Shown piece by piece: positions 1-64,000 of a DNA stretch of 64,000 nucleotides. How positions within the stretch are numbered: the first letter of the stretch is position 1; every line of letters begins with the position of its first letter. The translations under genes and the position numbers were made by a program. This DNA comes from Spirochaetae bacterium HGW-Spirochaetae-1. GTDB taxonomy: Bacteria; Spirochaetota; UBA4802; UBA5550. The stretch lies in assembly GCA_002839375.1 (NCBI GenBank), contig PGXY01000002.1, positions 1-64,000 of the forward strand. The letters are read 5' to 3'. The notes beneath the pieces are model-generated. The model did no database searches, was not told the DNA's origin, and saw only the letters and a list, made by a program, of their open reading frames with translations.

Positions 1-8
1 CAAGGCGT

Positions 9-31
9 TCGGACATCCTTGTCCTCACTTT
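9..31 (+). repeat. 23-nt direct repeat, left copy
   Basis: This stretch is identical to positions 1104-1126 (begins TCGGACATCC, ends CTCACTTT). It contains a small inverted repeat, GGACA-TCCT-TGTCC. Because the window begins here, only the right end of the larger repeat element (see 935-1103) is visible. The two copies bracket the HigB/HigA toxin-antitoxin pair. Confidence 0.85.
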
Positions 32-80
32 TCGGTTGCTGATTGTCATATCCAAATATTATGAGTTTATGTCAAGACTT

Positions 81-116
81 CCCCTCGCCTGTGGGAGAGG
101 GGGCCGGGGGGTGAGG
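81..116. repeat. dispersed palindrome of the CCCTC...GAGGG type
   Basis: CCCCTC (81-86) pairs with GAGGGG (97-102) around a ten-base loop and is followed by a G-rich tail ending GGTGAGG. Similar CCCTCTCCC/GGGAGAGGG palindromes with a GGGGTGAGG tail are, from memory, dispersed in many bacterial genomes. Function is unknown. Only one copy was seen in the window. Confidence 0.45.
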
Positions 117-268
117 TCGCATGGTTTCATCACCGCATGACTATTTCCATTATCAATTCAAAATCCTGAAAAAAATATCACCATTTCCCGCTGGTTCGTT
201 CGTGTTATATGCAGGGGCCGGGGCGGCGTCCGGGTCATGATTTGGAAAAAGGGTTGACTGGAGTTCAC

Positions 269-640
269 ATGCGTGCTAACATGAAAAATAGTAAGAGAAG
301 CATACTTTTCTACAGAACCGCCGAAGGGAAGTGCCCCGTGGAAGATTTTCTCGATTCTCTGCCGGGAAAGGCTGCGCAGAAAATCACCTGGGTTCTTGGC
401 ATATTGGAAAATCAGGGAGTGCTTCCGGCGATGTATTTTAAAAAGCTTGTCAATACCGATATCTGGGAATGCCGTGTTCAGTACAGTTCCAACGTGTATC
501 GTCTGTTATGCTTTTTCGACAGGGGATCAATAATAATTTTAACCCATGGGTTCATTAAAAAGACGCAAAAAACACCCGGTGATGAGATTAAAAGGGCTGA
601 GGAATACAGGAATGATTATCTGCGAAGGAGACACGTATGA
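269..640 (+). CDS. higB: HigB/RelE-type toxin (Gp49-like)
   Basis: Toxin of a type II toxin-antitoxin pair. The 123-residue product has the layout of the phage Gp49-like/HigB family: an N-terminal beta strand leading to FYRTAEGKCPVEDFLDSL, a helical pair, then the core strands with DIWECRV and YRLLCFF, and a C-terminal helix rich in Lys and Arg. Family members are usually ribosome-dependent mRNA interferases, and that activity is inferred here. ATG 269 follows GGAG (260-263) by five bases; ATG 281 is a possible later start. The stop overlaps the antitoxin start as ATGA. The pair sits between 23-nt direct repeats, suggesting a mobile or recombination-prone cassette. Confidence 0.88.
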   Translation: MRANMKNSKRSILFYRTAEGKCPVEDFLDSLPGKAAQKITWVLGILENQGVLPAMYFKKLVNTDIWECRVQYSSNVYRLLCFFDRGSIIILTHGFIKKTQKTPGDEIKRAEEYRNDYLRRRHV

Positions 641-912
641 GTGATCTGAAAAAATACATACACAAAAGAAAGGCGAAAGATCCTGATTTTGCCCGGGGAT
701 ATGACGAGGGATTTGAGGAATTTAAAATCGGACTGGTTCTTCGCCGGGAACGTGAAAAGAGCGGCTTAACCCAGGAAGAGCTGGCTCAAAAGATCCGGAC
801 GACGAAGAGCGCTATCTCCCGCATCGAGAATCATGCCGAGGATATCAAGCTGTCGACCTTGATGAAGGTTGCCGAGGCGCTGGGGAAGAGGGTTACTATA
901 CGATTGGTTTGA
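637..912 (+). CDS. higA: HigA/Xre-family antitoxin
   Basis: Antitoxin and probable autorepressor partner of the preceding toxin. The 91-residue protein has a helix-turn-helix of the Xre/Cro type at about residues 32-86 (LRREREKSGLTQEELAQKI followed by the recognition-helix region TTKSAISRIEN). The short acidic/basic N-terminus probably contacts the toxin. The start is fixed by AAGGAG (625-630), six bases upstream, and by a 4-bp ATGA overlap with higB, which implies translational coupling. In the HigBA arrangement the toxin gene comes first, as here. Confidence 0.9.
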   Translation: MSDLKKYIHKRKAKDPDFARGYDEGFEEFKIGLVLRREREKSGLTQEELAQKIRTTKSAISRIENHAEDIKLSTLMKVAEALGKRVTIRLV

Positions 913-934
913 GTCCGCTTGGGCGGGGGGTTGT

Positions 935-1103
935 GGCCGGGATCTCCGGCCGGGTGATTAATGTTCCGGTTTCCCGGAACCTGGGAGTTCGGCAGAATCC
1001 CTCTGCCGGGTGGGATGTCCCGGGGGGGCCGGGACAGGCCCTTTGCAGAAGGGGCGCGAGCGCGGCGCCCCTCCTGCACCACCCCCGCGTCGCCTCAAAC
1101 GCC
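935..1103. repeat. cluster of five hairpins plus conserved repeat tail
   Basis: Five successive inverted repeats lie in about 145 bp: GGCCGG/CCGGCC (935-951), GTTCCGG/CCGGAAC (963-980), GGCAGA/TCTGCC (991-1007), GTCCCGG/CCGGGAC (1017-1035) and a 13-bp stem with one mismatch, GCAGAAGGGGCGC against GCGCCCCTCCTGC (1045-1077). The 36 bases at 1068-1103 match the complement of 14090-14125 at 35 positions, so this is a copy of a dispersed element. The two last hairpins recur there with different bases but preserved pairing. Confidence 0.75.
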
Positions 1104-1126
1104 TCGGACATCCTTGTCCTCACTTT
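1104..1126 (+). repeat. 23-nt direct repeat, right copy
   Basis: Exact copy of positions 9-31, in the same orientation. It directly follows the conserved tail of the hairpin element, so the left copy at the window edge is probably the end of another full element. The two direct copies would allow deletion or duplication of the toxin-antitoxin segment by homologous recombination. Confidence 0.85.
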
Positions 1127-1369
1127 CTATGGTGAAGTTTTTTACATGAATCTTTTTGAACATTGAACTTGGAACTTTTAACCAATCTTTTTCCTTAGCG
1201 GCACTTCCCACGTCGTGTGGGTCGACCGCAGCCACCGAGTTCATACCTCCCTGGACTCGCTTACTGTATGTGGGGGATGTTGGGCAGGAATCTTCTTTGA
1301 ACCTTGAAACTTATTCTTTAACCCATACTCGCCCCGATTCTCTGAGCCGGAATGCATTCCTTTTGCCAA
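1127..1369. other. intergenic stretch without a convincing gene
   Basis: Possible short reading frames here have atypical composition and no ribosome-binding site. Two loosely similar phrases built on TTGAAC...CTT...TTTAACC (about 1155-1182 and 1296-1323) look like a decayed duplication. CCCAC/GTGTGGG near 1207-1221 could form a weak hairpin. Otherwise nothing is seen. Confidence 0.4.
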
Positions 1370-1414
1370 AACTACTATATAGTGGTTGACATTTAGAGAT
1401 TGTATTTATATTCC
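1370..1414 (+). promoter_or_regulatory. promoter with overlapping palindrome, defence operon
   Basis: TTGACA at 1386-1391 is a perfect -35 hexamer. TATATT (1407-1412, 15-bp spacing) or TATTCC (1409-1414, 17-bp spacing) could be the -10. An 18-bp palindrome with one mismatched pair, arms AACTACTAT and ATAGTGGTT (1370-1387), overlaps the -35 box and is placed like an operator. The site lies at the left edge of the AT-rich island, about 120 bp before the methyltransferase start. The assignment is by motif only. Confidence 0.45.
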
Positions 1415-1536
1415 GTAACTGAATAATTTTTGATTTTGATTATAATAAATAATTGCTTTTAGAAAATAAAAATTATGAATAAATAACAACCTTTTTCTTT
1501 TAAGTAATAATATTAGCAATTTGGAGGTCTTTTCTT

Positions 1537-2868
1537 TTGAGGTTTATCGACTTGTTTGCTGGGCTTGGTGGATTCCATATAGCTCTTAAGAGATTGGGAC
1601 ACGAATGTGTTTTTGCGTCCGAAATAAATGAGCATTTACGCGAATTATATAAAATAAATTTTAATATTTTGCCTGATGGAGATATTAGGAAAGTTAAACT
1701 AAAAGATATTCCACAACATGATATTTTATGTGCAGGATTTCCTTGCCAGCCGTTCTCAAAAGCAGGCGAACAATTGGGACGATCTTGTACTCAGTGGGGA
1801 GATTTGTTTGACTATGTTATCAGAATATTAAAAGTTCACCACCCCAAATATTTTATTTTAGAAAATGTACCTAATTTACTTAAACATAATAATGGATTAA
1901 CTTGGATCCAAATGAAAAATGAATTAATAAATATTGGGTATCAAGTTAGTGAAAATAAATTATCTCCTCATAAATTTGGAATTCCTCAAATCAGAGAGAG
2001 AGTTTATATTGTTGGATCAACTGATAAACTAGATCTATTTAAATGGCCTGAAGAGAATAGTAATTTTGAAAATGAAACAATCAATTCCCTTTTGGAAAAA
2101 AAACCAAAAGACGCGAAACCTTTATCTCGGCAAGTAATTAATTGTTTGAATACTTGGCAGGATTTTATAAATAAATATCCATCAAATATTGAACTCCCAT
2201 CCTTTCCTATTTGGTCAATGGAATTCGGAGCAGATTATCCTTATGAGAAAGATACTCCGCATTCAATTGGCTTACAACGTCTTGGAAAATTTAAAGGAAG
2301 TTATGGTATTGCATTAAATAATTATCAAAAGAAGCAAAGAATGGATGGACTGCCTTCATATGCAAAGACCCAGGAAAATGCTTTCCCCATATGGAAGATT
2401 AACTTTATAAAACAGAATAGAACAATATATGAAAAGAATAAAAAATGGATCAAACCCTGGATTCCCAAAATCCAAGAATTTCCACCAAGCCTACAAAAAT
2501 TAGAATGGAACTGCAAAGGCGAAGAGAGGGATATTTGGAAATATATAATACAGTTTAGAGCATCTGGCGTAAGAGTGAAGAGGCCAACAACCTCCCCATC
2601 CTTAATTGCAATGACAACAACACAAGTTCCAATAATATCGTGGGAGCGAAGATATATGACACCACGAGAATGCGCAAATTTACAAAGTCTTGGTGAATTA
2701 AAACATCTGCCTCAAGCAATGACCATCTCATTTAAAGCATTAGGAAATGCAGTTAACGTTGATGTTGTCTACCTTATTCTTTCTAATTTATTAAAAACTA
2801 ATGATAATATTGTACGGATAAAGAATAACACCTTTTCAAATAAATTAATCATTATTGGTAATATTTAA
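1537..2868 (+). CDS. DNA (cytosine-5-)-methyltransferase
   Basis: Modification enzyme of the island; transfers a methyl group from S-adenosylmethionine to C5 of cytosine. All key motifs are visible: FAGLGG (7-12, SAM binding), GFPCQPFS (67-74, catalytic Cys70), ENV (109-111), QIRERVYIVG (151-160), TPRECANLQ (375-383) and GNAV (403-406). The long segment between about 165 and 370 holds the target-recognition domain, so the recognition sequence cannot be read off. The start is TTG, preceded by GGAGG (1523-1527) at nine bases; no in-frame ATG lies near. It is the first gene of four on the same strand, 18 bp before the ATPase. Base composition is far more AT-rich than in the flanking genes, indicating transfer. 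The N-terminal order of motifs is that of an intact enzyme. Confidence 0.93.
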   Translation: MRFIDLFAGLGGFHIALKRLGHECVFASEINEHLRELYKINFNILPDGDIRKVKLKDIPQHDILCAGFPCQPFSKAGEQLGRSCTQWGDLFDYVIRILKVHHPKYFILENVPNLLKHNNGLTWIQMKNELINIGYQVSENKLSPHKFGIPQIRERVYIVGSTDKLDLFKWPEENSNFENETINSLLEKKPKDAKPLSRQVINCLNTWQDFINKYPSNIELPSFPIWSMEFGADYPYEKDTPHSIGLQRLGKFKGSYGIALNNYQKKQRMDGLPSYAKTQENAFPIWKINFIKQNRTIYEKNKKWIKPWIPKIQEFPPSLQKLEWNCKGEERDIWKYIIQFRASGVRVKRPTTSPSLIAMTTTQVPIISWERRYMTPRECANLQSLGELKHLPQAMTISFKALGNAVNVDVVYLILSNLLKTNDNIVRIKNNTFSNKLIIIGNI

Positions 2869-2886
2869 TCCTAAATAAAAATTGTA

Positions 2887-4440
2887 ATGAAGATAAAGAG
2901 TTCAAATAAAATTAATATACGACCTGGTGTAAGTATTCTATCAGTTTTACCGCATCTTAATTATAAACCATGGTTTGCACTGGCAGAATTTGTTGATAAT
3001 TCGATTCAAAGTTTTTACGATTATTATGATGAAATAGTTAAGGTTGAGAAATGTGATTTTAAACTCAGAGTTGATATTGAAATTGATCTCTTGGACGAAG
3101 GAAGAATAATAATTCGTGATAATGCTGCTGGGATTCACGAAAAAGATTTTGCAAGAGCATTTAGACCAGCAGAAATTCCTCCCGATAGAAGCGGTTTATG
3201 TGAATTTGGGATGGGGATGAAAAGTGCTTCATGTTGGTTCTCTCCAATTTGGACGGTAAGAACTTCAGCGCTTGGTGAGCCCTACGAAAAGACGGTTCAA
3301 TTTGATATCGAAAAAATTGTCAGTGATGAGATCGAGGAATTAGATGTAATTATTAAAACAGTTGATGCAAATTTACACTACACTACAATAACATTGGAGA
3401 ATCTTTATCGCAAACCTCAAGGCCGAACAATATCTAAAATTAAAGATCATTTGAGAGATATATATAGAGTTTTCACTAGAGAAAAAAAGCTTCAGTTATT
3501 CTTTTATAATGAACCAATTCAATATATTAATCCTGAAATATTAATTGCTCCCTATTACAAGAATCTTAAAGGAAAATCTATTGAATGGCGAAAAGAAATA
3601 AATTTTGATTTTGGCCTAGGATTAAAAGCATATGGTTTTGCGGCAATTCGGAAAAAGGCAAGTACTTCAGAAGCAGGTTTTGCATTATTTAGAAGAAATA
3701 GACTTATACAAGGAAGTGCCGATGAGGGTTATAGACCAGAATATATTTTTGGTAAGCCAAATTCATTTATTTTTCAGAGGGTATTTGGTGAAATTCATCT
3801 TGAAGGTTTTGAGGTAAGCCATACAAAAGATGGCTTCCAGTGGGATGAGAATGAGGTAACTTTTTTAGCGTTACTGAAAGAGAGTTTAGGCACAGAAGAG
3901 TTCCCTCTTCTGCAGCAAGCGAGAGAATATCGTGTAGATAGAAAACCTAGTGATTATCAAAAAGGTGCACAAGCAGCCGTATTAAGGACTGCTCGTGCTA
4001 TAGAAGAAAATGCTCCTCAAGTAATGGAAGCACTTGTTAATGATAAAGATAAGGTAATTATTCTGCCAGAAGAGTTAGAAACTAACACACAAGTAACAGA
4101 AAAATCTATTGATATAGAATTGAGTGGGAATAAATGGACTATTATTATTGAACTTACTCATGATCCCTCAGTCGGAGATTGGTTACAAATAAGTGATCAA
4201 TCTTCTTCCTCAAATTTGGGAGAGAGCAGGGGCAGGAAAATAAGTTTAAGATTATCTTTGTCGCATCCCTTTATGGAGCGTTTTTCAGGTCCTGATTGTG
4301 ATGAAATAGAACCAATTTTAAGAATAGCTGCTGCCCTTGGTCTAAGTGAAGTGATTGCAAGAGAGAGTGGTGTGAGAAAGGCTGGAACAATTAGGAGAAA
4401 TGTCAACGAATTACTAAGAAATGCATTATGGCAAACATAA
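2887..4440 (+). CDS. MutL/MORC-like GHKL ATPase (paraMORC type)
   Basis: A 517-residue GHKL-fold ATPase. The N box is LAEFVDNSIQS (32-42, with E34, D37 and N38), the G1 box DNAAGI (78-83) and the G2 box EFGMGMKSAS (106-115). The spacing and the presence of a second transducer-like region (about 215-340) match MutL/MORC relatives rather than sensor kinases, since there is no His-phosphotransfer domain. Bacterial MORC-like ATPases encoded with a cytosine methylase and a Z1 helicase have been proposed from comparative genomics (Aravind and colleagues) to act in restriction-modification, and are considered ancestors of eukaryotic MORC proteins. An ATP-driven clamp or translocation role on DNA is inferred. 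The C-terminal third (400-517) is not recognised. Confidence 0.85.
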   Translation: MKIKSSNKINIRPGVSILSVLPHLNYKPWFALAEFVDNSIQSFYDYYDEIVKVEKCDFKLRVDIEIDLLDEGRIIIRDNAAGIHEKDFARAFRPAEIPPDRSGLCEFGMGMKSASCWFSPIWTVRTSALGEPYEKTVQFDIEKIVSDEIEELDVIIKTVDANLHYTTITLENLYRKPQGRTISKIKDHLRDIYRVFTREKKLQLFFYNEPIQYINPEILIAPYYKNLKGKSIEWRKEINFDFGLGLKAYGFAAIRKKASTSEAGFALFRRNRLIQGSADEGYRPEYIFGKPNSFIFQRVFGEIHLEGFEVSHTKDGFQWDENEVTFLALLKESLGTEEFPLLQQAREYRVDRKPSDYQKGAQAAVLRTARAIEENAPQVMEALVNDKDKVIILPEELETNTQVTEKSIDIELSGNKWTIIIELTHDPSVGDWLQISDQSSSSNLGESRGRKISLRLSLSHPFMERFSGPDCDEIEPILRIAAALGLSEVIARESGVRKAGTIRRNVNELLRNALWQT

Positions 4441-4458
4441 TTTGAATAAGGGGGTTTA

Positions 4459-6693
4459 ATGAATCATACTAATGATGATCAATTGGAAGAAGTTGAAATT
4501 GTAAGTAATGTTAGCAATAATTGGAATCCTATAGTAGGTGAAGAAACAATTGCATTACTAAATCATTTGCCTATAAATGAAAGAAGTCGTATTGTCGTCA
4601 GAAATGAGGCAGTTTCAATTTTATCCAAATGCATTTCGCCATTAGATACAGAAGGCCAGCAAACTGGTTTGGTTTTAGGTTATGTTCAAAGTGGGAAAAC
4701 ATTATCTTTTACAACTGTTGCTACTTTGGCAAGAGATAATGGTTTTCCAATAATAATTTTAATTGCTGGGATTTCTAATCCACTCACCACTCAATCAAGA
4801 GATCGTCTCCACAGAGATCTTCGACTTGAGGTAAGGGATGATAGAGTATGGAGGCATTTACATAACCCAGATATTCAGAATCGTGCTCAAGATCAAATAA
4901 ATAATATTATTGAAGAATGGCGTGATCCGTCAGTCCCTCTCAAAGAACGCACTACTTTGTTAATAACCACAATGAAGAATCATAGACGTCTTGCAAATCT
5001 CAGAGAAGTGTTTATGTGTGTCGATCTCCGAAAAATACCGGTATTAATTTTTGATGATGAGGCAGATCAGGCAGGATTAAATAATCTTATTAAGCAGGGT
5101 GAAGAAAGTACAACATATACAAGATTAAGAGAACTAAAGGAAATAATCCCACATCATACTTTTTTGCAATATACTGCTACACCACAAGGTCCTCTTCTTA
5201 TTAATTTAATAGATATTCTATCACCTGGTTTTGCAAATACTCTAACGCCCGGTGATGATTATACAGGAGGTAGAGACTTTTTTATAAATAATCAGCATCT
5301 GTTAAGGGAAATTCCATTCAATGAAATCCCGACAAATGATAATCCAATTCATGAACCTCCTGAAAGTCTATTAGCTGCATTGCGAGTATTTTTTCTCGGT
5401 TTAGCTTCAACTCAACTCAGGCATATGGGGCATGGTAATAGGTCGATGATGGTTCATCCTTCGCATAAAACCGATCCGCATCAACAATATTATGATTGGA
5501 TTATCAATATAATAAACAACTGGAAAACAATATTAGCTAATAAAGATGACCCAGATTATAACGATCTAAAAGAAGAGTTCAGATTGGCATATGATGATTT
5601 AGCTAGCACTATTGATAGCTTAGAAGAGTTTGATTCTTTATATTCAATCATACATCGAGTTATAAGAAGAACAGAAATAATAATAATAAATGCTCGTAGA
5701 GGGCGTACTCCAGAGATAGATTGGCGAGGTGCCTTTTCTCATATTCTAGTAGGCGGTCAAGCCCTAGATCGTGGTTTTACTATTGAAGGTTTAACAGTTA
5801 CTTATATGCCTAGAGGAGTGGGTGGGCGCCAAGCAGATACAATACAGCAGCGTGCAAGATTTTTTGGTTATAAAAGATCTTATTTAGGATATTGTCGGAT
5901 TTATATTGAAAGGGAACTAAATATTGCTTTCACTCGATACGTGCAGCACGAGGAAGATATTAGAGATAGATTGATTGAATACGAAAATCGACCACTTAGA
6001 GATTTAAGGAGGGCATTTTTAATACCACAAGGCTTTAAAGCAACAAGGGATAGTATAATCGATGTTGATTATACTATCCTTAGATTCAATAATGAATGGT
6101 TTTATCCACAAGCTCCTCAGGATTCAATAGAGTCAATTATAGAAAATAGAAATACAGTTTTTAATTTTATTAAGTCAATATCCCTTTCTCAGGATGATGG
6201 CCATCCAGACAGAACCCCATATCAAAGACATTTATTTTCTGATACAATTTCTCTCAAGCATCTTTATGAAAATCTTTTATTGGATTTAAGGTTTACTCGG
6301 CTATCAGATGCACAAAATTTTCTTGCTATAATAATCCTGTTGAGAAATTTTTTGGAAAACAGTTTTTCGGATGAGGAATGTTCTGTCTATTATATGAGTC
6401 AAGGAATCAATAGAGAAAGAAAATTAGATGCCAAAGGTGAATTAGTCAACCTGTTTCAAGGAGCCTATCCTGTAAATCCCAAAGAAATCAGAGGAAGTAT
6501 TTATGCAGGGGACAGATATATCCACTCTAATGATAATATTACAGTTCAAATTCATATGTTAAATATACTTGATAACGATAAAAAATTGATATACGATAAT
6601 CCTGTAGCTAATATTGCAATTTTCTTACCCGAACGTCTTAAGACTAATGTATTGATACAGAATCAAGGTGGAATCGATTCTGATGAAGAGTAA
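4459..6693 (+). CDS. Z1-domain superfamily 2 helicase/ATPase
   Basis: A 744-residue protein with superfamily 2 helicase motifs: Walker A GYVQSGKT (74-81), Walker B DDEAD (199-203), motif III-like YTATPQ (238-243), then GGQALDRGFTIEGL (432-445) and QQRARFFGYK (463-472), corresponding to motifs V and VI. The latter half of the helicase is the Z1 domain typical of restriction-associated helicases. It probably translocates on DNA and delivers the nuclease encoded next. The start is preceded by AAGGGGG (4448-4454) and lies 18 bp after the ATPase gene. Its 3' end overlaps the nuclease gene by 11 bp, implying coupled translation. The residues after about 520 carry no motif I recognise. Confidence 0.88.
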   Translation: MNHTNDDQLEEVEIVSNVSNNWNPIVGEETIALLNHLPINERSRIVVRNEAVSILSKCISPLDTEGQQTGLVLGYVQSGKTLSFTTVATLARDNGFPIIILIAGISNPLTTQSRDRLHRDLRLEVRDDRVWRHLHNPDIQNRAQDQINNIIEEWRDPSVPLKERTTLLITTMKNHRRLANLREVFMCVDLRKIPVLIFDDEADQAGLNNLIKQGEESTTYTRLRELKEIIPHHTFLQYTATPQGPLLINLIDILSPGFANTLTPGDDYTGGRDFFINNQHLLREIPFNEIPTNDNPIHEPPESLLAALRVFFLGLASTQLRHMGHGNRSMMVHPSHKTDPHQQYYDWIINIINNWKTILANKDDPDYNDLKEEFRLAYDDLASTIDSLEEFDSLYSIIHRVIRRTEIIIINARRGRTPEIDWRGAFSHILVGGQALDRGFTIEGLTVTYMPRGVGGRQADTIQQRARFFGYKRSYLGYCRIYIERELNIAFTRYVQHEEDIRDRLIEYENRPLRDLRRAFLIPQGFKATRDSIIDVDYTILRFNNEWFYPQAPQDSIESIIENRNTVFNFIKSISLSQDDGHPDRTPYQRHLFSDTISLKHLYENLLLDLRFTRLSDAQNFLAIIILLRNFLENSFSDEECSVYYMSQGINRERKLDAKGELVNLFQGAYPVNPKEIRGSIYAGDRYIHSNDNITVQIHMLNILDNDKKLIYDNPVANIAIFLPERLKTNVLIQNQGGIDSDEE

Positions 6694-7678
6694 GCTTGAG
6701 GATTTATTTAATCAGCTAACTTCAAAAAGTATCTCATCTTCTAAGGAAGTAGTATTCTTTGCTTTAAAAATCCCTGGTTATACAGATAGACATATCGGTA
6801 AAGATTCCAACAATCAGCCTGCTATTCTTATTTCTACAAAGAATATTAAAACATACCCTGCAAATCAAATTATGGAAAACCTTAGAATCGAGCATGGATT
6901 GAAAGTTAAAATTGTAGAATCAAATAATAGCTATTCAGAGGGAATTTATTCTATTATTCAGTGTACATCAAATGATATCGAAATAAAGAGGTATTTTCTT
7001 CGAGTTATAGATTCTATTATACATACACTTCCTGAAACAGTATCATCTCGAGATATTTCGATAATTATTGATAGACTTACTTGTCTGTTCCTATCACTTA
7101 AACAGCCAGCACGGAAATCTATCCTTGGCTTATGGTCTGAATTGTTTATAATTGTGAGTTCAATAAATAGTATTTTTATGCTACAATCTTGGCATAACGA
7201 TCCTTATGAAACATATGATTTTAGCTGTGATCTTTCACGATTAGAAGTGAAAAGTTCTTCTAAAACACGATGTCATTATTTTTCTTTTCAACAAGTTTAT
7301 CCACCTGATAATATAGATTTAATTATTGCTTCAGTTATAGTTAAAGAATCATCTAGTGGATTATCATTATTGGATTTATGGGATAATGCTAAAGAAATTG
7401 CTGGAGATGATTTTGAATTAAGATCCAAAGTAGATAGAATATGTACTGAATCGCTTGGAACAGATTTTCAAAAAAATTTATTTAAATGCTTTGATTTAAA
7501 TATTGCAAAAAGTTCACTTATCTTTTATCATATAAGTGAAATACCTAAAGTTCCAAGGGAAATACCAGCAGGAGTCAGTGAGATTACATTTAAGTCGGAC
7601 TTAAGTTTTACTCATAAGTTAGATCGAATAGTAACAATTAAAAATACAATTTTTAATGCTTATTATGGAAATGATTAA
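6683..7678 (+). CDS. DUF4420 PD-(D/E)XK nuclease-like protein
   Basis: Predicted endonuclease of the system. The 331-residue product contains GLWSELFII (149-157, Glu153) and, after it, DFSCDLSRLEVKSSSK (179-194), where Asp179 or Asp183 with Glu188-x-Lys190 gives a PD-(D/E)XK-type active site. This is the hallmark of the DUF4420 family, which is encoded next to Z1 helicases. The ATG at 6683 is preferred because AAGGTGG (6665-6671) lies 11 bases upstream; an in-frame GTG at 6668 lacks a good site. The gene overlaps the helicase stop. It is the last gene of the island; only 42 bp separate it from the convergent hpt gene, and no clear terminator was seen. Cleavage specificity is unknown. Confidence 0.8.
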   Translation: MKSKLEDLFNQLTSKSISSSKEVVFFALKIPGYTDRHIGKDSNNQPAILISTKNIKTYPANQIMENLRIEHGLKVKIVESNNSYSEGIYSIIQCTSNDIEIKRYFLRVIDSIIHTLPETVSSRDISIIIDRLTCLFLSLKQPARKSILGLWSELFIIVSSINSIFMLQSWHNDPYETYDFSCDLSRLEVKSSSKTRCHYFSFQQVYPPDNIDLIIASVIVKESSSGLSLLDLWDNAKEIAGDDFELRSKVDRICTESLGTDFQKNLFKCFDLNIAKSSLIFYHISEIPKVPREIPAGVSEITFKSDLSFTHKLDRIVTIKNTIFNAYYGND

Positions 7679-7720
7679 CAATAAAAATAAACAGTAAGGG
7701 TTCCTTGTTCCGGCCATCTC

Positions 7721-8431
7721 TCACCCCTTAAAAAACCCCTCATTAATAACCACAATAAACGGCAGGTTCCTGAAGTCGTCGGCTGTGTCTATGCCGTACC
7801 CGGCGATCCACTGGTCTTCGATGATGAAGCCGCGGTAATCCACCGTGAGGTTGTCGCGGAGGAGTTTTACTTTCTCTGTGGGATTGGCCAGGCGCTTGTC
7901 CAGGAGGCTGCATATTTTCACGGAATTGACGCGGCGCTCGTTGCGGAGATAGTTCAGCATCCAGGTCAAGGTGAAGCCCTGGTCCGTGATGTCCTCCATG
8001 ATGAGGACGTCCTTGCCTTCCACGTCCTGGGGTTCCATGAGGAGGCGGACAGCCCGGTATTCCTCGCCGCTTCCCTTGATGGATGAGTCGTAGACGCTGG
8101 TTTTGATCAGGTTGAAGCGGGCGTGAATATTTCCTTCTGAAAAAATGTCGCGGCAGATGTCCGAGGCGAAGATGACGCCTCCCGTGAGCACCACGAGAAC
8201 CTCCAGGTGTTTGGCCGGGGCGTAGTCTCTGACGATCTGCCTGGCCAGGGCCCGGTTCCGGGCCGCGATGCACTGGGCCGGGATGAGCAGGCTTTCTATG
8301 CGCTCGTCGGCTTCCACGATTTCATGGAGGCGGGCCCGTTCGCCCGTGCTTATGGTTGCGTCGAGTACGCCGGAGCGCGGCACCTCAATGACGTTGTTGT
8401 AATCGCTTTCGTTGAGAATGAGCTGGCTCAT
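7721..8431 (-). CDS. hpt: hypoxanthine phosphoribosyltransferase-like
   Basis: Purine salvage enzyme that should transfer ribose phosphate from PRPP to hypoxanthine or guanine. The PRPP-binding motif VLIMEDITDQGFTL lies at 142-155 and the pyrophosphate loop LTGGVIFASD at 82-91. At 236 residues it is longer than most bacterial Hpt proteins (about 180), with about 40 extra residues at the N-terminus. The ATG at 8431 is preceded by GGGAG at eight bases; upstream in-frame codons lie inside the neighbouring gene. It follows the RsmG-SpoU fusion by 22 bp on the same strand, so the two are probably co-transcribed. Substrate preference cannot be told from sequence. Confidence 0.85.
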   Translation of the reverse strand: MSQLILNESDYNNVIEVPRSGVLDATISTGERARLHEIVEADERIESLLIPAQCIAARNRALARQIVRDYAPAKHLEVLVVLTGGVIFASDICRDIFSEGNIHARFNLIKTSVYDSSIKGSGEEYRAVRLLMEPQDVEGKDVLIMEDITDQGFTLTWMLNYLRNERRVNSVKICSLLDKRLANPTEKVKLLRDNLTVDYRGFIIEDQWIAGYGIDTADDFRNLPFIVVINEGFFKG

Positions 8432-8453
8432 AGGGACGCTCCCGTATTTAAAT

Positions 8454-9932
8454 TTACCGGACGGGCTTCTGCCGCATCCATTCATAGAGTGCAATGGCCG
8501 CTGCCATGGAGGCATTGAGGGAATCGATGCCGCTGCCCAGGGGTATGGACACGCTGCCGCTTTTCAGGTTTTCCGGCAGGCCCGGTCCCTCGATGCCGGG
8601 CAGGAGATAAAAGGTCTCGGGGAACGTGAAGGTGCGTATGTCCGTTCCGCCGCTGTCCAGGGTGATGAGGGGGGCGTCGAGGCCCGTTTCGTCCAGGTCG
8701 TAGAGGGAAGGGCCGCGCTTTAAGGGTGCCTGGAACACGGTCCCGGATGAAGAGCGCAGGCATCGGGGGTTCCAGGGATGGGCAGCCTCGCGGGTGATGA
8801 TAATATTTGCCACGCCCAGTCCCACGGCGCTCCGGATTACGGCGCCGACGTTCTGCGGGTCCTGGAAGGGTATGATGAGATTGCAGCCCTTTTCGGCTTT
8901 GCCGTCCCATTCGGGCAGCTCGGGCATGCGGGCCGCCAGGAGGGGGCCCCGGGTTGTGAAGGTATCGAGCTCGTTGTAGAGTCCTTTTTTCATGATGAGG
9001 AGACGGCGCGTAGCGGCGTATTCGTCGCAGGCGCGGTTTATGGCGGTGTCATATTCCACGTAGCCGTCGTGGATGATGAGCCAGTCCTTTTCTATTGACG
9101 GGTTTTCCAGGGCCTCGACGATGATTTTCTTTCCCGACAGGATCAGGGCGCCCTGTTTCTTCATGCCGGCAGCCGAGGTGAGCTTTTTCAGTTCCTTGTA
9201 GGTCTTGTTGTCGGGCGAGCTGATGGCCTGGCCCAGGGCCGTGTCCTCGTGCTTTGATATGACGTAGGTCCGCGTCAGGGTGGAGCGCTTTTTCCGGAAG
9301 AGAAGTATCCGTCGGGCGTATTCCGTGCCCGGCAGGGTGTAGGGAATGTTCTCCGCCGCCTCGTACTCGTCGCGGTTCGCGGGTGACAGGGCTTCCAGGT
9401 CCGTGCCGGCCTCGGGGCCCTTCATGAGGATCACCGTACCGTCGGCGGGGAGGAAGTGGGCCACGCGCGTCAGGGTCTCGTCGGCCGATTCCAGGGCCCG
9501 GGTGATGACGCCCGTCACGGGAAAGAAGGACTTGTCCGTCACCAGGTGGCCGTATATCTCCACGCCCTCGAGGCCCAGCTCCTTCACGGCCATTTCCATG
9601 AAGGTTACGCGTTTGTGACGGGGCTCGGCCAGGATAATATGCAGGCCCGGCAGGTAGATCTTCAGGGGCAGGCCGGGAAAACCGGCGCCCGTGCCGATGT
9701 CCACGAGGGAACCGGGCATTTCAACGAAGCGCGTGAAGTAGATGGAATCGATGAAGTGCTTCACGATAATATCGTCGAAGGTGCGCAGGCGCGTCAGGTC
9801 CATCTCGTCGTTGTGGCGCACCAGGAGGTCGTGCAGCAGGGCGAACTGCTCCGCCTGGCGCGGGGTGAGTTCAATCCCGGCCTTCTTGAAATACGAATTC
9901 ATTTTTTGTATGTTATGCTGGTCCATTGTCAT
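8454..9932 (-). CDS. rsmG: RsmG-SpoU (TrmH-type) fusion rRNA methyltransferase
   Basis: Two RNA methyltransferases in one 492-residue chain. Residues 1 to about 215 are RsmG (16S rRNA m7G527 family): KHFIDS at 58-63 and the SAM site VDIGTGAGFPGLPL at 77-90. Residues from about 240 to 492 are a SPOUT 2'-O-ribose methyltransferase: an N-terminal substrate-binding part (LTSAAGMKKQGALILSGKKI, 251-270), motif 1 NVGAVIRSA (361-369), motif 2 around RCLRSSSGTVF (390-400) and motif 3 IEGPGLP with IPLGSGIDSLNAS (447-475). Both halves look intact. I see no frameshift or stop between them. RsmG is normally a separate protein of 200-240 residues, commonly near mnmG, so this fusion is unusual. The SPOUT target is unknown. 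Confidence 0.88.
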   Translation of the reverse strand: MTMDQHNIQKMNSYFKKAGIELTPRQAEQFALLHDLLVRHNDEMDLTRLRTFDDIIVKHFIDSIYFTRFVEMPGSLVDIGTGAGFPGLPLKIYLPGLHIILAEPRHKRVTFMEMAVKELGLEGVEIYGHLVTDKSFFPVTGVITRALESADETLTRVAHFLPADGTVILMKGPEAGTDLEALSPANRDEYEAAENIPYTLPGTEYARRILLFRKKRSTLTRTYVISKHEDTALGQAISSPDNKTYKELKKLTSAAGMKKQGALILSGKKIIVEALENPSIEKDWLIIHDGYVEYDTAINRACDEYAATRRLLIMKKGLYNELDTFTTRGPLLAARMPELPEWDGKAEKGCNLIIPFQDPQNVGAVIRSAVGLGVANIIITREAAHPWNPRCLRSSSGTVFQAPLKRGPSLYDLDETGLDAPLITLDSGGTDIRTFTFPETFYLLPGIEGPGLPENLKSGSVSIPLGSGIDSLNASMAAAIALYEWMRQKPVR

Positions 9933-10337
9933 CCACGGGTAAAAAGTTTTAACGGCAGAGCGTGACTATATCCCCTGTACCGCCTCCCTGTCAAGGCGTA
10001 TACTGGTTAAAATGTTACATGAAACAAATTTTAATTCCCTGCCGGATTGATTGACCAGTGTCCTTTATGTAAAGCCCCCTCCGGGGGCGGCGACGTAATA
10101 TTTATATAAAGCAGCCGGTTTATACGCCGGGGGCCTTGTCAGCCCGTTGTTCTTCCCTGAGTTCATTCTTTGCCCCGCTGCATTCTTCAAAAGTCCCCCT
10201 CTGGGGGATTTAGGGGGCTTCCCTGTATAAGACAGCATTTAACGTTATAGGAATGCAAAAAATCAATTGACGCCAATTGTTTTATCGACCAATCTGCTTT
10301 TCCGTGTTACATTCATATTGAGTCAGGACTTGATGCC
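9933..10337. other. intergenic region with C-run/G-run palindromes
   Basis: There is no gene in these 405 bp. GCCCCC-TCC-GGGGGC (10074-10088) and CCCCCTCTGGGGG (10195-10207), the latter continued by ATTTAGGGGGC, are palindromes of a type dispersed in many bacterial chromosomes. The two copies share only the C-run/G-run core. CAATTG occurs twice at 10264-10279. The promoters of the divergent flanking genes must lie here, but no confident pair of hexamers was found. Confidence 0.5.
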
Positions 10338-10532
10338 ATGAGCGAAGAAAAACCACATATACGAATCGGGGAGTTCCTGGTGAAGGGCGGCAATATTACC
10401 CAGTGGCAGCTGGAACTTGCCCTGGAGGATCAGAAAAGAAACGGCGGCCTCCTGGGTGAAATCCTCATACGCCTGGGCTACCTGGAAAATGATGAGCTCA
10501 TCAAGGCCCTGACGGAGCGCGTCAACGACTAG
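10338..10532 (+). CDS. stand-alone MshEN-like mini-protein
   Basis: A 64-residue protein that consists almost entirely of two tandem copies of the motif of the N-terminal MshEN/T2SSE domain of type IV pilus and type II secretion ATPases. The first is RIGEFLVKGGNITQWQLELA (residues 9-28) followed by LEDQ; the second is LLGEILIRLGYLENDELIKA (38-57) followed by LTER. In MshE-type proteins this repeat binds cyclic di-GMP. Here the final Gln of the second repeat is Arg. A role as a small c-di-GMP-binding or adaptor protein is inferred. No pilus or secretion ATPase gene is adjacent. AGGA lies about ten bases before the ATG. Confidence 0.65.
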   Translation: MSEEKPHIRIGEFLVKGGNITQWQLELALEDQKRNGGLLGEILIRLGYLENDELIKALTERVND

Positions 10533-10670
10533 GGCCATTACTGCGGCCTCTTCAATATATCCCCGGTAAAAACCCGTTATCTTCCAATTTACTATTGACA
10601 TGCTTTCCGGGATCGGTGAGCATGGACAGACTGAGCGGACGCTCATTACTATTTCTTCCCGGAGGCAGCC

Positions 10671-12686
10671 ATGTCCTTACTTCCCCTGAACAGGAAAGTC
10701 CTGGTGAGAATTCCCTATCATCAGGCACTGAAACCGAAAAAACATGATTCCCTTCTGGCCGGCGCTGCACAGGCCGATATCACGCCGCCCCCGGGCATGC
10801 CCATGGCCGGTTTTTCCACCTTTTCAAGCTTCAGCCGGGGCGTGCGCACCACCCTGAAGGCCAGGGTCTTTTACCTGAAGGCACCGGGCGAGCGGGGTAT
10901 CGCCCTCATACAGTGCGATCTTCTCTCGGGCAGCCTGGCGGTCCATCACCGCGTTGCCGAACTCGTGGCGCCGGAAACGGACCTGGATACGGGAGGCATT
11001 GTGCTGGCGGGAACGCACACCCATTCGGGGCCCGGCAATATCTTCGAAAATCATTTCTATAATAAAATGGCATCAAATGCGGCGGGATATGATGCTGCCT
11101 GCGCCGAATTCATTTCACGGCAGATCGCCCGTGCCGTTATAGAGGCATATAAGGGACGCAAAAAGGCGAAGATCGCCACGGGCTCCACGGAGCTCTACGG
11201 TGTCACGAAAAACCGCAGTTTCCCGGCCTATGCCCTGAACCGTGAAACGGAAAGCGAAGAGAGCAGGCAGGATATGTACCGCGCCGTGAATCCTCACCTG
11301 CACATGATACGGGTGGACTGCCTGGACCGTAGCGGCACATACCGGCCCCTGGGGGCCTTCACGAGCTTTTCCATTCATCCCAACACGAATCCATCCCTGC
11401 TGGGCCGCCTCTACAACGGCGATATAACGGGATTTGTCGAACGGATGGTGGAGCGGGAAATAAAGGAACGGTACGGCACGGCCTGGCATCCCCTCCTGGC
11501 AGCGGCAAACCAGACCCACGGTGACTGCAACGCAAATTTCTCCGAGGACTACGACGAAAATTTCCTCGACCAGAAGAGGCTCGCCCGGGAGATAGCCCGG
11601 GCCACCATGACTCTCTTTCGGTCCCTGGACCGCAGGCTGAAGAGCACGGTCCCGGTGCTGTACCGGGCGCGGCGCCTGGACCTTCTCCGCGAGGGAAGCG
11701 TTGACAATATAACCATTGCAAAACATCCCGCGCCGGGATACGCCTCGGTAGGCGGGGCCCAGGGCAGGGGAAGGCGGACTCCCTTCAGTTTCATTCCGCC
11801 CTTCAGGCCCGGCATGCCGAAAAAATCCGGTGCGGGCGAGCAGGGGCACAAGCGCGTGGCCCTGGGACTCCTGGGACGGCTCCTTTTTAAAACACGTCAT
11901 TATCCCCGTCTTTACCTGGCCCAGGTTATCCGCGTCGGCGATTTTCTCATGATACCACTTCCCTGGGAGGTGACCTTCGAGATGGGGCGCCGCATCGCCC
12001 GGCAGGCCCGGGAATCGGCAGAAAAGGCCGGTATGAAGGGACTGGGGCGGGCCTTTGTCATTGACACGGCCAACGGTTATTGCGGCTACGTGAATACGCC
12101 CGAGGAATATTCCCTCCAGTACTACGAGGGGGCCAGCAATCTCTACGGTCCTGACACGGGCCTCTTTATCGCCGTCCATGCGGGACGACTGGCCGTTGAG
12201 ATGGCCGAAAAGGGCTCCGGCAGCCACATCCCGCCGTCCCTGAGGCTGAAGCTCTATAGCGGATCGTATTATCCCCGGGCTGTTCCGCCGCGGGGGCAGA
12301 GAAAGGCCGTACTGGAACCGGTACGGTGCGCCAGGCCTGAGGGAAAGGAATCGTACTTTCGTTTTCGCTGGCGCGACGCGGCTCCCGGCATGATCAATCT
12401 CAGCGAAACCCTGGTGCGGGTCGAGGTGAAGGGGAAAAAGGATACCTGGTCCACGCATGTCGTGGAGGGCATCGCCGTGGACAGCCAGGGCATGGACCTG
12501 TCTGTGGTTCTCGTGAGGAATTATTCACTGCGGGCCATGGCGGTTTACGAGGCACGCTGGCTCAGTCCCGCCGGTGACGGCCTGTACCGCTTTGCTATCG
12601 CCCCCCGCGGGCCCTTCGCGGAATTGTATTCCGATGAATTTACCCTGGAGCAGGGCACGCCTATTGAATCAAAGACAGTTAAATAA
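10671..12686 (+). CDS. neutral/alkaline ceramidase-like hydrolase
   Basis: A 671-residue protein related to neutral ceramidases, zinc amidases that cleave the N-acyl bond of ceramide. Visible features are GAAQADITPPPGMPMAGFS (31-49), the zinc-site segment TGGIVLAGTHTHSGPGNI (107-124) and KNRSFPAYALN (about 180-190), all characteristic of the N-terminal domain. Family members are usually secreted, but no signal peptide is visible. The start is fixed by GGAGG (10661-10665), five bases upstream. The gene is followed 13 bp later by a START-like exported protein and then a Cys-rich protein, probably one operon. Substrate is uncertain; several bacterial members act on other N-acyl lipids. Confidence 0.75.
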   Translation: MSLLPLNRKVLVRIPYHQALKPKKHDSLLAGAAQADITPPPGMPMAGFSTFSSFSRGVRTTLKARVFYLKAPGERGIALIQCDLLSGSLAVHHRVAELVAPETDLDTGGIVLAGTHTHSGPGNIFENHFYNKMASNAAGYDAACAEFISRQIARAVIEAYKGRKKAKIATGSTELYGVTKNRSFPAYALNRETESEESRQDMYRAVNPHLHMIRVDCLDRSGTYRPLGAFTSFSIHPNTNPSLLGRLYNGDITGFVERMVEREIKERYGTAWHPLLAAANQTHGDCNANFSEDYDENFLDQKRLAREIARATMTLFRSLDRRLKSTVPVLYRARRLDLLREGSVDNITIAKHPAPGYASVGGAQGRGRRTPFSFIPPFRPGMPKKSGAGEQGHKRVALGLLGRLLFKTRHYPRLYLAQVIRVGDFLMIPLPWEVTFEMGRRIARQARESAEKAGMKGLGRAFVIDTANGYCGYVNTPEEYSLQYYEGASNLYGPDTGLFIAVHAGRLAVEMAEKGSGSHIPPSLRLKLYSGSYYPRAVPPRGQRKAVLEPVRCARPEGKESYFRFRWRDAAPGMINLSETLVRVEVKGKKDTWSTHVVEGIAVDSQGMDLSVVLVRNYSLRAMAVYEARWLSPAGDGLYRFAIAPRGPFAELYSDEFTLEQGTPIESKTVK

Positions 12687-12699
12687 AAAGGAGCAGGAT

Positions 12700-13326
12700 A
12701 TGAAGAAGCCCGTATTGATCTTATTTTTTCTCATGATTGCCGTGAGCGCCGGAACAGCGGCCGCGCCCGATTTCGGTGCCGACGGCCTGAAGGGACTCTC
12801 GCCGGAACAGAGAAAGGGACTCGCCGCAGGAGAGATCATCTTTTCCACCGATGATTCCGGGACCGAAACCAAAGAGGCCCTTGTTCAGGCAGCCGTCATT
12901 TTCGATAAAACACCGAAGGAGGTCTGGAATCTCCTGTATCACACCGAGGACCAGATCAAATACCTTGAGGAGATCGATGAACTGAAAATCATCAAGAAGG
13001 AAAAACTGAAGGACTGCATTGAATTCAAGCTGAAGGTTGCCTGGATTTCCGTGGTATACCGTGTCATCCATCGGTTCGAAGCGGAGAATTTATACTTTTA
13101 CTGGACCATGGACAGGTCCTTTAAAAATGACCTCCAGGATCTCAAGGGTTTCTGGCGTCTCTATTCTTATGGTAACGGGAAAACCCTGGCCCGGTACGGC
13201 AGCAATGTTTCGGTGAAGAACGTTCCCTCTTTCATCGAATCCATGTTCAAGAAGAACGGCGTACGCAAGGCCCTCACGGCCGTGAGAAACTATATCAATT
13301 CCGGCGGGACCTGGCGGAAAAAGTAG
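12700..13326 (+). CDS. exported START/SRPBCC-like protein
   Basis: A 208-residue protein with an N-terminal signal peptide (MKKPVLILFFLMIAVSAGTAAA) and then a domain of about 180 residues that reads as a START/SRPBCC fold: KTPKEVWNLLYHTEDQIKYL leading to a core of beta strands (ELKIIKKEKLKDCIEFKLKV, RVIHRFEAENLYFYW) and a long C-terminal helix. Such folds bind hydrophobic ligands; a lipid ligand would suit the preceding ceramidase-like gene, but this is inference. AAGGAG (12688-12693), six bases upstream, sets the start. The gap to the Cys-rich gene is 7 bp. Confidence 0.6.
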   Translation: MKKPVLILFFLMIAVSAGTAAAPDFGADGLKGLSPEQRKGLAAGEIIFSTDDSGTETKEALVQAAVIFDKTPKEVWNLLYHTEDQIKYLEEIDELKIIKKEKLKDCIEFKLKVAWISVVYRVIHRFEAENLYFYWTMDRSFKNDLQDLKGFWRLYSYGNGKTLARYGSNVSVKNVPSFIESMFKKNGVRKALTAVRNYINSGGTWRKK

Positions 13327-13333
13327 TGCGCCC

Positions 13334-13951
13334 ATGGAACGGGGAATAAATATATGCCGCCCGGGATACGGCGCCTCATGTGCCCTGTGCTGCGGCAGCC
13401 ACAACTATGACGCTTCCCCCGGCGATATCGCCACCCTCATGTACCGGCGGCGCAAGGCCTTCCGGTACTACAGCAGGGATTATATCATCAAAACAATACA
13501 GTCGAGCCGCAGCGACCTCACGGGCTCCTATTATTACCGTGAGCGCAAGCACCCCTTTACCCTGACCCTGGACCCGCTCTTCGACGGCTGCCTCCAGTGC
13601 CCCTATGTCACCTTCATCGACGACAACGAGGCCCTGGGATGTTTCCTGTACCCGGAAAACGGCGGCGACCGGAACCGTGACTGTTACAACGTCTACCGGA
13701 GCAAGAACTTCACCTGCCCGGCCAGGGAATCTCTTTCAGAAAATGAAATTCTCTACGCCGCGTGTCTCACCGGGGACTGGTTCTATTACAGCATACTGAT
13801 CCACGCCGCACCGCTGCTGCAGGCCATCATGGAAAAGTATCCCCGGCCCGATGAAGTCGATACTACGGCCCTGGAACGACTCAAACAGGACCTGTGGGAC
13901 AGAATCCGGAGTGACAAATCATTGCATGGTATTCATACATATTTTGGTTAG
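13334..13951 (+). CDS. Cys-rich protein of unknown function
   Basis: A 205-residue protein that begins close to a cysteine cluster, CRPGYGASCALCC (8-20), with further pairs CLQC (about 86-89), CFLY, CYNVYRSKNFTC and CLTG. The clustering suggests a metal or Fe-S site, similar in style to YkgJ proteins but without the same spacing. No signal peptide or membrane segment is visible, so it is probably cytoplasmic. It follows the START-like gene by 7 bp and is likely co-transcribed with it. No specific function can be given. Confidence 0.55.
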   Translation: MERGINICRPGYGASCALCCGSHNYDASPGDIATLMYRRRKAFRYYSRDYIIKTIQSSRSDLTGSYYYRERKHPFTLTLDPLFDGCLQCPYVTFIDDNEALGCFLYPENGGDRNRDCYNVYRSKNFTCPARESLSENEILYAACLTGDWFYYSILIHAAPLLQAIMEKYPRPDEVDTTALERLKQDLWDRIRSDKSLHGIHTYFG

Positions 13952-13984
13952 GGTTATTTTTACCATTAAAGATATAATCACGAA

Positions 13985-14172
13985 GACAGGATGTCTGAGT
14001 GAATGGGCTGCGTGTGAGGACAAGCCAGGAGGGCATCCGCAACACGCATTGCGAGGATTTGCTGTATGAAAAAATTCCAAGCCTCCGCCGGCGTTTGAGG
14101 CGGCGCGGGGGTGGTGCAGGAGGGGTGATGCGCCACACCCCTCCTGCATGCACATAGTCCCGGATCCGGGAC
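13985..14172. repeat. second copy of the hairpin element, inverted
   Basis: In the reverse orientation this repeats the last two hairpins of the 935-1103 element. GTCCCGGATCCGGGAC is a perfect 16-bp palindrome (14157-14172), and GCAGGAGGGGTG pairs with CACCCCTCCTGC over 12 bp (14116-14147). Positions 14090-14125 match the complement of 1068-1103 at 35 of 36 positions. The stem bases differ between copies while pairing is kept. The copy lies between convergent genes. GAGGACAAG (14016-14024) resembles the tail repeat GAGGACAAGGATGTCC in weaker form. Confidence 0.75.
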
Positions 14173-14210
14173 ATGAGGAAATATGAAAGGGGATACCCTT
14201 TGAGATATCC

Positions 14211-14918
14211 TTATTGCGCTACCGGCGCCCCGTAAATAAACGCCACCTTCTCGGCGTCGCCCGTGCTCACATAGAAGGCCCGGGTGTACTCCTCGCCGCT
14301 CACGTAATCGAAGCTGCGCAGGCCAAAGGCCTTGTTTCCCTGGGTACGGGTATAGTGCATTACCGATGCCGTGTCATACATGAAATCCTCTTCGGTGATC
14401 AGGGTGCTGTCCAGCTTTTCATACTGGCTCATGGCCTCCGGCGCTATATTCTCCCAGTGGACCGTGATGTAGAGGTCCCGGTCGGGCCGCTGATGCTCCT
14501 TCAAAAGACCCAGGATATGTCCCAGGAGATGAACATAGTGGCGCTGATACAGCTTCGACTCCGTGGGGATGGCCAGGCGGGGATTCTTTGCATATCCCAC
14601 GGTGGTTTCAGCCTGGCCGTCGGTATAGTTGATAATCAGTGTTGATTCGGGACGGTCTTCCCGGCCCGTGTAATCGATGAATTCAATGTTGCAGTACTGG
14701 GCCCATTCCTCCATGGCCAGCTTCAGGTAATCCAGGTCTCGTTCTGGCAGGGTTGCCTCTACTGCATAGGGGATTTTGCCGTCGGGCCAGGCCTTTACTT
14801 CCACCTGGCGTGCAGCGTTCCTGCTGTCGCCATCCTCAGCGCCGGTTTGATCATAGCAGCCGATCAGGAGCCCTGTCAGGGTAAAAAAGACCAGTGATGT
14901 GATAATTGTTTTTTTCAT
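14211..14918 (-). CDS. astacin-like lipoprotein lacking catalytic residues
   Basis: A 235-residue lipoprotein with a lipobox LLIGC near residue 21, followed by an astacin (M12A) domain. The family zinc signature HExxHxxGxxHExxRxDRD is present in altered form: HLLGHILGLLKEHQRPDRD. The catalytic Glu is Leu and the third zinc-binding His is Lys; the first two His, the Gly and the downstream RPDRD remain. The Met-turn SVMHY is intact, and the rest of the domain (IPYAVEATLP, AMEEWAQYCNIEF) is well preserved with no frameshift. It is therefore probably not a protease. A binding role is inferred. The second ATG (14918) is nine bases from AAGGAG and is preferred over 14927. Confidence 0.8.
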   Translation of the reverse strand: MKKTIITSLVFFTLTGLLIGCYDQTGAEDGDSRNAARQVEVKAWPDGKIPYAVEATLPERDLDYLKLAMEEWAQYCNIEFIDYTGREDRPESTLIINYTDGQAETTVGYAKNPRLAIPTESKLYQRHYVHLLGHILGLLKEHQRPDRDLYITVHWENIAPEAMSQYEKLDSTLITEEDFMYDTASVMHYTRTQGNKAFGLRSFDYVSGEEYTRAFYVSTGDAEKVAFIYGAPVAQ

Positions 14919-15071
14919 AATGACCATCTCCTTGAGAATAATGTTTTCCGTTGATGGTCAGAATGTAGCTAAGAAAGAAAATTTTCTCTTCTCAAATTGT
15001 CAGAATGTGTATTTTGCCCATGGTTAAATCTTCATATGCAGTTTTGGTCAGACCGGCGGGACTGGTGATGG

Positions 15072-15106
15072 GGAACTGTTCCTGTATAAAGCAGGGCTCT
15101 GACCCC
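15072..15106. repeat. REP-like sequence ending GCTCTGACCCC
   Basis: GGAACTGTTCC (15072-15082) is followed by AAAGCAGGGCTCTGACCCC. The eleven bases GCTCTGACCCC recur at 38098-38108, where they form one arm of a large hairpin. GGGTCAGAGC-type repeats of this kind are, from memory, linked to RAYT (REP-associated tyrosine transposase) elements in other genomes; no such transposase is in the window. The surrounding 14919-15215 intergenic region holds nothing else clear except the repeated phrase GTCAGAATGT (14955, 14999). Confidence 0.4.
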
Positions 15107-15215
15107 TTATTTTTAAGAAAAAAAATATATTATTGTTGCGCAGGAAACCATTGGGCTGCTAATTGTACCATTGTGGTGTCATCAGTATAATTAATATACT
15201 CAAAGGTTATTATAC

Positions 15216-16046
15216 ATGAAGAAAATTTTAGTATATATTGCCGTTCTTCTAATACCCTGTACAGCCTTTTCTGAAACTGATGAAAAGTATCATAGCCTGT
15301 CCTTCGGTGTAAACGTATATTATTATGATTACCATGAAAAGCTGCCGGAACCGGCAAAAAGCAATGAAATCGGCTGGCTGCCCGGTTTTCTCATCGATTA
15401 CAATTACCGGGACAATAATCTTTACATCAGGGCCGCCCTCGATTTTACCTATGCCAAAACCGTCTATGACGGATCATATATGGATATTGCCACGGGCGAT
15501 ATCTTTCCTTATACAGGGAAGACATTAAATCTTTTGCTCAACACGGAAGGCATGATTGGCTATATATTCAAGGGACCCGACACAAAGTCTGCCATAATTC
15601 CCTACGGGGGGTTCGGATATCATCTCTGGGTCAGGGCGCTTCAGGGGGAAGGAGGATACAGTGAATATTACAGCTGGAATTATTTTCAGCTCGGTCTTCT
15701 AATTGAAGTGAGCCCTGTATCGCCATGGACCGTGGGGATCAATGCGGCATTTAAGATGATGTTCAACGGCAGAATCAGGGTAAACCTTTCCGATATGAGT
15801 GATGGATACAATAATCCCGAATCAGACCTGGGTAGTAAACCGGGATGCAGGATAGCCCTGCCGGTAACCTATGCTTTCACCGATACATGGCGGGTATCGT
15901 TCAGTCCCTGGTATGAATACTCGGCCATCGGCAGGGGGGATATCTTTGAGATTTATTATAACGGTTCTCTCGATAGTTACGGCTACGAACCTGCCAGCAG
16001 AACGCATCAGTATGGGCTGCTTATCATGTCGACCTGGAATTTTTGA
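15216..16046 (+). CDS. predicted outer-membrane beta-barrel protein
   Basis: A 276-residue protein with a signal peptide (MKKILVYIAVLLIPCTAFS) and then alternating aromatic/polar strands such as YHSLSFGVNVYYYDYH, NNLYIRAALDFTYA, WRVSFSPWYEYSAI and a final strand YGLLIMSTWNF ending in Phe, the usual terminal residue for outer-membrane insertion by the BAM complex. It supports a diderm host. There is no recognised family and no obvious enzymatic motif. It stands alone upstream, with the REP-like sequence before it. Confidence 0.65.
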   Translation: MKKILVYIAVLLIPCTAFSETDEKYHSLSFGVNVYYYDYHEKLPEPAKSNEIGWLPGFLIDYNYRDNNLYIRAALDFTYAKTVYDGSYMDIATGDIFPYTGKTLNLLLNTEGMIGYIFKGPDTKSAIIPYGGFGYHLWVRALQGEGGYSEYYSWNYFQLGLLIEVSPVSPWTVGINAAFKMMFNGRIRVNLSDMSDGYNNPESDLGSKPGCRIALPVTYAFTDTWRVSFSPWYEYSAIGRGDIFEIYYNGSLDSYGYEPASRTHQYGLLIMSTWNF

Positions 16047-16148
16047 CCTATTTCCTGCCTGAAAGTATTAATGTTCTATACGAAAAACCGCTTTTTTTTA
16101 TAATGGCATATAAATCACGCCATTATTGCTCAGAGGACGGTTATATCC

Positions 16149-16538
16149 ATGGATGAATACTACTACAAGGCTCCCTGCCGTGACTGCGGCGGGAAATGCT
16201 GCCAATACATTGCCATCGAAATTGACCGGCCCACAACCAAGAAGGGATATGATTTTATCCGCTGGTACCTGCTCCATAAAAATACCAATGTTTTCGTGGA
16301 TCATGATAGTAAATGGCATGTGGAGTTCAGGACCGAATGCGAGGAACAGGAGTCCCAGGGCCGATGTGAAATTTATGACCGCAGGCCGAAAATTTGCCGG
16401 GATCACGGGATCGAGGAAGGAGACTGCGAATATTATGACCTGCCTTACAGCCTTTATTTTACTACCGAGTCGGAATTTATCACATATCTTGAAGGAAAAG
16501 GCATAGATTGGCGCTATAGAGAACAGGGAGGATTGTAA
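16149..16538 (+). CDS. YkgJ-type Cys-cluster protein
   Basis: A 129-residue protein of the YkgJ (UPF0153) zinc/iron-chelating type. The N-terminal cluster CRDCGGKCCQ (10-19) and later CEEQESQGRCEIYDRRPKIC match the family's CxxCxxxCC and CxxYxxRPxxC pattern. Biological role is unknown; members may carry a metal or Fe-S cluster. GAGG lies ten bases upstream of the ATG. It precedes the LysM/M23 gene by 32 bp. Confidence 0.8.
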   Translation: MDEYYYKAPCRDCGGKCCQYIAIEIDRPTTKKGYDFIRWYLLHKNTNVFVDHDSKWHVEFRTECEEQESQGRCEIYDRRPKICRDHGIEEGDCEYYDLPYSLYFTTESEFITYLEGKGIDWRYREQGGL

Positions 16539-16570
16539 AGGTTGGCGGTGAATATTCCGATTAAGTAAGT

Positions 16571-17668
16571 ATGAAAAGAAGGCTTACATTCGGGGTTATT
16601 TTAGCGCTCATGCTTCTTGTTCCTGTCATTATACTGGTGTCCTCCATGACGGGAAGCGCCGATGAGCCCACTCCCCGGGAGAATATTGACCTGGAGAACG
16701 CTATCATCATCCGTGAACTGCAGATGGATTCCCGGGACCCCCTGAAGGACGAGGACCCCGCCGAGGGCGGGATAATCTATGATGATTCTTTCGATGATTT
16801 TCTGTTCAGTAAGGATTTTAAAAACAATAAAAATACTCCCGCCGTTAAAAAGCAGCGAAAGGAAACGCCCGTCAGCGTCATGGAAAACCTCAAAAAGAAG
16901 GATGGGCGGTGGCATAGTACTCCCTATACAATCCGGAAAAACGATAATTTATGGATAATCGCCCGTAACTTCGATACGGACCACCGTCTCATAATAAAAG
17001 TGAATGGAATACGCAACCCCGACCGGCTGATGTTCGGTAGAGTGATAGATGTGCCCAATCGCAGGGGTTTTTACTACAAGGTAAAAAGGGGCGATACCGT
17101 GAGCGGACTGGCACTGCGGTTTAAAATTTCCAGTAGTGATATTACGGCCCAGAACGATATCCGGAAGGGACTCATTCGCCGGGGAGAGAGGCTCTTTATT
17201 CCCGACGCTGTTCAGCCTGGACCGGTGCGTGAAAAATCTGAAAACATCGCCGGGAAAACACGGCACTCTTCCGTGACCCGGAGCGGTCTCGCCTTTGCAT
17301 GGCCCCTGAGGGGTAAAATTACCTCGGGATTCGGCACACGCAGGGACCCCTTTTCCGGGGAAAGAAAGTTCCACTGCGGCATTGATATAAGCGTCAACGA
17401 GGGAACGGGTATACGGGCGGCTGCTGACGGGAGGGTCATCTTCAGCGGCTGGAAAGAGGGTTACGGCAATGCGGTCATCGTGCGTCACCGCAACGGGTAT
17501 ATCACCGTGTACGCCCATAACAGTAAAAATATGGCGGAGCTGGACGCCCTGGTGAAAAAGGGGGAGATTATAGCCCTTTCGGGACAGACCGGTGCCGTGA
17601 CCGGGGCGCACCTCCATTTTGAGATACGGAAATATCTTACTCCTCTTAATCCATTGCGGTTTTTGTAA
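16571..17668 (+). CDS. LysM/M23 peptidase
   Basis: A 365-residue cell-envelope peptidoglycan hydrolase or activator. An N-terminal hydrophobic segment (residues 6-27) is a signal anchor. Two LysM peptidoglycan-binding repeats follow (about 118-162, YTIRKNDNLWIIARNFDTD; about 168-212, YKVKRGDTVSGLALRF). The C-terminal domain is an M23 endopeptidase with FHCGIDIS and GAHLHFEIR, which hold the zinc ligands (His and Asp in HxxxD, and His-x-His). The site looks complete. The gene ends one base before the start of the TPR protein gene, so translation is probably coupled. Confidence 0.88.
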   Translation: MKRRLTFGVILALMLLVPVIILVSSMTGSADEPTPRENIDLENAIIIRELQMDSRDPLKDEDPAEGGIIYDDSFDDFLFSKDFKNNKNTPAVKKQRKETPVSVMENLKKKDGRWHSTPYTIRKNDNLWIIARNFDTDHRLIIKVNGIRNPDRLMFGRVIDVPNRRGFYYKVKRGDTVSGLALRFKISSSDITAQNDIRKGLIRRGERLFIPDAVQPGPVREKSENIAGKTRHSSVTRSGLAFAWPLRGKITSGFGTRRDPFSGERKFHCGIDISVNEGTGIRAAADGRVIFSGWKEGYGNAVIVRHRNGYITVYAHNSKNMAELDALVKKGEIIALSGQTGAVTGAHLHFEIRKYLTPLNPLRFL

Positions 17669-17669
17669 T

Positions 17670-18746
17670 ATGTCGGTAAAAAAAGTCATAATCCATCTGC
17701 TATCCATGATTATTGTGCTCTCGGCAATGCGGTCTGCCTCAGCGGCCGATCTCATGAAAGACAAACTCATGACCACCAAGGTTTTTTACTCCCAGACCGA
17801 TGTCAAGGGATGGAAAGCCGTGATCAGGGGAAAGGCCATGAGCTTCTCCGTGCAGACTGAGCTCGATAAGAACGATCTCCTTGACCGGCTGTGCGACAAG
17901 AGCACCATCACGGTACGGCTCTACGGCCGGGAGGGACTGAAGGTGGGCGATGAGCTTTTTGTCGTTAACGGGAAGAACCTGGTAACGGCGCGCATCAAGA
18001 TAACCAGAATTTACCGGAGCAAGTCTTTCGGGGACATGCTTACGGGAAACGGAAGCTTCCGTCAGTGCGCCGTCAATGACCGGGTGGTACAGAGACTCTC
18101 CGATGAATTTTCGCGCTATGCCTATATCAACAAGGCCCGGGGCGATTATTTCGTCGAGAACGGCGAGTCGGGTAAGGCCATTGCGGAATATAAAAAGGCA
18201 CTGGAACTCGATTCGGGCAATCCCGAGGCCCACCTGTCCCTGGGTTATATTTACCTGAAACAGGGCCTCCTGCAGTTCGCCTTCAGGGAATTTTCCGAGT
18301 CTTACAAGAGAATGGGGCGCCTCTATGATAACGAGGACAGGTACCTGCTCCTGCGGGGCCTGGCCGAGATCCGCTTCAGGGAAGTTTACGATTCCTATCT
18401 TCCCGAAACGGCGCGGAACAAATACCGGGAAGAGGGAGTGGGATATTGCCGTGAGGCGCTGACGATATATCCCGATTCAATAGATATCAATTATTTCCTG
18501 GGCAGATTCCATTTCAAAAAGTCAGCCATGCCTGAACCGGAGGACCGGACGGCCAGGGATTATTTCCTGAAGGTGCTGGAGCAGAATCCCGAGCATGTAG
18601 AGGCGAATATTGCCCTGTCGGAACTCTATTTCAAGCATAAGAACAGGGAAAAGGCCCGTTTTTACGCTGAACAGGCTCTGAAAGGGGACCCGGCCAGTGC
18701 ACGTGCCCGTCAGCTCATGATATATATTGACCGGTATAACCAGTAG
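17670..18746 (+). CDS. exported TPR-repeat protein
   Basis: A 358-residue protein with a signal peptide (MSVKKVIIHLLSMIIVLSAM..., cleaved near ASA-AD) followed by a domain of about 100 residues with beta character, including KVGDELFVVNGKNLVTARIK, and then tetratricopeptide repeats at about 150-340 (AIAEYKKALELDSGNPEAHL, YFLKVLEQNPEHVEANIALS, ARFYAEQALKGDPASARARQ). It is a likely periplasmic scaffold. The ATG at 17670 begins one base after the M23 gene's stop and has no separate strong ribosome-binding site, which argues for coupling and a joint envelope function. Confidence 0.75.
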   Translation: MSVKKVIIHLLSMIIVLSAMRSASAADLMKDKLMTTKVFYSQTDVKGWKAVIRGKAMSFSVQTELDKNDLLDRLCDKSTITVRLYGREGLKVGDELFVVNGKNLVTARIKITRIYRSKSFGDMLTGNGSFRQCAVNDRVVQRLSDEFSRYAYINKARGDYFVENGESGKAIAEYKKALELDSGNPEAHLSLGYIYLKQGLLQFAFREFSESYKRMGRLYDNEDRYLLLRGLAEIRFREVYDSYLPETARNKYREEGVGYCREALTIYPDSIDINYFLGRFHFKKSAMPEPEDRTARDYFLKVLEQNPEHVEANIALSELYFKHKNREKARFYAEQALKGDPASARARQLMIYIDRYNQ

Positions 18747-19031
18747 CTCCGCTACCCGTATTCTTTTCTGTCATCCTCGTGGTGCCGGTCTCTTTTCGCT
18801 TCCCGATGTAATGACTTTCTTTCTATCCTCTCCAGCATGATTCTGTGATATTTAAAGATTAAAGAAAGGATGCCGGGACGGTAAATTTTACTTGTATATT
18901 AGAAACAATATGTTAATCTAACCGGATTATTTTTCATTAAAGAAAGCCTGTAATTGCTGAAATAGACGTTTTTATATAGAAAAAGGTCGTAATTCCGATT
19001 CCTGCCAATCAATAAGAAGCAGGTTCGTGGA

Positions 19032-19529
19032 TTGACGCCGGGAGTATATCGGTCCATCATGATTGTTACTGTTTTATTACTTCTCCTTGTGTTGTCCTTT
19101 ACTATACATATAGCCTTTCTTGCATCCTATGTATCGAGCCAGACACCGGAACGGAAGAAGCAGTTTCTCACCGCCTTTCTTGTAACGGGAGCTACGAACA
19201 TGGGCGTCATGGTGGGCATCATCATCGTGACTATGAAGTATCCCGAACTTATCCAGAAGGTGGACCTGAAGTTTGTGCTGTGGCTTCTTTCGGGCATGGC
19301 TTTTATAATTGTTTTTTTTCTGCAGATCCACGTGTTTGTCAATATCTACCGCAGGGCGCAGAACCCGGACTTTTACGATGTTAATTTTTTCGGCAAGAAG
19401 GTCTATCGAAAGGGGATCATCAAGCAGAGTGAATTTATCTCGGTTTTCGGCTCTGTGCCCGTATTTCTCCTCATCGGTGCCTATTTTGTAGCCAGGCTGA
19501 TCAATATGATTCTGTACGGCCACCTGTAA
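19032..19529 (+). CDS. four-segment membrane protein, unknown
   Basis: A 165-residue integral membrane protein with four hydrophobic stretches: about 10-32, 47-66, 84-105 and 136-160. A charged loop (PDFYDVNFFGKKVYRKGI) joins the third and fourth. I do not recognise the family. The reading frame opens with TTG at 19032; an ATG at 19059 is the other candidate, and neither has a strong ribosome-binding site. The preceding 285 bp hold no visible gene. Confidence 0.5.
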   Translation: MTPGVYRSIMIVTVLLLLLVLSFTIHIAFLASYVSSQTPERKKQFLTAFLVTGATNMGVMVGIIIVTMKYPELIQKVDLKFVLWLLSGMAFIIVFFLQIHVFVNIYRRAQNPDFYDVNFFGKKVYRKGIIKQSEFISVFGSVPVFLLIGAYFVARLINMILYGHL

Positions 19530-19643
19530 ACATTTCCTGTAAATTATTCACCACGGACTACAAAAACCATAAATCCATTCTCCGTGACCTCCGTGTCTCC
19601 AGCGAAGGACAGTACACGGGTGGAGAGTTTCCGCTATATCGGC

Positions 19644-20774
19644 TTACCGGGTAAATCGGCTTATCAGTTCGATATGATGCGTTCCGGGAAACATGTCTAT
19701 AAAGGTCAGCCTGTCCAGAGTATATCCTTCTTTAATGAAATCCGCCGTGTCGCGGGAGAACGTGGAAGGATTGCAGGAAACATATACCAGGACCGGGGCC
19801 TTTATGGCATTGATGGTTTTCCGGGCCTTTTTATCCAGGCCCGCCCTGGGCGGGTCGGCTATGATGGCGCGGGGGCTGTGCCTGCCCGGGTGGATGTCAG
19901 CCGCGGCCATGGCCTGGAAGCTGACATTTGTTATCCCGTTAATCTTTGCGTTTTGAACGGCATGGCCGATACTGGACCTGTCCATATCCACACCCGTTCC
20001 GCCCAGTGATCTGCGGGCCAGCGCCAGGGTAAAGAAACCCACGCCGCAGCCGATATCGAGGAAGGTATCTTTGTCGGTCAGTCCTGCATAGTCAAGCACC
20101 GTGGTCAGCATTTTTCCCCTGAGGAAACGGTTGGCCTGGAAAAAATTCCAGATGTCCCGGGAATATTCCAGTCCCTGCTCCCGTTCCGACATGGTATGGG
20201 ACTCCTTGTCTGAAAAAAAGATCCTTCCCTCGGCGTCAATGGCCAGCCGGTACCCCGTACCATCACTGGTGTGGTCCATCATGGCCCTGTTCAGGGATTG
20301 TTCCAGCAAAAGGCAGCCTTCTCCCTGGAAGGGAATCAGGCTGTTTGTGCCCCGCTCAAAAAAACCTGCCCGGCCCTGGAAAAGTTTTACCGTTCCATGG
20401 CTGCGGTAGTGAAAGCGGTCATGATGCATTGTCTCAATGGGGGGTATGTCGGTTCCGGATATCTTGCCAACGCGGGTGAGACTGTCCTCGATGATCATTT
20501 TTTTCCAGGCCAGTTCCGATTCGTAACCGGCACACAGGTAGCTGCAGCCGCCGCATTGTGGATACAGGGAGCAGAGGGGAGTAATGCGCAGCGGCGATGG
20601 TTGCAGGATTTCAACTATCTCCCCGAAGGAATAGCTTTTGCTTTCCCTGGTTATTGTTACGGCCACTTCCTCGCCGGGAATGGCGTCGGGAACAAAGATA
20701 ATTTTGCCTTCGATGGCGGCCAGGCAGTATCCGCCGTATACGGGTTTATCCACTGTTACTGTTATAGTATCCAT
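19644..20774 (-). CDS. RlmD/TrmA-family RNA m5U methyltransferase
   Basis: Uses SAM to methylate C5 of a uridine in rRNA or tRNA. A TRAM RNA-binding domain (1-60) leads to a Cys cluster CSLYPQCGGCSYLC for a 4Fe-4S site, then the methylase domain with FLDIGCGVGFFTLALA, ADPPRAG and YVSCNPSTFSRD, whose Cys is the nucleophile, and a closing HHIELISRF with the general-base Glu. At 376 residues it is shorter than RlmD (about 430), but all catalytic pieces are there. Whether it targets 23S rRNA or tRNA cannot be decided by eye. Confidence 0.85.
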   Translation of the reverse strand: MDTITVTVDKPVYGGYCLAAIEGKIIFVPDAIPGEEVAVTITRESKSYSFGEIVEILQPSPLRITPLCSLYPQCGGCSYLCAGYESELAWKKMIIEDSLTRVGKISGTDIPPIETMHHDRFHYRSHGTVKLFQGRAGFFERGTNSLIPFQGEGCLLLEQSLNRAMMDHTSDGTGYRLAIDAEGRIFFSDKESHTMSEREQGLEYSRDIWNFFQANRFLRGKMLTTVLDYAGLTDKDTFLDIGCGVGFFTLALARRSLGGTGVDMDRSSIGHAVQNAKINGITNVSFQAMAAADIHPGRHSPRAIIADPPRAGLDKKARKTINAIKAPVLVYVSCNPSTFSRDTADFIKEGYTLDRLTFIDMFPGTHHIELISRFTR

Positions 20775-20914
20775 TTATTTTTTACCCGGAAAATGTCTGG
20801 TGCGGGAATATGCCAATTCCTGATCATATCACAAATTGATGAGATTTATCCCGCAATTTTGTTGACAATACATGCATAAGATGTAAAAAGAAGTAAATCG
20901 GTATAATGTACGGT

Positions 20915-20956
20915 AATAACGCATAAAATACAAGTATTTGATAATCATGCGTTATT
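20915..20956. repeat. compound inverted repeat between iclR and RlmD-like gene
   Basis: AATAACGCAT (20915-20924) and ATGCGTTATT (20947-20956) are perfect 10-bp arms. Inside them, AAATAC (20926-20931) and GTATTT (20934-20939) form a second inverted repeat. A further palindrome GTACATTGTAC lies just downstream near 21020. The pair could act as a weak terminator for iclR or as an operator of the RlmD-like gene. No T-run follows it. Confidence 0.4.
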
Positions 20957-21040
20957 GTCGAATAAATTACATGATATTTCTATTAAAGTACTCAGCATGG
21001 TAACGATCTTTTAAAACAGTACATTGTACATCATTGTGCC

Positions 21041-21829
21041 CTATTCCTGATAGCCCAGCTGGCGTGATACCTCGCGCGATGTATTCTTGACTTCCGCGAT
21101 TATTTCCTCTCGGCACTGGCCTATATGGACGGCATCGCCGGAAATGGCAAAGGCGGCAATAACCTGACCGGTGAAATTGAAAATGGGCGCCCCGATGCCG
21201 GCGAGCCCGATGATGTTCTCTTCATTATCAAAGGCGATGCCGTTATTCCTGACCGTTTCCAGTTCCTGCTTGTACCGGTCGATGTTGCCGATGGAATTCT
21301 GTGTCAGGCAATCGAAGGAATAATCGGCGAGAATCTCGTCCCTTTTATCCTTCCGCATATGGGAGAAGAGTATTTTCCCGATACTGCTGGTATGGGCGGG
21401 AATGAGTGATCCCGACTGGGGAAAGGTCATGAAGCGTTTGTCCGGCTCAACCCTGAAGATGATGAGCACCTGGCTGCCCACGAGCATGCCCACATTCACG
21501 GCTTCCCGATATTTGAAGCAGAGGCGCTCCATCCATACACGGGCCAGGGTCATAATGTCCATGTTTGTCGCGTAGCTCATGCCCAGTTGAAAGAGCTTGG
21601 TTCCCAGGCGGTATTTGGCTGAATGGCGGTCCTTTTCCAGAAGCCGCAGTTCCATGAGCGTGGTGACAATTCCCTGTATGGTCGTTTTCGGCAGGTTCAG
21701 CTTCTGGGCAAAATCACTGATTCCGAGAGGATTCTTCTCACCGATGAACAGGTCCAGTATTTTTGATGCCCGCTGGATTGACTGTATCATGCGGTGTTCG
21801 TGTTTGATTATTTCCGTTTTTTCTGTCAT
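21041..21829 (-). CDS. IclR-family transcriptional regulator
   Basis: A 262-residue DNA-binding regulator with the IclR layout: an N-terminal winged helix-turn-helix at about 14-75 (RASKILDLFIG, LNLPKTTIQGIVTTLMEL) and a GAF-like effector domain at about 90-250 (SLIPAHTSSIGKILFS, ENIIGLAGIGAPIFNFTGQVIAAFAISG). The gene is divergent from the acyl-CoA ligase at 22125, separated by 295 bp with palindromic AT-rich sites, so it most likely controls that gene and perhaps itself. The effector is unknown. Confidence 0.85.
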   Translation of the reverse strand: MTEKTEIIKHEHRMIQSIQRASKILDLFIGEKNPLGISDFAQKLNLPKTTIQGIVTTLMELRLLEKDRHSAKYRLGTKLFQLGMSYATNMDIMTLARVWMERLCFKYREAVNVGMLVGSQVLIIFRVEPDKRFMTFPQSGSLIPAHTSSIGKILFSHMRKDKRDEILADYSFDCLTQNSIGNIDRYKQELETVRNNGIAFDNEENIIGLAGIGAPIFNFTGQVIAAFAISGDAVHIGQCREEIIAEVKNTSREVSRQLGYQE

Positions 21830-21908
21830 ATCATGTACCGGTTGTATTTTACTGCATTAATTTATGAAAAGGCTCTTTTAAATAAGGTTTGTTAAGAAAA
21901 TAAATCAT

Positions 21909-21937
21909 TAATTAAGGAATTAGTTAATTAAATTAAC
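21909..21937. promoter_or_regulatory. AT-rich palindromes in iclR/ligase spacer
   Basis: GTTAATTAAATTAAC at 21923-21937 is an inverted repeat with 6-bp arms (GTTAAT/ATTAAC). A further TTAATTAA lies at 21909-21916. The repeated TTAATTA core recurs near 21984. Placed in the divergent spacer, these are candidate IclR operators. The rest of the 21830-22124 spacer is AT-rich without a gene. Confidence 0.4.
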
Positions 21938-22124
21938 ATCTGTTCATTATTTTATATCACTGTCAAATTCTTTTCTGTTAAGAGTTAATTAGTTGAGAAA
22001 ATCAAATAATAAGTGTGATATAGGAATGGAACCGGTGTTTTATATAGAGCATCAAGGCCTGAACAGGGCAAATCGGGTTTGATATTTTCCCGTTGCCTGT
22101 AAAATAATCCTGCGAGGTAAGCAT

Positions 22125-23864
22125 ATGTACGAAAAAAAACCATGGTTGAAGTTTTACGGCGATGTGCCCCATGAAGTCAATTTCCCCAAAATCAGCATGT
22201 ATGAATCCGTGGCCCTGGCCGTGGCCGATTTTCATGATAGAATAGCCTATGACTTCATGGGTAAAAAGGTCACATACCTGGATTTCAAGAAAGAAATCGA
22301 CCAGTGCGCCAATGCCCTGGCCGCACTGGGCCTTAAGAAAGGAGACCGGGTGACCATTTCCATGCCCACGTCGCCTCCCGGTATAATCTGTTTCTATGCC
22401 GTGAATAAACTGGGCGGCGTAGCCAGCATGATTCATCCCCTGTCCACGGAGAGCGAGATAGAGTTCTACTGCCGGGTGAGCAACAGCCGGTTTGCCCTTA
22501 CCATGGATATGTGGCTCAATGCCTTCAGGCCGGCGGCCCGCAGAGCCGGGGTTGAAAAGGTTCTCATATGCAGGATGCAGGACTATCTTCCCAAACACCT
22601 GGCGAAGCTCTACTGGCTCAAGGCCGGGCGAAAAAATCCTCCCATTCCCAAAGACGATCCCATGATAGTAGACTGGAAGAAATGGGTCATGAAAACGGAA
22701 CATCCCCTGGCTATGCGGGCCAGCGTGGATACCAATGACCTGGCCGTCATTCTCTACAGCGGCGGCACAACGGGAACACCCAAGGGGATCATGCTCTCCA
22801 ATTACAATTTTGTTTCCGAGGGACTCATGTGCGCCAACTGGGTTGGGATGAATCCCGAATATTCCGATATCCTGGCCATGCTTCCCATATTCCACGGCTT
22901 CGGCCTGGGTGTGTGCGTGAACACCGCCCTGTCCAATGGAGGAAAGAGCATCCTGGTGCCCATGTTCGACGCGGATCTGGCTGCCAAGATGATGAAAAAG
23001 AAACCGAACTTTATTATCGGCGTTCCCACTCTCTTTGAAGCGTTGTCAAAAAGTGAAAAATTTAATAAGAGCGATCTTTCTTCCATCTTTGCCTGCTTCA
23101 GCGGGGCCGATACTCTGTCCCGTGTCCTGAAGGAGCGCTTTGAAAATATTGTTGAGCGGCAGGGAGGCAAGGGCGTCCGTCTCCTGGAGGGATATGGGCT
23201 CACCGAGGCGGTAACGGCCATAATGGCCATGCCGGTGAAGGAGTACCGCGAGGGGAGCATCGGTGTGCCTTTCCCCAACATGCTGGCCAAGATAGTGAAG
23301 CGCGGCACGAACGACGAGGCCGCGGCGGGAGAGGAAGGTGAGATCTGCGTTCATGGCCCCGCGGTCATGATGGGCTACCTGGACCTGCCTGAAGAGTCGG
23401 AGAAGGTGTTGAAGAAGCACGATGACGGTCTTATATGGCTGCACACCGGTGACATCGCCACCATGGATGAGGATGGCTTTTTCTACTTCAAACTCAGGGA
23501 GAAGCGCATGATCAAGTCCTCGGGTATGAACGTGTACCCGGCTCAGGTGGAAGGCCACCTGGCGCGGCACGAAGCCGTGGAGGAGTGCTGCGTCATCGGA
23601 GTTCCCGACATGGAACAGGTCGAGAAGGTGAAGGCCTTTGTAGTGCTCAGGAAGGAATTCATTGCCAAGGCCGGTCCGGAACTGGAGAAGGACATCATAT
23701 CGTTCTGCAGAAAGGACCTCATAAAGTGGAGCTGTCCCCGGGAAGTGGAGTTCGTTGACGAGATACCCAAGACAAAAGTGGGGAAAATCGCTTTCAAGGA
23801 ACTTGAAGAGAAGGAGATTGAAAAGCTGAAGGCCGAAGGGAAATTTATCGGCATTCATGCCTGA
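22125..23864 (+). CDS. AMP-dependent acyl-CoA ligase
   Basis: A 579-residue adenylating enzyme that should activate a carboxylic acid with ATP and couple it to CoA. The core motifs are YSGGTTGTPKGIML (P-loop), GYGLTEAVTAI, LHTGDIATMDEDGFFYF with the RMIKSSGMNVYPAQVE hinge region, and the catalytic Lys in PKTKVGKIAF near the C-terminus. All are intact. The substrate cannot be read off; medium/long-chain fatty acid or an aromatic acid is possible. The upstream divergent IclR gene is the likely regulator. GAGGTAAGC precedes the ATG. Confidence 0.88.
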   Translation: MYEKKPWLKFYGDVPHEVNFPKISMYESVALAVADFHDRIAYDFMGKKVTYLDFKKEIDQCANALAALGLKKGDRVTISMPTSPPGIICFYAVNKLGGVASMIHPLSTESEIEFYCRVSNSRFALTMDMWLNAFRPAARRAGVEKVLICRMQDYLPKHLAKLYWLKAGRKNPPIPKDDPMIVDWKKWVMKTEHPLAMRASVDTNDLAVILYSGGTTGTPKGIMLSNYNFVSEGLMCANWVGMNPEYSDILAMLPIFHGFGLGVCVNTALSNGGKSILVPMFDADLAAKMMKKKPNFIIGVPTLFEALSKSEKFNKSDLSSIFACFSGADTLSRVLKERFENIVERQGGKGVRLLEGYGLTEAVTAIMAMPVKEYREGSIGVPFPNMLAKIVKRGTNDEAAAGEEGEICVHGPAVMMGYLDLPEESEKVLKKHDDGLIWLHTGDIATMDEDGFFYFKLREKRMIKSSGMNVYPAQVEGHLARHEAVEECCVIGVPDMEQVEKVKAFVVLRKEFIAKAGPELEKDIISFCRKDLIKWSCPREVEFVDEIPKTKVGKIAFKELEEKEIEKLKAEGKFIGIHA

Positions 23865-23915
23865 TTTTTTCAGGAGTAACGAACCTGGCGGGGAATGCCC
23901 GTGCATCTCCCCGCG

Positions 23916-25469
23916 TTATTCCGAATAGGTTTCCACGTCATTTTTCAGGGTTTCGGCCAGGGATGAGAGCTCTTCCGATGTGCCGGCCAGTTCCTCCGCT
24001 CCGCTGGCAATGGACTGGGTCGATTCATTGATGGTAGTGACGGAACGGGCCACCTCAAAAAAGGCTGTTTTCTGTTCGTTGATGGACAGCCGTATTTCCT
24101 CCGACCTTTGTTCAACGATTCCAACATTTGCGTCAACTTTCCTGTTCTGGTTGACCTGCTGCTGCATGTTCTCATTGATCAGCTGCATCTGCTCCGATAC
24201 GGCATTGATGTTGCCGATTGTTTTCTGCATGACGGCAACGGCATCTCCCACATTGAGCATCCCTTTCTGGACCTCCTTCTCCGTCGTGCTTATGAGCTTT
24301 GATATTTCACTCAGGCTCTGGCTGGTCTGGTCGGCCAGCTTGGAGACCTCGTCGGCCACAACGGCAAAGCCCCGGCCTGCGTCGCCGGCCCGGGCTGCTT
24401 CAATGGCTGCGTTGAGTGAAAGGAGGCTGATCTGGTCCGATATCTGGTTTATAACGTCGACAACACCGGTCATCATCTTGGAGCTGTCGCTGATAGTCGA
24501 CATGGTAGTGCTCATGATGTCCAGTTTCTGCTGGCCTTCGCGGGATTGACGGAATGCCTCGCCGGTGATTTCACCGGTCCTGGCCACTGTTGTGTTCATG
24601 ACCTCTATAAGGGACGAAAGGGACTGGATGCTTGTCATGAGTTCCGATATACTTTTGAACTGGTCGTCCAGGTTCGCCACTGCCAGGTCCATTCCGGCCG
24701 AGACCTCCTCCACGGCCGATGTGATTTCTTCAACGGAAGCGGCCTGGTTCTGTGCGTGGTTTGAGAAAGACGTGGTAGTGCTCGACATCTCCTCCGCCGA
24801 CCCGGCAAGCCTGAAGGAAATATCGGAGATGTGCTCCAGAAGGTTTTTTATGGTGAGGTACTGGCTTCTGGTCGTTTCGGCCTCACTTTCGATATCATTG
24901 ATGGATTCCTTGTTGAACCGAATAATCATCATAGCCAGGCCGTAAATGATGGACATGGAAATCAAGTTCACGATGAGCCCTGTTTTGGCTACTGCAATAT
25001 CAGCCACATTCATGTGCTTGAGAAATAAAAAGAACGTGATATCGGCAATGATGAAAAAAAGCATGAGCATCGATGTCCAGAGCTGTGTGCAGTAGAGTGC
25101 GCTGTAAACGATTCCCACCATTGTCATTACTACCATGGAAGAAAAACCAAGGTTCGGCGTTCCCTTTATCTGAACTGCCAGGCCGGCAAAAATACCTGCC
25201 GAGGTCACTATAGAAGCTAGGTTTGCCGAGGCGTTGTAGCGTCCTTTTTTCAGAAATATCAGGCTGAGAAAAAGCCCTGCAAAGGGAATAGCCGCGATAA
25301 TTAATGGCCTGAGAATGTCACCCCGCGTGACCCAGACCAGCGGTGGTACGAGAACCATGAGTCCCATGATGGCGATATCCATGAATGCAAGGATGCGTAC
25401 CTTGCGAACCAGAATACCGTCCTTTGAATCAAAGGACGAAAGGAAAAATGCGGCTATTGTTTCTTTCAT
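23916..25469 (-). CDS. methyl-accepting chemotaxis protein, membrane-only sensor
   Basis: A 517-residue chemoreceptor. The first 185 residues hold six hydrophobic segments with short loops, so there is no large periplasmic ligand domain. The remainder is the coiled-coil signalling domain with the hairpin tip QISLLSLNAAIEAARAGDAG and then GRGFAVVADEVSKLADQTSQ, which binds CheA and CheW. The ATG at 25469 is preceded by AAGGAA; an in-frame codon at 25493 has none. The gene lies 75 bp from the hybrid kinase, same strand. Membrane-embedded or small diffusible signals are inferred. Confidence 0.85.
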   Translation of the reverse strand: MKETIAAFFLSSFDSKDGILVRKVRILAFMDIAIMGLMVLVPPLVWVTRGDILRPLIIAAIPFAGLFLSLIFLKKGRYNASANLASIVTSAGIFAGLAVQIKGTPNLGFSSMVVMTMVGIVYSALYCTQLWTSMLMLFFIIADITFFLFLKHMNVADIAVAKTGLIVNLISMSIIYGLAMMIIRFNKESINDIESEAETTRSQYLTIKNLLEHISDISFRLAGSAEEMSSTTTSFSNHAQNQAASVEEITSAVEEVSAGMDLAVANLDDQFKSISELMTSIQSLSSLIEVMNTTVARTGEITGEAFRQSREGQQKLDIMSTTMSTISDSSKMMTGVVDVINQISDQISLLSLNAAIEAARAGDAGRGFAVVADEVSKLADQTSQSLSEISKLISTTEKEVQKGMLNVGDAVAVMQKTIGNINAVSEQMQLINENMQQQVNQNRKVDANVGIVEQRSEEIRLSINEQKTAFFEVARSVTTINESTQSIASGAEELAGTSEELSSLAETLKNDVETYSE

Positions 25470-25568
25470 ATGAATTTCCTTGTTGCATAGCAAAATTTAC
25501 TGGTAAAAATAATATGCACAAAAAATAATATTATGCATTATTTTTGTCAAGAAGGATAATAATTCAGG

Positions 25569-27731
25569 TCAACGATTGCGGCTGGTAATAGTGGAGAGGG
25601 TGACAATTTTATCCTGCAGCAGCTTTATGCTGATGGGTTTCGGTATATAATCGTCAAAACCCATCAGCAGAAATTTTTCCTGGTCTTCCTTCATAGCATA
25701 GGCAGTGAGGGCGATTATGGGAACTGTGCTGTTGATCATTTTGATTTTTTCCATGGCCGCAATGCCGTCCATGCCGGGCAGCTGTATGTCCATGAGAATA
25801 AGGTCATAGGACTCCCTCTGAACAGCGGTGATGGCATCCTCACCGCATTTTACGAAGTCCACCCGGTGGTCCATGGTTTTCAGAATGGATGTGATCAGTT
25901 TCAGGTTTACCATGTTGTCTTCGACGACCAGAACCAGAAGACTTCTGCCGCTTGCAGGTTCGGCTTTTTCCGTGCGGAAGGCCATCCTGTTTACGCTGCG
26001 CTTGTCCTCCATGCGGCCCGGGAGGGTGAGGATGAACCTGCTTCCTTTTCCCGGTGTGCTGACCAGGTTGAGGTCCCCGTCATGCAGATCAGCCAGGTGC
26101 TTTGATATGGAAAGCCCCAGCCCGGTTCCCTGGGAATTCTGCAGGGCGGTCCCCACCTGGCTGAAAGGCTCGAAGAGACGTTTCTGTTCATCCTCGGGAA
26201 TTCCCGGTCCCTCATCCCATATCTCTATGGTGATGGTGCCGTCATTGCCCCGTGCGTCTATACCGATTGATTTTCCCGCATCGGTGAATTTAATGGCATT
26301 GGAGAGGAGATTGTAGATGATCTGATTTACCCGGACCATGTCGGCATTGATGATTCCCAGGTTCTCATTCACATTGAGTTGCAGGTTCAGGCCTTTCTCA
26401 TCGATGAGGGGTTTAATGGTAAGAGGGAACTGTGAGAGCATGGTCCTGATGTCAAATTTTTCCTTTCTGACGCTGATTTTTCCCGAATCGATCCTGGAAA
26501 GGTCCAGCAGGTCGTTCACCATGGCCAGAAGATGTTTCCCGCTTTTGTTGATGTGTTCCACGTATTCCATCTGCGGGTCCGTGAGATTATTTCCATCGAG
26601 GGCCAGGAGCTGGCTGAATCCAAGAATGGAGTTGAGGGGTGTGCGCAATTCATGGCTCATGTTGGCAAGAAACTGGCTTTTTGCCTTGTTGGCGGACTGG
26701 GCGGAAACTATGGCGTCATGGAGCCGGGAAATCATTTTTTTTCTTTCGGTTATATCCGTGATTATAAGGAGTTTGCCTATAGGGAAGTCCTTGAACGTCA
26801 CCGGTGATTGTATCAGTGACACATTTCTTGCTGTATCGCCATACATCATGACTGTCTCGTGATTGTGATAACCGGCCGTGACATCATAATCGGGGATATA
26901 GTTTTTGATATTTATACCTCCCATGCTCTCCCTGTCCGTTGTGAAAAGGTTCAGAGCGAAGTCATTCATCTGTTTGACCGAGTCGTCATTATCGATGATG
27001 ATAATTCCCTCGCTGACATTGGCGAAAAATTCCCCGGCGGTTTTGCCCATATTCATAGATAGGAAGCGGTATCGGATAATGGCGATGAAGATAATAATCG
27101 ATTGTAGCAGCGAACCGATAATGCTCATCTCTTTCATGACTTCAATATAAAAGATCGCGGGCAAGATGAGGGCAAAGACCATGCCTGTTACGGCCGATGA
27201 GGTAATGGCGAGCGTCAGGAGAATGAGCTGCATCCTGATTATGCCCACATGCGCGGTGAATATTCTGTCAAGCAGGAGTATCAGCGAATAAACCACGGGG
27301 ATTAATATATTGATGAGAATGGCCGGTTCGAAGAGAGGACCGGGGTATTCCGTCACGGCATAGGACGTAAGGGCGTAATCCTTTACTATAAGATCTGTTT
27401 GGATGCTTATGACTGCGGTGATAATGTAGGTCGCAGTAAAAAGAAAAAATATGAGATTATTTTTTTTTCTGAGAAAGGCGAAGATGAAATGGATGAGTAA
27501 AAAACCTGTAGCGAAGTAAAAACAGGACTGCGCCTTGAGCAGAGGGATGAACAGTGAATTGTCGGAGGGCATCCAGAGAACGACGGTGATGAGCATCCAC
27601 AGGGCCATGTTAAAGGAGAGCAGGGCATAGGAAATGTTGATGCGGCTCTTGATGTCCAGTACAAGTGCGTACAGCATGGTGGCGATATTTGCAAGAAATA
27701 TGATAAAAGGGATGATTATAAAATAGTTCAT
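25569..27731 (-). CDS. hybrid histidine kinase with 7-8 TM sensor
   Basis: A 720-residue sensor. The first 230 residues have seven or eight transmembrane segments in the style of the HisKA_7TM module. A PAS-like domain follows (about 235-340, EGIIIIDNDDSVKQMNDFA). The dimerisation domain has FLANMSHELRTPLNS with the phospho-His, then an ATPase domain (IWDEGPGIPEDE, GTGLGLSISKHLADL). The C-terminal receiver domain (about 600-715) holds ILMDIQLPGMDG with the phospho-Asp. It is likely to feed its own receiver or a phosphorelay; no separate phosphotransfer protein is adjacent. Confidence 0.88.
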   Translation of the reverse strand: MNYFIIIPFIIFLANIATMLYALVLDIKSRINISYALLSFNMALWMLITVVLWMPSDNSLFIPLLKAQSCFYFATGFLLIHFIFAFLRKKNNLIFFLFTATYIITAVISIQTDLIVKDYALTSYAVTEYPGPLFEPAILINILIPVVYSLILLLDRIFTAHVGIIRMQLILLTLAITSSAVTGMVFALILPAIFYIEVMKEMSIIGSLLQSIIIFIAIIRYRFLSMNMGKTAGEFFANVSEGIIIIDNDDSVKQMNDFALNLFTTDRESMGGINIKNYIPDYDVTAGYHNHETVMMYGDTARNVSLIQSPVTFKDFPIGKLLIITDITERKKMISRLHDAIVSAQSANKAKSQFLANMSHELRTPLNSILGFSQLLALDGNNLTDPQMEYVEHINKSGKHLLAMVNDLLDLSRIDSGKISVRKEKFDIRTMLSQFPLTIKPLIDEKGLNLQLNVNENLGIINADMVRVNQIIYNLLSNAIKFTDAGKSIGIDARGNDGTITIEIWDEGPGIPEDEQKRLFEPFSQVGTALQNSQGTGLGLSISKHLADLHDGDLNLVSTPGKGSRFILTLPGRMEDKRSVNRMAFRTEKAEPASGRSLLVLVVEDNMVNLKLITSILKTMDHRVDFVKCGEDAITAVQRESYDLILMDIQLPGMDGIAAMEKIKMINSTVPIIALTAYAMKEDQEKFLLMGFDDYIPKPISIKLLQDKIVTLSTITSRNR

Positions 27732-27740
27732 GGCTGCTTA

Positions 27741-28103
27741 TCATTCATTCTGGTTATTATATAATATACGGGCTTCATTTGTCAATGGGCGTACGATGTA
27801 TAATTTTCCTTCCAGTCTGCCGCCCTTGACAATTAAAGTGATGGCGTCATTGTCATAATATTCCATTACATAGGAGCCCGAATCAAAGATGGAAACGTGC
27901 CCGCGGTCGCAGCTTATGGGCCCCTCGAAGGTGAGGTATTCCCGCCGGTGATCCTGGATTTTCTCCGTCTGGACGGGATACCCCTGAAGGAATCCCTGCA
28001 GGTCCCGGGCCGCTATCTGCCAGGTCTCCAGCACCTCTCCTTTTTCAAACATGAAATCATAGTGTTCATGGGCGGTGACATGGTGATGGATGACAAATTT
28101 CAT
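27741..28103 (-). CDS. LigD 3'-phosphoesterase-domain protein, stand-alone
   Basis: A 120-residue protein that is only the phosphoesterase domain found at the N-terminus of bacterial LigD ligases. The conserved metal-binding segment is HHHVTAHEHYDFMFE (6-20), followed by YPVQTEKIQDHRREYLTFEG, RGHVSIFDSGSYVMEYY and LEGKLYIVRPL. In LigD this domain trims 3' phosphate or ribonucleotide ends during end joining. Neither ligase nor Ku is in the window. The gene overlaps the RNase R stop by 4 bp (ATGA), so RNA end processing is an alternative role. Confidence 0.75.
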   Translation of the reverse strand: MKFVIHHHVTAHEHYDFMFEKGEVLETWQIAARDLQGFLQGYPVQTEKIQDHRREYLTFEGPISCDRGHVSIFDSGSYVMEYYDNDAITLIVKGGRLEGKLYIVRPLTNEARILYNNQNE

Positions 28104-30235
28104 GCTACCTCAAAATCAATCCTCATGGTCTCCAGTTCTACCGAGGTGAGCCGCAAACTGACGCTGTCGCCGAGCCTGAACCGGCGGCTGTATTTTTTCC
28201 CGATGATGGTATATTCGTCTTCCATGATGAGGTAATAGTCATCAGTGAGGTTCCGCATGGGGACCATACCCTCAATGGGCGACTCCTTCAGTGTCACAAA
28301 GAAGCCGAACCTGCTGACACCGCTGATAATAGCGGGGAATATTTCACCTTTCCTGTCCAGCATGAGCCGGCACGATTTCAGTTTCAGCATGTCACGTTCC
28401 GCCTTCTGGGCGATCCGTTCCAGTTCGGAGCTTTTTTCGCCGATAAAATCCATGCTCTCCGTGCTGTATTGCGGGGTAGTGCCGTCGAGTATGCTTTTGA
28501 GGCTTCGGTGAACGACCAGATCGGGATATCTCCGTATTGGCGAGGTGAAGTGCGTGTAGTCCCTGAATCCCAGGCCGTAGTGCCCCAGGGGAACGGTGCC
28601 GTAGTATGCCTGCATCATGGATTTCAGGACGACCAGGTTGACCACATGTTCATAATCTTTGCCCGCAACCCTGGCCAGGATATCCTGAATTGCCGGCCCT
28701 GAATCAGCATGTTTCGGCGGTTTGATATTGTAGACTTTGAGGAACTGCAGCAGCGCCGCGAATTTTTCATCGCTCATCTCTTCATGAACACGGTACAGCG
28801 AGGGGACTTCCTTTTCTGTTATGAATCGCGCCACGGTTTCATTCGCCGAAAGCATGAACTCTTCGATTATCCGGTGACTGATCAGCCGTTCGGCAAATTC
28901 AATGCTCTTTACGCTGTCCCCGTCGTAGATGACGACTTCATCGCCCAGGTTCAGGTCGAGCCTGCCTGTTTTGAGCCGCCTTTCGTAGAGGATGCGGGCC
29001 AGGGACTGCATCTGCCGCAGCTTTCTTCCCAGGGTGCTGCTGTCATCGGAATTCAGCATCTCCTCGGTGCCTTCATAGGTCAGCCGGTGGTCCACGCGGA
29101 TGATGCCGCGATGGAAGGAGCTTCCGAGATATCCGCCTTCTTTGTCAAAGATCATCTCGGCGGTCATGGTGAGCCGGTCTTCCCCCTGGCGCAGGGAACA
29201 GAGGTTGTTGGAGAGGATTTCGGGAAGCATGGGGATTACGGCATTACCGAGATAACAACTGGTGCCCCTGTTCTGTGCCTCCCGGTCAAGATCGCTGTCC
29301 TTGGCAACATAGGCCGATACATCGGCGATATGGACATACAACGTTGTACGGTCTTCCCCGGTTTTCAGGGAAATGGCGTCGTCGAAATCCTTGGCGTTGG
29401 CGCCGTCGATGGTAATGGTGAATTCATTGCGGTAATCCTTCCGGTCTTTCATCTCATGGGGATCGACGCTGTGGCGCAGCGTTTCCGGGTCACCGTAATC
29501 TTTATGGGGGCCGGGAAGTGAATGCTTGAGGACGATTCTGCGCAGGTCATTTTTTTCATCATCGAGGGAGAAGCTGTCTATTATTTCACAGAGGTGCCTG
29601 CCGCTGATGACACGGTCAGCGAGAGAAACGACAAAGAGGAAGGAGGGGTCGTTGAGTTTTTTATTGCCCCGGGTGTCGGCCCCCTGTTCGAGGCAGACTT
29701 CTATATCGCCGGGGAGGTCAATAAGCCTGAAGATGATCATGCCGCCCGCGAAGCGGGAAAAGCGCGCAAGATAATGATTGCGGTCCCTCTTGAGGATCTT
29801 TACCACTTCGCCGAAAAACAATCCTTTCCGGTAATCGTACAGTCGTGCTGAGACAAGGTCATTATTGTTGGCGCCCTTTGTGTCTTCCTTTTCTACTATG
29901 ATTTCCGTATTGTCCTCGGAAAGAAAAACGCCGTTGCCGCTGGTACTGATGATGATTTTACCGTCGGAGATGAAATGGTGGCGTACGTGGTATTTTTTTT
30001 TATGCAGTGACAGAAAACCGGCTGAGAGGAGTACGTGGAGGGTTTCGTCTATTTTTGCCGTGTCCTTCTGGGGCCTGTATTCGGCAATTTTTTTCCCCCG
30101 TTGTTTACCCTTTTTCTTTTTGTTTTTCTGGATTTCGGTTTTACGGCCGATGATGTCTTTCACCAGGTCCTGGCGGGAGAAGGGCCCTGCGTATGACCTG
30201 ATGTGGTTGATGACGGTTTTAGAGGAGAGAGGCAT
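28100..30235 (-). CDS. rnr: RNase R/RNB-family exoribonuclease
   Basis: A 711-residue 3'-5' exoribonuclease. A winged-helix start (residues 1-75) and cold-shock domains precede the RNB catalytic domain with ANAKDFDDAISLKT (metal-binding Asp residues) and RDYTHFTSPIRRYPDLVVHR. A C-terminal S1 domain (about 625-705, FPAIISGVSRFGFFVTLKES) ends the protein. Length is close to RNase R. It is the middle gene of a putative operon: the coiled-coil gene lies 17 bp upstream and the LigD-phosphoesterase-like gene overlaps by 4 bp downstream. Confidence 0.92.
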   Translation of the reverse strand: MPLSSKTVINHIRSYAGPFSRQDLVKDIIGRKTEIQKNKKKKGKQRGKKIAEYRPQKDTAKIDETLHVLLSAGFLSLHKKKYHVRHHFISDGKIIISTSGNGVFLSEDNTEIIVEKEDTKGANNNDLVSARLYDYRKGLFFGEVVKILKRDRNHYLARFSRFAGGMIIFRLIDLPGDIEVCLEQGADTRGNKKLNDPSFLFVVSLADRVISGRHLCEIIDSFSLDDEKNDLRRIVLKHSLPGPHKDYGDPETLRHSVDPHEMKDRKDYRNEFTITIDGANAKDFDDAISLKTGEDRTTLYVHIADVSAYVAKDSDLDREAQNRGTSCYLGNAVIPMLPEILSNNLCSLRQGEDRLTMTAEMIFDKEGGYLGSSFHRGIIRVDHRLTYEGTEEMLNSDDSSTLGRKLRQMQSLARILYERRLKTGRLDLNLGDEVVIYDGDSVKSIEFAERLISHRIIEEFMLSANETVARFITEKEVPSLYRVHEEMSDEKFAALLQFLKVYNIKPPKHADSGPAIQDILARVAGKDYEHVVNLVVLKSMMQAYYGTVPLGHYGLGFRDYTHFTSPIRRYPDLVVHRSLKSILDGTTPQYSTESMDFIGEKSSELERIAQKAERDMLKLKSCRLMLDRKGEIFPAIISGVSRFGFFVTLKESPIEGMVPMRNLTDDYYLIMEDEYTIIGKKYSRRFRLGDSVSLRLTSVELETMRIDFEVA

Positions 30236-30252
30236 ATGCTGCTGCTTGCATG

Positions 30253-30615
30253 TCAGAGATTCTCATCTCTGTCCGGACTTGAGATGCCGCCACTGCCGGG
30301 TTTTCCTTCCTCGCCGGCTTTTTCCTGCTTCAGAGCTTCTATCTCATTTTTCTTCCCTTCGATGATCTGGCGTAATGATATTATTTTATCATACAATGAT
30401 GATACGGACTCCTGTTTCAGATCAAGGGAGGATTCGCCCTTATCCATGGCAGTTGCGAGAATTTTACCCAGTTTCAGATGGCATTTTTCTATATCACTTT
30501 CATTTTTTTTGATTTCCAGGTTTAACTTCGCTATTCGTGTGTATTCCTCGGTTTTGTTTACCAGGATTCCCCCGTATTTAAGAAGCGAATCTCCGGCGTC
30601 TTTTAAAAATCCCAT
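30253..30615 (-). CDS. coiled-coil protein of unknown function
   Basis: A 120-residue, highly charged helical protein. Residues 22-100 have a heptad-like spacing of hydrophobic residues (YTRIAKLNLEIKKNESDIEK, LYDKIISLRQIIEGKKNEIE). The last 20 residues are a Gly/Pro/Ser-rich tail (GEEGKPGSGGISSPDR). There is no signal peptide. GGAGGGG before the ATG gives a strong start. It lies immediately upstream of RNase R on the same strand. I do not recognise a family. Confidence 0.6.
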   Translation of the reverse strand: MGFLKDAGDSLLKYGGILVNKTEEYTRIAKLNLEIKKNESDIEKCHLKLGKILATAMDKGESSLDLKQESVSSLYDKIISLRQIIEGKKNEIEALKQEKAGEEGKPGSGGISSPDRDENL

Positions 30616-30711
30616 TTTCCCCCTCCTGCTTTTTTTTAGTTATAAGAACAATATATAATAACTAAAAATATATCGCATGTCAATTCATTTAATCGTGACA
30701 TAATATCAATA

Positions 30712-30750
30712 TGTTGCGTTGACGTCTTTGGCGAAGACGTCAACGCAACA
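30712..30750. terminator. 17-bp perfect-stem hairpin
   Basis: TGTTGCGTTGACGTCTT (30712-30728) and AAGACGTCAACGCAACA (30734-30750) are exact complements with a 5-base loop TGGCG. It lies 17 bp downstream of the enoyl-CoA hydratase stop and upstream of the coiled-coil gene, the usual place for a terminator. However, neither direction has a run of T after the stem, so a different structural role is possible. Confidence 0.5.
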
Positions 30751-30767
30751 ACGACCAATAACAATAA

Positions 30768-31490
30768 TTACGGTGTAAACATGAATGTGGGAGGATCAAC
30801 ATACCGGGGATCCTCCTGTTCCATTGCGTCTATTATATGTTTGTAGGTCCTGCGTTTCATCTCAGCAATTGTCTGTCGCGGTTTGACAAAGGTCCGGGCG
30901 AATTCCATGGCTTCCTTGAACGTATCCTCGGCCGTGGGGCAGGCCTTTCTGATGACATTATGTTTTTCCAGTTCAGCTGCGCCCACACGGCGCCCCGACC
31001 ATTTCATGTCAATGAACAGATGATAGGGGATGGCCTTCTTCATCCACTGTATCATGGATGGGGTGAACTGGATATTCAGGTCCACCTCGGGAAGGCAGTA
31101 AAAACCCCTGTCGGCCCGCATGAAACGGAAATCACAGGCGCCGGCCATCATCGCGCCGTTTCCGAAAGCATGGCCGTTGATAGCCGCGATGGTAGGGAAG
31201 GGAGCCATAAGGCAAAACCGAAATACCTCGTTCTGCTGATAGAGCCATTTGCTCATGGCATCAACATCCTTCTTTCCCATTGCTTCCATTACCCACTGCA
31301 GATCCACACCGAGGCTCCAGTTTTTCTGGTCACTGGATGTTATTACCAGGGACTTTACCGATTCATCGGCCGTCATTTCATCAAAAGCCTTGAGCATCTC
31401 TCCGCACCATGTGGGATTCTGCCGGTTCTCACCGTTGTCCAGGGTGAGAACCGCCACTGTTCCGTCTTTTTCCCATTTGATTAAAGCCAT
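30768..31490 (-). CDS. enoyl-CoA hydratase/isomerase-like (crotonase family)
   Basis: A 240-residue crotonase-fold protein. The oxyanion-hole segment INGHAFGNGAMMAGACDFRF (about 104-123) and the second conserved segment FYCLPEVDLNIQF (about 129-141), with its catalytic-position Glu, are visible. Reaction with a CoA thioester (hydration, isomerisation or similar) is expected, but the specific substrate is unknown. GGAGG precedes the start. The nitronate monooxygenase gene lies 33 bp upstream on the same strand, an arrangement repeated at 43568-45543. Confidence 0.85.
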   Translation of the reverse strand: MALIKWEKDGTVAVLTLDNGENRQNPTWCGEMLKAFDEMTADESVKSLVITSSDQKNWSLGVDLQWVMEAMGKKDVDAMSKWLYQQNEVFRFCLMAPFPTIAAINGHAFGNGAMMAGACDFRFMRADRGFYCLPEVDLNIQFTPSMIQWMKKAIPYHLFIDMKWSGRRVGAAELEKHNVIRKACPTAEDTFKEAMEFARTFVKPRQTIAEMKRRTYKHIIDAMEQEDPRYVDPPTFMFTP

Positions 31491-31523
31491 GCATTCCTCC
31501 TCACTCAGTAAAATTTCAGCGCC

Positions 31524-32561
31524 CTATTTTAATTTTGCATCCAGGGATTTTAGTGCCGTTTTGGCATCCCTGGCAATGGTTTCCACAATTTTTTTCACCG
31601 GGGGCGTGTCGTTGATGATGCCGGCAATCTGCCCGACGGGAAGTACGCCCTTCGCGTTGTCGCCGTCCATGGTGCCGGCCTTGAATGCGTCAAAGCCGAT
31701 GGCCATGCGCGCCATCTGCATGGCCTTTTGGGGGCCCATGAAAACAATGCCCACGGCCAGCTTCAGCCAGGGGAATCCCAGCATGGAGGCTATTTTTCTC
31801 GACATGATGAGAGCGGTAAAGGGGTTCAGCTTTTTCCCTATGAGCCTGCGCGCTCCCTTCGAATCCATGACGCGGGCCTTCATCCCGTCAACCCTGTCCG
31901 TATATACCGTGGTGAAGGGGTCAAGCTCGTTGGTTACTTTTTTCTGCCCCTCGTTGACAGGGCTTTCTATGGAGTCCATGAAGCGCGTGCCCATGGCTAT
32001 ACCGTCGGCACCCAGGATGAGTGCAGTCGCAAGTCCCCGGCCATCGGCGAATCCGCCGGCGGCGATGATGGGAATGTCCACGTTATCGGCGATATAGGGG
32101 ACAAGGGCCATTGATGTTACGGCTCCCCCATGGCCGGCAGCCTCGTGTCCTGTTACGATGAGAGCATCGGCCCCGTCGCGCTGTGCGGCAAGGGCATGTT
32201 TTAATGTGGTGACCGTGGCGATCACCTTGCCGCCGTAGGCATGGGCTTCTTTGCATATTTTATCGCCCTTGCCCAGAGAATAGTTTATCACCGGCACCTT
32301 TTCATCCAGGAGAACTTTGACATTTTTCTCCGACCCGGGGAAATAGAGGGTCACGTTGGCTGCGAAGGGTTTTTTGGTGAGTTCTCTCATTTTGCGTATG
32401 TATTCTTTAGTTTCCTCCACGCTGAGGACTCCCGTGGCAAGAATACCCAGACCACCGGCATTGGATACTGCCGCTGCCAGTTCCGGTGTGCTGATCCAGC
32501 TCATCCCGGAAAGGATTATGGGATATTTGATACCGAATAATTCTGTAATTTTTGTCTTCAT
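31524..32561 (-). CDS. nitronate monooxygenase family protein
   Basis: A 345-residue FMN-dependent TIM-barrel protein of the NMO/2-nitropropane dioxygenase family, which includes alkyl nitronate oxidases and enoyl-ACP reductase II (FabK)-like relatives. PIILSGMSWISTPELAAAVS (14-33), SNAGGLGILATG (33-44) and the active-site loop TGHEAAGHGGAVTS (137-150) with His144 are visible, and AAGGFADGRGLATAL follows. FMN binding is expected. It is 70% or so identical by eye with the copy at 44410-45543 but lacks its Lys/Gly-rich insertion. GAGG precedes the ATG. Confidence 0.85.
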   Translation of the reverse strand: MKTKITELFGIKYPIILSGMSWISTPELAAAVSNAGGLGILATGVLSVEETKEYIRKMRELTKKPFAANVTLYFPGSEKNVKVLLDEKVPVINYSLGKGDKICKEAHAYGGKVIATVTTLKHALAAQRDGADALIVTGHEAAGHGGAVTSMALVPYIADNVDIPIIAAGGFADGRGLATALILGADGIAMGTRFMDSIESPVNEGQKKVTNELDPFTTVYTDRVDGMKARVMDSKGARRLIGKKLNPFTALIMSRKIASMLGFPWLKLAVGIVFMGPQKAMQMARMAIGFDAFKAGTMDGDNAKGVLPVGQIAGIINDTPPVKKIVETIARDAKTALKSLDAKLK

Positions 32562-32725
32562 TGGTTACCTCGGAATTGTCATGAAAATCACAGTGTTAGG
32601 CTTCTCTTCGAATAATGGGCTGTCAAGAATAAAAAGAACAGCCCGTTTATTCATTTTTACCAACAATGCTCTATTGTCATCATATGTAGTAAGTGATTGC
32701 TCGCACTATTATCGTAGTTTTTTAA

Positions 32726-32765
32726 TAAGGGAACCTCGAAAAATTTAATTTTAGAGGTTCCCTTA
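32726..32765. repeat. 12-bp inverted repeat, intergenic
   Basis: TAAGGGAACCTC (32726-32737) and GAGGTTCCCTTA (32754-32765) are perfect complements. The 16-base interior, with AAAATTTAATTTT, can itself pair. It sits 18 bp after the P-type ATPase stop, so it could be its terminator, but the sequence after it on the minus strand is TTAAAAAAC rather than a T-run. It could also be a small inverted-repeat element. Confidence 0.4.
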
Positions 32766-32783
32766 AGGCTCTGCCCGATGAAA

Positions 32784-35354
32784 TCAATCCTTCAGCAGTT
32801 CAACATGTTTTCGCGATGAAATAAGTTTCACTATCTCAAACCACACGATGGAAGCCAGACCGGCCGACAGGGCAAGGAGAATGTCCACGGCATGCATGGG
32901 AGCGAAATGAAACATATTGCGAAGAAAAGGAACACTGATGACAATACCAAGGAACACTATGGCGCCGAGGACCACCCAGGTCTGGGCACTGTTGCGTGTT
33001 GCGATGATCGAAAAAATATTTCTGGACCATGACCGGTTGGATATGATGATTGAAAGATTTGAAACAATAAGCGTGATGAAGGTGAGTGTTCGCGCCTCGG
33101 CCTCTCCGTGGCCGAGAAACAGTGCCGCTTTGTAAATGAATGTTATGGCAGCCAGGGAGAACAATCCCTGCAGAACGCTCAGAATTATCAGCTTTTTGCC
33201 GAAAAGAGGATCACCGGGATCACGGGGCGGCCTCGACATTATCCCATCCTCCTCTTTCTCCTGCTCGAAGATCATGGTGCATGCCGGATCAATGATCAGT
33301 TCCAGAAAGACAATATGAACCGGGAAAAGGATGATGGGCCAGTTCATCATCACCGGTATCAGCGATATGCCGGCAATGGGCACATGAACGCCGATGATGT
33401 AGGCCATGGCTTTTTTCAGGTTGTCAAAAATCCGCCTGCCCAGCCGCACGGCCGAAACTATCGACGTGAAATCATCCTTAAGCAGAACGATGGCCGATGA
33501 CTCCCGTGCCACGTCGGTTCCCCGTTCTCCCATGGCCACACCGATATGAGCTGCCTTGAGGGCCGGCGCGTCATTAACACCGTCACCGGTCATGGCCACC
33601 ACCTCGCCGATTTCTTTCAGCGCGTTGACGATGAGGAGCTTCTGCTCCGGTACAACCCTGGCGAAGATATTCGCCGTCCCGATTCTTTCCTTAAGTTCGG
33701 CGGGATCCATGGCTTCCAGTTCCGCGCCGGTGATTATCTGGTCCGTATTTCTGAGACCTATCTGCATCCCTATATTTTGGGCCGTAACCGGGTAATCCCC
33801 CGTTATCATGACAACCCTGATGCCTGCCTTGTAGCATTCCTCGATGGCCGGCGGTACGGTTTCACGGATGGGATCGGCCAGTCCAACGAGGCCGATGAAT
33901 TCGAAATCGAAATCATGCTGGTTTTCAGGAAGGGATGATTTTGTTAATAAGGCTTTTGCAACGCCCAGGACGCGGAGGCCTTCTTCGGCCAGCCTTGAAG
34001 TATCGGCGGCGATAGTCTCCCGGGTCTTTTCATCGACATGGCAGAGGTCGGCGATTGCCTCCGGCGCCCCTTTCGCGGAAATAATATACCGCCCGTCGGC
34101 AGGAGATTGGTATACATGCGACAGGGAAAGGAGCTCCCGGGAGAGGGGATATTCCTGGAGCATGCTCCATCCATCATGGAGGTGCTCCGTATTGGACAGC
34201 TTGATGATGCCCAATTCCACCAGGGCTTTTTCCATGGGATCGAAGGGATCTTTTTTACTGGCCAGAATCCCGTATTCCACGAGTTCATGAAATTCTTCAG
34301 GCAGCGGCATGTTTATATTTTCCTGCACATCGAGAAACGTACCTTTGCAGTGCAGTTTTTTTATGGACATGCGGTTCTGGGTCAGGGTTCCGGTTTTATC
34401 AACGCAAAGAACCGTGGCGGAACCCAGCGTCTCAACGGCGGCGATTCTTCGTGTCAGTACCTCTTTTTTGGAAATGCGCCAGGCACCCATGGCGAGAAAA
34501 ATTGTCAATACCACGGGAAACTCTTCGGGCAGCATGGCCATGGCCAGTGTAATGCCCGATAGTATTCCCTGAAGCCAGTCACCCCTGGTCAGTCCGTAAA
34601 CCGTGACTATTATGGTGCACAGAATGGCGGCGATAATAAATACTGTTTTTACAATTTTTCCCGTTTCTTTTTGCAGTACCGTCTTTTCGCTCTCGATGCT
34701 GCGAAGGGCCTTTCCGATTTTGCCTATTTCCGTGTTGATGCCCGTGGATAATACCCTGGCGACACCCTGGCCCTGAACCACCAGGCTGCCGGAAAAGATG
34801 CAGGGCAGGTCATCGCCGCCGGGCCGCATGCTTCCGCATTCCTCGTCGGGGGACGGGTGTTTTCTCACCGGGACTGATTCACCCGTCAGGAGCGATTCAT
34901 CGGCTGTGATGTTTATACCCCACAACAGAATGGAATCGGCAGGAACACGGTCTCCCTCCCTGACGATTATGATATCGCCTTCTACAACTTCGCGGCCGGC
35001 TATCCGTTTTTCGATTCCGTTCCGTATTACCAGGGCCCGGGGACTCGACAGGTCTTTCAGTGCCTCCAGGGCGTTTTCAGTTTTGTTCTCCTGATAAATG
35101 GTGATACCCATGACAACAAAGACAAATCCCAGGAGCATCAAGGCCTCCTCCACATCACCGAGAACGAGGTATATGGCACCACAGGCCACGAGGAGCAGGA
35201 ACATGGGTTCACGGAATATTTCGAGAATGATCCTGAATACACTCCGTTTTTTTGCCGAAGGCAGTTCGTTGTAGCCGTGGATTTTCAGTCTTTCAGCTGC
35301 TTCCTCTTCGGAAAGGCCTTTGATGTTTTTAATGTCATTTTCAGTATAATTCAT
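32784..35354 (-). CDS. P-type cation-transporting ATPase (P2/Ca-like)
   Basis: An 856-residue membrane cation pump. The actuator-domain LLTGES (155-160), the phosphorylation site DKTGTLT (319-325, Asp319) and the hinge [10 protein letters not shown] are intact, and an N-terminal cation-ATPase segment (about 4-60) is present. The fourth transmembrane segment contains PEEFPVVLT (276-284), a pattern of Ca-transporting P2-type ATPases of bacteria; Mg or other cations cannot be excluded. Ten hydrophobic segments are visible. It lies 13 bp downstream of the ketopantoate-reductase-like gene and is probably transcribed with it under the TetR site at 36368. Confidence 0.9.
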
Positions 35355-35367
35355 GCTATCTCCTCAT

Positions 35368-36348
35368 TTAAATTGTTTCTTTTAGTGATGCAAGGTATTC
35401 ATTTACATACTTGCTGAATCCCCTATATACGGGCATGTCGATACCTTCCCGTTTGCCTGCTTCCAGGATGTCATGGTAGATGACTCTCATTTCTTCGGGT
35501 GAATGTGCTACATGACCTTCGAACATTTTTCGCATGCCTTCCGTATTATAGGCGTGCATAGTGTAGGGCACAAGAAGAAAAAGGGGAAGATAGAACAGGC
35601 ATGACGGTGATACTGTTCCGGGATTGATCCCCATTTTCTTACATATTTCAAATCCTTCCCGCATGGCCAGATAGGATTCCCGTATGCACTGTCCGTCCGT
35701 AGTGAAACGGTCCCAGGACCCTGCCTTCATGTATGCGCCCAGACTGGCGCCTGCCCAAACATAATGAGTTTTCAGATAGGGGATAATTTTTTTCGTAATC
35801 CTGGGTTTCATGCGGGCTCTTCGCATCATTGCCGAGATGTTTTTTAAGCGGGACGTGATACGCCCGTCCGTTTCCCCTATCATGGTGGCCGAGAGGGCTT
35901 CGCCGAAAATGATGGACTGTATTTCATTACCATTTCTCCCCCCTCCTGCCTTAAAGGGATAGCCGAATAAATATTGTTCCGGGTTCAGGTAATTCTCAAT
36001 TTCTCCGATGCCGTCCCATATGTTCTGAAAGAAAAGAATATGGGCGTTCCCGGCCCTCTCCCTGAGCAATGGAAGCAGTGATGAGACCTGATAAGTGTTG
36101 ACCGGTACAATAATGAGCTCGAAACCGTCGGCAGGGGAAAAATCATCGATAAATGCCGGCCGGTAGGTGACAGTAATTTCGGCAGTCCGTCTTTCCCGCA
36201 TATCCATGCAGTTAATTACGAGTCCTGTTCGGATCAGGTCTTCTTTCTTTGTCTTTTTGACATAATGGGTGATGTCATATCCCGCCTCATGGAGCTGCCA
36301 ACCATAGGTGCTTCCAATTACGCCGGTACCGATTATGAGAGTTTTCAT
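35368..36348 (-). CDS. ketopantoate reductase-like oxidoreductase
   Basis: A 326-residue NAD(P)-dependent dehydrogenase with an N-terminal Rossmann signature LIIGTGVIGSTYG (4-16) and a C-terminal all-helical domain, as in ApbA/PanE. The Lys and Asn expected for pantoate synthesis are not obvious, so another oxo-acid is possible. GGAG before the ATG supports the start. It is the first gene of a unit with the P-type ATPase; a TetR-type palindrome lies just upstream at 36368-36382, within 20-34 bp of the start. Confidence 0.65.
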   Translation of the reverse strand: MKTLIIGTGVIGSTYGWQLHEAGYDITHYVKKTKKEDLIRTGLVINCMDMRERRTAEITVTYRPAFIDDFSPADGFELIIVPVNTYQVSSLLPLLRERAGNAHILFFQNIWDGIGEIENYLNPEQYLFGYPFKAGGGRNGNEIQSIIFGEALSATMIGETDGRITSRLKNISAMMRRARMKPRITKKIIPYLKTHYVWAGASLGAYMKAGSWDRFTTDGQCIRESYLAMREGFEICKKMGINPGTVSPSCLFYLPLFLLVPYTMHAYNTEGMRKMFEGHVAHSPEEMRVIYHDILEAGKREGIDMPVYRGFSKYVNEYLASLKETI

Positions 36349-36367
36349 ATTTATTCTCCATTATTAC

Positions 36368-36382
36368 GACTGACAGTCAGTC
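36368..36382. promoter_or_regulatory. putative TetR operator upstream of reductase-like gene
   Basis: GACTGACAGTCAGTC has 6-bp arms (GACTGA/TCAGTC) around CAG. It shares 13 of 15 bases with the site GACTGACTGCCAGTC at 37029-37043, upstream of the TetR gene. It lies 20 bases before the reductase-like start. The shared sequence is the main reason to regard it as the operator of the TetR regulator encoded between the two. Confidence 0.65.
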
Positions 36383-36402
36383 AAATTTTTTGCACAAAAA
36401 AA

Positions 36403-37011
36403 TTATATATTCAATTTCAATTTTCCCGCAGCAATTCCCAGGGTTTTCTCCAGCATGCCGGTGACGGCACAGATCATTTTTTCCGAAACCTCACTTTCTT
36501 CATGGGGATGATCGTAGAGGTATCCTATGATTACCAGCATCAGTTCCGCCGTTTCGGATGGATATTCGACACTGAAGGATTTCTCGTGTAGTCCCTGTTG
36601 TATAATGCTGGTCAGGATGGGGGAAAGCAAGTCCAGGAGTTTTCCCGCCAGTTTTTGATGGAGGAGGGCGTTACGATCTTCGTGAATGTATCTGAAGAAA
36701 TCTTCACGGTTGTCTTTTAATGTGAATATTATCTGAATGAGGCGGACCAGTTTTTTCGCGGCGTCGAGGGTGGTATCATTGATGACCGATGCTGTTTCTG
36801 CGATGGCAGCATCAAAGACACGGGCAATGACGGCCTCAAGGACATCCTCCTTTGATTTAAAGTAATAGTAGAAGGTACCCTGGGCTACGCCGATTCGCTT
36901 TACAATGGCGCTGACCGATGTATTCTCATACCCCTCGGCGACAAAAAGCGCCTCGGCCGCATCGACGAGTTCGTTTTTCCGTATTTCGGGATCTTTGCTT
37001 ATCCGTGACAT
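36403..37011 (-). CDS. TetR-family transcriptional regulator
   Basis: A 202-residue regulator. The N-terminal helix-turn-helix spans about 10-58 (EIRKNELVDAAEALFVAEGY, NTSVSAIVKRIGVAQGTFYYYFKSKEDVLE). The remainder is the helical ligand-binding and dimerisation domain. Matching palindromes lie both upstream of this gene (37022-37050) and downstream, in front of the reductase-like gene (36368-36382), so it probably represses itself and the neighbouring unit. Ligand is unknown. Confidence 0.88.
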   Translation of the reverse strand: MSRISKDPEIRKNELVDAAEALFVAEGYENTSVSAIVKRIGVAQGTFYYYFKSKEDVLEAVIARVFDAAIAETASVINDTTLDAAKKLVRLIQIIFTLKDNREDFFRYIHEDRNALLHQKLAGKLLDLLSPILTSIIQQGLHEKSFSVEYPSETAELMLVIIGYLYDHPHEESEVSEKMICAVTGMLEKTLGIAAGKLKLNI

Positions 37012-37021
37012 GATTAACCTA

Positions 37022-37050
37022 TTAATATGACTGACTGCCAGTCATATTAA
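37022..37050. promoter_or_regulatory. TetR autoregulatory operator, 12-bp arms
   Basis: TTAATATGACTG (37022-37033) and CAGTCATATTAA (37039-37050) are exact complements with 5 bases between. The core GACTGACTGCCAGTC (37029-37043) matches 36368-36382 at 13 of 15 positions. It is about 10-40 bases upstream of the TetR start, within the likely promoter. This supports autoregulation. Confidence 0.65.
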
Positions 37051-37137
37051 ATATAATAAAAAATCTTTTCATGGGCAAGTATTTTTTTTAACGATCATTT
37101 TTTTTGTAGCAGGGCATTCGGGAAAATGGTAATCCCT

Positions 37138-38016
37138 TTATTCAAGACGCTCTATGAGTTTTTTCATAAATCCCAGTTTTTCCATGAGAATGATGAAAAT
37201 AAGTACCAGGCCTGAACCAATGACGGCCAGTACGGTAAAGAGCAGGTAATAACTGATGCTCCATTCAAGGGCCACCTTGATCCGGTGCAGTACCGGTATT
37301 CCCGCCGCAGTTGCATTTTCGCGCAGGCTGAACCGGATGGTACAGAACTCATTCTCCGAGTCGTATTCACCGAGCCGCACGCCCAGTTGCTGGATCTCCT
37401 CCTCAATGGACAGTATCCTGTTTTCCAACTGGATGAATTCCTCGATTTTGCCGCCGCGGCCCTTCAGGCTTATGAGGGCCTGACGAGTTTTCAGCAGGGA
37501 ATCCTTTTTCGCGTTCAGGTCCTTGTATTCATTGGTTTTGTCGATCTTGCTGATATTCTTGGAAATGATATTGCCTATCTTTTCAATTTCAGCGGTCATG
37601 GCGTCGAAGCGCTCCGGGTCCACGCCGATGGTGAGATTCAGAGTGCGCTTCCCCTGCAGGCCGGACCGGCTTTCATGCTGGATCAGGGCCTTGTTGTCCG
37701 CAATGGTTTTACGGCATTTGTTTTCATCATCGGTAAAATTACCCGTGGCAGCGGCCAGGTCGGCGATGCGTTCGTATTTCTGATCGACGGTTATGACCTG
37801 GTTCGCCTGACCCTCCTTTGCGTATTTCATTTTAGAGCTGGCATAGTTGCGTATGGCCGAGGCAGATTCTCCGCTTAACTGGTTTATTATGCCCGATTCC
37901 CCCGGCGGATAGGATGTGCACCCGTAGATCAGGCGGAAGATAAAAAAAAGGAGAAACCCGGCCCCATATATGACCAGTCCCCGTGTCAGTTTTTTTTTCA
38001 TCGTATTTGAACTCAT
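37138..38016 (-). CDS. DUF4349-domain membrane protein
   Basis: A 292-residue protein with an N-terminal membrane anchor (about 13-31; a Cys follows at YGCTS), a periplasmic DUF4349-type region (about 65-250: QVITVDQKYERIADLAAATG, GKRTLNLTIGVDPERFDAMT, a coiled coil through KDLNAKKDSLLKTRQALISL) and a second membrane segment near 255-280. The last residues are basic. GGGAG lies eight bases before the ATG. Members of DUF4349 have no assigned function. Neighbours give no clear clue. Confidence 0.75.
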   Translation of the reverse strand: MSSNTMKKKLTRGLVIYGAGFLLFFIFRLIYGCTSYPPGESGIINQLSGESASAIRNYASSKMKYAKEGQANQVITVDQKYERIADLAAATGNFTDDENKCRKTIADNKALIQHESRSGLQGKRTLNLTIGVDPERFDAMTAEIEKIGNIISKNISKIDKTNEYKDLNAKKDSLLKTRQALISLKGRGGKIEEFIQLENRILSIEEEIQQLGVRLGEYDSENEFCTIRFSLRENATAAGIPVLHRIKVALEWSISYYLLFTVLAVIGSGLVLIFIILMEKLGFMKKLIERLE

Positions 38017-38068
38017 GTTATCTTCTCCCGGCTGAAATCGTAATGTACATCATTGCGGAAAATCAGTT

Positions 38069-38107
38069 GGGTCAGAGCCTGCTGTCTGAGCAGGCATGCT
38101 CTGACCC
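38069..38107. repeat. compound hairpin with GGGTCAGAGC arms
   Basis: GGGTCAGAGC (38069-38078) pairs with GCTCTGACCC (38098-38107), and CTGCT (38079-38083) with AGCAG (38089-38093). The arm GCTCTGACCC recurs at 15096-15105. It lies between two genes of the same strand and could act as a terminator of the upstream small gene, though no T-run follows. Confidence 0.5.
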
Positions 38108-38122
38108 CCTGTTAATGCCGTA

Positions 38123-38386
38123 TCAGTCACACTTTTCCATGCATTTGTCTTTACGTTCCTGACAGGCCGCATGTTTTGCTTCATATTTGATATCGCCTTC
38201 AAAATCGCCCTGACCCTCGCGGTCAACAGTATCGCCCGCGGCTTCCATGCACTTGGTATAGACCTCTTCGCAGGATCTTTGACAGGCTGCCCGCTTGAAT
38301 TCAGCCCCCCAGCCGCCGAAAACAACTGTTGTAAGGTACAGGCAGGTGATAAAGCATAAACTGATTACCATAAGTATCTTCTTCAT
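38123..38386 (-). CDS. small exported Cys-rich protein
   Basis: An 87-residue protein with a signal peptide (MKKILMVISLCFITCLYLTTVVFG) and a mature part of about 63 residues holding six Cys in CxxxC-like pairs (CQRSCEEVYTKC, CQERKDKCMEKC). The spacing suggests disulfide bonds or metal binding, reminiscent of paired Cx3C or CxxxC motifs. AAGGAAGG precedes the ATG at seven bases. No family is recognised. Confidence 0.6.
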   Translation of the reverse strand: MKKILMVISLCFITCLYLTTVVFGGWGAEFKRAACQRSCEEVYTKCMEAAGDTVDREGQGDFEGDIKYEAKHAACQERKDKCMEKCD

Positions 38387-38728
38387 ACAGAAACCTTCCT
38401 TCTATCTATAATAAGGATATATTGGTTATTCTCGGCATGAAACTTTCTTTTTGTCAAGCGTGATACAACACAGTATTGAAATGCAACAAGCAGGTTTATG
38501 GTAAAAACCATGTTGATGAAAAAAATGCTTGATTCCTGTTTCAGAATATAAGACATTCGTTTAGTAAAAAAATCAAACCTTTGCAGAACTTACCGGAATT
38601 AACACTGAAATATATACTTTCCCGGAAGCATGGGAACCTGATATGGCACGATTGAATGTGTTCTAATAAAATGAGTGAGTTATCACTCTTTGTTCTTCTG
38701 GCTCAAAATATCAATTTGGAGGTTTTCC
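38387..38728. other. intergenic, operator-like palindrome before MFS gene
   Basis: There is no gene in this 342-bp stretch. GAGTGA-GTTA-TCACTC (38673-38688) is an inverted repeat about 40 bases before the MFS start and could be an operator. ATGGT-AAAA-ACCAT lies near 38499-38512. The stretch is AT-rich, with several short A/T runs. Confidence 0.4.
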
Positions 38729-40036
38729 GTGGAAACAAGTGGTTATAAAGTGTATGGATACCGGTGGGTAGTCATCCTGGCCTTCGCCCTTCTCAACGGT
38801 GTTATACAACTCAACTGGATTGCCTTTGCGCCCATCACTGTGGATTGCATAGGTCTCTATAATACGACCCCCTTCTGGATAGTGTTCCTCTCCATGTCCT
38901 TTATGGCCGTGTATATGGTGATGAGCGTCCCGGCCTTGTTTATTATTGAACGATATGGCATTCGGGTCGGCGTGGGGATAGGGGCTGTGCTTATGGGCGT
39001 ATTCGGCTATCTCCGGGGAGTATATGCGGCGGACTTTACCATGGTGATGATATCCCAGATCGCGCTGGCCGTGGCCCAGCCCTTCATCATGAATGCCATG
39101 ACAAAGGTCGCTGCTGACTGGTTCCCCATTAATGAGCGCGCCACGGCCACGGGAATCACGGCCCTTTTCCAATTTATCGGCATCATCGTCGCCATGGCCA
39201 TAACAAAGCCCCTGGCCCAGTCATACATGGCGCCTGGATCAGTCAGGCTTGATATCGACGCCGTGGCCCATGTGCTTGTGATCTACGGCATAGTGTCGGT
39301 TATATCGGCCGTTATCTTTCTGGTGCTGGTCAGGAACAAACCGGCAACACCGCCATGCCATGCCGACCAGGTGGAAAAATTTGCCGTTTTTGCAGGACTG
39401 AAGCACATCTTTCAACAGCGTGATGTGCTGCTGCTGCTGGCCATATTTTTCATAGGACTGGGCATGTTCAATGCCATAACCACATTCATTGATATTATCC
39501 TTGCTTCAAAGGGATTTATTGCCGGCGGCAATGAGGCGGGCAACGTGGGTGCCATCATGATGATTGCCGGTATAGCCGGTGCCATCATTATCCCCCCCAT
39601 CTCCGATAAAATCCGGAAGCGGAAGGTGATCATGGTTTTCTGCCTCACGGGTATGCTGCCGGGAATCATAGGCCTCACCTTTGCCTCGGCCTATGTGCCG
39701 TTGTTGATTTCCAGCGCCATCTTCGGCTTTTTCTTCATGGCTGCCGCTCCCCTGGGTTACCAGTATGCGGCTGAACTGAGTCATCCCGCTCCCGAAGAGG
39801 CATCACAGGGGATGATAGTGCTGTCGGGGCAGATATCGGGCGTTATTTTCATCACCATCATGGCTGTCATGGGGAATATCACCATGGAAATTCTCGCCGA
39901 TGCCACAAAGGCATCCCATTCTCTGGTAATGACCCCCTTTATGATAGGCTTTATCGTTCTGTCTTTTGTCAATGTCGTGCTCGGTTTAATGATGAAGGAA
40001 TCCTCCATGATACGTTCCGAGAAGGAATCGAATTAG
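38729..40036 (+). CDS. MFS transporter
   Basis: A 435-residue, 12-segment membrane transporter of the major facilitator superfamily. The segment VAADWFPINERATATGITAL (about residue 125-145) is typical of the FLVCR/heme-exporter-like branch and of related anion/sugar transporters; substrate is not evident. GTG 38729 is preferred as the start because TTGGAGG lies six bases upstream; an earlier ATG at 38675 has no site. The 40075-40108 hairpin is its probable terminator. Confidence 0.82.
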   Translation: METSGYKVYGYRWVVILAFALLNGVIQLNWIAFAPITVDCIGLYNTTPFWIVFLSMSFMAVYMVMSVPALFIIERYGIRVGVGIGAVLMGVFGYLRGVYAADFTMVMISQIALAVAQPFIMNAMTKVAADWFPINERATATGITALFQFIGIIVAMAITKPLAQSYMAPGSVRLDIDAVAHVLVIYGIVSVISAVIFLVLVRNKPATPPCHADQVEKFAVFAGLKHIFQQRDVLLLLAIFFIGLGMFNAITTFIDIILASKGFIAGGNEAGNVGAIMMIAGIAGAIIIPPISDKIRKRKVIMVFCLTGMLPGIIGLTFASAYVPLLISSAIFGFFFMAAAPLGYQYAAELSHPAPEEASQGMIVLSGQISGVIFITIMAVMGNITMEILADATKASHSLVMTPFMIGFIVLSFVNVVLGLMMKESSMIRSEKESN

Positions 40037-40074
40037 CGGTTTCCCGTCAGGAGATGGGAGGCGCGTAAATATCT

Positions 40075-40108
40075 CATGGGCGCAGGACAGGCAGTCCCTG
40101 CGCCCATG
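40075..40108 (+). terminator. 12-bp hairpin after MFS gene
   Basis: CATGGGCGCAGG (40075-40086) and CCTGCGCCCATG (40097-40108) are perfect complements with a 10-base loop, 39 bp after the stop. A short A/T-rich stretch (CTCCACTGTTTAAAATAAA) follows, rather than a clean T-run, so it may be a terminator or another hairpin. Confidence 0.55.
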
Positions 40109-40263
40109 CTCCACTGTTTAAAATAAATACAGTAAAATTCATAAAAAACTTGCTTTTCCGGCGGCGTTGTGGAAAATATACCGTCTGGCTGGTTTATGGT
40201 GAAATAGATTTCATTGGCATGTAATGCCATGAAGCATAATTTTCCCCGTTATGAGGTGATACT

Positions 40264-42633
40264 ATGGGTACTTCTATGATGAAATTTCGTACATGGATCA
40301 TTATTGTTGCTTCCATTCTGTTCATGGTACAGGCAGGATGCCGCGATGAAAGCACCGACGATGCAGTGAATCGGGGCCTCGAGAACACGGACAGTGCGGA
40401 CGATATTACCAGCCCCTACAGGTATGCCAATGATTGCTGCACTATCGGCTTTGAGAACCGGGGAGCTTACGTTGCCATGACGGGAAATAAGTATACTGCC
40501 GGTGATATGGCCGAGTCATTTTATATGAAGCCGTCAGCCCTTTCGGAATACATCCTATACGGTACCGACGGCATGTATCTTGCCGTCCGGGCTGAGGGCG
40601 ATACCGTCAATGTCGTACGCACCGACGTCCTCGACGATAATGTCCGATGGCGTCTTGACTTTAATGAAGATCTGGGAGGCTTTACGCTCCAGTCATATAC
40701 AACTTCCGGATATCTTTCCATAAATGCGGATGACGGGCTGGTGCTTGCCGGTGAAGCGGACAGTGAATCGGCCCTTGCAATCGAAACGACGGCCCGGTGC
40801 CGGTCATTCCCCGAGGCCGAACTTAATGTGGAATTCAATGTTGATCCCTCCACGGCCATGGCCCGGCCGAATCCCGGCAGCGCCGGGAAGAATTACTCGG
40901 ACAGGGAGAACGTGGTGGGGTTCATGGACGACCACACTCACCTGAACCATTTTCTCGGTTCCGGCGAGACTACTTTCGTTGGTGAGACCTTTAATCCGTT
41001 GGGGATATCAATGGCACTCCACGACTGCTCGCTTCTTCACGGGGCCCAGGGTGTAAATGATATCTTCGGCATGGCCATGGACGGGAATGTTACACACAAA
41101 ACATCGGGCTTCCCCGAATTTGCTTTCTGGCCCACGTGCTATTCCTCGACGCACCAGCAGGCTTACTATCGGTGGCTTGAGCGGTCCTGGCTTGCGGGCC
41201 AGCGCATGCTGGTGCAGCACATGGTTAACAACGAGACACTCTGTAAATTGAAGCGAAGTCTTCCCGGTGGTAAAAAAGACGTTTCCTGCGATGACATGGA
41301 AATAGCCCGCATCCAGACTGCCAATATGTATGCCATGCAGGACTATATCGACGCCCAGTGCGGCGGCCCCGGACGGGGATGGTTCCGCATCGTCAAATCG
41401 TCCCGGGAGGCCCGTGAGGTCATCGGCCGCGGCAAGATGGCCGTCATCCTAGCCCTGGAGTTCGACACGACATTCGGGGCTGAAGAGGACTACTTCGCCC
41501 TTTATGATAAGGGGGAGATGTCCAAGGCCGAACTGGACGACAGGCTCCGCGACATTGAGGAACAGCTTGATGACTACTATGAGATGGGGATACGGAGCAT
41601 TTTCCCGGTCCATGCCTTTAATAACGGGTTCGGCGGCGCCCAGCTCTACAAGACACCCGTGTTCAACCTGGTGAATAAAATTGAACGGGGAACCTTTTAC
41701 CAGGTGGAGATCAGTGACAACCCTCGGGTGAAATACCAGGAGCTGGGTATCCCCGTGGAGGACCTGAATCTGCTGGAACTTCTCTATCCCATGACGGTGT
41801 TTCTGCCCCTTGTCCCCGAAGCGGGTGACGGCCAGGGGCACTGCAATGCCATCGGCCTGAGCAGGCTGGGCGCCTGGTTTCTGGAACGCCTGATGGAGCG
41901 GGGCATTATCATCGAGATTGACCACATGAGCGGTTACATGCTCGACGCGGTAATGGCGATGCTCTGGGAGGCGAAATATCCCGGGATTATCGCCTCGCAT
42001 ACGCGTGTTCTTGACCTGCAGGAAGGGCAGGATGCCTGGGAAAAAATGGATATCCCCGTCATGCTGAAAATGCTGCAGCTGGGGGGAATCGTCGCGCCCA
42101 TGATCAAGGATACGCTCACGGGCCATCAGAAGTGCGTGGCCGATTGCCTGGCCCTCATGATAGAGGGAGGAGGCAGGCTCGATAATGAAGCATATGAAAA
42201 GTACGGCGAGTACGAGGTTCCGCCTTCATGGTATAATGTAAATGATGATCCCGGTGACGACCTGATTGTGGGCGTTCCCTATGCCACGGACGTCAATGGG
42301 GCCTGTCCTCTGCCAAATTTTGACGACCTGCCCGAATTTCGTGATGAGATAGCGTATCCCTTTGGCGGCCTTTACGAGGGAGTATACTCGCCCGGCACGG
42401 AGGCCCGGTTTTACCGGCAGATAACAGGAAACCGTGTTTTTGATATCAACGGCGACAGGGGAATGGCTCACCTGGGCATGATGCCCGACCTGGTTAAGAA
42501 GATGCAGCTGCGGCAGGACATCGTTAGCATGGATGCCTTCTTCAGCGGAGCTGAGGCATATTTAAGGATGCTGGAACGGGTGGAGCGCTATTCCGATACA
42601 TATCCCTCGCGGCACGACGAAGACTGGCAGTAG
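40264..42633 (+). CDS. secreted M19-like dipeptidase/amidohydrolase lipoprotein
   Basis: A 789-residue lipoprotein: signal ending in the lipobox VQAGC (about residues 21-25). Residues about 50-170 look like a fascin/beta-trefoil-like module (GAYVAMTGNKYTAG, GMYLAVRAEGDTVNVVRTDV). The catalytic part (about 215-620) resembles membrane dipeptidase (M19): MDDHTHLNHF at about 221-230, AVILALEFDTTFGAEED, HCNAIGLSRLG, and IIIEIDHMSGYMLDAVMAML followed by PGIIASHT. The first metal motif reads H-x-H where M19 usually has H-x-D. A secreted metal hydrolase on peptides or amides is inferred. GAGGTGA precedes the ATG. Confidence 0.65.
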   Translation: MGTSMMKFRTWIIIVASILFMVQAGCRDESTDDAVNRGLENTDSADDITSPYRYANDCCTIGFENRGAYVAMTGNKYTAGDMAESFYMKPSALSEYILYGTDGMYLAVRAEGDTVNVVRTDVLDDNVRWRLDFNEDLGGFTLQSYTTSGYLSINADDGLVLAGEADSESALAIETTARCRSFPEAELNVEFNVDPSTAMARPNPGSAGKNYSDRENVVGFMDDHTHLNHFLGSGETTFVGETFNPLGISMALHDCSLLHGAQGVNDIFGMAMDGNVTHKTSGFPEFAFWPTCYSSTHQQAYYRWLERSWLAGQRMLVQHMVNNETLCKLKRSLPGGKKDVSCDDMEIARIQTANMYAMQDYIDAQCGGPGRGWFRIVKSSREAREVIGRGKMAVILALEFDTTFGAEEDYFALYDKGEMSKAELDDRLRDIEEQLDDYYEMGIRSIFPVHAFNNGFGGAQLYKTPVFNLVNKIERGTFYQVEISDNPRVKYQELGIPVEDLNLLELLYPMTVFLPLVPEAGDGQGHCNAIGLSRLGAWFLERLMERGIIIEIDHMSGYMLDAVMAMLWEAKYPGIIASHTRVLDLQEGQDAWEKMDIPVMLKMLQLGGIVAPMIKDTLTGHQKCVADCLALMIEGGGRLDNEAYEKYGEYEVPPSWYNVNDDPGDDLIVGVPYATDVNGACPLPNFDDLPEFRDEIAYPFGGLYEGVYSPGTEARFYRQITGNRVFDINGDRGMAHLGMMPDLVKKMQLRQDIVSMDAFFSGAEAYLRMLERVERYSDTYPSRHDEDWQ

Positions 42634-42654
42634 ACGGTTTTTGCCGCCCCGTGA

Positions 42655-43335
42655 TCATGTGCTGATGGAAGCTTCTACGAAAGAGATGATAAAATCGGCA
42701 TAGTGCTCGATGGAGACCTTGCGCTGAACATACTTCCAGCGTTTCAGGTACCAGTCCTGCAGCAGGGACTTGATTGCGGCGCCGGTGAGTTCCATATCGG
42801 CCACTTTAAAAACACCGGCCTTGTCGCCCTCGGCCAGTATATCCATGTAGAGTTTTTCAGTCCAGAGCTCGCTCTCCACGGGGATGAGCCTGTTTTTTTT
42901 GCTCAGGTTTTTGGTTTCCATGAAGAAGAAATAAAACCAGTGCCGCATGATCTCGCTGAGGAAGAGGTGGGTCCTGATGGCGGTCCTGAGTTTTTCCCGC
43001 GGCCCCTCCACGCCTGCCGTCTGCTGAAGGAGAATTTCCTGCACGAAGCGGTGGCCCTGTTCATGAATGATCTGGAGCAGCTCATCCTTGCTGGAGAAAT
43101 AATAGTAGAGGGCCCCCATGCTCAGTCCCGTGTCCCTGCCCAGGTCCCTGATGCTCATGGCCTGAAATCCCTTTTCATTGCTGAGCTTCAGCGTGGCGTT
43201 GATGAGTGTGACATAGTTCTTAACGGCCAGGTCTTCCTTTTTTATTTTCAGTTTATGGCGGTTTTCCCTGTAGACCCTGCGGCACATGTCCTCGATGGAG
43301 ATGGTGACCTGGTCACTGAATTCTTCAAATGTCAT
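42655..43335 (-). CDS. TetR-family transcriptional regulator
   Basis: A 226-residue regulator with an N-terminal extension of about 35 residues before the helix-turn-helix (VTLINATLKLSNEKGFQAMS, IRDLGRDTGLSMGALYYYFSSKDELLQ). The C-terminal part is helical. It is divergent from the enoyl-CoA hydratase/nitronate monooxygenase pair, separated by 232 bp, so it probably controls that pair; FadR- or PaaR-type control by an acyl-CoA is possible but not shown. AGGAAAG precedes the ATG. Confidence 0.85.
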   Translation of the reverse strand: MTFEEFSDQVTISIEDMCRRVYRENRHKLKIKKEDLAVKNYVTLINATLKLSNEKGFQAMSIRDLGRDTGLSMGALYYYFSSKDELLQIIHEQGHRFVQEILLQQTAGVEGPREKLRTAIRTHLFLSEIMRHWFYFFFMETKNLSKKNRLIPVESELWTEKLYMDILAEGDKAGVFKVADMELTGAAIKSLLQDWYLKRWKYVQRKVSIEHYADFIISFVEASIST

Positions 43336-43445
43336 GTTTTCTTTCCTGGTATAATCATGAATGATATGGCGGCAGTTATAAATCTGCCGACTATCTTCTA
43401 TTTATACTATTTATTTCAGAGGCAAATAAAAAGCAACAAAAATTA

Positions 43446-43461
43446 AAGCGAGCGTTCGAAA
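43446..43461. promoter_or_regulatory. weak candidate operator in TetR/hydratase spacer
   Basis: AAGCGAGCGTTCGAAA contains the imperfect palindrome CGAGCGTTCG, one mismatch from symmetry. TTGACG follows at 43469-43474, but no convincing -10 could be placed. The location in the divergent spacer is the main support. A similar repeat was not found elsewhere in the window. Confidence 0.3.
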
Positions 43462-43567
43462 AATATAATTGACGTATTTATCCGGGCATCGACAGTGTAT
43501 TCATATCAGAAATCATATATGTACTATCATAGTCAGAATTAAAAAAAATACTCAGGGGAGGAATCTT

Positions 43568-44353
43568 ATGGAATATACGAAAATTACCGTTGAAAGGCGC
43601 GAGCATGTACTGCTCATGGGACTGAACAGGCCGGAAAAACTGAACGCCTTTGATCATGAAATGTTCCTGGAGCTGGCCCATGCCTATGGAACTCTTCATA
43701 GTGATCCGGAATTGTGGTGCGGCGTTCTTTTTGCCCATGGAAAACATTTCACATCGGGCCTGGAACTGGATAAATGGGCAAAGGTTTTTGCCGGCGGGAA
43801 CCTGGGTGTACCCGAGGGCTCCATCGATCCCCTGGGGACCGACGAGGATAAGCGCTGCAGCAAACCCGTGGTTATGGCCATTACGGGGCGATGCTACACC
43901 ATCGGCTTTGAACTGCTTCTTGCCCAGGACATACGCGTGGCTGCAACCGACGCCCGTATCGCACTCCTTGAGGTGAAGAGGGGGATATATCCCGTGGGCG
44001 GCGGAACTGTGCGTCTCTTCGAAGAGATCGGCTGGGGCAATGCCATGCGGTATCTTCTCACCGGCGATGAGATTACCAGCGATGAGGCATGGCGTCTGGG
44101 ACTCGTCCAGGAAGTAGTGGAGCCTGAAAAAGTAGTTGAGCGGGCCTATGAAATCGCAAGGGAAATATCGAAACGTGCTCCCCTGGGTGTACAGGCGGCC
44201 CTGAGATCAGCCAGGATTTCCCGTGTTGACGGCGCCAGGGCTGCGCTGGCCAGGCTTATTCCCGATCTTATGCCTATTACAAAAAGCGAGGACGCAGTCG
44301 AAGGGGTCATGTCCTTCATGCAGCGGCGCGAGGCGAACTTCAAAGGGAAATAA
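43568..44353 (+). CDS. enoyl-CoA hydratase-like (crotonase family)
   Basis: A 261-residue crotonase-fold enzyme. NRPEKLNAFDHEMFLELAHA (18-37) and the oxyanion-hole region MAITGRCYTIGFELLLAQDI (about 107-126) are visible, along with RIALLEVKRGIYPVGGGTVR, which holds the catalytic-position residues. Substrate is unknown. GGGGAGGA before ATG 43568 fixes the start. The nitronate monooxygenase paralogue lies 56 bp downstream on the same strand. Confidence 0.85.
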   Translation: MEYTKITVERREHVLLMGLNRPEKLNAFDHEMFLELAHAYGTLHSDPELWCGVLFAHGKHFTSGLELDKWAKVFAGGNLGVPEGSIDPLGTDEDKRCSKPVVMAITGRCYTIGFELLLAQDIRVAATDARIALLEVKRGIYPVGGGTVRLFEEIGWGNAMRYLLTGDEITSDEAWRLGLVQEVVEPEKVVERAYEIAREISKRAPLGVQAALRSARISRVDGARAALARLIPDLMPITKSEDAVEGVMSFMQRREANFKGK

Positions 44354-44409
44354 AATGATAAAGCCGCGCAAACCCGGCACATATAACTGAAAAGAAAACA
44401 GGAGAAAAT

Positions 44410-45543
44410 ATGAAAACAAAAATTACGGAACTCTTCAAGATACAACACCCCATAATCCTTTCCGGCATGAGCTGGATAAGCACACCGGAGTTAGTCGCTG
44501 CCGTGTCCAATGCCGGCGGCCTGGGAATTCTGGCCACGGGAGTAATGGCTCCCGCTGAAACAGAACAGGCGGTGCGGCAGATACGGAGTCTGACAAAGAA
44601 ACCCTTTGCCGCCAACGTGACCCTGTATTTTCCCGGTTCGGAGATGAATGCAAAGGTTCTCATTAAGGAACAGGTCCCCATCATCAACTACTCCCTGGGC
44701 AAGGGAGACTGGATCGCCGAGGCAGTGCACGCCTATGGCGGCAAGGTCGTTGCCACGGTAACCACGGTAAAGCACGCCCTGGCAGCACAGAAGGAAGGAG
44801 CCGATGCCCTTATTGTGACAGGGCATGAGGCCGCGGGTCACGGCGGTGCAGTTACGTCACTGGCCCTCATACCGAGCATCGCCGACGAGGTTGATATCCC
44901 CATCATAGCCGCCGGAGGATTCGCCGACGGACGGGGACTTGCCGCGGCCCTGGCCCTGGGCGCCGAGGGAGTCTCTATGGGGACCCGCTTTATGAACACG
45001 AAGGAAAGTCCCGTCCACGCAATCCAGAAACAGATGAGCGTGGAAAAGACGGCCTTTGATACGGTCTATACGGACCGCTTTGACGGCATGCCGGCCCGCA
45101 TGATGGATTCCGAAGGAGCCCGCTATCTCATGAACAAACGGCTGAATCTCTTTGCCGCGGCCGCTTCATCGAAAAACATAACACAGGAGCTGGGACTTCC
45201 CATGATGCAGCTCATGAAGGGAATGATGTCGCCCGGGCCAAAAAAGGGCGGGGCTGCCAAACCGAAGGGAGCCACTGCCGGTACGCCGAAAAAGGCCGGC
45301 AAGAAAAGGGGACCCTTTGACAATATGAAAAAAATGTATACCACTTTCGCCAAACTGGCCCGCATGGCCATAGGATTCGGCGCCTTCAAGGCCGGTACCA
45401 TGGACGGTGACAACAGGAAAGGAGTGCTGCCCCTGGGACAGATCACGGGTATCATTCACGACACTCCTTCAGTAAAGGAAGTGGTGGCGAGGATAGTGAA
45501 AGATGCCGGAGAGGTGATGAAAGCCTCGGCAAAAAGAATATAG
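44410..45543 (+). CDS. nitronate monooxygenase family protein with basic insertion
   Basis: A 377-residue paralogue of the protein at 31524. The same FMN-barrel motifs are present: PIILSGMSWISTPELV, SNAGGLGILATG (33-44), TGHEAAGHGGAVTS (137-150, His144) and AAGGFADGRGLAAAL. Residues about 275-317 are an extra Lys/Gly/Ala/Pro-rich segment (GPKKGGAAKPKGATAGTPKK, continuing AGKKRG), which the other copy lacks; it looks like a flexible, basic loop. It is the second gene of a pair with an enoyl-CoA hydratase. GGAG precedes the ATG. Confidence 0.85.
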   Translation: MKTKITELFKIQHPIILSGMSWISTPELVAAVSNAGGLGILATGVMAPAETEQAVRQIRSLTKKPFAANVTLYFPGSEMNAKVLIKEQVPIINYSLGKGDWIAEAVHAYGGKVVATVTTVKHALAAQKEGADALIVTGHEAAGHGGAVTSLALIPSIADEVDIPIIAAGGFADGRGLAAALALGAEGVSMGTRFMNTKESPVHAIQKQMSVEKTAFDTVYTDRFDGMPARMMDSEGARYLMNKRLNLFAAAASSKNITQELGLPMMQLMKGMMSPGPKKGGAAKPKGATAGTPKKAGKKRGPFDNMKKMYTTFAKLARMAIGFGAFKAGTMDGDNRKGVLPLGQITGIIHDTPSVKEVVARIVKDAGEVMKASAKRI

Positions 45544-45550
45544 CCGTAGG

Positions 45551-45597
45551 GAAGCTGATACCACGGCGGAATGTTCCCGATGCAGGGTATCAGCTTC
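45551..45597. repeat. 12-bp inverted repeat after nitronate monooxygenase
   Basis: GAAGCTGATACC (45551-45562) and GGTATCAGCTTC (45586-45597) are exact complements separated by 23 bases. It begins 7 bp after the stop codon. It precedes the stronger terminator at 45621 and may protect the 3' end of the mRNA. Confidence 0.45.
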
Positions 45598-45620
45598 TAT
45601 CATCAGTATTATCCTTCTCA

Positions 45621-45658
45621 GCCCCTGACTCCTGTTCAGGGGCCTTTGTTTCTTTTTT
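45621..45658 (+). terminator. rho-independent terminator
   Basis: GCCCCTGA (45621-45628) pairs with TCAGGGGC (45636-45643), followed by CTTTGTTTCTTTTTT. This is a clean intrinsic terminator for the hydratase/monooxygenase unit. The rest of the 45544-45857 spacer holds no gene. Confidence 0.8.
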
Positions 45659-45857
45659 CCTGCCGGAGCATTCTTCTGTCATACCCCAGTTTTAATTACA
45701 TGAACTCCCGGTTTCAGGAAATCCGCTATTTTATACGGTCATTTTATATTTTAATTTGACAACACCTATAAGGCGCATAAAGATATACTGTTTATTCATG
45801 AGAACTTTAGGGGTTTCTGGATATTGGTCAGTATAACTAAAGATATGAAGCGGTATA

Positions 45858-46451
45858 ATGGAAAATAAAAGTGTAATAAAGAGAGAAATTATTCTGAGGT
45901 CAGCGATCCGCGTTATTGCCAGGAGAGGATATTTTAATACAAGGATTGCCGATATCATTGAAGATGCGAAAATCGCCCATGGTCTTGTGTATCATTATTT
46001 TAAAAGCAAGGATGAGGTTATACTCAGTATTTTCAGGGACGCCTGGAATATTTTTCTCTCGCATACGATGCGTATAAGCAGGGAAAATCAAGATCCCCTG
46101 GCGGCTCTTGAGAAGATTGTCGAATACGTATTCAGGGTCTTTCAAAGAAATCCCGATCTCATAAAAGTGCTCATCTTTGATGTGCCAAGAATAACAGATT
46201 TTTATTCAACGGCCAACCAGAAGCTGTATCATAGTTTTTTTGAGAAGATTATGGAGATAATTGCGGCGGGACAGGAAAAGGGACTTATCAGGAATACTAT
46301 CGAGCCGGTAATTGCCGCATATACTATTATCGGCTCTGTTGATTCCATAATCAGGCAGTACGTTTACAATGAAGATTTTAAAAATATGCTCACCATGGAC
46401 AAGGCTGAACAACAGATAAAGCTGATTATCCTTGAAGGCCTGAAGACGTAG
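45858..46451 (+). CDS. TetR-family transcriptional regulator
   Basis: A 197-residue TetR regulator: helix-turn-helix in residues about 8-55 (EIILRSAIRVIARRGYFNTR, IADIIEDAKIAHGLVYHYFKSKDEVILS) and a helical C-terminal domain, as in the QacR/AcrR group. No ribosome-binding site is obvious. It is transcribed in the same direction as the nitronate monooxygenase unit but beyond its terminator, and converges on the ABC-F gene. Target genes are not apparent. Confidence 0.85.
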   Translation: MENKSVIKREIILRSAIRVIARRGYFNTRIADIIEDAKIAHGLVYHYFKSKDEVILSIFRDAWNIFLSHTMRISRENQDPLAALEKIVEYVFRVFQRNPDLIKVLIFDVPRITDFYSTANQKLYHSFFEKIMEIIAAGQEKGLIRNTIEPVIAAYTIIGSVDSIIRQYVYNEDFKNMLTMDKAEQQIKLIILEGLKT

Positions 46452-46487
46452 TATTTCCCTGACCGCATTGAAAAAAAGGATGGCCAA

Positions 46488-48122
46488 TCACAGGTTGAGC
46501 CGCTGGTGTCCCTCGTACATCTCGTCGCGGAGCCGCTGCACGTCGCTGTTTTCAATATATTCATCGAAGCGCATGACGCGGTCAATGATGCCGTTGGGTG
46601 TTATTTCCACGATGCGGTTGGCGATGGTGTCGATAAACTGGTGGTCGTGCGATGAAAAAAGGATCACTTCGGGAAAAGCAATGAGCCCGTTATTCAGCGA
46701 GGTGATGGCCTCCAGGTCCAGGTGGTTCGTCGGTTCATCCAGGATGAGAGCGTTGGCACCCGAGAGCATCATACGTGAGAGCATGCACCGGACCTTCTCG
46801 CCACCCGAGAGCACGTTGACCCTTTTCAGGGACTCGTCGCCGGAGAAGAGCATCCTGCCCAGGAATCCCCGCACATAGGTTTCATCCTTTTCGTCGGAAT
46901 ACTGGCGGAGCCAGTCCACGATGGACAGGTCGCTGTTGAAGAAGGAATTATTTTCCTTGGGGAAATAGGACAGGGTGATGGTCTCACCCCATTTGAAGTC
47001 GCCGGAGTCGGGCTTCATCTCGCCCGTGAGAATCTGGAAAAGGACTGTTTTTACCAGGTTGTTCTGTCCCACGAAGGCGATCTTGTCGTTCCTGTTTACG
47101 ATGAGGCTGAAGTCCTTCAGGATGGGTGTGCCATCGACGGTTTTGGACAGGTTTTCGATGGTGAGGATCTGCCTGCCGCATTCCCGGTCCGGTTTGAAGG
47201 CCACCCAGGGAAAGCGGCGCGACGTTGTGGGTATCTCGTCCAGGGTGAGTTTTTCCACGAGCTTCTTGCGTGATGTGGCCTGGCGCGCCTTGGAGGCGTT
47301 GGAGCTGAAGCGCTCGATAAAGGCCTGGAGCTCCTTTATTTTATCTTCCTTTTTCTTGTTCTCATCTTTCTTCTGCTTCATGGCCAACTGGCTGGCCTGG
47401 GCCCAGAAGTCGTAATTGCCCGTGTATATCTGTATTTTCCCGAAGTCGATGTCGGCGATATGGGTGCAGACCTTGTTCATGAAGTGCCGGTCGTGGGAGA
47501 CCACGATGACGGTGTTGTTGAAATTATAAAGAAAGTTTTCCAGCCAGGTGATGGACTCCAGGTCCAGGTTGTTCGTGGGCTCGTCAAGGAGCAGAATATC
47601 GGGATAGCCGAAGAGGGCCTGGGCCAGGAGCACGCGCACCTTCTGGCCTCCTTCCAGTTCCTTCATGGTTTTTCCGTGCAGGTCTTCCGTAATGCCCAGG
47701 CCTGACAGGAGCGAGGCCGCGTCGGTCTCGGCGTCATAGCCGTTCATCTCGTCGAGCATTTCTTCCAGTTCGGCGGCGCGGTTCCCGTCGTCGTCGGTGA
47801 AATCGTCTTTGGCGTAGAGAGTATCCCGCTCCTTCAAAACATCATGGAGCTTTTTATGGCCCATGATAACCGTGTCCAGGACCATGTATTCGTCGAAGGC
47901 GAAGTGGTCCTGGCGCAGCATGGCTATGCGTTCATTGGGATTGGTGACGACAGCACCCTGGTTGGGCTCAATCTCGCCGGAAAGGATTTTCAGGAAGGTT
48001 GATTTTCCCGAACCGTTGGCGCCGATGAGGCCGTAGCAGTTGCCCGGGGCGAACTTGATATTGACATCCTTGAAGAGGATTCGCTTGCTGAAGGAAAGGG
48101 TTACGTCGTTTGCGTGGATCAT
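46488..48122 (-). CDS. ABC-F ATPase (YbiT-like)
   Basis: A 544-residue ABC-F protein with two ATPase domains in one chain. Domain 1 has GANGSGKSTFL (34-44), signature LEGGQKVR and Walker B DILLLDEPTNNLDLE. Domain 2 has signature LSGGEKVRCMLSRMML and LILDEPTNHLDLE. ABC-F proteins bind the ribosomal E site and have no membrane domains. In domain 2 the Walker A reads GQNNLVKT rather than GxxGxGKT: the Gly before Lys is Val. This variant is, from memory, known in some ABC-F branches, so the domain may still bind ATP. Confidence 0.88.
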   Translation of the reverse strand: MIHANDVTLSFSKRILFKDVNIKFAPGNCYGLIGANGSGKSTFLKILSGEIEPNQGAVVTNPNERIAMLRQDHFAFDEYMVLDTVIMGHKKLHDVLKERDTLYAKDDFTDDDGNRAAELEEMLDEMNGYDAETDAASLLSGLGITEDLHGKTMKELEGGQKVRVLLAQALFGYPDILLLDEPTNNLDLESITWLENFLYNFNNTVIVVSHDRHFMNKVCTHIADIDFGKIQIYTGNYDFWAQASQLAMKQKKDENKKKEDKIKELQAFIERFSSNASKARQATSRKKLVEKLTLDEIPTTSRRFPWVAFKPDRECGRQILTIENLSKTVDGTPILKDFSLIVNRNDKIAFVGQNNLVKTVLFQILTGEMKPDSGDFKWGETITLSYFPKENNSFFNSDLSIVDWLRQYSDEKDETYVRGFLGRMLFSGDESLKRVNVLSGGEKVRCMLSRMMLSGANALILDEPTNHLDLEAITSLNNGLIAFPEVILFSSHDHQFIDTIANRIVEITPNGIIDRVMRFDEYIENSDVQRLRDEMYEGHQRLNL

Positions 48123-48513
48123 GGGTTACCTGTTTTTTCTTAATATAGTCTTAGTTTCGCATGGAGCCGGGATTTTATTGAAGAACGGGGAGACGGAAAT
48201 TTTATCATCCCTATATTCCCAGCTTCATTTTGCTAATCTGCATTTGTCTCGTGAAGTAATTAGTGTTTTCCGGGGAAACCGCGTATCAGGAACAATTGAA
48301 AATCAGGCATTTTCTGTCAAGAAATATGCGGGAGTTCTGAAAAATTTGTGGAGTCTAAGGGGATTGCGGTATAGTGAGGCTCTGTCCCTTGTCTGTATTG
48401 AGAAACTCATTTTTCTTGGATAAATGAGTTTCTGACCATCAATATAGCGGTGAAAAAAGAATTTACATCCCATCATGCTGTTGAAACATGATTTACACGG
48501 AAAGGAACACGGC
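48123..48513. other. intergenic with 12-bp stem hairpin
   Basis: There is no gene in this 391-bp stretch. AGAAACTCATTT (48401-48412) and AAATGAGTTTCT (48422-48433) are exact complements about 80 bp before the glycosylase start. They could be a terminator, an operator or an mRNA leader hairpin. No promoter hexamers were placed with confidence. Confidence 0.45.
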
Positions 48514-49227
48514 ATGATCACCCTGAACCAACTTTATAAATTGCTCTTAAAAGCCTACGGCCCGCAGGGCTGGTGGCCTCTCCTTGACGACGTGACTCAT
48601 CACAGCCGCTACGACGGCATTATTCCCGGCTCGGACAACCACATCTTCGAAATCATCACCGGCGCCATCCTCACGCAGAACGTGGCCTGGACCAATGTGG
48701 ATACGGCCCTGCGCATCCTGAAAGGGAAGGGGCTCCTGGAGCCCCGGGCCATGCATGAATATTCTCGTGAAGAACTGGCACCCCTTATCCGCAGCACGGG
48801 CTACTACAACCAGAAGGCCATAAAACTGATGCACATGCTGGACTGGATGAATAGCTTCGCCTATGATCTGGAAAAGCTGAAGGGGGAGGATATGGCCTCG
48901 CTGCGGAATGATCTCCTGGCCATAAAAGGCGTGGGTCCCGAGACGGCCGATTCTATCCTGCTCTATGCCCTGTCCATGAAGACCTTTGTGGTGGATGCCT
49001 ATACGCGGCGCATACTTTCCCGCATGGGCATAATTGAGGGGAATGAAACCTATGAGGAAATACGTTCATTGTTCCATAAAAAGTTCCGGGGTGGGGTCCA
49101 TGAGTACAAGGAATATCACGCCCTCATCGTGGAGCATGGGAAGAATATTTGCAAAAAGAAACCGGACTGCGGGAAGTGCATACTGGCGAGGCAGTGCCTT
49201 TACAGTGTTTCAATCCAGGAGAGGTAG
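48514..49227 (+). CDS. MagIII-like HhH-GPD DNA glycosylase
   Basis: A 237-residue helix-hairpin-helix DNA glycosylase of the endonuclease III superfamily. AIKGVGPETADSILLYA (136-152) is the HhH, with Glu143 where Nth has its catalytic Lys, so a lyase activity is unlikely; Asp161 in FVVDAYTRRI is the catalytic Asp. The C-terminal Cys cluster CKKKPDCGKCILARQC should bind 4Fe-4S. This combination matches 3-methyladenine glycosylase MagIII. ATG 48514 is chosen because AAAGGA lies eight bases upstream. Its 3' end overlaps the convergent ATPase gene by 28 bp. Confidence 0.82.
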   Translation: MITLNQLYKLLLKAYGPQGWWPLLDDVTHHSRYDGIIPGSDNHIFEIITGAILTQNVAWTNVDTALRILKGKGLLEPRAMHEYSREELAPLIRSTGYYNQKAIKLMHMLDWMNSFAYDLEKLKGEDMASLRNDLLAIKGVGPETADSILLYALSMKTFVVDAYTRRILSRMGIIEGNETYEEIRSLFHKKFRGGVHEYKEYHALIVEHGKNICKKKPDCGKCILARQCLYSVSIQER

Positions 49228-50375
49228 TCTGTCCAGGGAATTGCCGAAACATTTCTCGTAAGGGGTTTTTCCCTGTCACAGGTACATACGACAAGGGGTT
49301 TGCCGGCTTTTTTCCCCGACAGCGTTATGAATTTTTCCAGCGATTCGGCGTGTTTCGCCGTGGGAGTGTGTGTTTTTTTTATTTCAACCGCATGGAGTCT
49401 GCCCGCTATCTCAATGATGAGATCAATTTCAAGTCCATCGTGTGAACGCCAGAAATAAAGCTCCCCGTTTTTCCCGCTGTTGAACAATGATTTGAGGGTT
49501 TCAATGACAATGAATCCCTCGAAAAAAGCCCCGCCCATGGATGCTTCCAGGAGCGATTCCGCGTTTCCCTGGCGGGTTAGGTAAGCAGCTATGGCCGAAT
49601 CAATCAGGTACAGCTTCGGTTTTTTGATGACCCTTTTCCCCAGGTTTGTGTAAAAAGGCTTCAGGCAATAGGCTATAAAGGATGCCTGCAGCAGGGAAAC
49701 CCAGCGGTGTATTGTGGGCTGGGCGACGCCGCAGTCCCGGGAAATGGAGGCGACATTCAGCTCCTGTGAGTGGTTTGCCGCACAGAGGGCAAGGAAGGTC
49801 TGGAACAGGGCGAGGTCCTGCACGTTTATTATTTGTCTCACATCTCTTTCGATATATGTCCTGACATAGGAGGCGAGCCATATGTCCCTTGTTTCCGGTT
49901 TTGCGGCAACTTCAGGGTATCCACCGGACCAGATGGCTTCATGGATTTCTTTAACTCCGGCATCAGTGAGTTCGTTGTAGCCGAAGGGAAGGAGATTGAT
50001 GACAGCGATGCGGCCGGCCAGGGAATCGCTGACGGCATCCATCATGGGAAACTGCTGGGATCCGGTCAGGAGCCATTTGCCGTTGGTTGAGCGGTCGGTA
50101 TCGATTGCGATTTTCAGATAGGAGAAAAGTTCAGGAACATATTGTATCTCATCGAAAATAACAGGTTTCCTACCATACCGGGCAATGAGGCCCTGGGGAT
50201 CGTTCCTGGCGAAGTCCTGCATCACGGGGTCATCGAAGGTGACGAAATCGGCGCGGGGAAAAGTTTTCTTAAGCAGCGTGGTTTTTCCCGACTGGCGGGG
50301 GCCGGCCACCAGCGTCGCGGGGAATGAACGGGCAGCTCTCTGTAGATACTTTTCGATGTCCCTGTGTATATACAT
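49200..50375 (-). CDS. DUF4143-type AAA+ ATPase
   Basis: A 391-residue protein of the widespread bacterial/archaeal DUF4143 ATPase family. GPRQSGKTTLL (Walker A, about 25-35), VIFDEIQYVPELF (Walker B, about 71-83), GSQQFPMM, then a winged-helix-like middle with DVRQIINVQDLALFQTFLAL and a C-terminal domain with EIDLIIEIAGRLHAVEIKK, resembling a nuclease-fold (PD-(D/E)XK-like) region. Function is unknown. The first ATG (50411) sits inside a large palindrome, so ATG 50375 is preferred; neither has a strong ribosome-binding site. The 3' end overlaps MagIII by 28 bp. Confidence 0.8.
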   Translation of the reverse strand: MYIHRDIEKYLQRAARSFPATLVAGPRQSGKTTLLKKTFPRADFVTFDDPVMQDFARNDPQGLIARYGRKPVIFDEIQYVPELFSYLKIAIDTDRSTNGKWLLTGSQQFPMMDAVSDSLAGRIAVINLLPFGYNELTDAGVKEIHEAIWSGGYPEVAAKPETRDIWLASYVRTYIERDVRQIINVQDLALFQTFLALCAANHSQELNVASISRDCGVAQPTIHRWVSLLQASFIAYCLKPFYTNLGKRVIKKPKLYLIDSAIAAYLTRQGNAESLLEASMGGAFFEGFIVIETLKSLFNSGKNGELYFWRSHDGLEIDLIIEIAGRLHAVEIKKTHTPTAKHAESLEKFITLSGKKAGKPLVVCTCDREKPLTRNVSAIPWTDYLSWIETL

Positions 50376-50396
50376 AATATTTTTCTCAAGCGATTC

Positions 50397-50429
50397 TGAC
50401 AAAAGTAACATTGAATGTTATTTTTGTCA
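50397..50429. promoter_or_regulatory. 33-bp near-perfect palindrome before DUF4143 ATPase
   Basis: TGACAAAAGTAACATT (50397-50412) mirrors AATGTTATTTTTGTCA (50414-50429) with one mismatch around a single central G. It lies 22 bp upstream of the preferred ATPase start at 50375. An autoregulatory operator or an mRNA 5' structure is likely. Perfect symmetry over 15 of 16 positions is too long to be chance in AT-rich DNA of this length. Confidence 0.65.
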
Positions 50430-50457
50430 ATCTCATTACATGTTCCTTTTACTCCCT

Positions 50458-50478
50458 GTTCCATAAAAAGTACCGGGG
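50458..50478. repeat. 21-nt near-repeat of MagIII gene sequence
   Basis: The sequence from GTTCCATAAA to CCGGGG matches 49071-49091, inside the MagIII gene, at 20 of 21 positions. It lies in the spacer between the DUF4143 ATPase and WG-repeat genes. The two copies flank the ATPase gene in the same orientation. Confidence 0.55.
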
Positions 50479-50490
50479 CCGCATCACTGA

Positions 50491-51645
50491 TTATTCGCAG
50501 ACCTGGACCGGCGCCAGGCCGTTGCCGAAGGCCCCGGCATTGCAGTACTGCGCCTCCACGACAACGGTACCGTCTTCGGAAATATATCCCCACTTATTAT
50601 TGCTTCCCCGGTAGAGATGCAGTCCTTCCGCGGGAGGGGCCAGCCAGCCGATATCACCGCTGCTGAAGGGTTCTCCCCTGAGGGTAATATATTGAGTAAC
50701 GCCGTCCTTTACGGAACGCAGGCATTTTGGGCTCAGCATCTCCAGGGATTCGTAGACCGGGGGAAGAACCACCGTGCCGCTCCGGTCGATGAGGCCCGTC
50801 TTTCCCGACAATGTCACGGTGGTACATCCGAATTTGAAGGTGGCGGCGAATTCATACTTCGGCTGAATGACAATGGACCCCGATTCGTCGAAGTATCCCC
50901 ACTTCCTGTTTATCTGCACCGAGGCCCGGCCTTCGGAATAGGGTCCCAGGGCCCAGTACTTCGGCGGGATTACCCATTTTCCCGTGGTGTCGATGATCCC
51001 CCGCATGCCCTTTACCTTCACCAGGGCATATCCCCCGCTGAAGGGATTGGTATCCTGGAAGGGGCCCTTGATGGCGATAGCGCCGCTTTTATCGATAAAG
51101 GCATATCCCAGGGTCAGGGTAATGGGGGCACGTCCGTTAAAGAAGGGCCCGCCCCAGGACAGGGTGGGCTGTATTACGATGTTGCCCGCGGTATCCACGT
51201 AACCCGTTTTTCCCTTATCCCTGAAGGCAGCCAGGCCGTCGGTGAAGGTGAGCATTTCCGAAAAACCCTGGTTGCCCAGCCGTTCTCCCCTGGTGTTTAT
51301 GAGGAACCATTCCTGTCCGCCGAAGAGGCGCACCGAGGTCACGCCGTGTTTAAAAGGCATCACTTGTCCGTACCGGGCCGGGATTACCAGTGCGCCCGAT
51401 GTGTCTATAAAACCGAAGCCGTCGGCCGTTTTCACCTGGGCCCTTTCATCAGAAAAGGTCGACGCAAAGTCGAACCGCGGGGCAATGACCATGATTCCGC
51501 TGCTGTTTATGTATCCCCACTTTCCCGGGCCTGCCGCCAGTACCGGCCTCATTAAAGGAAGAAGCAATAAAATAATTGCGGCCATCAGTATGCTGATTCT
51601 GGAAAACGATGAGGATGATCTGATGTCAAATATATTTATCTTCAT
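50491..51645 (-). CDS. WG-repeat protein, exported
   Basis: A 384-residue protein. A signal segment (residues about 17-38, ISILMAAIILLLLPLMRPVL, ending AAG) is followed by eight or so WG repeats, each with W/F-G-[YF]-I-[ND]-x-[ST]-G and a hydrophobic core (KWGYINSSGIMVIAPRFDFA, GFGFIDTSGALVIPARYGQV, KTGYVDTAGNIVIQPTLSWG). These form beta-propeller-like modules. The surface role is unknown. GGGGAG before ATG 51645 sets the start; upstream in-frame codons are less favoured. Confidence 0.8.
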   Translation of the reverse strand: MKINIFDIRSSSSFSRISILMAAIILLLLPLMRPVLAAGPGKWGYINSSGIMVIAPRFDFASTFSDERAQVKTADGFGFIDTSGALVIPARYGQVMPFKHGVTSVRLFGGQEWFLINTRGERLGNQGFSEMLTFTDGLAAFRDKGKTGYVDTAGNIVIQPTLSWGGPFFNGRAPITLTLGYAFIDKSGAIAIKGPFQDTNPFSGGYALVKVKGMRGIIDTTGKWVIPPKYWALGPYSEGRASVQINRKWGYFDESGSIVIQPKYEFAATFKFGCTTVTLSGKTGLIDRSGTVVLPPVYESLEMLSPKCLRSVKDGVTQYITLRGEPFSSGDIGWLAPPAEGLHLYRGSNNKWGYISEDGTVVVEAQYCNAGAFGNGLAPVQVCE

Positions 51646-51862
51646 GGAATTGTCTCCCCGGTGCATGGAATGTGTGTCTGATGACGGTAAATCAGTGTAG
51701 TACATATTGTGCTTCAGGTCAAGGACGAATGTTTATTCTTTGCTTGATTGTGTGAGTAAATTCAGACGACAGACTGAATTTACTTTGAATATTGTAATTG
51801 ACATGGATATTAATGCCGGATAAATTTACCTTCCATGGCATCTGCCTTCAGGAATAGTAAAT

Positions 51863-52162
51863 ATGGAAAGTAAAAACGAGATTAAACAACGGCTGGCTTC
51901 TCTTGCAGAGATTTTCCATTCATATCGAGTATCCCGGGTTGGTCTTTTTGGCTCTTATGTCCATGGCTCACAGAATGAGGAAAGTGACATTGACCTTCTT
52001 GTCGATTTTTCTAACCCCATCGACCTTTTTTCCTATGTCAATCTGGTCGATTCACTATCTGCCGCCCTTGGGCATAAAGTCGATATGGTTACCGTCAGTG
52101 GATTGAAACCTGCACTGAAGAAGGGGATTCTCCGCGAGGTTGAATGGATTGAGGAACTATAA
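51863..52162 (+). CDS. mntA: MntA-type nucleotidyltransferase antitoxin
   Basis: A 99-residue minimal nucleotidyltransferase. The motif GSYVHGSQNEESDID at residues 30-44 is the GSx10DxD signature. In the HepT/MntA system (type VII toxin-antitoxin) MntA adenylates the HEPN toxin to neutralise it. The 3' end overlaps hepT, consistent with one translation unit. No strong ribosome-binding site is visible. Confidence 0.88.
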   Translation: MESKNEIKQRLASLAEIFHSYRVSRVGLFGSYVHGSQNEESDIDLLVDFSNPIDLFSYVNLVDSLSAALGHKVDMVTVSGLKPALKKGILREVEWIEEL

Positions 52163-52475
52163 ACTTTATATAGACGACATCCGACAGGCTGCTGAGAGTA
52201 TCAGCAAATACATTGAAGGATTGTCAAAAGAGAAATTTCAAGAGGACGCAAAGACCCGTGACTCGGTGCTTCACAATTTAATGATAATAGGTGAAGCAGC
52301 GGCGAAAATTCCCGATAATGTCCGTGAAAAAAATCCGGACATTAATTGGAGCGGGATTATCGGTATGAGAAATATTATTGTTCATGGCTATTTTGCCATT
52401 GATTCGGAAATTATATGGATTACTGTTAAAGAAAAAGTTCCTGAATTAATGAAAATGATTGACCGGATTGTTTAG
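52149..52475 (+). CDS. hepT: HepT-type HEPN ribonuclease toxin
   Basis: A 108-residue HEPN protein. RNIIVHGY (about 78-85) is the RX4HXY active-site motif, and DSVLHNLMIIGEAAAKIP is the typical first helix region. HepT is a ribonuclease neutralised by AMPylation by MntA. A TTG start at 52149 is preferred because GAGG lies nine bases upstream; TTG 52140 is the alternative. It overlaps mntA by 14 bp. Order antitoxin then toxin is usual for this pair. Confidence 0.85.
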   Translation: MRNYKLYIDDIRQAAESISKYIEGLSKEKFQEDAKTRDSVLHNLMIIGEAAAKIPDNVREKNPDINWSGIIGMRNIIVHGYFAIDSEIIWITVKEKVPELMKMIDRIV

Positions 52476-52520
52476 AGCGTAATCATTATTGTTTTCAGCT
52501 GCCCGATAGAAATGCATGTT

Positions 52521-52760
52521 TTAATCCACTTTTTTAATATTACCGCTCCGAAAAAAATCAAGTGACCACTTGTGCCGGTATTCATCGTGGCGGAGGATAT
52601 ATATGTCGCCATGATCATCTCTCACCTTGAAATAGCGGTAATCGGGGCCGTGCCATGAGTCCAGTATCTCCTGTATGACATATTCGCGGTTATCCATGGA
52701 GAAACTCAGGGGCCGTTCATCGCCGCGGTATCCGGCATGGCAGGCAACCGTGATATCCAT
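52521..52760 (-). CDS. small conserved-looking protein, unknown
   Basis: A 79-residue protein with no signal peptide. The text EYVIQEILDSWHGPDYRYFKVRD and HGDIYILRHDEYRHKWSLDFF has the regular strand pattern of a small beta-rich domain; I recall similar short unannotated proteins but cannot name a family. AAGGGA precedes the ATG. It begins 5 bp after the AAA+ gene's stop on the same strand, so co-transcription is likely. Confidence 0.55.
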   Translation of the reverse strand: MDITVACHAGYRGDERPLSFSMDNREYVIQEILDSWHGPDYRYFKVRDDHGDIYILRHDEYRHKWSLDFFRSGNIKKVD

Positions 52761-52765
52761 TTCAC

Positions 52766-54700
52766 TTATCCCTTCCGGAACTCAAGGCCTTCCAGGTCCG
52801 CGGGAATATCCTCATCGGTGAGCGTGCAGAGTATTTCGTCCGTGAGGGGGGCGATATTCACGATGCGGTTGGCCTGACGTTCCACCATTTTTTCAAAGAG
52901 GTTCCGCACCAGGCGGCCGTTGCCGAAGGACTTTGTTTTGTTGGCGTGGCTTTCCTTCAGAAGGGTCAGCATTTTTTCCCGTCCCTTTTCGGAAACCGTG
53001 TAGGCGCCGCCTTTGATGAAGATATCAAAAATTTGTATGAGCTCTTCCGGTGAATAATGATCAAAGTAAAAATACCGGCTGAAGCGCGATTTCAGCCCCG
53101 GGTTCGATTCAAGAAAGGTTTCCATCTCGTCGGGGTACCCGGCAACGATAACGGCAAAGCGTTCCCGGTAGTCTTCCATGCGTTTCAGTATGGTATCGAT
53201 GGCCTCCTGGCCGAAGTCTTTCTCGCCGGAACGGGAGCTCAATGCATAGGCCTCGTCTATGAAGAGGATGCCGTCCAGGGCCTTCTGCACGGCCTCGTCG
53301 GTCTTTGTGGCGGTCTGCCCCACGTACCCGGCCACGAGCCCGGCCCTGTCCGTTTCAACCAGGTGTCCCTTCTCCAGGAGGCCCAGGGCGCGGTACACCT
53401 TGCCCAGTATGCGGGCGATGGTGGTCTTTCCCGTTCCGGGAGGGCCATAGAACACGGCGTGGAGCGACAGGGGCGTCGTGGGAAGCTTTCGCTCCTCCCG
53501 GGCTTTCTGGACCTTTACGAGGTTGATGAAGGTCTGGATTTCTTCCTTGATGTTTTTCATGCCCACGAGTTTATCGATCTTGGCCATGACCTCTTCCAGG
53601 GTTTCCTCTTCCGGCTCTTCCGGGGCTGTCTCCCCGGGTACGGTCGTGGACCGGGTAATGAGGTCTGTTATCTGCCTGAGCCGTTCTTCCTCTTTACTGT
53701 CGACGGTACCGTCGGCCTTCATCATGCACTGGGCGAAGTTTTTATATGCCGCCGAAATTGAGTCGGCGTGGAGCGTGCCGTTGGCGAGATCATACTTCTT
53801 GACATCCTGGAGCGATGCGAGGATATCGCCGGTGAGTTTTATGTCCTGCTCCTTCATGTAGGCAGCCAGTTCCTGCCAGATTTCCGTCAGTTCCTTCGTA
53901 AGGTGGCGCGGGAAGGTATTGCCTCTGAAGGCCTCGTCACGGACACGGTCCGCCTTTTTCGAGGCGCCGGGACTGAGATAGATAAAGAGCAGGGAAATGA
54001 AATACATCTCGTTTTCTCCCAGGGCTCCGTCAGCCACACCGGCCAGTGAAGAGAGAATGATGATATCATGAAGCATAGCCTTCTCCAGGGCCCGGTCATC
54101 GATGCCGTCAATGACGGAATGAATGATTTCACCGGTCTTTTTCGCCTCGAGATACAGGAAATCCTTCATATCCTCTTTCATGGCATCTCCGCTTTTAGTC
54201 TCATTGTTTTTGGCGGCAAAGAGGGACAGGGCCTGGTCAATCTCCCGTATGGTACTTTCGATTGTTCCGCGGCGGGCCTCACCCGGTACGATCCTGATTT
54301 CCGGCGCCGCGCCGATACGGGACATGAAGGTGTCGGTTCTGGCCGCCGATGCCGGTGTTTTAAAGGTGATGGTTTTACGGGGAAGGGCCAGGGTCAGGGC
54401 CGTTGATGAACCGGTTTTTCCCCGCGAGATATCCCTGATGTCGTCGTGATCTATTATTTCAATGGAGTTATCCCGGTCCTCGTTGCCGATGCAGATGAGC
54501 CGGCGGTCCGTGGCAAAAAGGACGCACGAGACGTCCTTGCCCGGGGCGTCCCTGTCGCAATAGATGCCGTCAATGACATCGCCGACGGGTTCATCTTCCT
54601 GCAGGATCTTTTTCAGGGCGGCGAGGACGCGCTTCTGGTTGTGAATGAAATGCCAGTTTTCTATTTTCCCCAGGTCCTCTTCGATTTTCCGTGACGTCAT
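52766..54700 (-). CDS. CbxX/CfxQ-type AAA+ ATPase with TerB-like domains
   Basis: A 644-residue protein. Residues about 35-145 look like a PH-like domain (VIDGIYCDRDAP, CVLFATDRRLICIGNE). Residues about 185-360 contain TerB-like helical segments (DIIILSSLAGVADGALGENE, CMMKADGTVDSKEEERLRQI). The AAA+ domain (about 380-600) carries VFYGPPGTGKTTIARIL (Walker A), GILFIDEAYAL (Walker B) and IVAGYPDEM, in the CbxX/CfxQ (SpoVK-like) group. The C-terminal lid (about 600-640) is helical. The function of this combination is unknown; chaperone-like remodelling of a partner is possible. AGGGAG precedes ATG 54700. Confidence 0.82.
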   Translation of the reverse strand: MTSRKIEEDLGKIENWHFIHNQKRVLAALKKILQEDEPVGDVIDGIYCDRDAPGKDVSCVLFATDRRLICIGNEDRDNSIEIIDHDDIRDISRGKTGSSTALTLALPRKTITFKTPASAARTDTFMSRIGAAPEIRIVPGEARRGTIESTIREIDQALSLFAAKNNETKSGDAMKEDMKDFLYLEAKKTGEIIHSVIDGIDDRALEKAMLHDIIILSSLAGVADGALGENEMYFISLLFIYLSPGASKKADRVRDEAFRGNTFPRHLTKELTEIWQELAAYMKEQDIKLTGDILASLQDVKKYDLANGTLHADSISAAYKNFAQCMMKADGTVDSKEEERLRQITDLITRSTTVPGETAPEEPEEETLEEVMAKIDKLVGMKNIKEEIQTFINLVKVQKAREERKLPTTPLSLHAVFYGPPGTGKTTIARILGKVYRALGLLEKGHLVETDRAGLVAGYVGQTATKTDEAVQKALDGILFIDEAYALSSRSGEKDFGQEAIDTILKRMEDYRERFAVIVAGYPDEMETFLESNPGLKSRFSRYFYFDHYSPEELIQIFDIFIKGGAYTVSEKGREKMLTLLKESHANKTKSFGNGRLVRNLFEKMVERQANRIVNIAPLTDEILCTLTDEDIPADLEGLEFRKG

Positions 54701-54817
54701 GGCATCTCTCCCTCTTTGCATCGATTATATGATTGCGGAAAATTGCGCGTCTTCAGTGATACGTCTCAAATGATCTCATCCCGGTTTATGGTAATGCGTA
54801 TCTTCCTTGTGATTTTT

Positions 54818-54844
54818 CGTATAATAAACAGTATGCATTGTCAA
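54818..54844 (-). promoter_or_regulatory. putative promoter of AAA+ gene
   Basis: On the minus strand TTGACA (54839-54844) is followed at 15 bp by TATACG (54818-54823), about 120 bp upstream of the AAA+ start. The -35 is perfect; spacing is short. Assigned by pattern only. Confidence 0.4.
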
Positions 54845-55210
54845 GAGCTTATTTGTACAGGGAGGGGGTCCTTAATGTCCCGGCTGTTATTATTACTTTG
54901 CGGAAATGTTTATTATACGGTACAGCATGTGTAAGCGAGAATTCGTATAGGTAAAAAAAAACCTTGCATGCCTGGACTTTTCCGTCTATAATTATTATTT
55001 CAGGTATAACAACAGTTTCTGATAGTACAGTATTGCTCAATACAGGTTAGTGAAATTTTATCTCATGAACCGGCCGCCCTTTATGAAAATTTCCGGGGAT
55101 TGAGAAGAGATTCAATATGTCGGTCGTTTCTTTTAATTCAGTTGAACGTACTATGAAATGCTTATCCGTATATCTGAAGGGTATGCGGCAATACTGGCTG
55201 AGAATAAAAT
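54845..55210. other. intergenic without recognised feature
   Basis: There is no gene in this stretch. An A-run (54951-54961) is flanked by AGGT and ACCT, giving a weak hairpin. The promoter of the response-regulator/kinase unit at 55211 should lie here, but no pair of hexamers could be placed with confidence. Confidence 0.4.
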
Positions 55211-56866
55211 ATGACAATCCCGGTAAATATTCTGATTCTTGATGATTCCTCCGTCCTCGTGGAAATTATTGAGCATGAACCGGCATTGAACCATATCGTG
55301 TGCATAACTCATATAGTTGATAATAAAAATGATTATAATAAATACCTGGAGAATCAGGAGCCGGATGTTATACTTTCCGATTACGATCTTCCATCGCTTG
55401 ACAGTTTTGAGGCTCTGTCGATCGCCCGCGGATATTATGCGAAAGTGCCATTTATCTTTGTTTCCGGGAACCTGTGTGGTGATCTCGAGATGGAGGCCTT
55501 GCGGAATGGAGCGACGGATTGTATTTATAGAGACTGTCTTAAAAAACTTGGCCTCGTTGTACTCAGGGCCATCGTTGAAAACAGGAACAGAAAGATGCTC
55601 GAATCCCTTGAAGGCCTTGCGGAAGATGTCACGGAACGCAGCCTGGTCGAGGAGCGTATCCGTAAAATAAACAGCGAGTACGAATTGATCTTCAGTTCAA
55701 TTGTAAGTGTCATTATCGGTGTTTCCTGCGGGGATATTATCACCCATTGGAATCCCTACGCGGAAGAACTCTTCGGGATAGCCGCCGGCGATATTGTAGG
55801 CCGTGTTTTTTCAGAATTGGGGTTTGATTGGTCCTGGGAAAGAGTGTACATGGCCATTGCCGATTGTGTCGTGACGAATGAACCCGTTCGTCTTGATGAT
55901 TTGTCATTTAATCGGAGAGACGGCAAAATAATTATTCTTGGTCTTACAATCAACCCGCTCAAGCGGAGCACCAGTGACGATATTGAGGGCTTCATTATTC
56001 TTGGAAGAGATCTAACGCAGAGACGTTTACTGGAATCTCAGCTTATACAGGCACGCAAGCTGGAGGCTGTCGGACAACTGGCTTCGGGAGTGGCACATGA
56101 GATCAATACCCCGATTCAGTATATTGGGGATAATCTTAATTTCGTCCGGGACTCCTTTTTAAAACTGGGTGTTATGAAGGAAGTGATGGATTGGTGTTTC
56201 GGGCAGATCGAGAGTGCGTCGAAAACCGGCAACATTCTTGGGAAATACCTGGGTGATGAATCCAGGGAAGAGGTTAATTTTCTGATGAGCGAAATCCCTG
56301 CGGCAATTGACGAAGCGCTGGAAGGCGTTGAGCGCGTGGCAAAGATCGTACGGTCCATGAAACAGTTCTCCCATCCGAGCCAGGAGGAGAAAAGGCCCGC
56401 CGATATAAACAGGGCCGTCGGCAGTACGGTGATTATCTCCCGCAATGAATGGAAGTATGTAGCTGAAGTGGAGGAGCGGTATGATCCTGATCTGCCTCCT
56501 GTTCTTTGTTTCGAGGCGGAGCTTAACCAGGTAATTTTAAATATTATCATGAATGCCGTTGACGCTATCAAGGATGCCGTGGAAGCGGGACTCATTCAGA
56601 AGGGCCTTATCGGCATAGCCACACGCAGGAACGATCGCTGGGCGGAGATAGAGATTTCCGATAATGGAACAGGTATACCGGAGGATCTCCAGGGGAGAAT
56701 TTTTGATCCTTTTTTTACCACGAAGGATGTGGGGAAAGGGACAGGGCAGGGACTAGCCATATCCTACTCGATAATTAGTCAGAAGCACGCGGGTTTCCTG
56801 TCGTTTTCTTCAACTCCCGGGATAGGGACAAAGTTTTTAATTCAACTCCCCCTTGAAGATTCATGA
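55211..56866 (+). CDS. REC-PAS histidine kinase
   Basis: A 551-residue cytoplasmic sensor kinase. A receiver domain (about 1-120; VNILILDDSSVLVEII, DVILSDYDLPS with the phospho-Asp) is followed by a PAS domain (about 150-280), a dimerisation helix pair with QLASGVAHEINTPIQYI (phospho-His) and an ATPase domain (ISDNGTGIPEDL, GTGQGLAISYSI). No transmembrane segment. It begins a plus-strand series of three signalling genes with gaps of 19 and 20 bp. It has an N-terminal receiver, so it probably acts as a hub in a phosphorelay. Confidence 0.85.
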   Translation: MTIPVNILILDDSSVLVEIIEHEPALNHIVCITHIVDNKNDYNKYLENQEPDVILSDYDLPSLDSFEALSIARGYYAKVPFIFVSGNLCGDLEMEALRNGATDCIYRDCLKKLGLVVLRAIVENRNRKMLESLEGLAEDVTERSLVEERIRKINSEYELIFSSIVSVIIGVSCGDIITHWNPYAEELFGIAAGDIVGRVFSELGFDWSWERVYMAIADCVVTNEPVRLDDLSFNRRDGKIIILGLTINPLKRSTSDDIEGFIILGRDLTQRRLLESQLIQARKLEAVGQLASGVAHEINTPIQYIGDNLNFVRDSFLKLGVMKEVMDWCFGQIESASKTGNILGKYLGDESREEVNFLMSEIPAAIDEALEGVERVAKIVRSMKQFSHPSQEEKRPADINRAVGSTVIISRNEWKYVAEVEERYDPDLPPVLCFEAELNQVILNIIMNAVDAIKDAVEAGLIQKGLIGIATRRNDRWAEIEISDNGTGIPEDLQGRIFDPFFTTKDVGKGTGQGLAISYSIISQKHAGFLSFSSTPGIGTKFLIQLPLEDS

Positions 56867-56885
56867 CGGCAATGTAGAGAAGATT

Positions 56886-57248
56886 ATGAAAAAGACAATT
56901 GTGTTTCTTGATGATGATTTGAATTTTTTAAACGGAATAAAAAGAGTCCTCAGAGGCATGGGTGAATGGGACATCATAACCTGTGTGGAAGCGGACAAGG
57001 TTTTTCAGGAGCTGGCAAGAGGGAACGTAGATGTTGTTGTTTCCGATTATCGGATGCCGGAAATTGACGGTCTTACCGTTCTCGGGCGAATAAAAACGGA
57101 GTATCCCTCCGTTCATAGGGTACTTCTTTCGGGCCAGGTCTCGGACGCGGTGTATAATGAATCTCTGGCCGTGGCAGAACGATATCTTGAAAAACCCTGT
57201 GATGCTGAAATGATTTATAAAGTGATTAATGAACTGATGGGCGAATAA
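56886..57248 (+). CDS. single-domain response regulator
   Basis: A 120-residue receiver domain alone: TIVFLDDDLNFL (acidic pocket), VVVSDYRMPEIDG (phospho-Asp) and RYLEKPCDAEMI (conserved Lys). With no output domain it resembles CheY or Spo0F and may transfer phosphate between neighbours. The start is ATG 56886; an upstream in-frame codon lies inside the preceding gene. It is the middle gene of three. Confidence 0.85.
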   Translation: MKKTIVFLDDDLNFLNGIKRVLRGMGEWDIITCVEADKVFQELARGNVDVVVSDYRMPEIDGLTVLGRIKTEYPSVHRVLLSGQVSDAVYNESLAVAERYLEKPCDAEMIYKVINELMGE

Positions 57249-57268
57249 AAAGCGAAGGAGAGGTGGAT

Positions 57269-58423
57269 ATGAGCGGGGGTAAAATACTCGTTGTTGACGA
57301 TGAAGTGAATATTTTGTCGGGCATACGAAGACAGTTGAAGGGCGTCTACGATTTAACGACTGTTGAATCGGGCAAAGAGGCACTTAATATTTTATCAAAG
57401 GATAAAAAATTCATTGTCATTATCTCTGATTACATGATGCCCCAGATGAATGGTGCTCAGTTTCTCGCCAAAGCTCAGAAGATAAGTCCCGATTCCGTCA
57501 GGATCATGCTGACGGGGCAGGCTGACTTGGAGGCGGTTATCAATATTGTCAATGAGGGGAATATATTCCGATTTCTCACAAAACCATGTCCGCCGGAGAT
57601 ACTACAGAAGAATATCAATGACGGCATTGAACAGTACAGGTTGAAAACCGTTGAAAAGGACCTGCTTACGCGGACGCTCAGCGGTGCTTTACAGGTGATC
57701 ACCGACATGCTTGTCCTGGTTCAGCCCCAGGCATTCAACAAAAGCATGAGGGTTAAGGAGGTTGTGCATAAAATACTTCTTCAGCTTCCCGTTGAAAATT
57801 CCTGGCAGATCGAAGTGGCGGCCACGCTATCCCAGATAGGGTGTGTCACGGTACCCGATTCCATCCTTGAAAAGGTATATGGAAATGTAGAGGTTCCTTT
57901 TGAAGACAGCATCATGTATCAGCTTCATTCAAAAACCAGCAGTGATCTGATCGTCAAAATTCCGCGGCTGGAGAAGGTGGCCGAGATCATTGCTTATCAG
58001 CAAAAGAATTACGACGGTTCCGGATTTCCCGCTGTTCCCATTGCGGGTGAGGAGATTCCCTTCGGTGCGAGAATTCTCAGAATTGTTCTCGATTATGACA
58101 CCCTGGCCCAGATGGATATGGATCCTGACGAAATAATGGAAACACTGAACAGCCGCGAAGGACTGTATGATGCTAAGATTCTTGCCGTACTCAAAAAGGT
58201 GATCTATCTTAAAAATGAAAAGAAAAGATATATTCTCCAGAAGAAGATGGTCACCGAATTGGATGAAAGTATGTACCTGGCGGAAAACGTTGTTTCCGCT
58301 TCAGGCATTACTATCGGTGAGAAAAAACAGCGTATTACAAAAACGCTGATTACTGCTTTCAGGAATTATGCCGCCAACAGGGAGATAAAAGAACCTGTAA
58401 ATGTTTTCGTCATTACGGACTAA
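57269..58423 (+). CDS. response regulator with degenerate HD-GYP domain
   Basis: A 384-residue protein. A receiver domain (1-120; IISDYMMPQMNG, Asp54) precedes an HD-GYP-like output domain (about 135-340). The HD-GYP pattern is recognisable but its metal and catalytic positions are changed: LSQIGCVTVPDSIL (187-200) replaces LHDIGKIGIPDSIL, and YQQKNYDGSGFP (243-254) replaces the HHE-containing segment. It is therefore probably not a c-di-GMP phosphodiesterase but may bind the nucleotide or a partner. AAGGAG eight bases before ATG 57269 sets the start. Confidence 0.78.
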   Translation: MSGGKILVVDDEVNILSGIRRQLKGVYDLTTVESGKEALNILSKDKKFIVIISDYMMPQMNGAQFLAKAQKISPDSVRIMLTGQADLEAVINIVNEGNIFRFLTKPCPPEILQKNINDGIEQYRLKTVEKDLLTRTLSGALQVITDMLVLVQPQAFNKSMRVKEVVHKILLQLPVENSWQIEVAATLSQIGCVTVPDSILEKVYGNVEVPFEDSIMYQLHSKTSSDLIVKIPRLEKVAEIIAYQQKNYDGSGFPAVPIAGEEIPFGARILRIVLDYDTLAQMDMDPDEIMETLNSREGLYDAKILAVLKKVIYLKNEKKRYILQKKMVTELDESMYLAENVVSASGITIGEKKQRITKTLITAFRNYAANREIKEPVNVFVITD

Positions 58424-58535
58424 CTCCTGAGATAATGACCGGGCACCTTGCGGAATTGAGTGACCGTTGGAAAAGTATACAATGAACCGAATAATAATTA
58501 CAAGCCTTTTATTGACGGTGATATCATCGGGCTGA

Positions 58536-61500
58536 TCAATCCAGCACTTTTTTTACTGCCTCAGCCAGCTCTTCGGCCGTATAGGGCTTTTGGATGAATC
58601 CCCTGACGCCTTTTTGCCGGGCCGACTTCACCCTTTCATCCTCGGCAAATCCGGAACTGAGGAGTACCCGGACCGATCCGTCGATGGCCAGAAGTTTTTC
58701 GAATATGTCCAGGCCCGACAATCCAGGCATGGACATATCCAGCAGGACCGCGTTGATGTTTTCGTGGTTTTCCTGAAAATATTCTACACCCATTATACCG
58801 ATTTCCCTGCTGACCACCGTGTATCCGCAGGCTTTCAGTATACCCTCGGCGACGCGGATAATGGCCTTTTCATCATCGATTATGAGGATGGTGCCCTGTC
58901 CCTTCTGCAGTTCCCTCTCCGGCATGGAAGCTGCGGTTTTACCGGTTTCATCGGTAAGATATGGCAGGTACACGGTAAAGGCCGTTCCCGCGTCCTTCTC
59001 CGAATAAACGTTGATGAATCCGTTGTGCTGCTGAACAATGCTGTAGACCATGGAAAGCCCCAGGCCGCTTCCCAATTCTTTTTTCTTGGTGGTGAAAAAG
59101 GGTTCGAAGATTCTTCTGAGCACGCTGCCGTCCATGCCGACTCCAGTGTCCCTGATCATGATTTTCAGGTACCGGATGTCAGGTTGGGCCTCGGGATTGA
59201 GCCGGTAAAAATATTTATCGCTTTTGAGTTCATCAATGGTTACCGTCAGGGTCCCGCCTTCTTTTTCCCTGTCGCTTCGCATGATTGTCATGGCATGGGA
59301 GGCATTTACGCAGAGATTGAGGAAGACCTGCTCAAGCTGCGTTGGGTCCGCCAGGGTCTGCAGGGGCGTTCCGGGAAGCCTGAAATCGAGATTGATACTC
59401 TTGGGGAAGCTGTTGCGGCAGATGGTGAGCACATGTTTCAGGGAGAGGACCGCGTCAACGGGCGCCATCTGTATTTCATGGCGCCGTGATATGGTCAGGA
59501 GCTGCTTGATCATGTCAGCTGCACGTGTCGAAGCGTCCTGGGCTGTTTTGATGTATTCGTTCACTGTTTCGGGCTGTGACAGGGTTTCCTTGTTGAGTAT
59601 TATTTTCAGGATGCTCATGCTGCCCATGATCCCCGCCAGCATATTGTTGAAATCATGGGCCAGACCGCTGGCCAGTGTGCCTATGGCTTCCATTTTCTGG
59701 GCATGGATGAGCTGGGCCTGTATCTTCTCTTTTTCCTCCTGGGATATTTTTTGTTCTGTTATATCCTGGTTGATTCCGTATATCCTGAATGTTCCGTTGT
59801 TTCCGTCGGGCGCTGTTTCAGTCAGGGAAAGCAGGTAACGTGTTTCTCCCGTATCCTTTTTATAGATGCGGAATTCAACACGGTAGGGTTTTCCTTCTTT
59901 CAGGGCGCCGCTGAACTTGTGATCCACAATGGCCCTGTCCTCTGTATAGATGAGACGGCTTACTTCTTCCAGGGAAGGAGTATATCCGGGCGGAAAGCCG
60001 AAGAGTCTCAGTCCTTCCTCGGAGGATATGAAGAGTTTTGTGGCGGTATCAAACTCCCAGCTTCCTACATGGGATATTTCCTGGCTTCTCTTCAGTTTTT
60101 TCAGCGTATCTTCCAGCGCCTTCTCCGCCCTTTTACGGTCCGTTATATCGTGAATGGTGAACTGCAGCAGGGATTTGCCCCTGAAGGTGAAGCGCATGAG
60201 GTTTACTAAACCGTCCCATTGCTCGCCGTTGGGACGCTGATGGAGCCACTCGAAGGTCTGGATACCCTGCCTGGCGGCGTCATGTATACGGACACGGGCC
60301 GCCGTGCGGGAATCGGTACCGTCGTATTGAAAGGGGGCCGATACATCAAAAGGAGTTTTGCCGATCACTTCCTCCCGCGACGCGTACCGGTAGATATTTA
60401 CGGCCGCATCATTGCAGTCCGTGTAGAGACCCGTTTCCCGATCGATGACCACTATGGGAATATGGGAGTCGGTGAATAATATCTTGTTGTATTCCTCGCT
60501 TTCCCTGAGGCTTTCCTCGTCTCTTTTTCTTTTAGATATATCACGGACAATGGCCTGTAGAAAAAATGCGCCTCCCAGTTCAAATCTGTTCAGGCTTACC
60601 TCCGCGTCGAATGGCGTCCTGTCCAGTTTCAAGTGCCTCCATTCAAAAGACTGCGAATCTCCCGCCATTGCGAGGTCTATTTTTTCCCGTGCGGTCCTGT
60701 TCGAGGGTCGTCCGTCAGGCTGAATCTCCGGAGAGAATTCATGGGGGGATTGGCCGATGATATCATTTCTTTCACAACCGAATATCTCCAGTGTTTTTGT
60801 GTTGCAGTCGAGAAAACAGAATTCATCCATGATGAAAATGGCATCGCCCGCCGATTCAAAGAGAGTCTTGAATTTCAATTCGCTGTCAAAAAGCAGTTTC
60901 TGACTGTCTATGAGCTCGTTGTTCTGGGCTTCGAATTCTTCGTTTGTCGCTTCAAGTTCTTCGATGGCTGCGGTGAGTTCTTCGTTGGCCGCCGTCAATT
61001 CGTCATTCTGGTTCCTTATTTTTTCATCGGCCTTGATGATATTTGTAATGTCTCTGCCTTCGGGAACGATGAAGATGATCCTGCCGTCTTTGTCCCTGAC
61101 GGGGTTCAGTGAAAAATCAATAAGATGTATTTTCCCGTCGGTAGCGGTATGGCGGGTCTGGTAATGGACAAATTCTCCCCGGGCCGCCATGACAATGGAT
61201 TCCTTCAGCCGTTGCTGCTCCTCTGGCTGGCCCTGCCACCACGGTGTTTCCCAGAAATAGGAGCCCAGGATGGTCTCCAGGTCGGTGTTGATGAGGGAAC
61301 ATGCCGAGAAGTTGGCGTCCATGAGGCGTCCTTCCGCATCAAGCATGCCCATGAACTGGTAGCTGCTTTCAAAGATGGCGCGGAACTTTCTTTCGTTCTC
61401 CTCGATCTGTTTCGACAAATTGGCGGATTTGATGATGTCACTGGAAAGAAGCAGGCCCATCATGATAATGAGGGCCACGAAACCGGTTTCGCCCAGAAAT

Positions 61501-62117
61501 ATCCAGTTCAATCCTAAATTGAAAACCAGTATGTCATTGATAACTCCCGCCAGTACGACGGTAATACAGGCTGACAGGAACAATGCCCGTCTGTTGTCGC
61601 CGTGTTGATGCAATTTCCAGGCACCGCGGTAAACGAGAATATAAACGGATAAAATAAGCATCTGGTACAGATAATTCCATATACTTGATTTAGACTGTAG
61701 TACGGAAAGCTGTTCACCCCAGGGGAGTATATAGATAGAGATGCCGAGTATGTGTGAATAGATGAGCTCAGGTTCAATGTGCCGGGCAATGATGAACACA
61801 ATAAATGAGGCGCATATCGGGAAGAGTATGCGTCTGTTCAGGTCCGCGAATATGACACAAAACCATAGAAGACCGATATGAAAAAGAGCCGTACCGTACA
61901 TTTGCACCTGTACGATGTCCTTGTAACGTTCGACAGAGTAACAGTCATAGAGCTGTATATTGCAGAAGATATAGAGCGAAACGCCAAAGCTGAGGACGGC
62001 ATAGGGAAGATGTTTTTTATCTTCGCGCAATTGGATGGAAAGATAGAGGTGATGGAGAAACTGAAACAAGCTTACGCCCGTGAGGGCGCTGAGAAAGATG
62101 GTGTAGGGCGTAATCAT
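58536..62117 (-). CDS. large hybrid histidine kinase with multiple PAS domains
   Basis: A 1193-residue sensor. Eight hydrophobic segments occupy about residues 1-220. Four PAS-type domains follow (about 240-360, 420-540, 545-665, 690-800), with a coiled coil of ELTAANEELTAAIEELEATN between the first two. The dimerisation domain has TLASGLAHDFNNMLAGI (phospho-His), then an ATPase (MIRDTGVGMDGS, GSGLGLSMVYSIVQ) and a C-terminal receiver (NAVLLDMSMPGLSGLD). AAGGA precedes ATG 62117; an earlier in-frame ATG exists. It converges on the three-gene signalling unit with 112 bp between, suggesting a shared pathway. Confidence 0.85.
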   Translation of the reverse strand: MITPYTIFLSALTGVSLFQFLHHLYLSIQLREDKKHLPYAVLSFGVSLYIFCNIQLYDCYSVERYKDIVQVQMYGTALFHIGLLWFCVIFADLNRRILFPICASFIVFIIARHIEPELIYSHILGISIYILPWGEQLSVLQSKSSIWNYLYQMLILSVYILVYRGAWKLHQHGDNRRALFLSACITVVLAGVINDILVFNLGLNWIFLGETGFVALIIMMGLLLSSDIIKSANLSKQIEENERKFRAIFESSYQFMGMLDAEGRLMDANFSACSLINTDLETILGSYFWETPWWQGQPEEQQRLKESIVMAARGEFVHYQTRHTATDGKIHLIDFSLNPVRDKDGRIIFIVPEGRDITNIIKADEKIRNQNDELTAANEELTAAIEELEATNEEFEAQNNELIDSQKLLFDSELKFKTLFESAGDAIFIMDEFCFLDCNTKTLEIFGCERNDIIGQSPHEFSPEIQPDGRPSNRTAREKIDLAMAGDSQSFEWRHLKLDRTPFDAEVSLNRFELGGAFFLQAIVRDISKRKRDEESLRESEEYNKILFTDSHIPIVVIDRETGLYTDCNDAAVNIYRYASREEVIGKTPFDVSAPFQYDGTDSRTAARVRIHDAARQGIQTFEWLHQRPNGEQWDGLVNLMRFTFRGKSLLQFTIHDITDRKRAEKALEDTLKKLKRSQEISHVGSWEFDTATKLFISSEEGLRLFGFPPGYTPSLEEVSRLIYTEDRAIVDHKFSGALKEGKPYRVEFRIYKKDTGETRYLLSLTETAPDGNNGTFRIYGINQDITEQKISQEEKEKIQAQLIHAQKMEAIGTLASGLAHDFNNMLAGIMGSMSILKIILNKETLSQPETVNEYIKTAQDASTRAADMIKQLLTISRRHEIQMAPVDAVLSLKHVLTICRNSFPKSINLDFRLPGTPLQTLADPTQLEQVFLNLCVNASHAMTIMRSDREKEGGTLTVTIDELKSDKYFYRLNPEAQPDIRYLKIMIRDTGVGMDGSVLRRIFEPFFTTKKKELGSGLGLSMVYSIVQQHNGFINVYSEKDAGTAFTVYLPYLTDETGKTAASMPERELQKGQGTILIIDDEKAIIRVAEGILKACGYTVVSREIGIMGVEYFQENHENINAVLLDMSMPGLSGLDIFEKLLAIDGSVRVLLSSGFAEDERVKSARQKGVRGFIQKPYTAEELAEAVKKVLD

Positions 62118-62432
62118 ACCGCATATCCTTGCATATGAGAGCACGAGTCATGAAGGATTTCCTTCTCCCAATGAGATTTTACAATGCATGAATGGGAACA
62201 TCGCAACAGACTGATTTCTCCTTATGATTTTATTAGAGTGCAACGCTCATATTATATGCCGTCCAAGTTTGTATTTGCAAGAAAAATTTTATGGTGCACT
62301 GTCCAGCCTCCCTGTGATATTTTTCCCTTGAAAAGCTTTAAAAAACAGATGAGTCGATAAAATAATTGTACATTTTCCGAGGATGTTGCATTATTGACAC
62401 TTTCAGGAGCAATAGCGGGGAAGCTTCAGAGA

Positions 62433-63812
62433 ATGACATTCATAGATGAAAATAAGATACATGATGAACTCCTCAATATCAGCGAGGATAGCGGAGTCGT
62501 CATGGAAATCCTTGCCAGGGCCAGGGAACTGAAGGGACTGGCCAGAAAAGATGTGGCCCGGCTTACGGCCATACACTCACCGGAACTTCTGGAACTCTTG
62601 TATGAAACGGCCCGGTACGTAAAAGAAACCATCTACGGCCGACGACTGGTGCTGTTTGCTCCCCTGTATATATCCAACCTCTGTTCAAATGAATGCACGT
62701 ACTGCGCCTTCCGCGCCGGCAACACGGGCCTGGAGAGAAGGTGTCTCGGCCGGGACGAGATACGCCGTGAAGCCCGTACGCTTGCCGAGCAGGGTCATAA
62801 AAGAATCCTCCTGGTGACCGGGGAGTCCTATCCTTCGGGGGACTTCCGGTATGTCGTTGACGCCATCGGAACCGTGTACGAAGCGGCACGTGCCGGCCAT
62901 GAGATACGGCGCGTTAATGTGAATATTGCACCCCTGGACACGGACCAGTTCAGGGAACTGAAAAAGGCCAAAATCGGTACTTATCAGCTCTTTCAGGAAA
63001 CATACCATCGGGAAACATATGCCTCGGTTCACAGGGCCGGTAAAAAGAGCGATTATCTCTGGCGACTTACAGCCATGGACCGTGCTCTGGAATCGGGAAT
63101 TGATGATATCGGCCTGGGGGTCCTCTTTGGTCTCCATGACTGGCGTTTCGAGTTGCTGGCCCTCATGCAGCACGTGGAGCATCTTGAACAGAATTTCGGC
63201 ATTGGTCCTCACACCGTAAGCGTTCCCCGGCTTGAACCGGCATTGGGGTCGGAAATATCCCTGTCGCCGCCGGACAGGGTGAGCGATGAAGATTTTCGGA
63301 AGATAATGGCTATTCTCAGAATCGCCATTCCATACACGGGTATCATCATGTCCACGCGGGAGAGTCCCGTCATGAGAATGGAAAGCTTCGCCCTGGGAGT
63401 GTCGCAGATTTCGGCGGGCAGCCGGACGAGTCCCGGCGCCTATGGTTCAGGGGAAGATGATGAAGGGGGGGGGCAGTTTTCCCTGGGTGACCACCGGGAC
63501 CTCGACGAAGTTATTGCCGATATCGTGAGGCTGGGCTACATACCATCCTTCTGTACCGCATGCTACCGCCTGGGAAGGACGGGCGCCGATTTTATGGACC
63601 TGGCAAAACCCGGCGAAATCCGTCATCATTGCGATCCCAACGCCCTTTCCACGTTTCTGGAATACCTGCTCGACTATGCTTCCCCGGATACAAAAATCGC
63701 CGGTGTTAAACTGATTAATGACATCCTTGCGGGATTCGATGCACAGGGGCGGCACAGGGCCTCGGCCATGCTGGAGCAGATCAGGTCCGGCAGGCGCGAT
63801 GTGTTCTGCTGA
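62433..63812 (+). CDS. hydG: [FeFe]-hydrogenase maturase HydG
   Basis: A radical-SAM tyrosine lyase that makes the CO/CN ligands of the H-cluster. LYISNLCSNECTYCAF holds the CX3CX2C cluster; the second, C-terminal cluster is CTACYRLGRTG...HHC, with CX2CX22C spacing, which marks HydG and distinguishes it from ThiH. The reading frame also opens from a TTG at 62394; ATG 62433 (MTFIDENKI) matches the usual start region, but the choice is uncertain. It is followed 16 bp later by hydE, indicating an operon. Confidence 0.88.
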   Translation: MTFIDENKIHDELLNISEDSGVVMEILARARELKGLARKDVARLTAIHSPELLELLYETARYVKETIYGRRLVLFAPLYISNLCSNECTYCAFRAGNTGLERRCLGRDEIRREARTLAEQGHKRILLVTGESYPSGDFRYVVDAIGTVYEAARAGHEIRRVNVNIAPLDTDQFRELKKAKIGTYQLFQETYHRETYASVHRAGKKSDYLWRLTAMDRALESGIDDIGLGVLFGLHDWRFELLALMQHVEHLEQNFGIGPHTVSVPRLEPALGSEISLSPPDRVSDEDFRKIMAILRIAIPYTGIIMSTRESPVMRMESFALGVSQISAGSRTSPGAYGSGEDDEGGGQFSLGDHRDLDEVIADIVRLGYIPSFCTACYRLGRTGADFMDLAKPGEIRHHCDPNALSTFLEYLLDYASPDTKIAGVKLINDILAGFDAQGRHRASAMLEQIRSGRRDVFC

Positions 63813-63828
63813 AGGAGTGATCCGGGTA

Positions 63829-64000
63829 ATGAGCGAAATAACCTTTGACAGGGACCGCGTCATCTATTTTCTCCGCGATGCCGATGCCGGCGAAAGGCGG
63901 GGGCTGTATGCCATGGCTGATGCGGTGAGGAGTGAATGTGCCGGCGGTGGAATACACCTCAGGGCCCTTCTCAATATCTCCAATTGCTGTGACAGGGCGT
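63829..64000 (+). CDS. hydE: partial HydE-like radical SAM protein
   Basis: The first 57 codons, cut by the window end. The text reads MSEITFDRDRVIYFLRDADA and later GIHLRALLNISNCCDRA, like the region that precedes the radical-SAM cluster of HydE (family form: RGLIEFSNxC). The cluster itself is largely beyond the window, so assignment leans on the hydG neighbour. GAAGGAG lies eleven bases upstream of the ATG. Confidence 0.6.
   Translation, partial: MSEITFDRDRVIYFLRDADAGERRGLYAMADAVRSECAGGGIHLRALLNISNCCDRA

Follow-up and report, generated by a model that had tools for sequence, protein, structure and literature searches.

A compact MORC-Z1-DUF4420 cassette with a cytosine methylase in a spirochete genome, a probable horizontally acquired restriction-modification system

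The first 64,000 nucleotides of contig PGXY01000002.1 from Spirochaetae bacterium HGW-Spirochaetae-1 (Spirochaetota), hereafter the window, raise the question of whether four adjacent genes near their left end constitute a complete restriction system, to which kind it belongs, and how the genome obtained it. Taken together, the analyses made it fairly probable that the cassette is a horizontally acquired, self-contained restriction-modification system of the MORC-Z1-DUF4420-Dcm kind. Reading of the ORFs identified four intact genes on the plus strand between 1537 and 7678 (Table 1), with no internal stops. The four families named in the original prediction were recovered by a Pfam search (C5 methylase, HATPase_c_3, Z1, and DUF4420), with all matches exceeding the curated cut-offs, and the methylase additionally passed the TIGR00675 dcm cut-off. 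The first gene starts at a TTG codon preceded by a Shine-Dalgarno-like GGAGG. Spacing between genes one and two and between genes two and three is 18 bp each, and the nuclease gene overlaps the Z1 gene by 11 bp if it begins at ATG 6683 instead of GTG 6668; the ATG was preferred because the N-termini of homologs align with it, and with this start the previously claimed spacing holds. An extent of 1370 to 7678 had been proposed for the island, of which the gene-bearing part stood; the start at 1370 adds only an AT-rich upstream stretch.

Table 1. Coordinates of the cassette features in the window.
Feature	Coordinates	Strand	Basis
Putative promoter region	1371..1536	+	20.5% GC; sequence and base composition
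C5 cytosine DNA methyltransferase, 443 aa	1537..2868	+	PF00145, 4.7e-69
MORC-type GHKL ATPase, 517 aa	2887..4440	+	PF13589 (HATPase_c_3), 7.8e-14
Z1-domain SF2 ATPase/putative translocase, 744 aa	4459..6693	+	PF10593, 2e-40
DUF4420 PD-(D/E)XK endonuclease (predicted)	6683..7678; alternative start 6668	+	PF14390, 1.6e-25

Alignment with 16-20 homologs showed the catalytic residues of the four proteins to be invariant or nearly so, in line with the intact motifs reported earlier. The methylase conserved C70 (catalytic), ENV, QxRxR, and GN, and its nearest solved structure was M.HhaI. The Z1 protein contains the Walker A motif QSGKT, DDEAD, TAT, and DTIQQRARFFGYK, and QSGKT, DDExD, TATPQ, and QRxRxFGY were invariant in 17 homologs. 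In the nuclease, E158, D184, and K195 were invariant and E193 nearly so across 20 sequences (numbered from the GTG start). Its predicted fold had a mean pLDDT of 91 and a Foldseek search with this model returned no significant match, while in the VIA-align ranking of the Foldseek candidates the first 14 rows contained PD-(D/E)XK enzymes, which aligned within residues 146-336 at Z 3.6-6.9. The best fold matches, over residues 146-325, were Hjc, DpnI, a SPARDA nuclease, EcoRV, and HincII, with middling Z-scores, and agreed with an E158, D184, E193, and K195 active site; the weak matches of the N-terminal domain (approximately residues 1-130) to SycT (Z 3.4) and the MotA DNA-binding domain (Z 3.3) were taken as uninformative. 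A search by sequence for solved relatives of the MORC, Z1, and nuclease proteins found none.

The ATPase had been labeled a paraMORC, a name that its sequence contradicts. The protein comprises a GHKL domain, an S5 domain, a linker, and a C-terminal alpha/beta domain, and the motif GhXhhpXXRhl in S5 separates MORC from paraMORC1-5 (PMC2292703). This defining motif is present as GFALFRRNRLI at residues 264-274, and the ATPase is therefore a MORC by the published definition. The N, G1, and G2 boxes that complete the 2008 criteria for family membership are read as E34..N38, DNAAG, and GMGMK and, like the S5 motif, were kept in 21/21 homologs tested, and alignment showed conservation of E34/D37/N38, D78xxxG82, GMGxK, and K314; the S5 pattern also occurs in MzaB-type proteins and hence does not separate MORC from MzaB. 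The paraMORC1-5 families are further marked by C-terminal extensions of their own (nuclease, TIR, or HxH) or by ExxxH; in the Pfam search, HATPase was the sole domain of the window protein, with no nuclease or TIR extension. The structural model (mean pLDDT 80, weaker toward the C-terminus) matched the ATPase modules of Hsp90/TRAP1 and of human and mouse MORC2/3/4 (E ~1e-13).

With the ATPase reassigned, the cassette corresponds to an operon type already described by Iyer, Abhiman and Aravind 2008 (PMC2292703), the third MORC type of that study, in which one operon combines MORC with an SFII helicase bearing DThhQXuRhFG, a restriction endonuclease-fold E-D-ExK protein, and usually a C methylase. 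The C-terminal helicase motif reads DTIQQRARFFG in the window, and the E-D-ExK nuclease, the MORC S5 motif, and a nearby cytosine methylase are common to both; Vsr, frequent in the described type, is absent from the window, and otherwise nothing essential differs. The original prediction was correct in tracing this kind of system to comparative genomics of MORC and MutL homologs. Its view of the MORC subunit as unusual did not survive, as MORC was already reported in such operons in 2008 and the related ATPase MzaB belongs to Mza.

When species genomes were scanned for the MORC protein, 15 loci were recovered, and 393 genomes from the host phylum contributed another ten. The order methylase-MORC-Z1-nuclease on one strand was found at approximately 24 other loci, a count that includes near-copies (three similar Poribacteria loci and two Shimia copies) and is made up of ten loci from species genomes, eight from the host phylum (counted among loci whose flanks had been extracted), a single plasmid, and five contigs from IMG/VR. 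These cassettes range over Pseudomonadota, Poribacteria, Campylobacterota, Levyibacteriota, Bacteroidota, Actinomycetota, the host phylum, and IMG/VR contigs, so that at least six named phyla besides the host's own carry them. Departures from the order included a divergent methylase gene (L032), a methylase at the opposite end (L092), and an HNH_2 endonuclease in the position of the DUF4420 nuclease on a Hymenobacter plasmid (L057:14270-15151). Vsr adjoins the methylase at L035 and L045, and the genes after the nuclease vary by locus (MTaX1, AAA, Fic), which leaves the four shared genes as the stable core. The identical four genes, with no others, recur at other loci, which bears out the description of the island as complete. 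On a sixth IMG/VR contig (L088:5261-6366), two minus-strand transposase-like ORFs lie between the methylase and MORC genes.

The Mza system (mzaABCDE; Gao et al., 2020), as outlined in PMC9523054, a 2022 paper reporting a related putative system, shares with the window a row of genes for Z1, a DUF4420-like nuclease, a GHKL ATPase, and a cytosine methylase, and the cassette could be read as an instance of this anti-phage system in which a component is absent or degraded. Such a reading would also accommodate the homology of the two GHKL proteins, which was distant in hhalign (99.1%), and a partial MzaC match (76 bits in PADLOC, 96.5 bits in NCBIfam). It became highly improbable as the curated MzaB-E models of PADLOC and NCBIfam did not assign the window to Mza, with MzaC and MzaB scores far below the NCBIfam cut-offs of 1500 and 850 and no hits of the PADLOC MzaD and MzaE profiles in the window. 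A true Mza system from the host phylum served as positive control (the AIPR-bearing L113) and scored 414, 954, 120, and 434 bits on MzaB-E in PADLOC. The Z1 protein is also shorter (approximately 745 aa compared to approximately 925-950 aa in Mza), and AIPR, whose absence had been claimed, gave no match in the island or the 5.2 Mb assembly. Recurrence of the compact form across phyla further argues that the cassette is not a decayed Mza, and this identity was largely refuted.

In a midpoint-rooted phylogeny of 51 Z1 sequences, the window protein grouped with other compact systems, 30 in all, on one side of a branch (support 98/92; the split was recovered in 99% of bootstrap trees), with AIPR-bearing, multi-gene, and CglI-like systems outside. 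The compact branch is a well-supported lineage separate from Mza and CglI/NgoAVII, and its status as a clade is unproven due to the midpoint root. The ATP-dependent Type II systems CglI and NgoAVII (PMC4267653) resemble the window in pairing a C5 methylase with a protein (N) that combines SF2 and Z1, whereas their nuclease consists of PLD and B3 and MORC is absent, compared to DUF4420 and MORC in the window; PLD and B3 Pfam hits were absent from the cassette, which does not fit CglI/NgoAVII in its nuclease. The CglI-like host-phylum loci L126 and L127 branched apart, and L126 gave both PLD and B3 hits. Pin25611FIII of Prevotella intermedia (PMC5608340), compared by its description only, likewise combines a C5 methylase and Z1 in a five-gene operon but carries AIPR, in contrast to the window. 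A Type I or Type III assignment failed as the HsdS/HsdM and Mod/Res families were absent from the four proteins in the Pfam search. Searches of the open-access literature for a characterized compact MORC-Z1 system turned up the 2008 prediction and related systems and no experimental work on the branch, which is weak evidence of its absence. Three points are new here: the compact branch forms a lineage apart from Mza, the ATPase is a MORC and not a paraMORC, and a common target is predicted.

The prediction of a common target derives from the methylase target-recognition domain (TRD, approximately residues 173-365), the region in which the specificity of C5 methylases resides. In 18 of the 20 methylases compared, this domain was 38-62% identical to that of the window with at most four gaps over 193 residues, and the N-terminal catalytic parts were 50-66% identical. 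L039 departs from the rule with a different methylase and L054 with a partly different TRD. Identity of the TRD fell to 10-22% against L121 and 11 methylases of other Z1-system types, the latter at 10-21% with 52-123 gaps. Even the outsiders with the nearest catalytic parts, L113 and L121 (43% and 46%), had unrelated TRDs, as did the Mza-type methylases. Given where C5 specificity is located, this conservation suggests that members of the compact branch probably share one recognition sequence. Related Z1 systems target GCWGC, methylated in Pin25611FIII according to bisulfite sequencing (PMC5608340), and GCSGC (PMC4267653).

The same conservation might instead reflect a binding interface, with the methylase acting as specificity subunit of the restriction complex as in Type I and III systems. 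Tight gene linkage would fit this proposal, as would the search of the restriction subunits for a separate DNA-recognition domain (cf. B3 of CglI), which identified none in the nuclease or Z1 protein. We regard it as unlikely, since similar methylases occur in other contexts and thereby fit a common DNA target better: in Neorhizobium, a full-length relative occurs beside a different ATPase together with a Z1 protein that is divergent, one is encoded by a methanogen virus from a phage genome collection that contained no match to the window MORC, and the window methylase matches a PADLOC Druantia methylase profile along its entire length.

The match to the Druantia DruM profile (PDLC00034) includes the TRD and suggests either targets common to different defense types or a broad profile. 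The viral methylase (Methanobacteriales virus BK063679.1, vir323, 14402-15601) could be aligned over its full length including the TRD (36.6%) and possibly provides self-protection against such systems. Among at least 5000 matching plasmid records, three covered at least 80% of the methylase, namely two MORC cassettes and one Neorhizobium DUF262-Z1 system. The latter, on a conjugative plasmid (L055:9001-18217), encodes a methylase with the same kind of TRD, split into two ORFs, together with a DUF262/GmrSD_N protein in the MORC position, a divergent Z1, and a PD-(D/E)XK protein. MORC as a fixed subunit, as originally predicted, was consequently valid inside the branch and did not extend to this plasmid relative. 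A gene pair (approximately 370 and 315 aa) was observed beside two different Z1 systems (L033:4377-6490 and L055:16176-18217), with N-termini that look alike, essentially no Pfam family, and a first member that is perhaps ParB-like in L055.

The most likely mode of action is restriction-modification in which Z1 would drive translocation and MORC would serve as a DNA clamp. The methylase would place 5-methylcytosine on one recognition sequence of the host DNA, the step with family-level certainty. By analogy with CglI/NgoAVII, in which the N protein likewise unites DEAD ATPase and Z1 domains and hydrolyzes approximately 175 ATP/s per monomer, provided that both R and an unmethylated target are present (PMC4267653), a Z1-DUF4420 complex would hydrolyze ATP and move along unmarked DNA. 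The PD-(D/E)XK nuclease, with its conserved active site, would finally cut the DNA, and the MORC protein may be what couples or licenses the cutting. Judged from the biochemistry of MORC, MutL, and Hsp90 proteins, MORC may dimerize upon ATP binding and close round the DNA as a clamp or loop-trapper, which would hold the complex on its substrate. More tentatively, and with somewhat less than even confidence, the compact cassette may represent a distinct restriction subtype that has one recognition sequence across phyla and MORC as an obligatory DNA clamp.

Eukaryotic MORC proteins function in transposon silencing and DNA compaction and are thought to descend from such bacterial restriction systems. 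The cassette could by extension act through abortive infection or through MORC-mediated compaction and silencing instead of cutting, the methylase marking self only, and the Abi-type AIPR gene of the related Mza systems points in the same direction. This mode of action is very unlikely in view of the nuclease with conserved E-D-ExK residues that is kept at nearly all loci and the absence of an Abi effector, and cutting by a translocating, MORC-clamped complex is preferred. A portable four-gene cassette without accessories offers a tractable setting for the role of a MORC ATPase in DNA attack and, if the distinct subtype is real, a minimal bacterial model of how these ATPases handle DNA. The conserved TRD further predicts that the methylome of almost any carrier would disclose the target of the branch.

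The cassette was recently gained by horizontal transfer. The GC content of the island is 34% (29-35% for its genes) compared to approximately 50% for the genome, an AT-rich composition that indicates acquisition, and third-position GC is 16-25% in the cassette genes versus 70-81% in neighboring genes. The window-type MORC and the Z1 protein were absent from the sampled relatives of the same family, whose matching DNA is 64-71% identical to the window and too diverged for an empty-site comparison. No mobility gene was seen at the window copy, and no exact direct or inverted repeats of at least 10 bp were found between 901-1560 and 7641-7900, with the left context limited by the contig end. Serine recombinases or integrases lie near cassettes in unrelated hosts, including a Rathayibacter plasmid (L056), the host phylum (L048 and L050, the latter recombinase called from near-identity to that of L048), and IMG/VR contigs (L086, L092, and L093). 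In Shimia aestuarii (L041/L042), the cassette occurs twice on one contig, approximately 19 kb apart, with an integrase beside each copy.

Other genes around the island were also noted. A Gp49/RelE-like toxin and HTH antitoxin pair (209-912, plus strand) lies directly before it. In a single minus-strand ORF further downstream (8454-9932), RsmG/GidB occupies residues 27-193 and is fused with a SpoU-type rRNA methylase at residues 356-483, a fusion that may be conserved in the family as the relative L010 matches most of both halves. A neutral/alkaline ceramidase-like protein is encoded at 10671-12686 on the plus strand.
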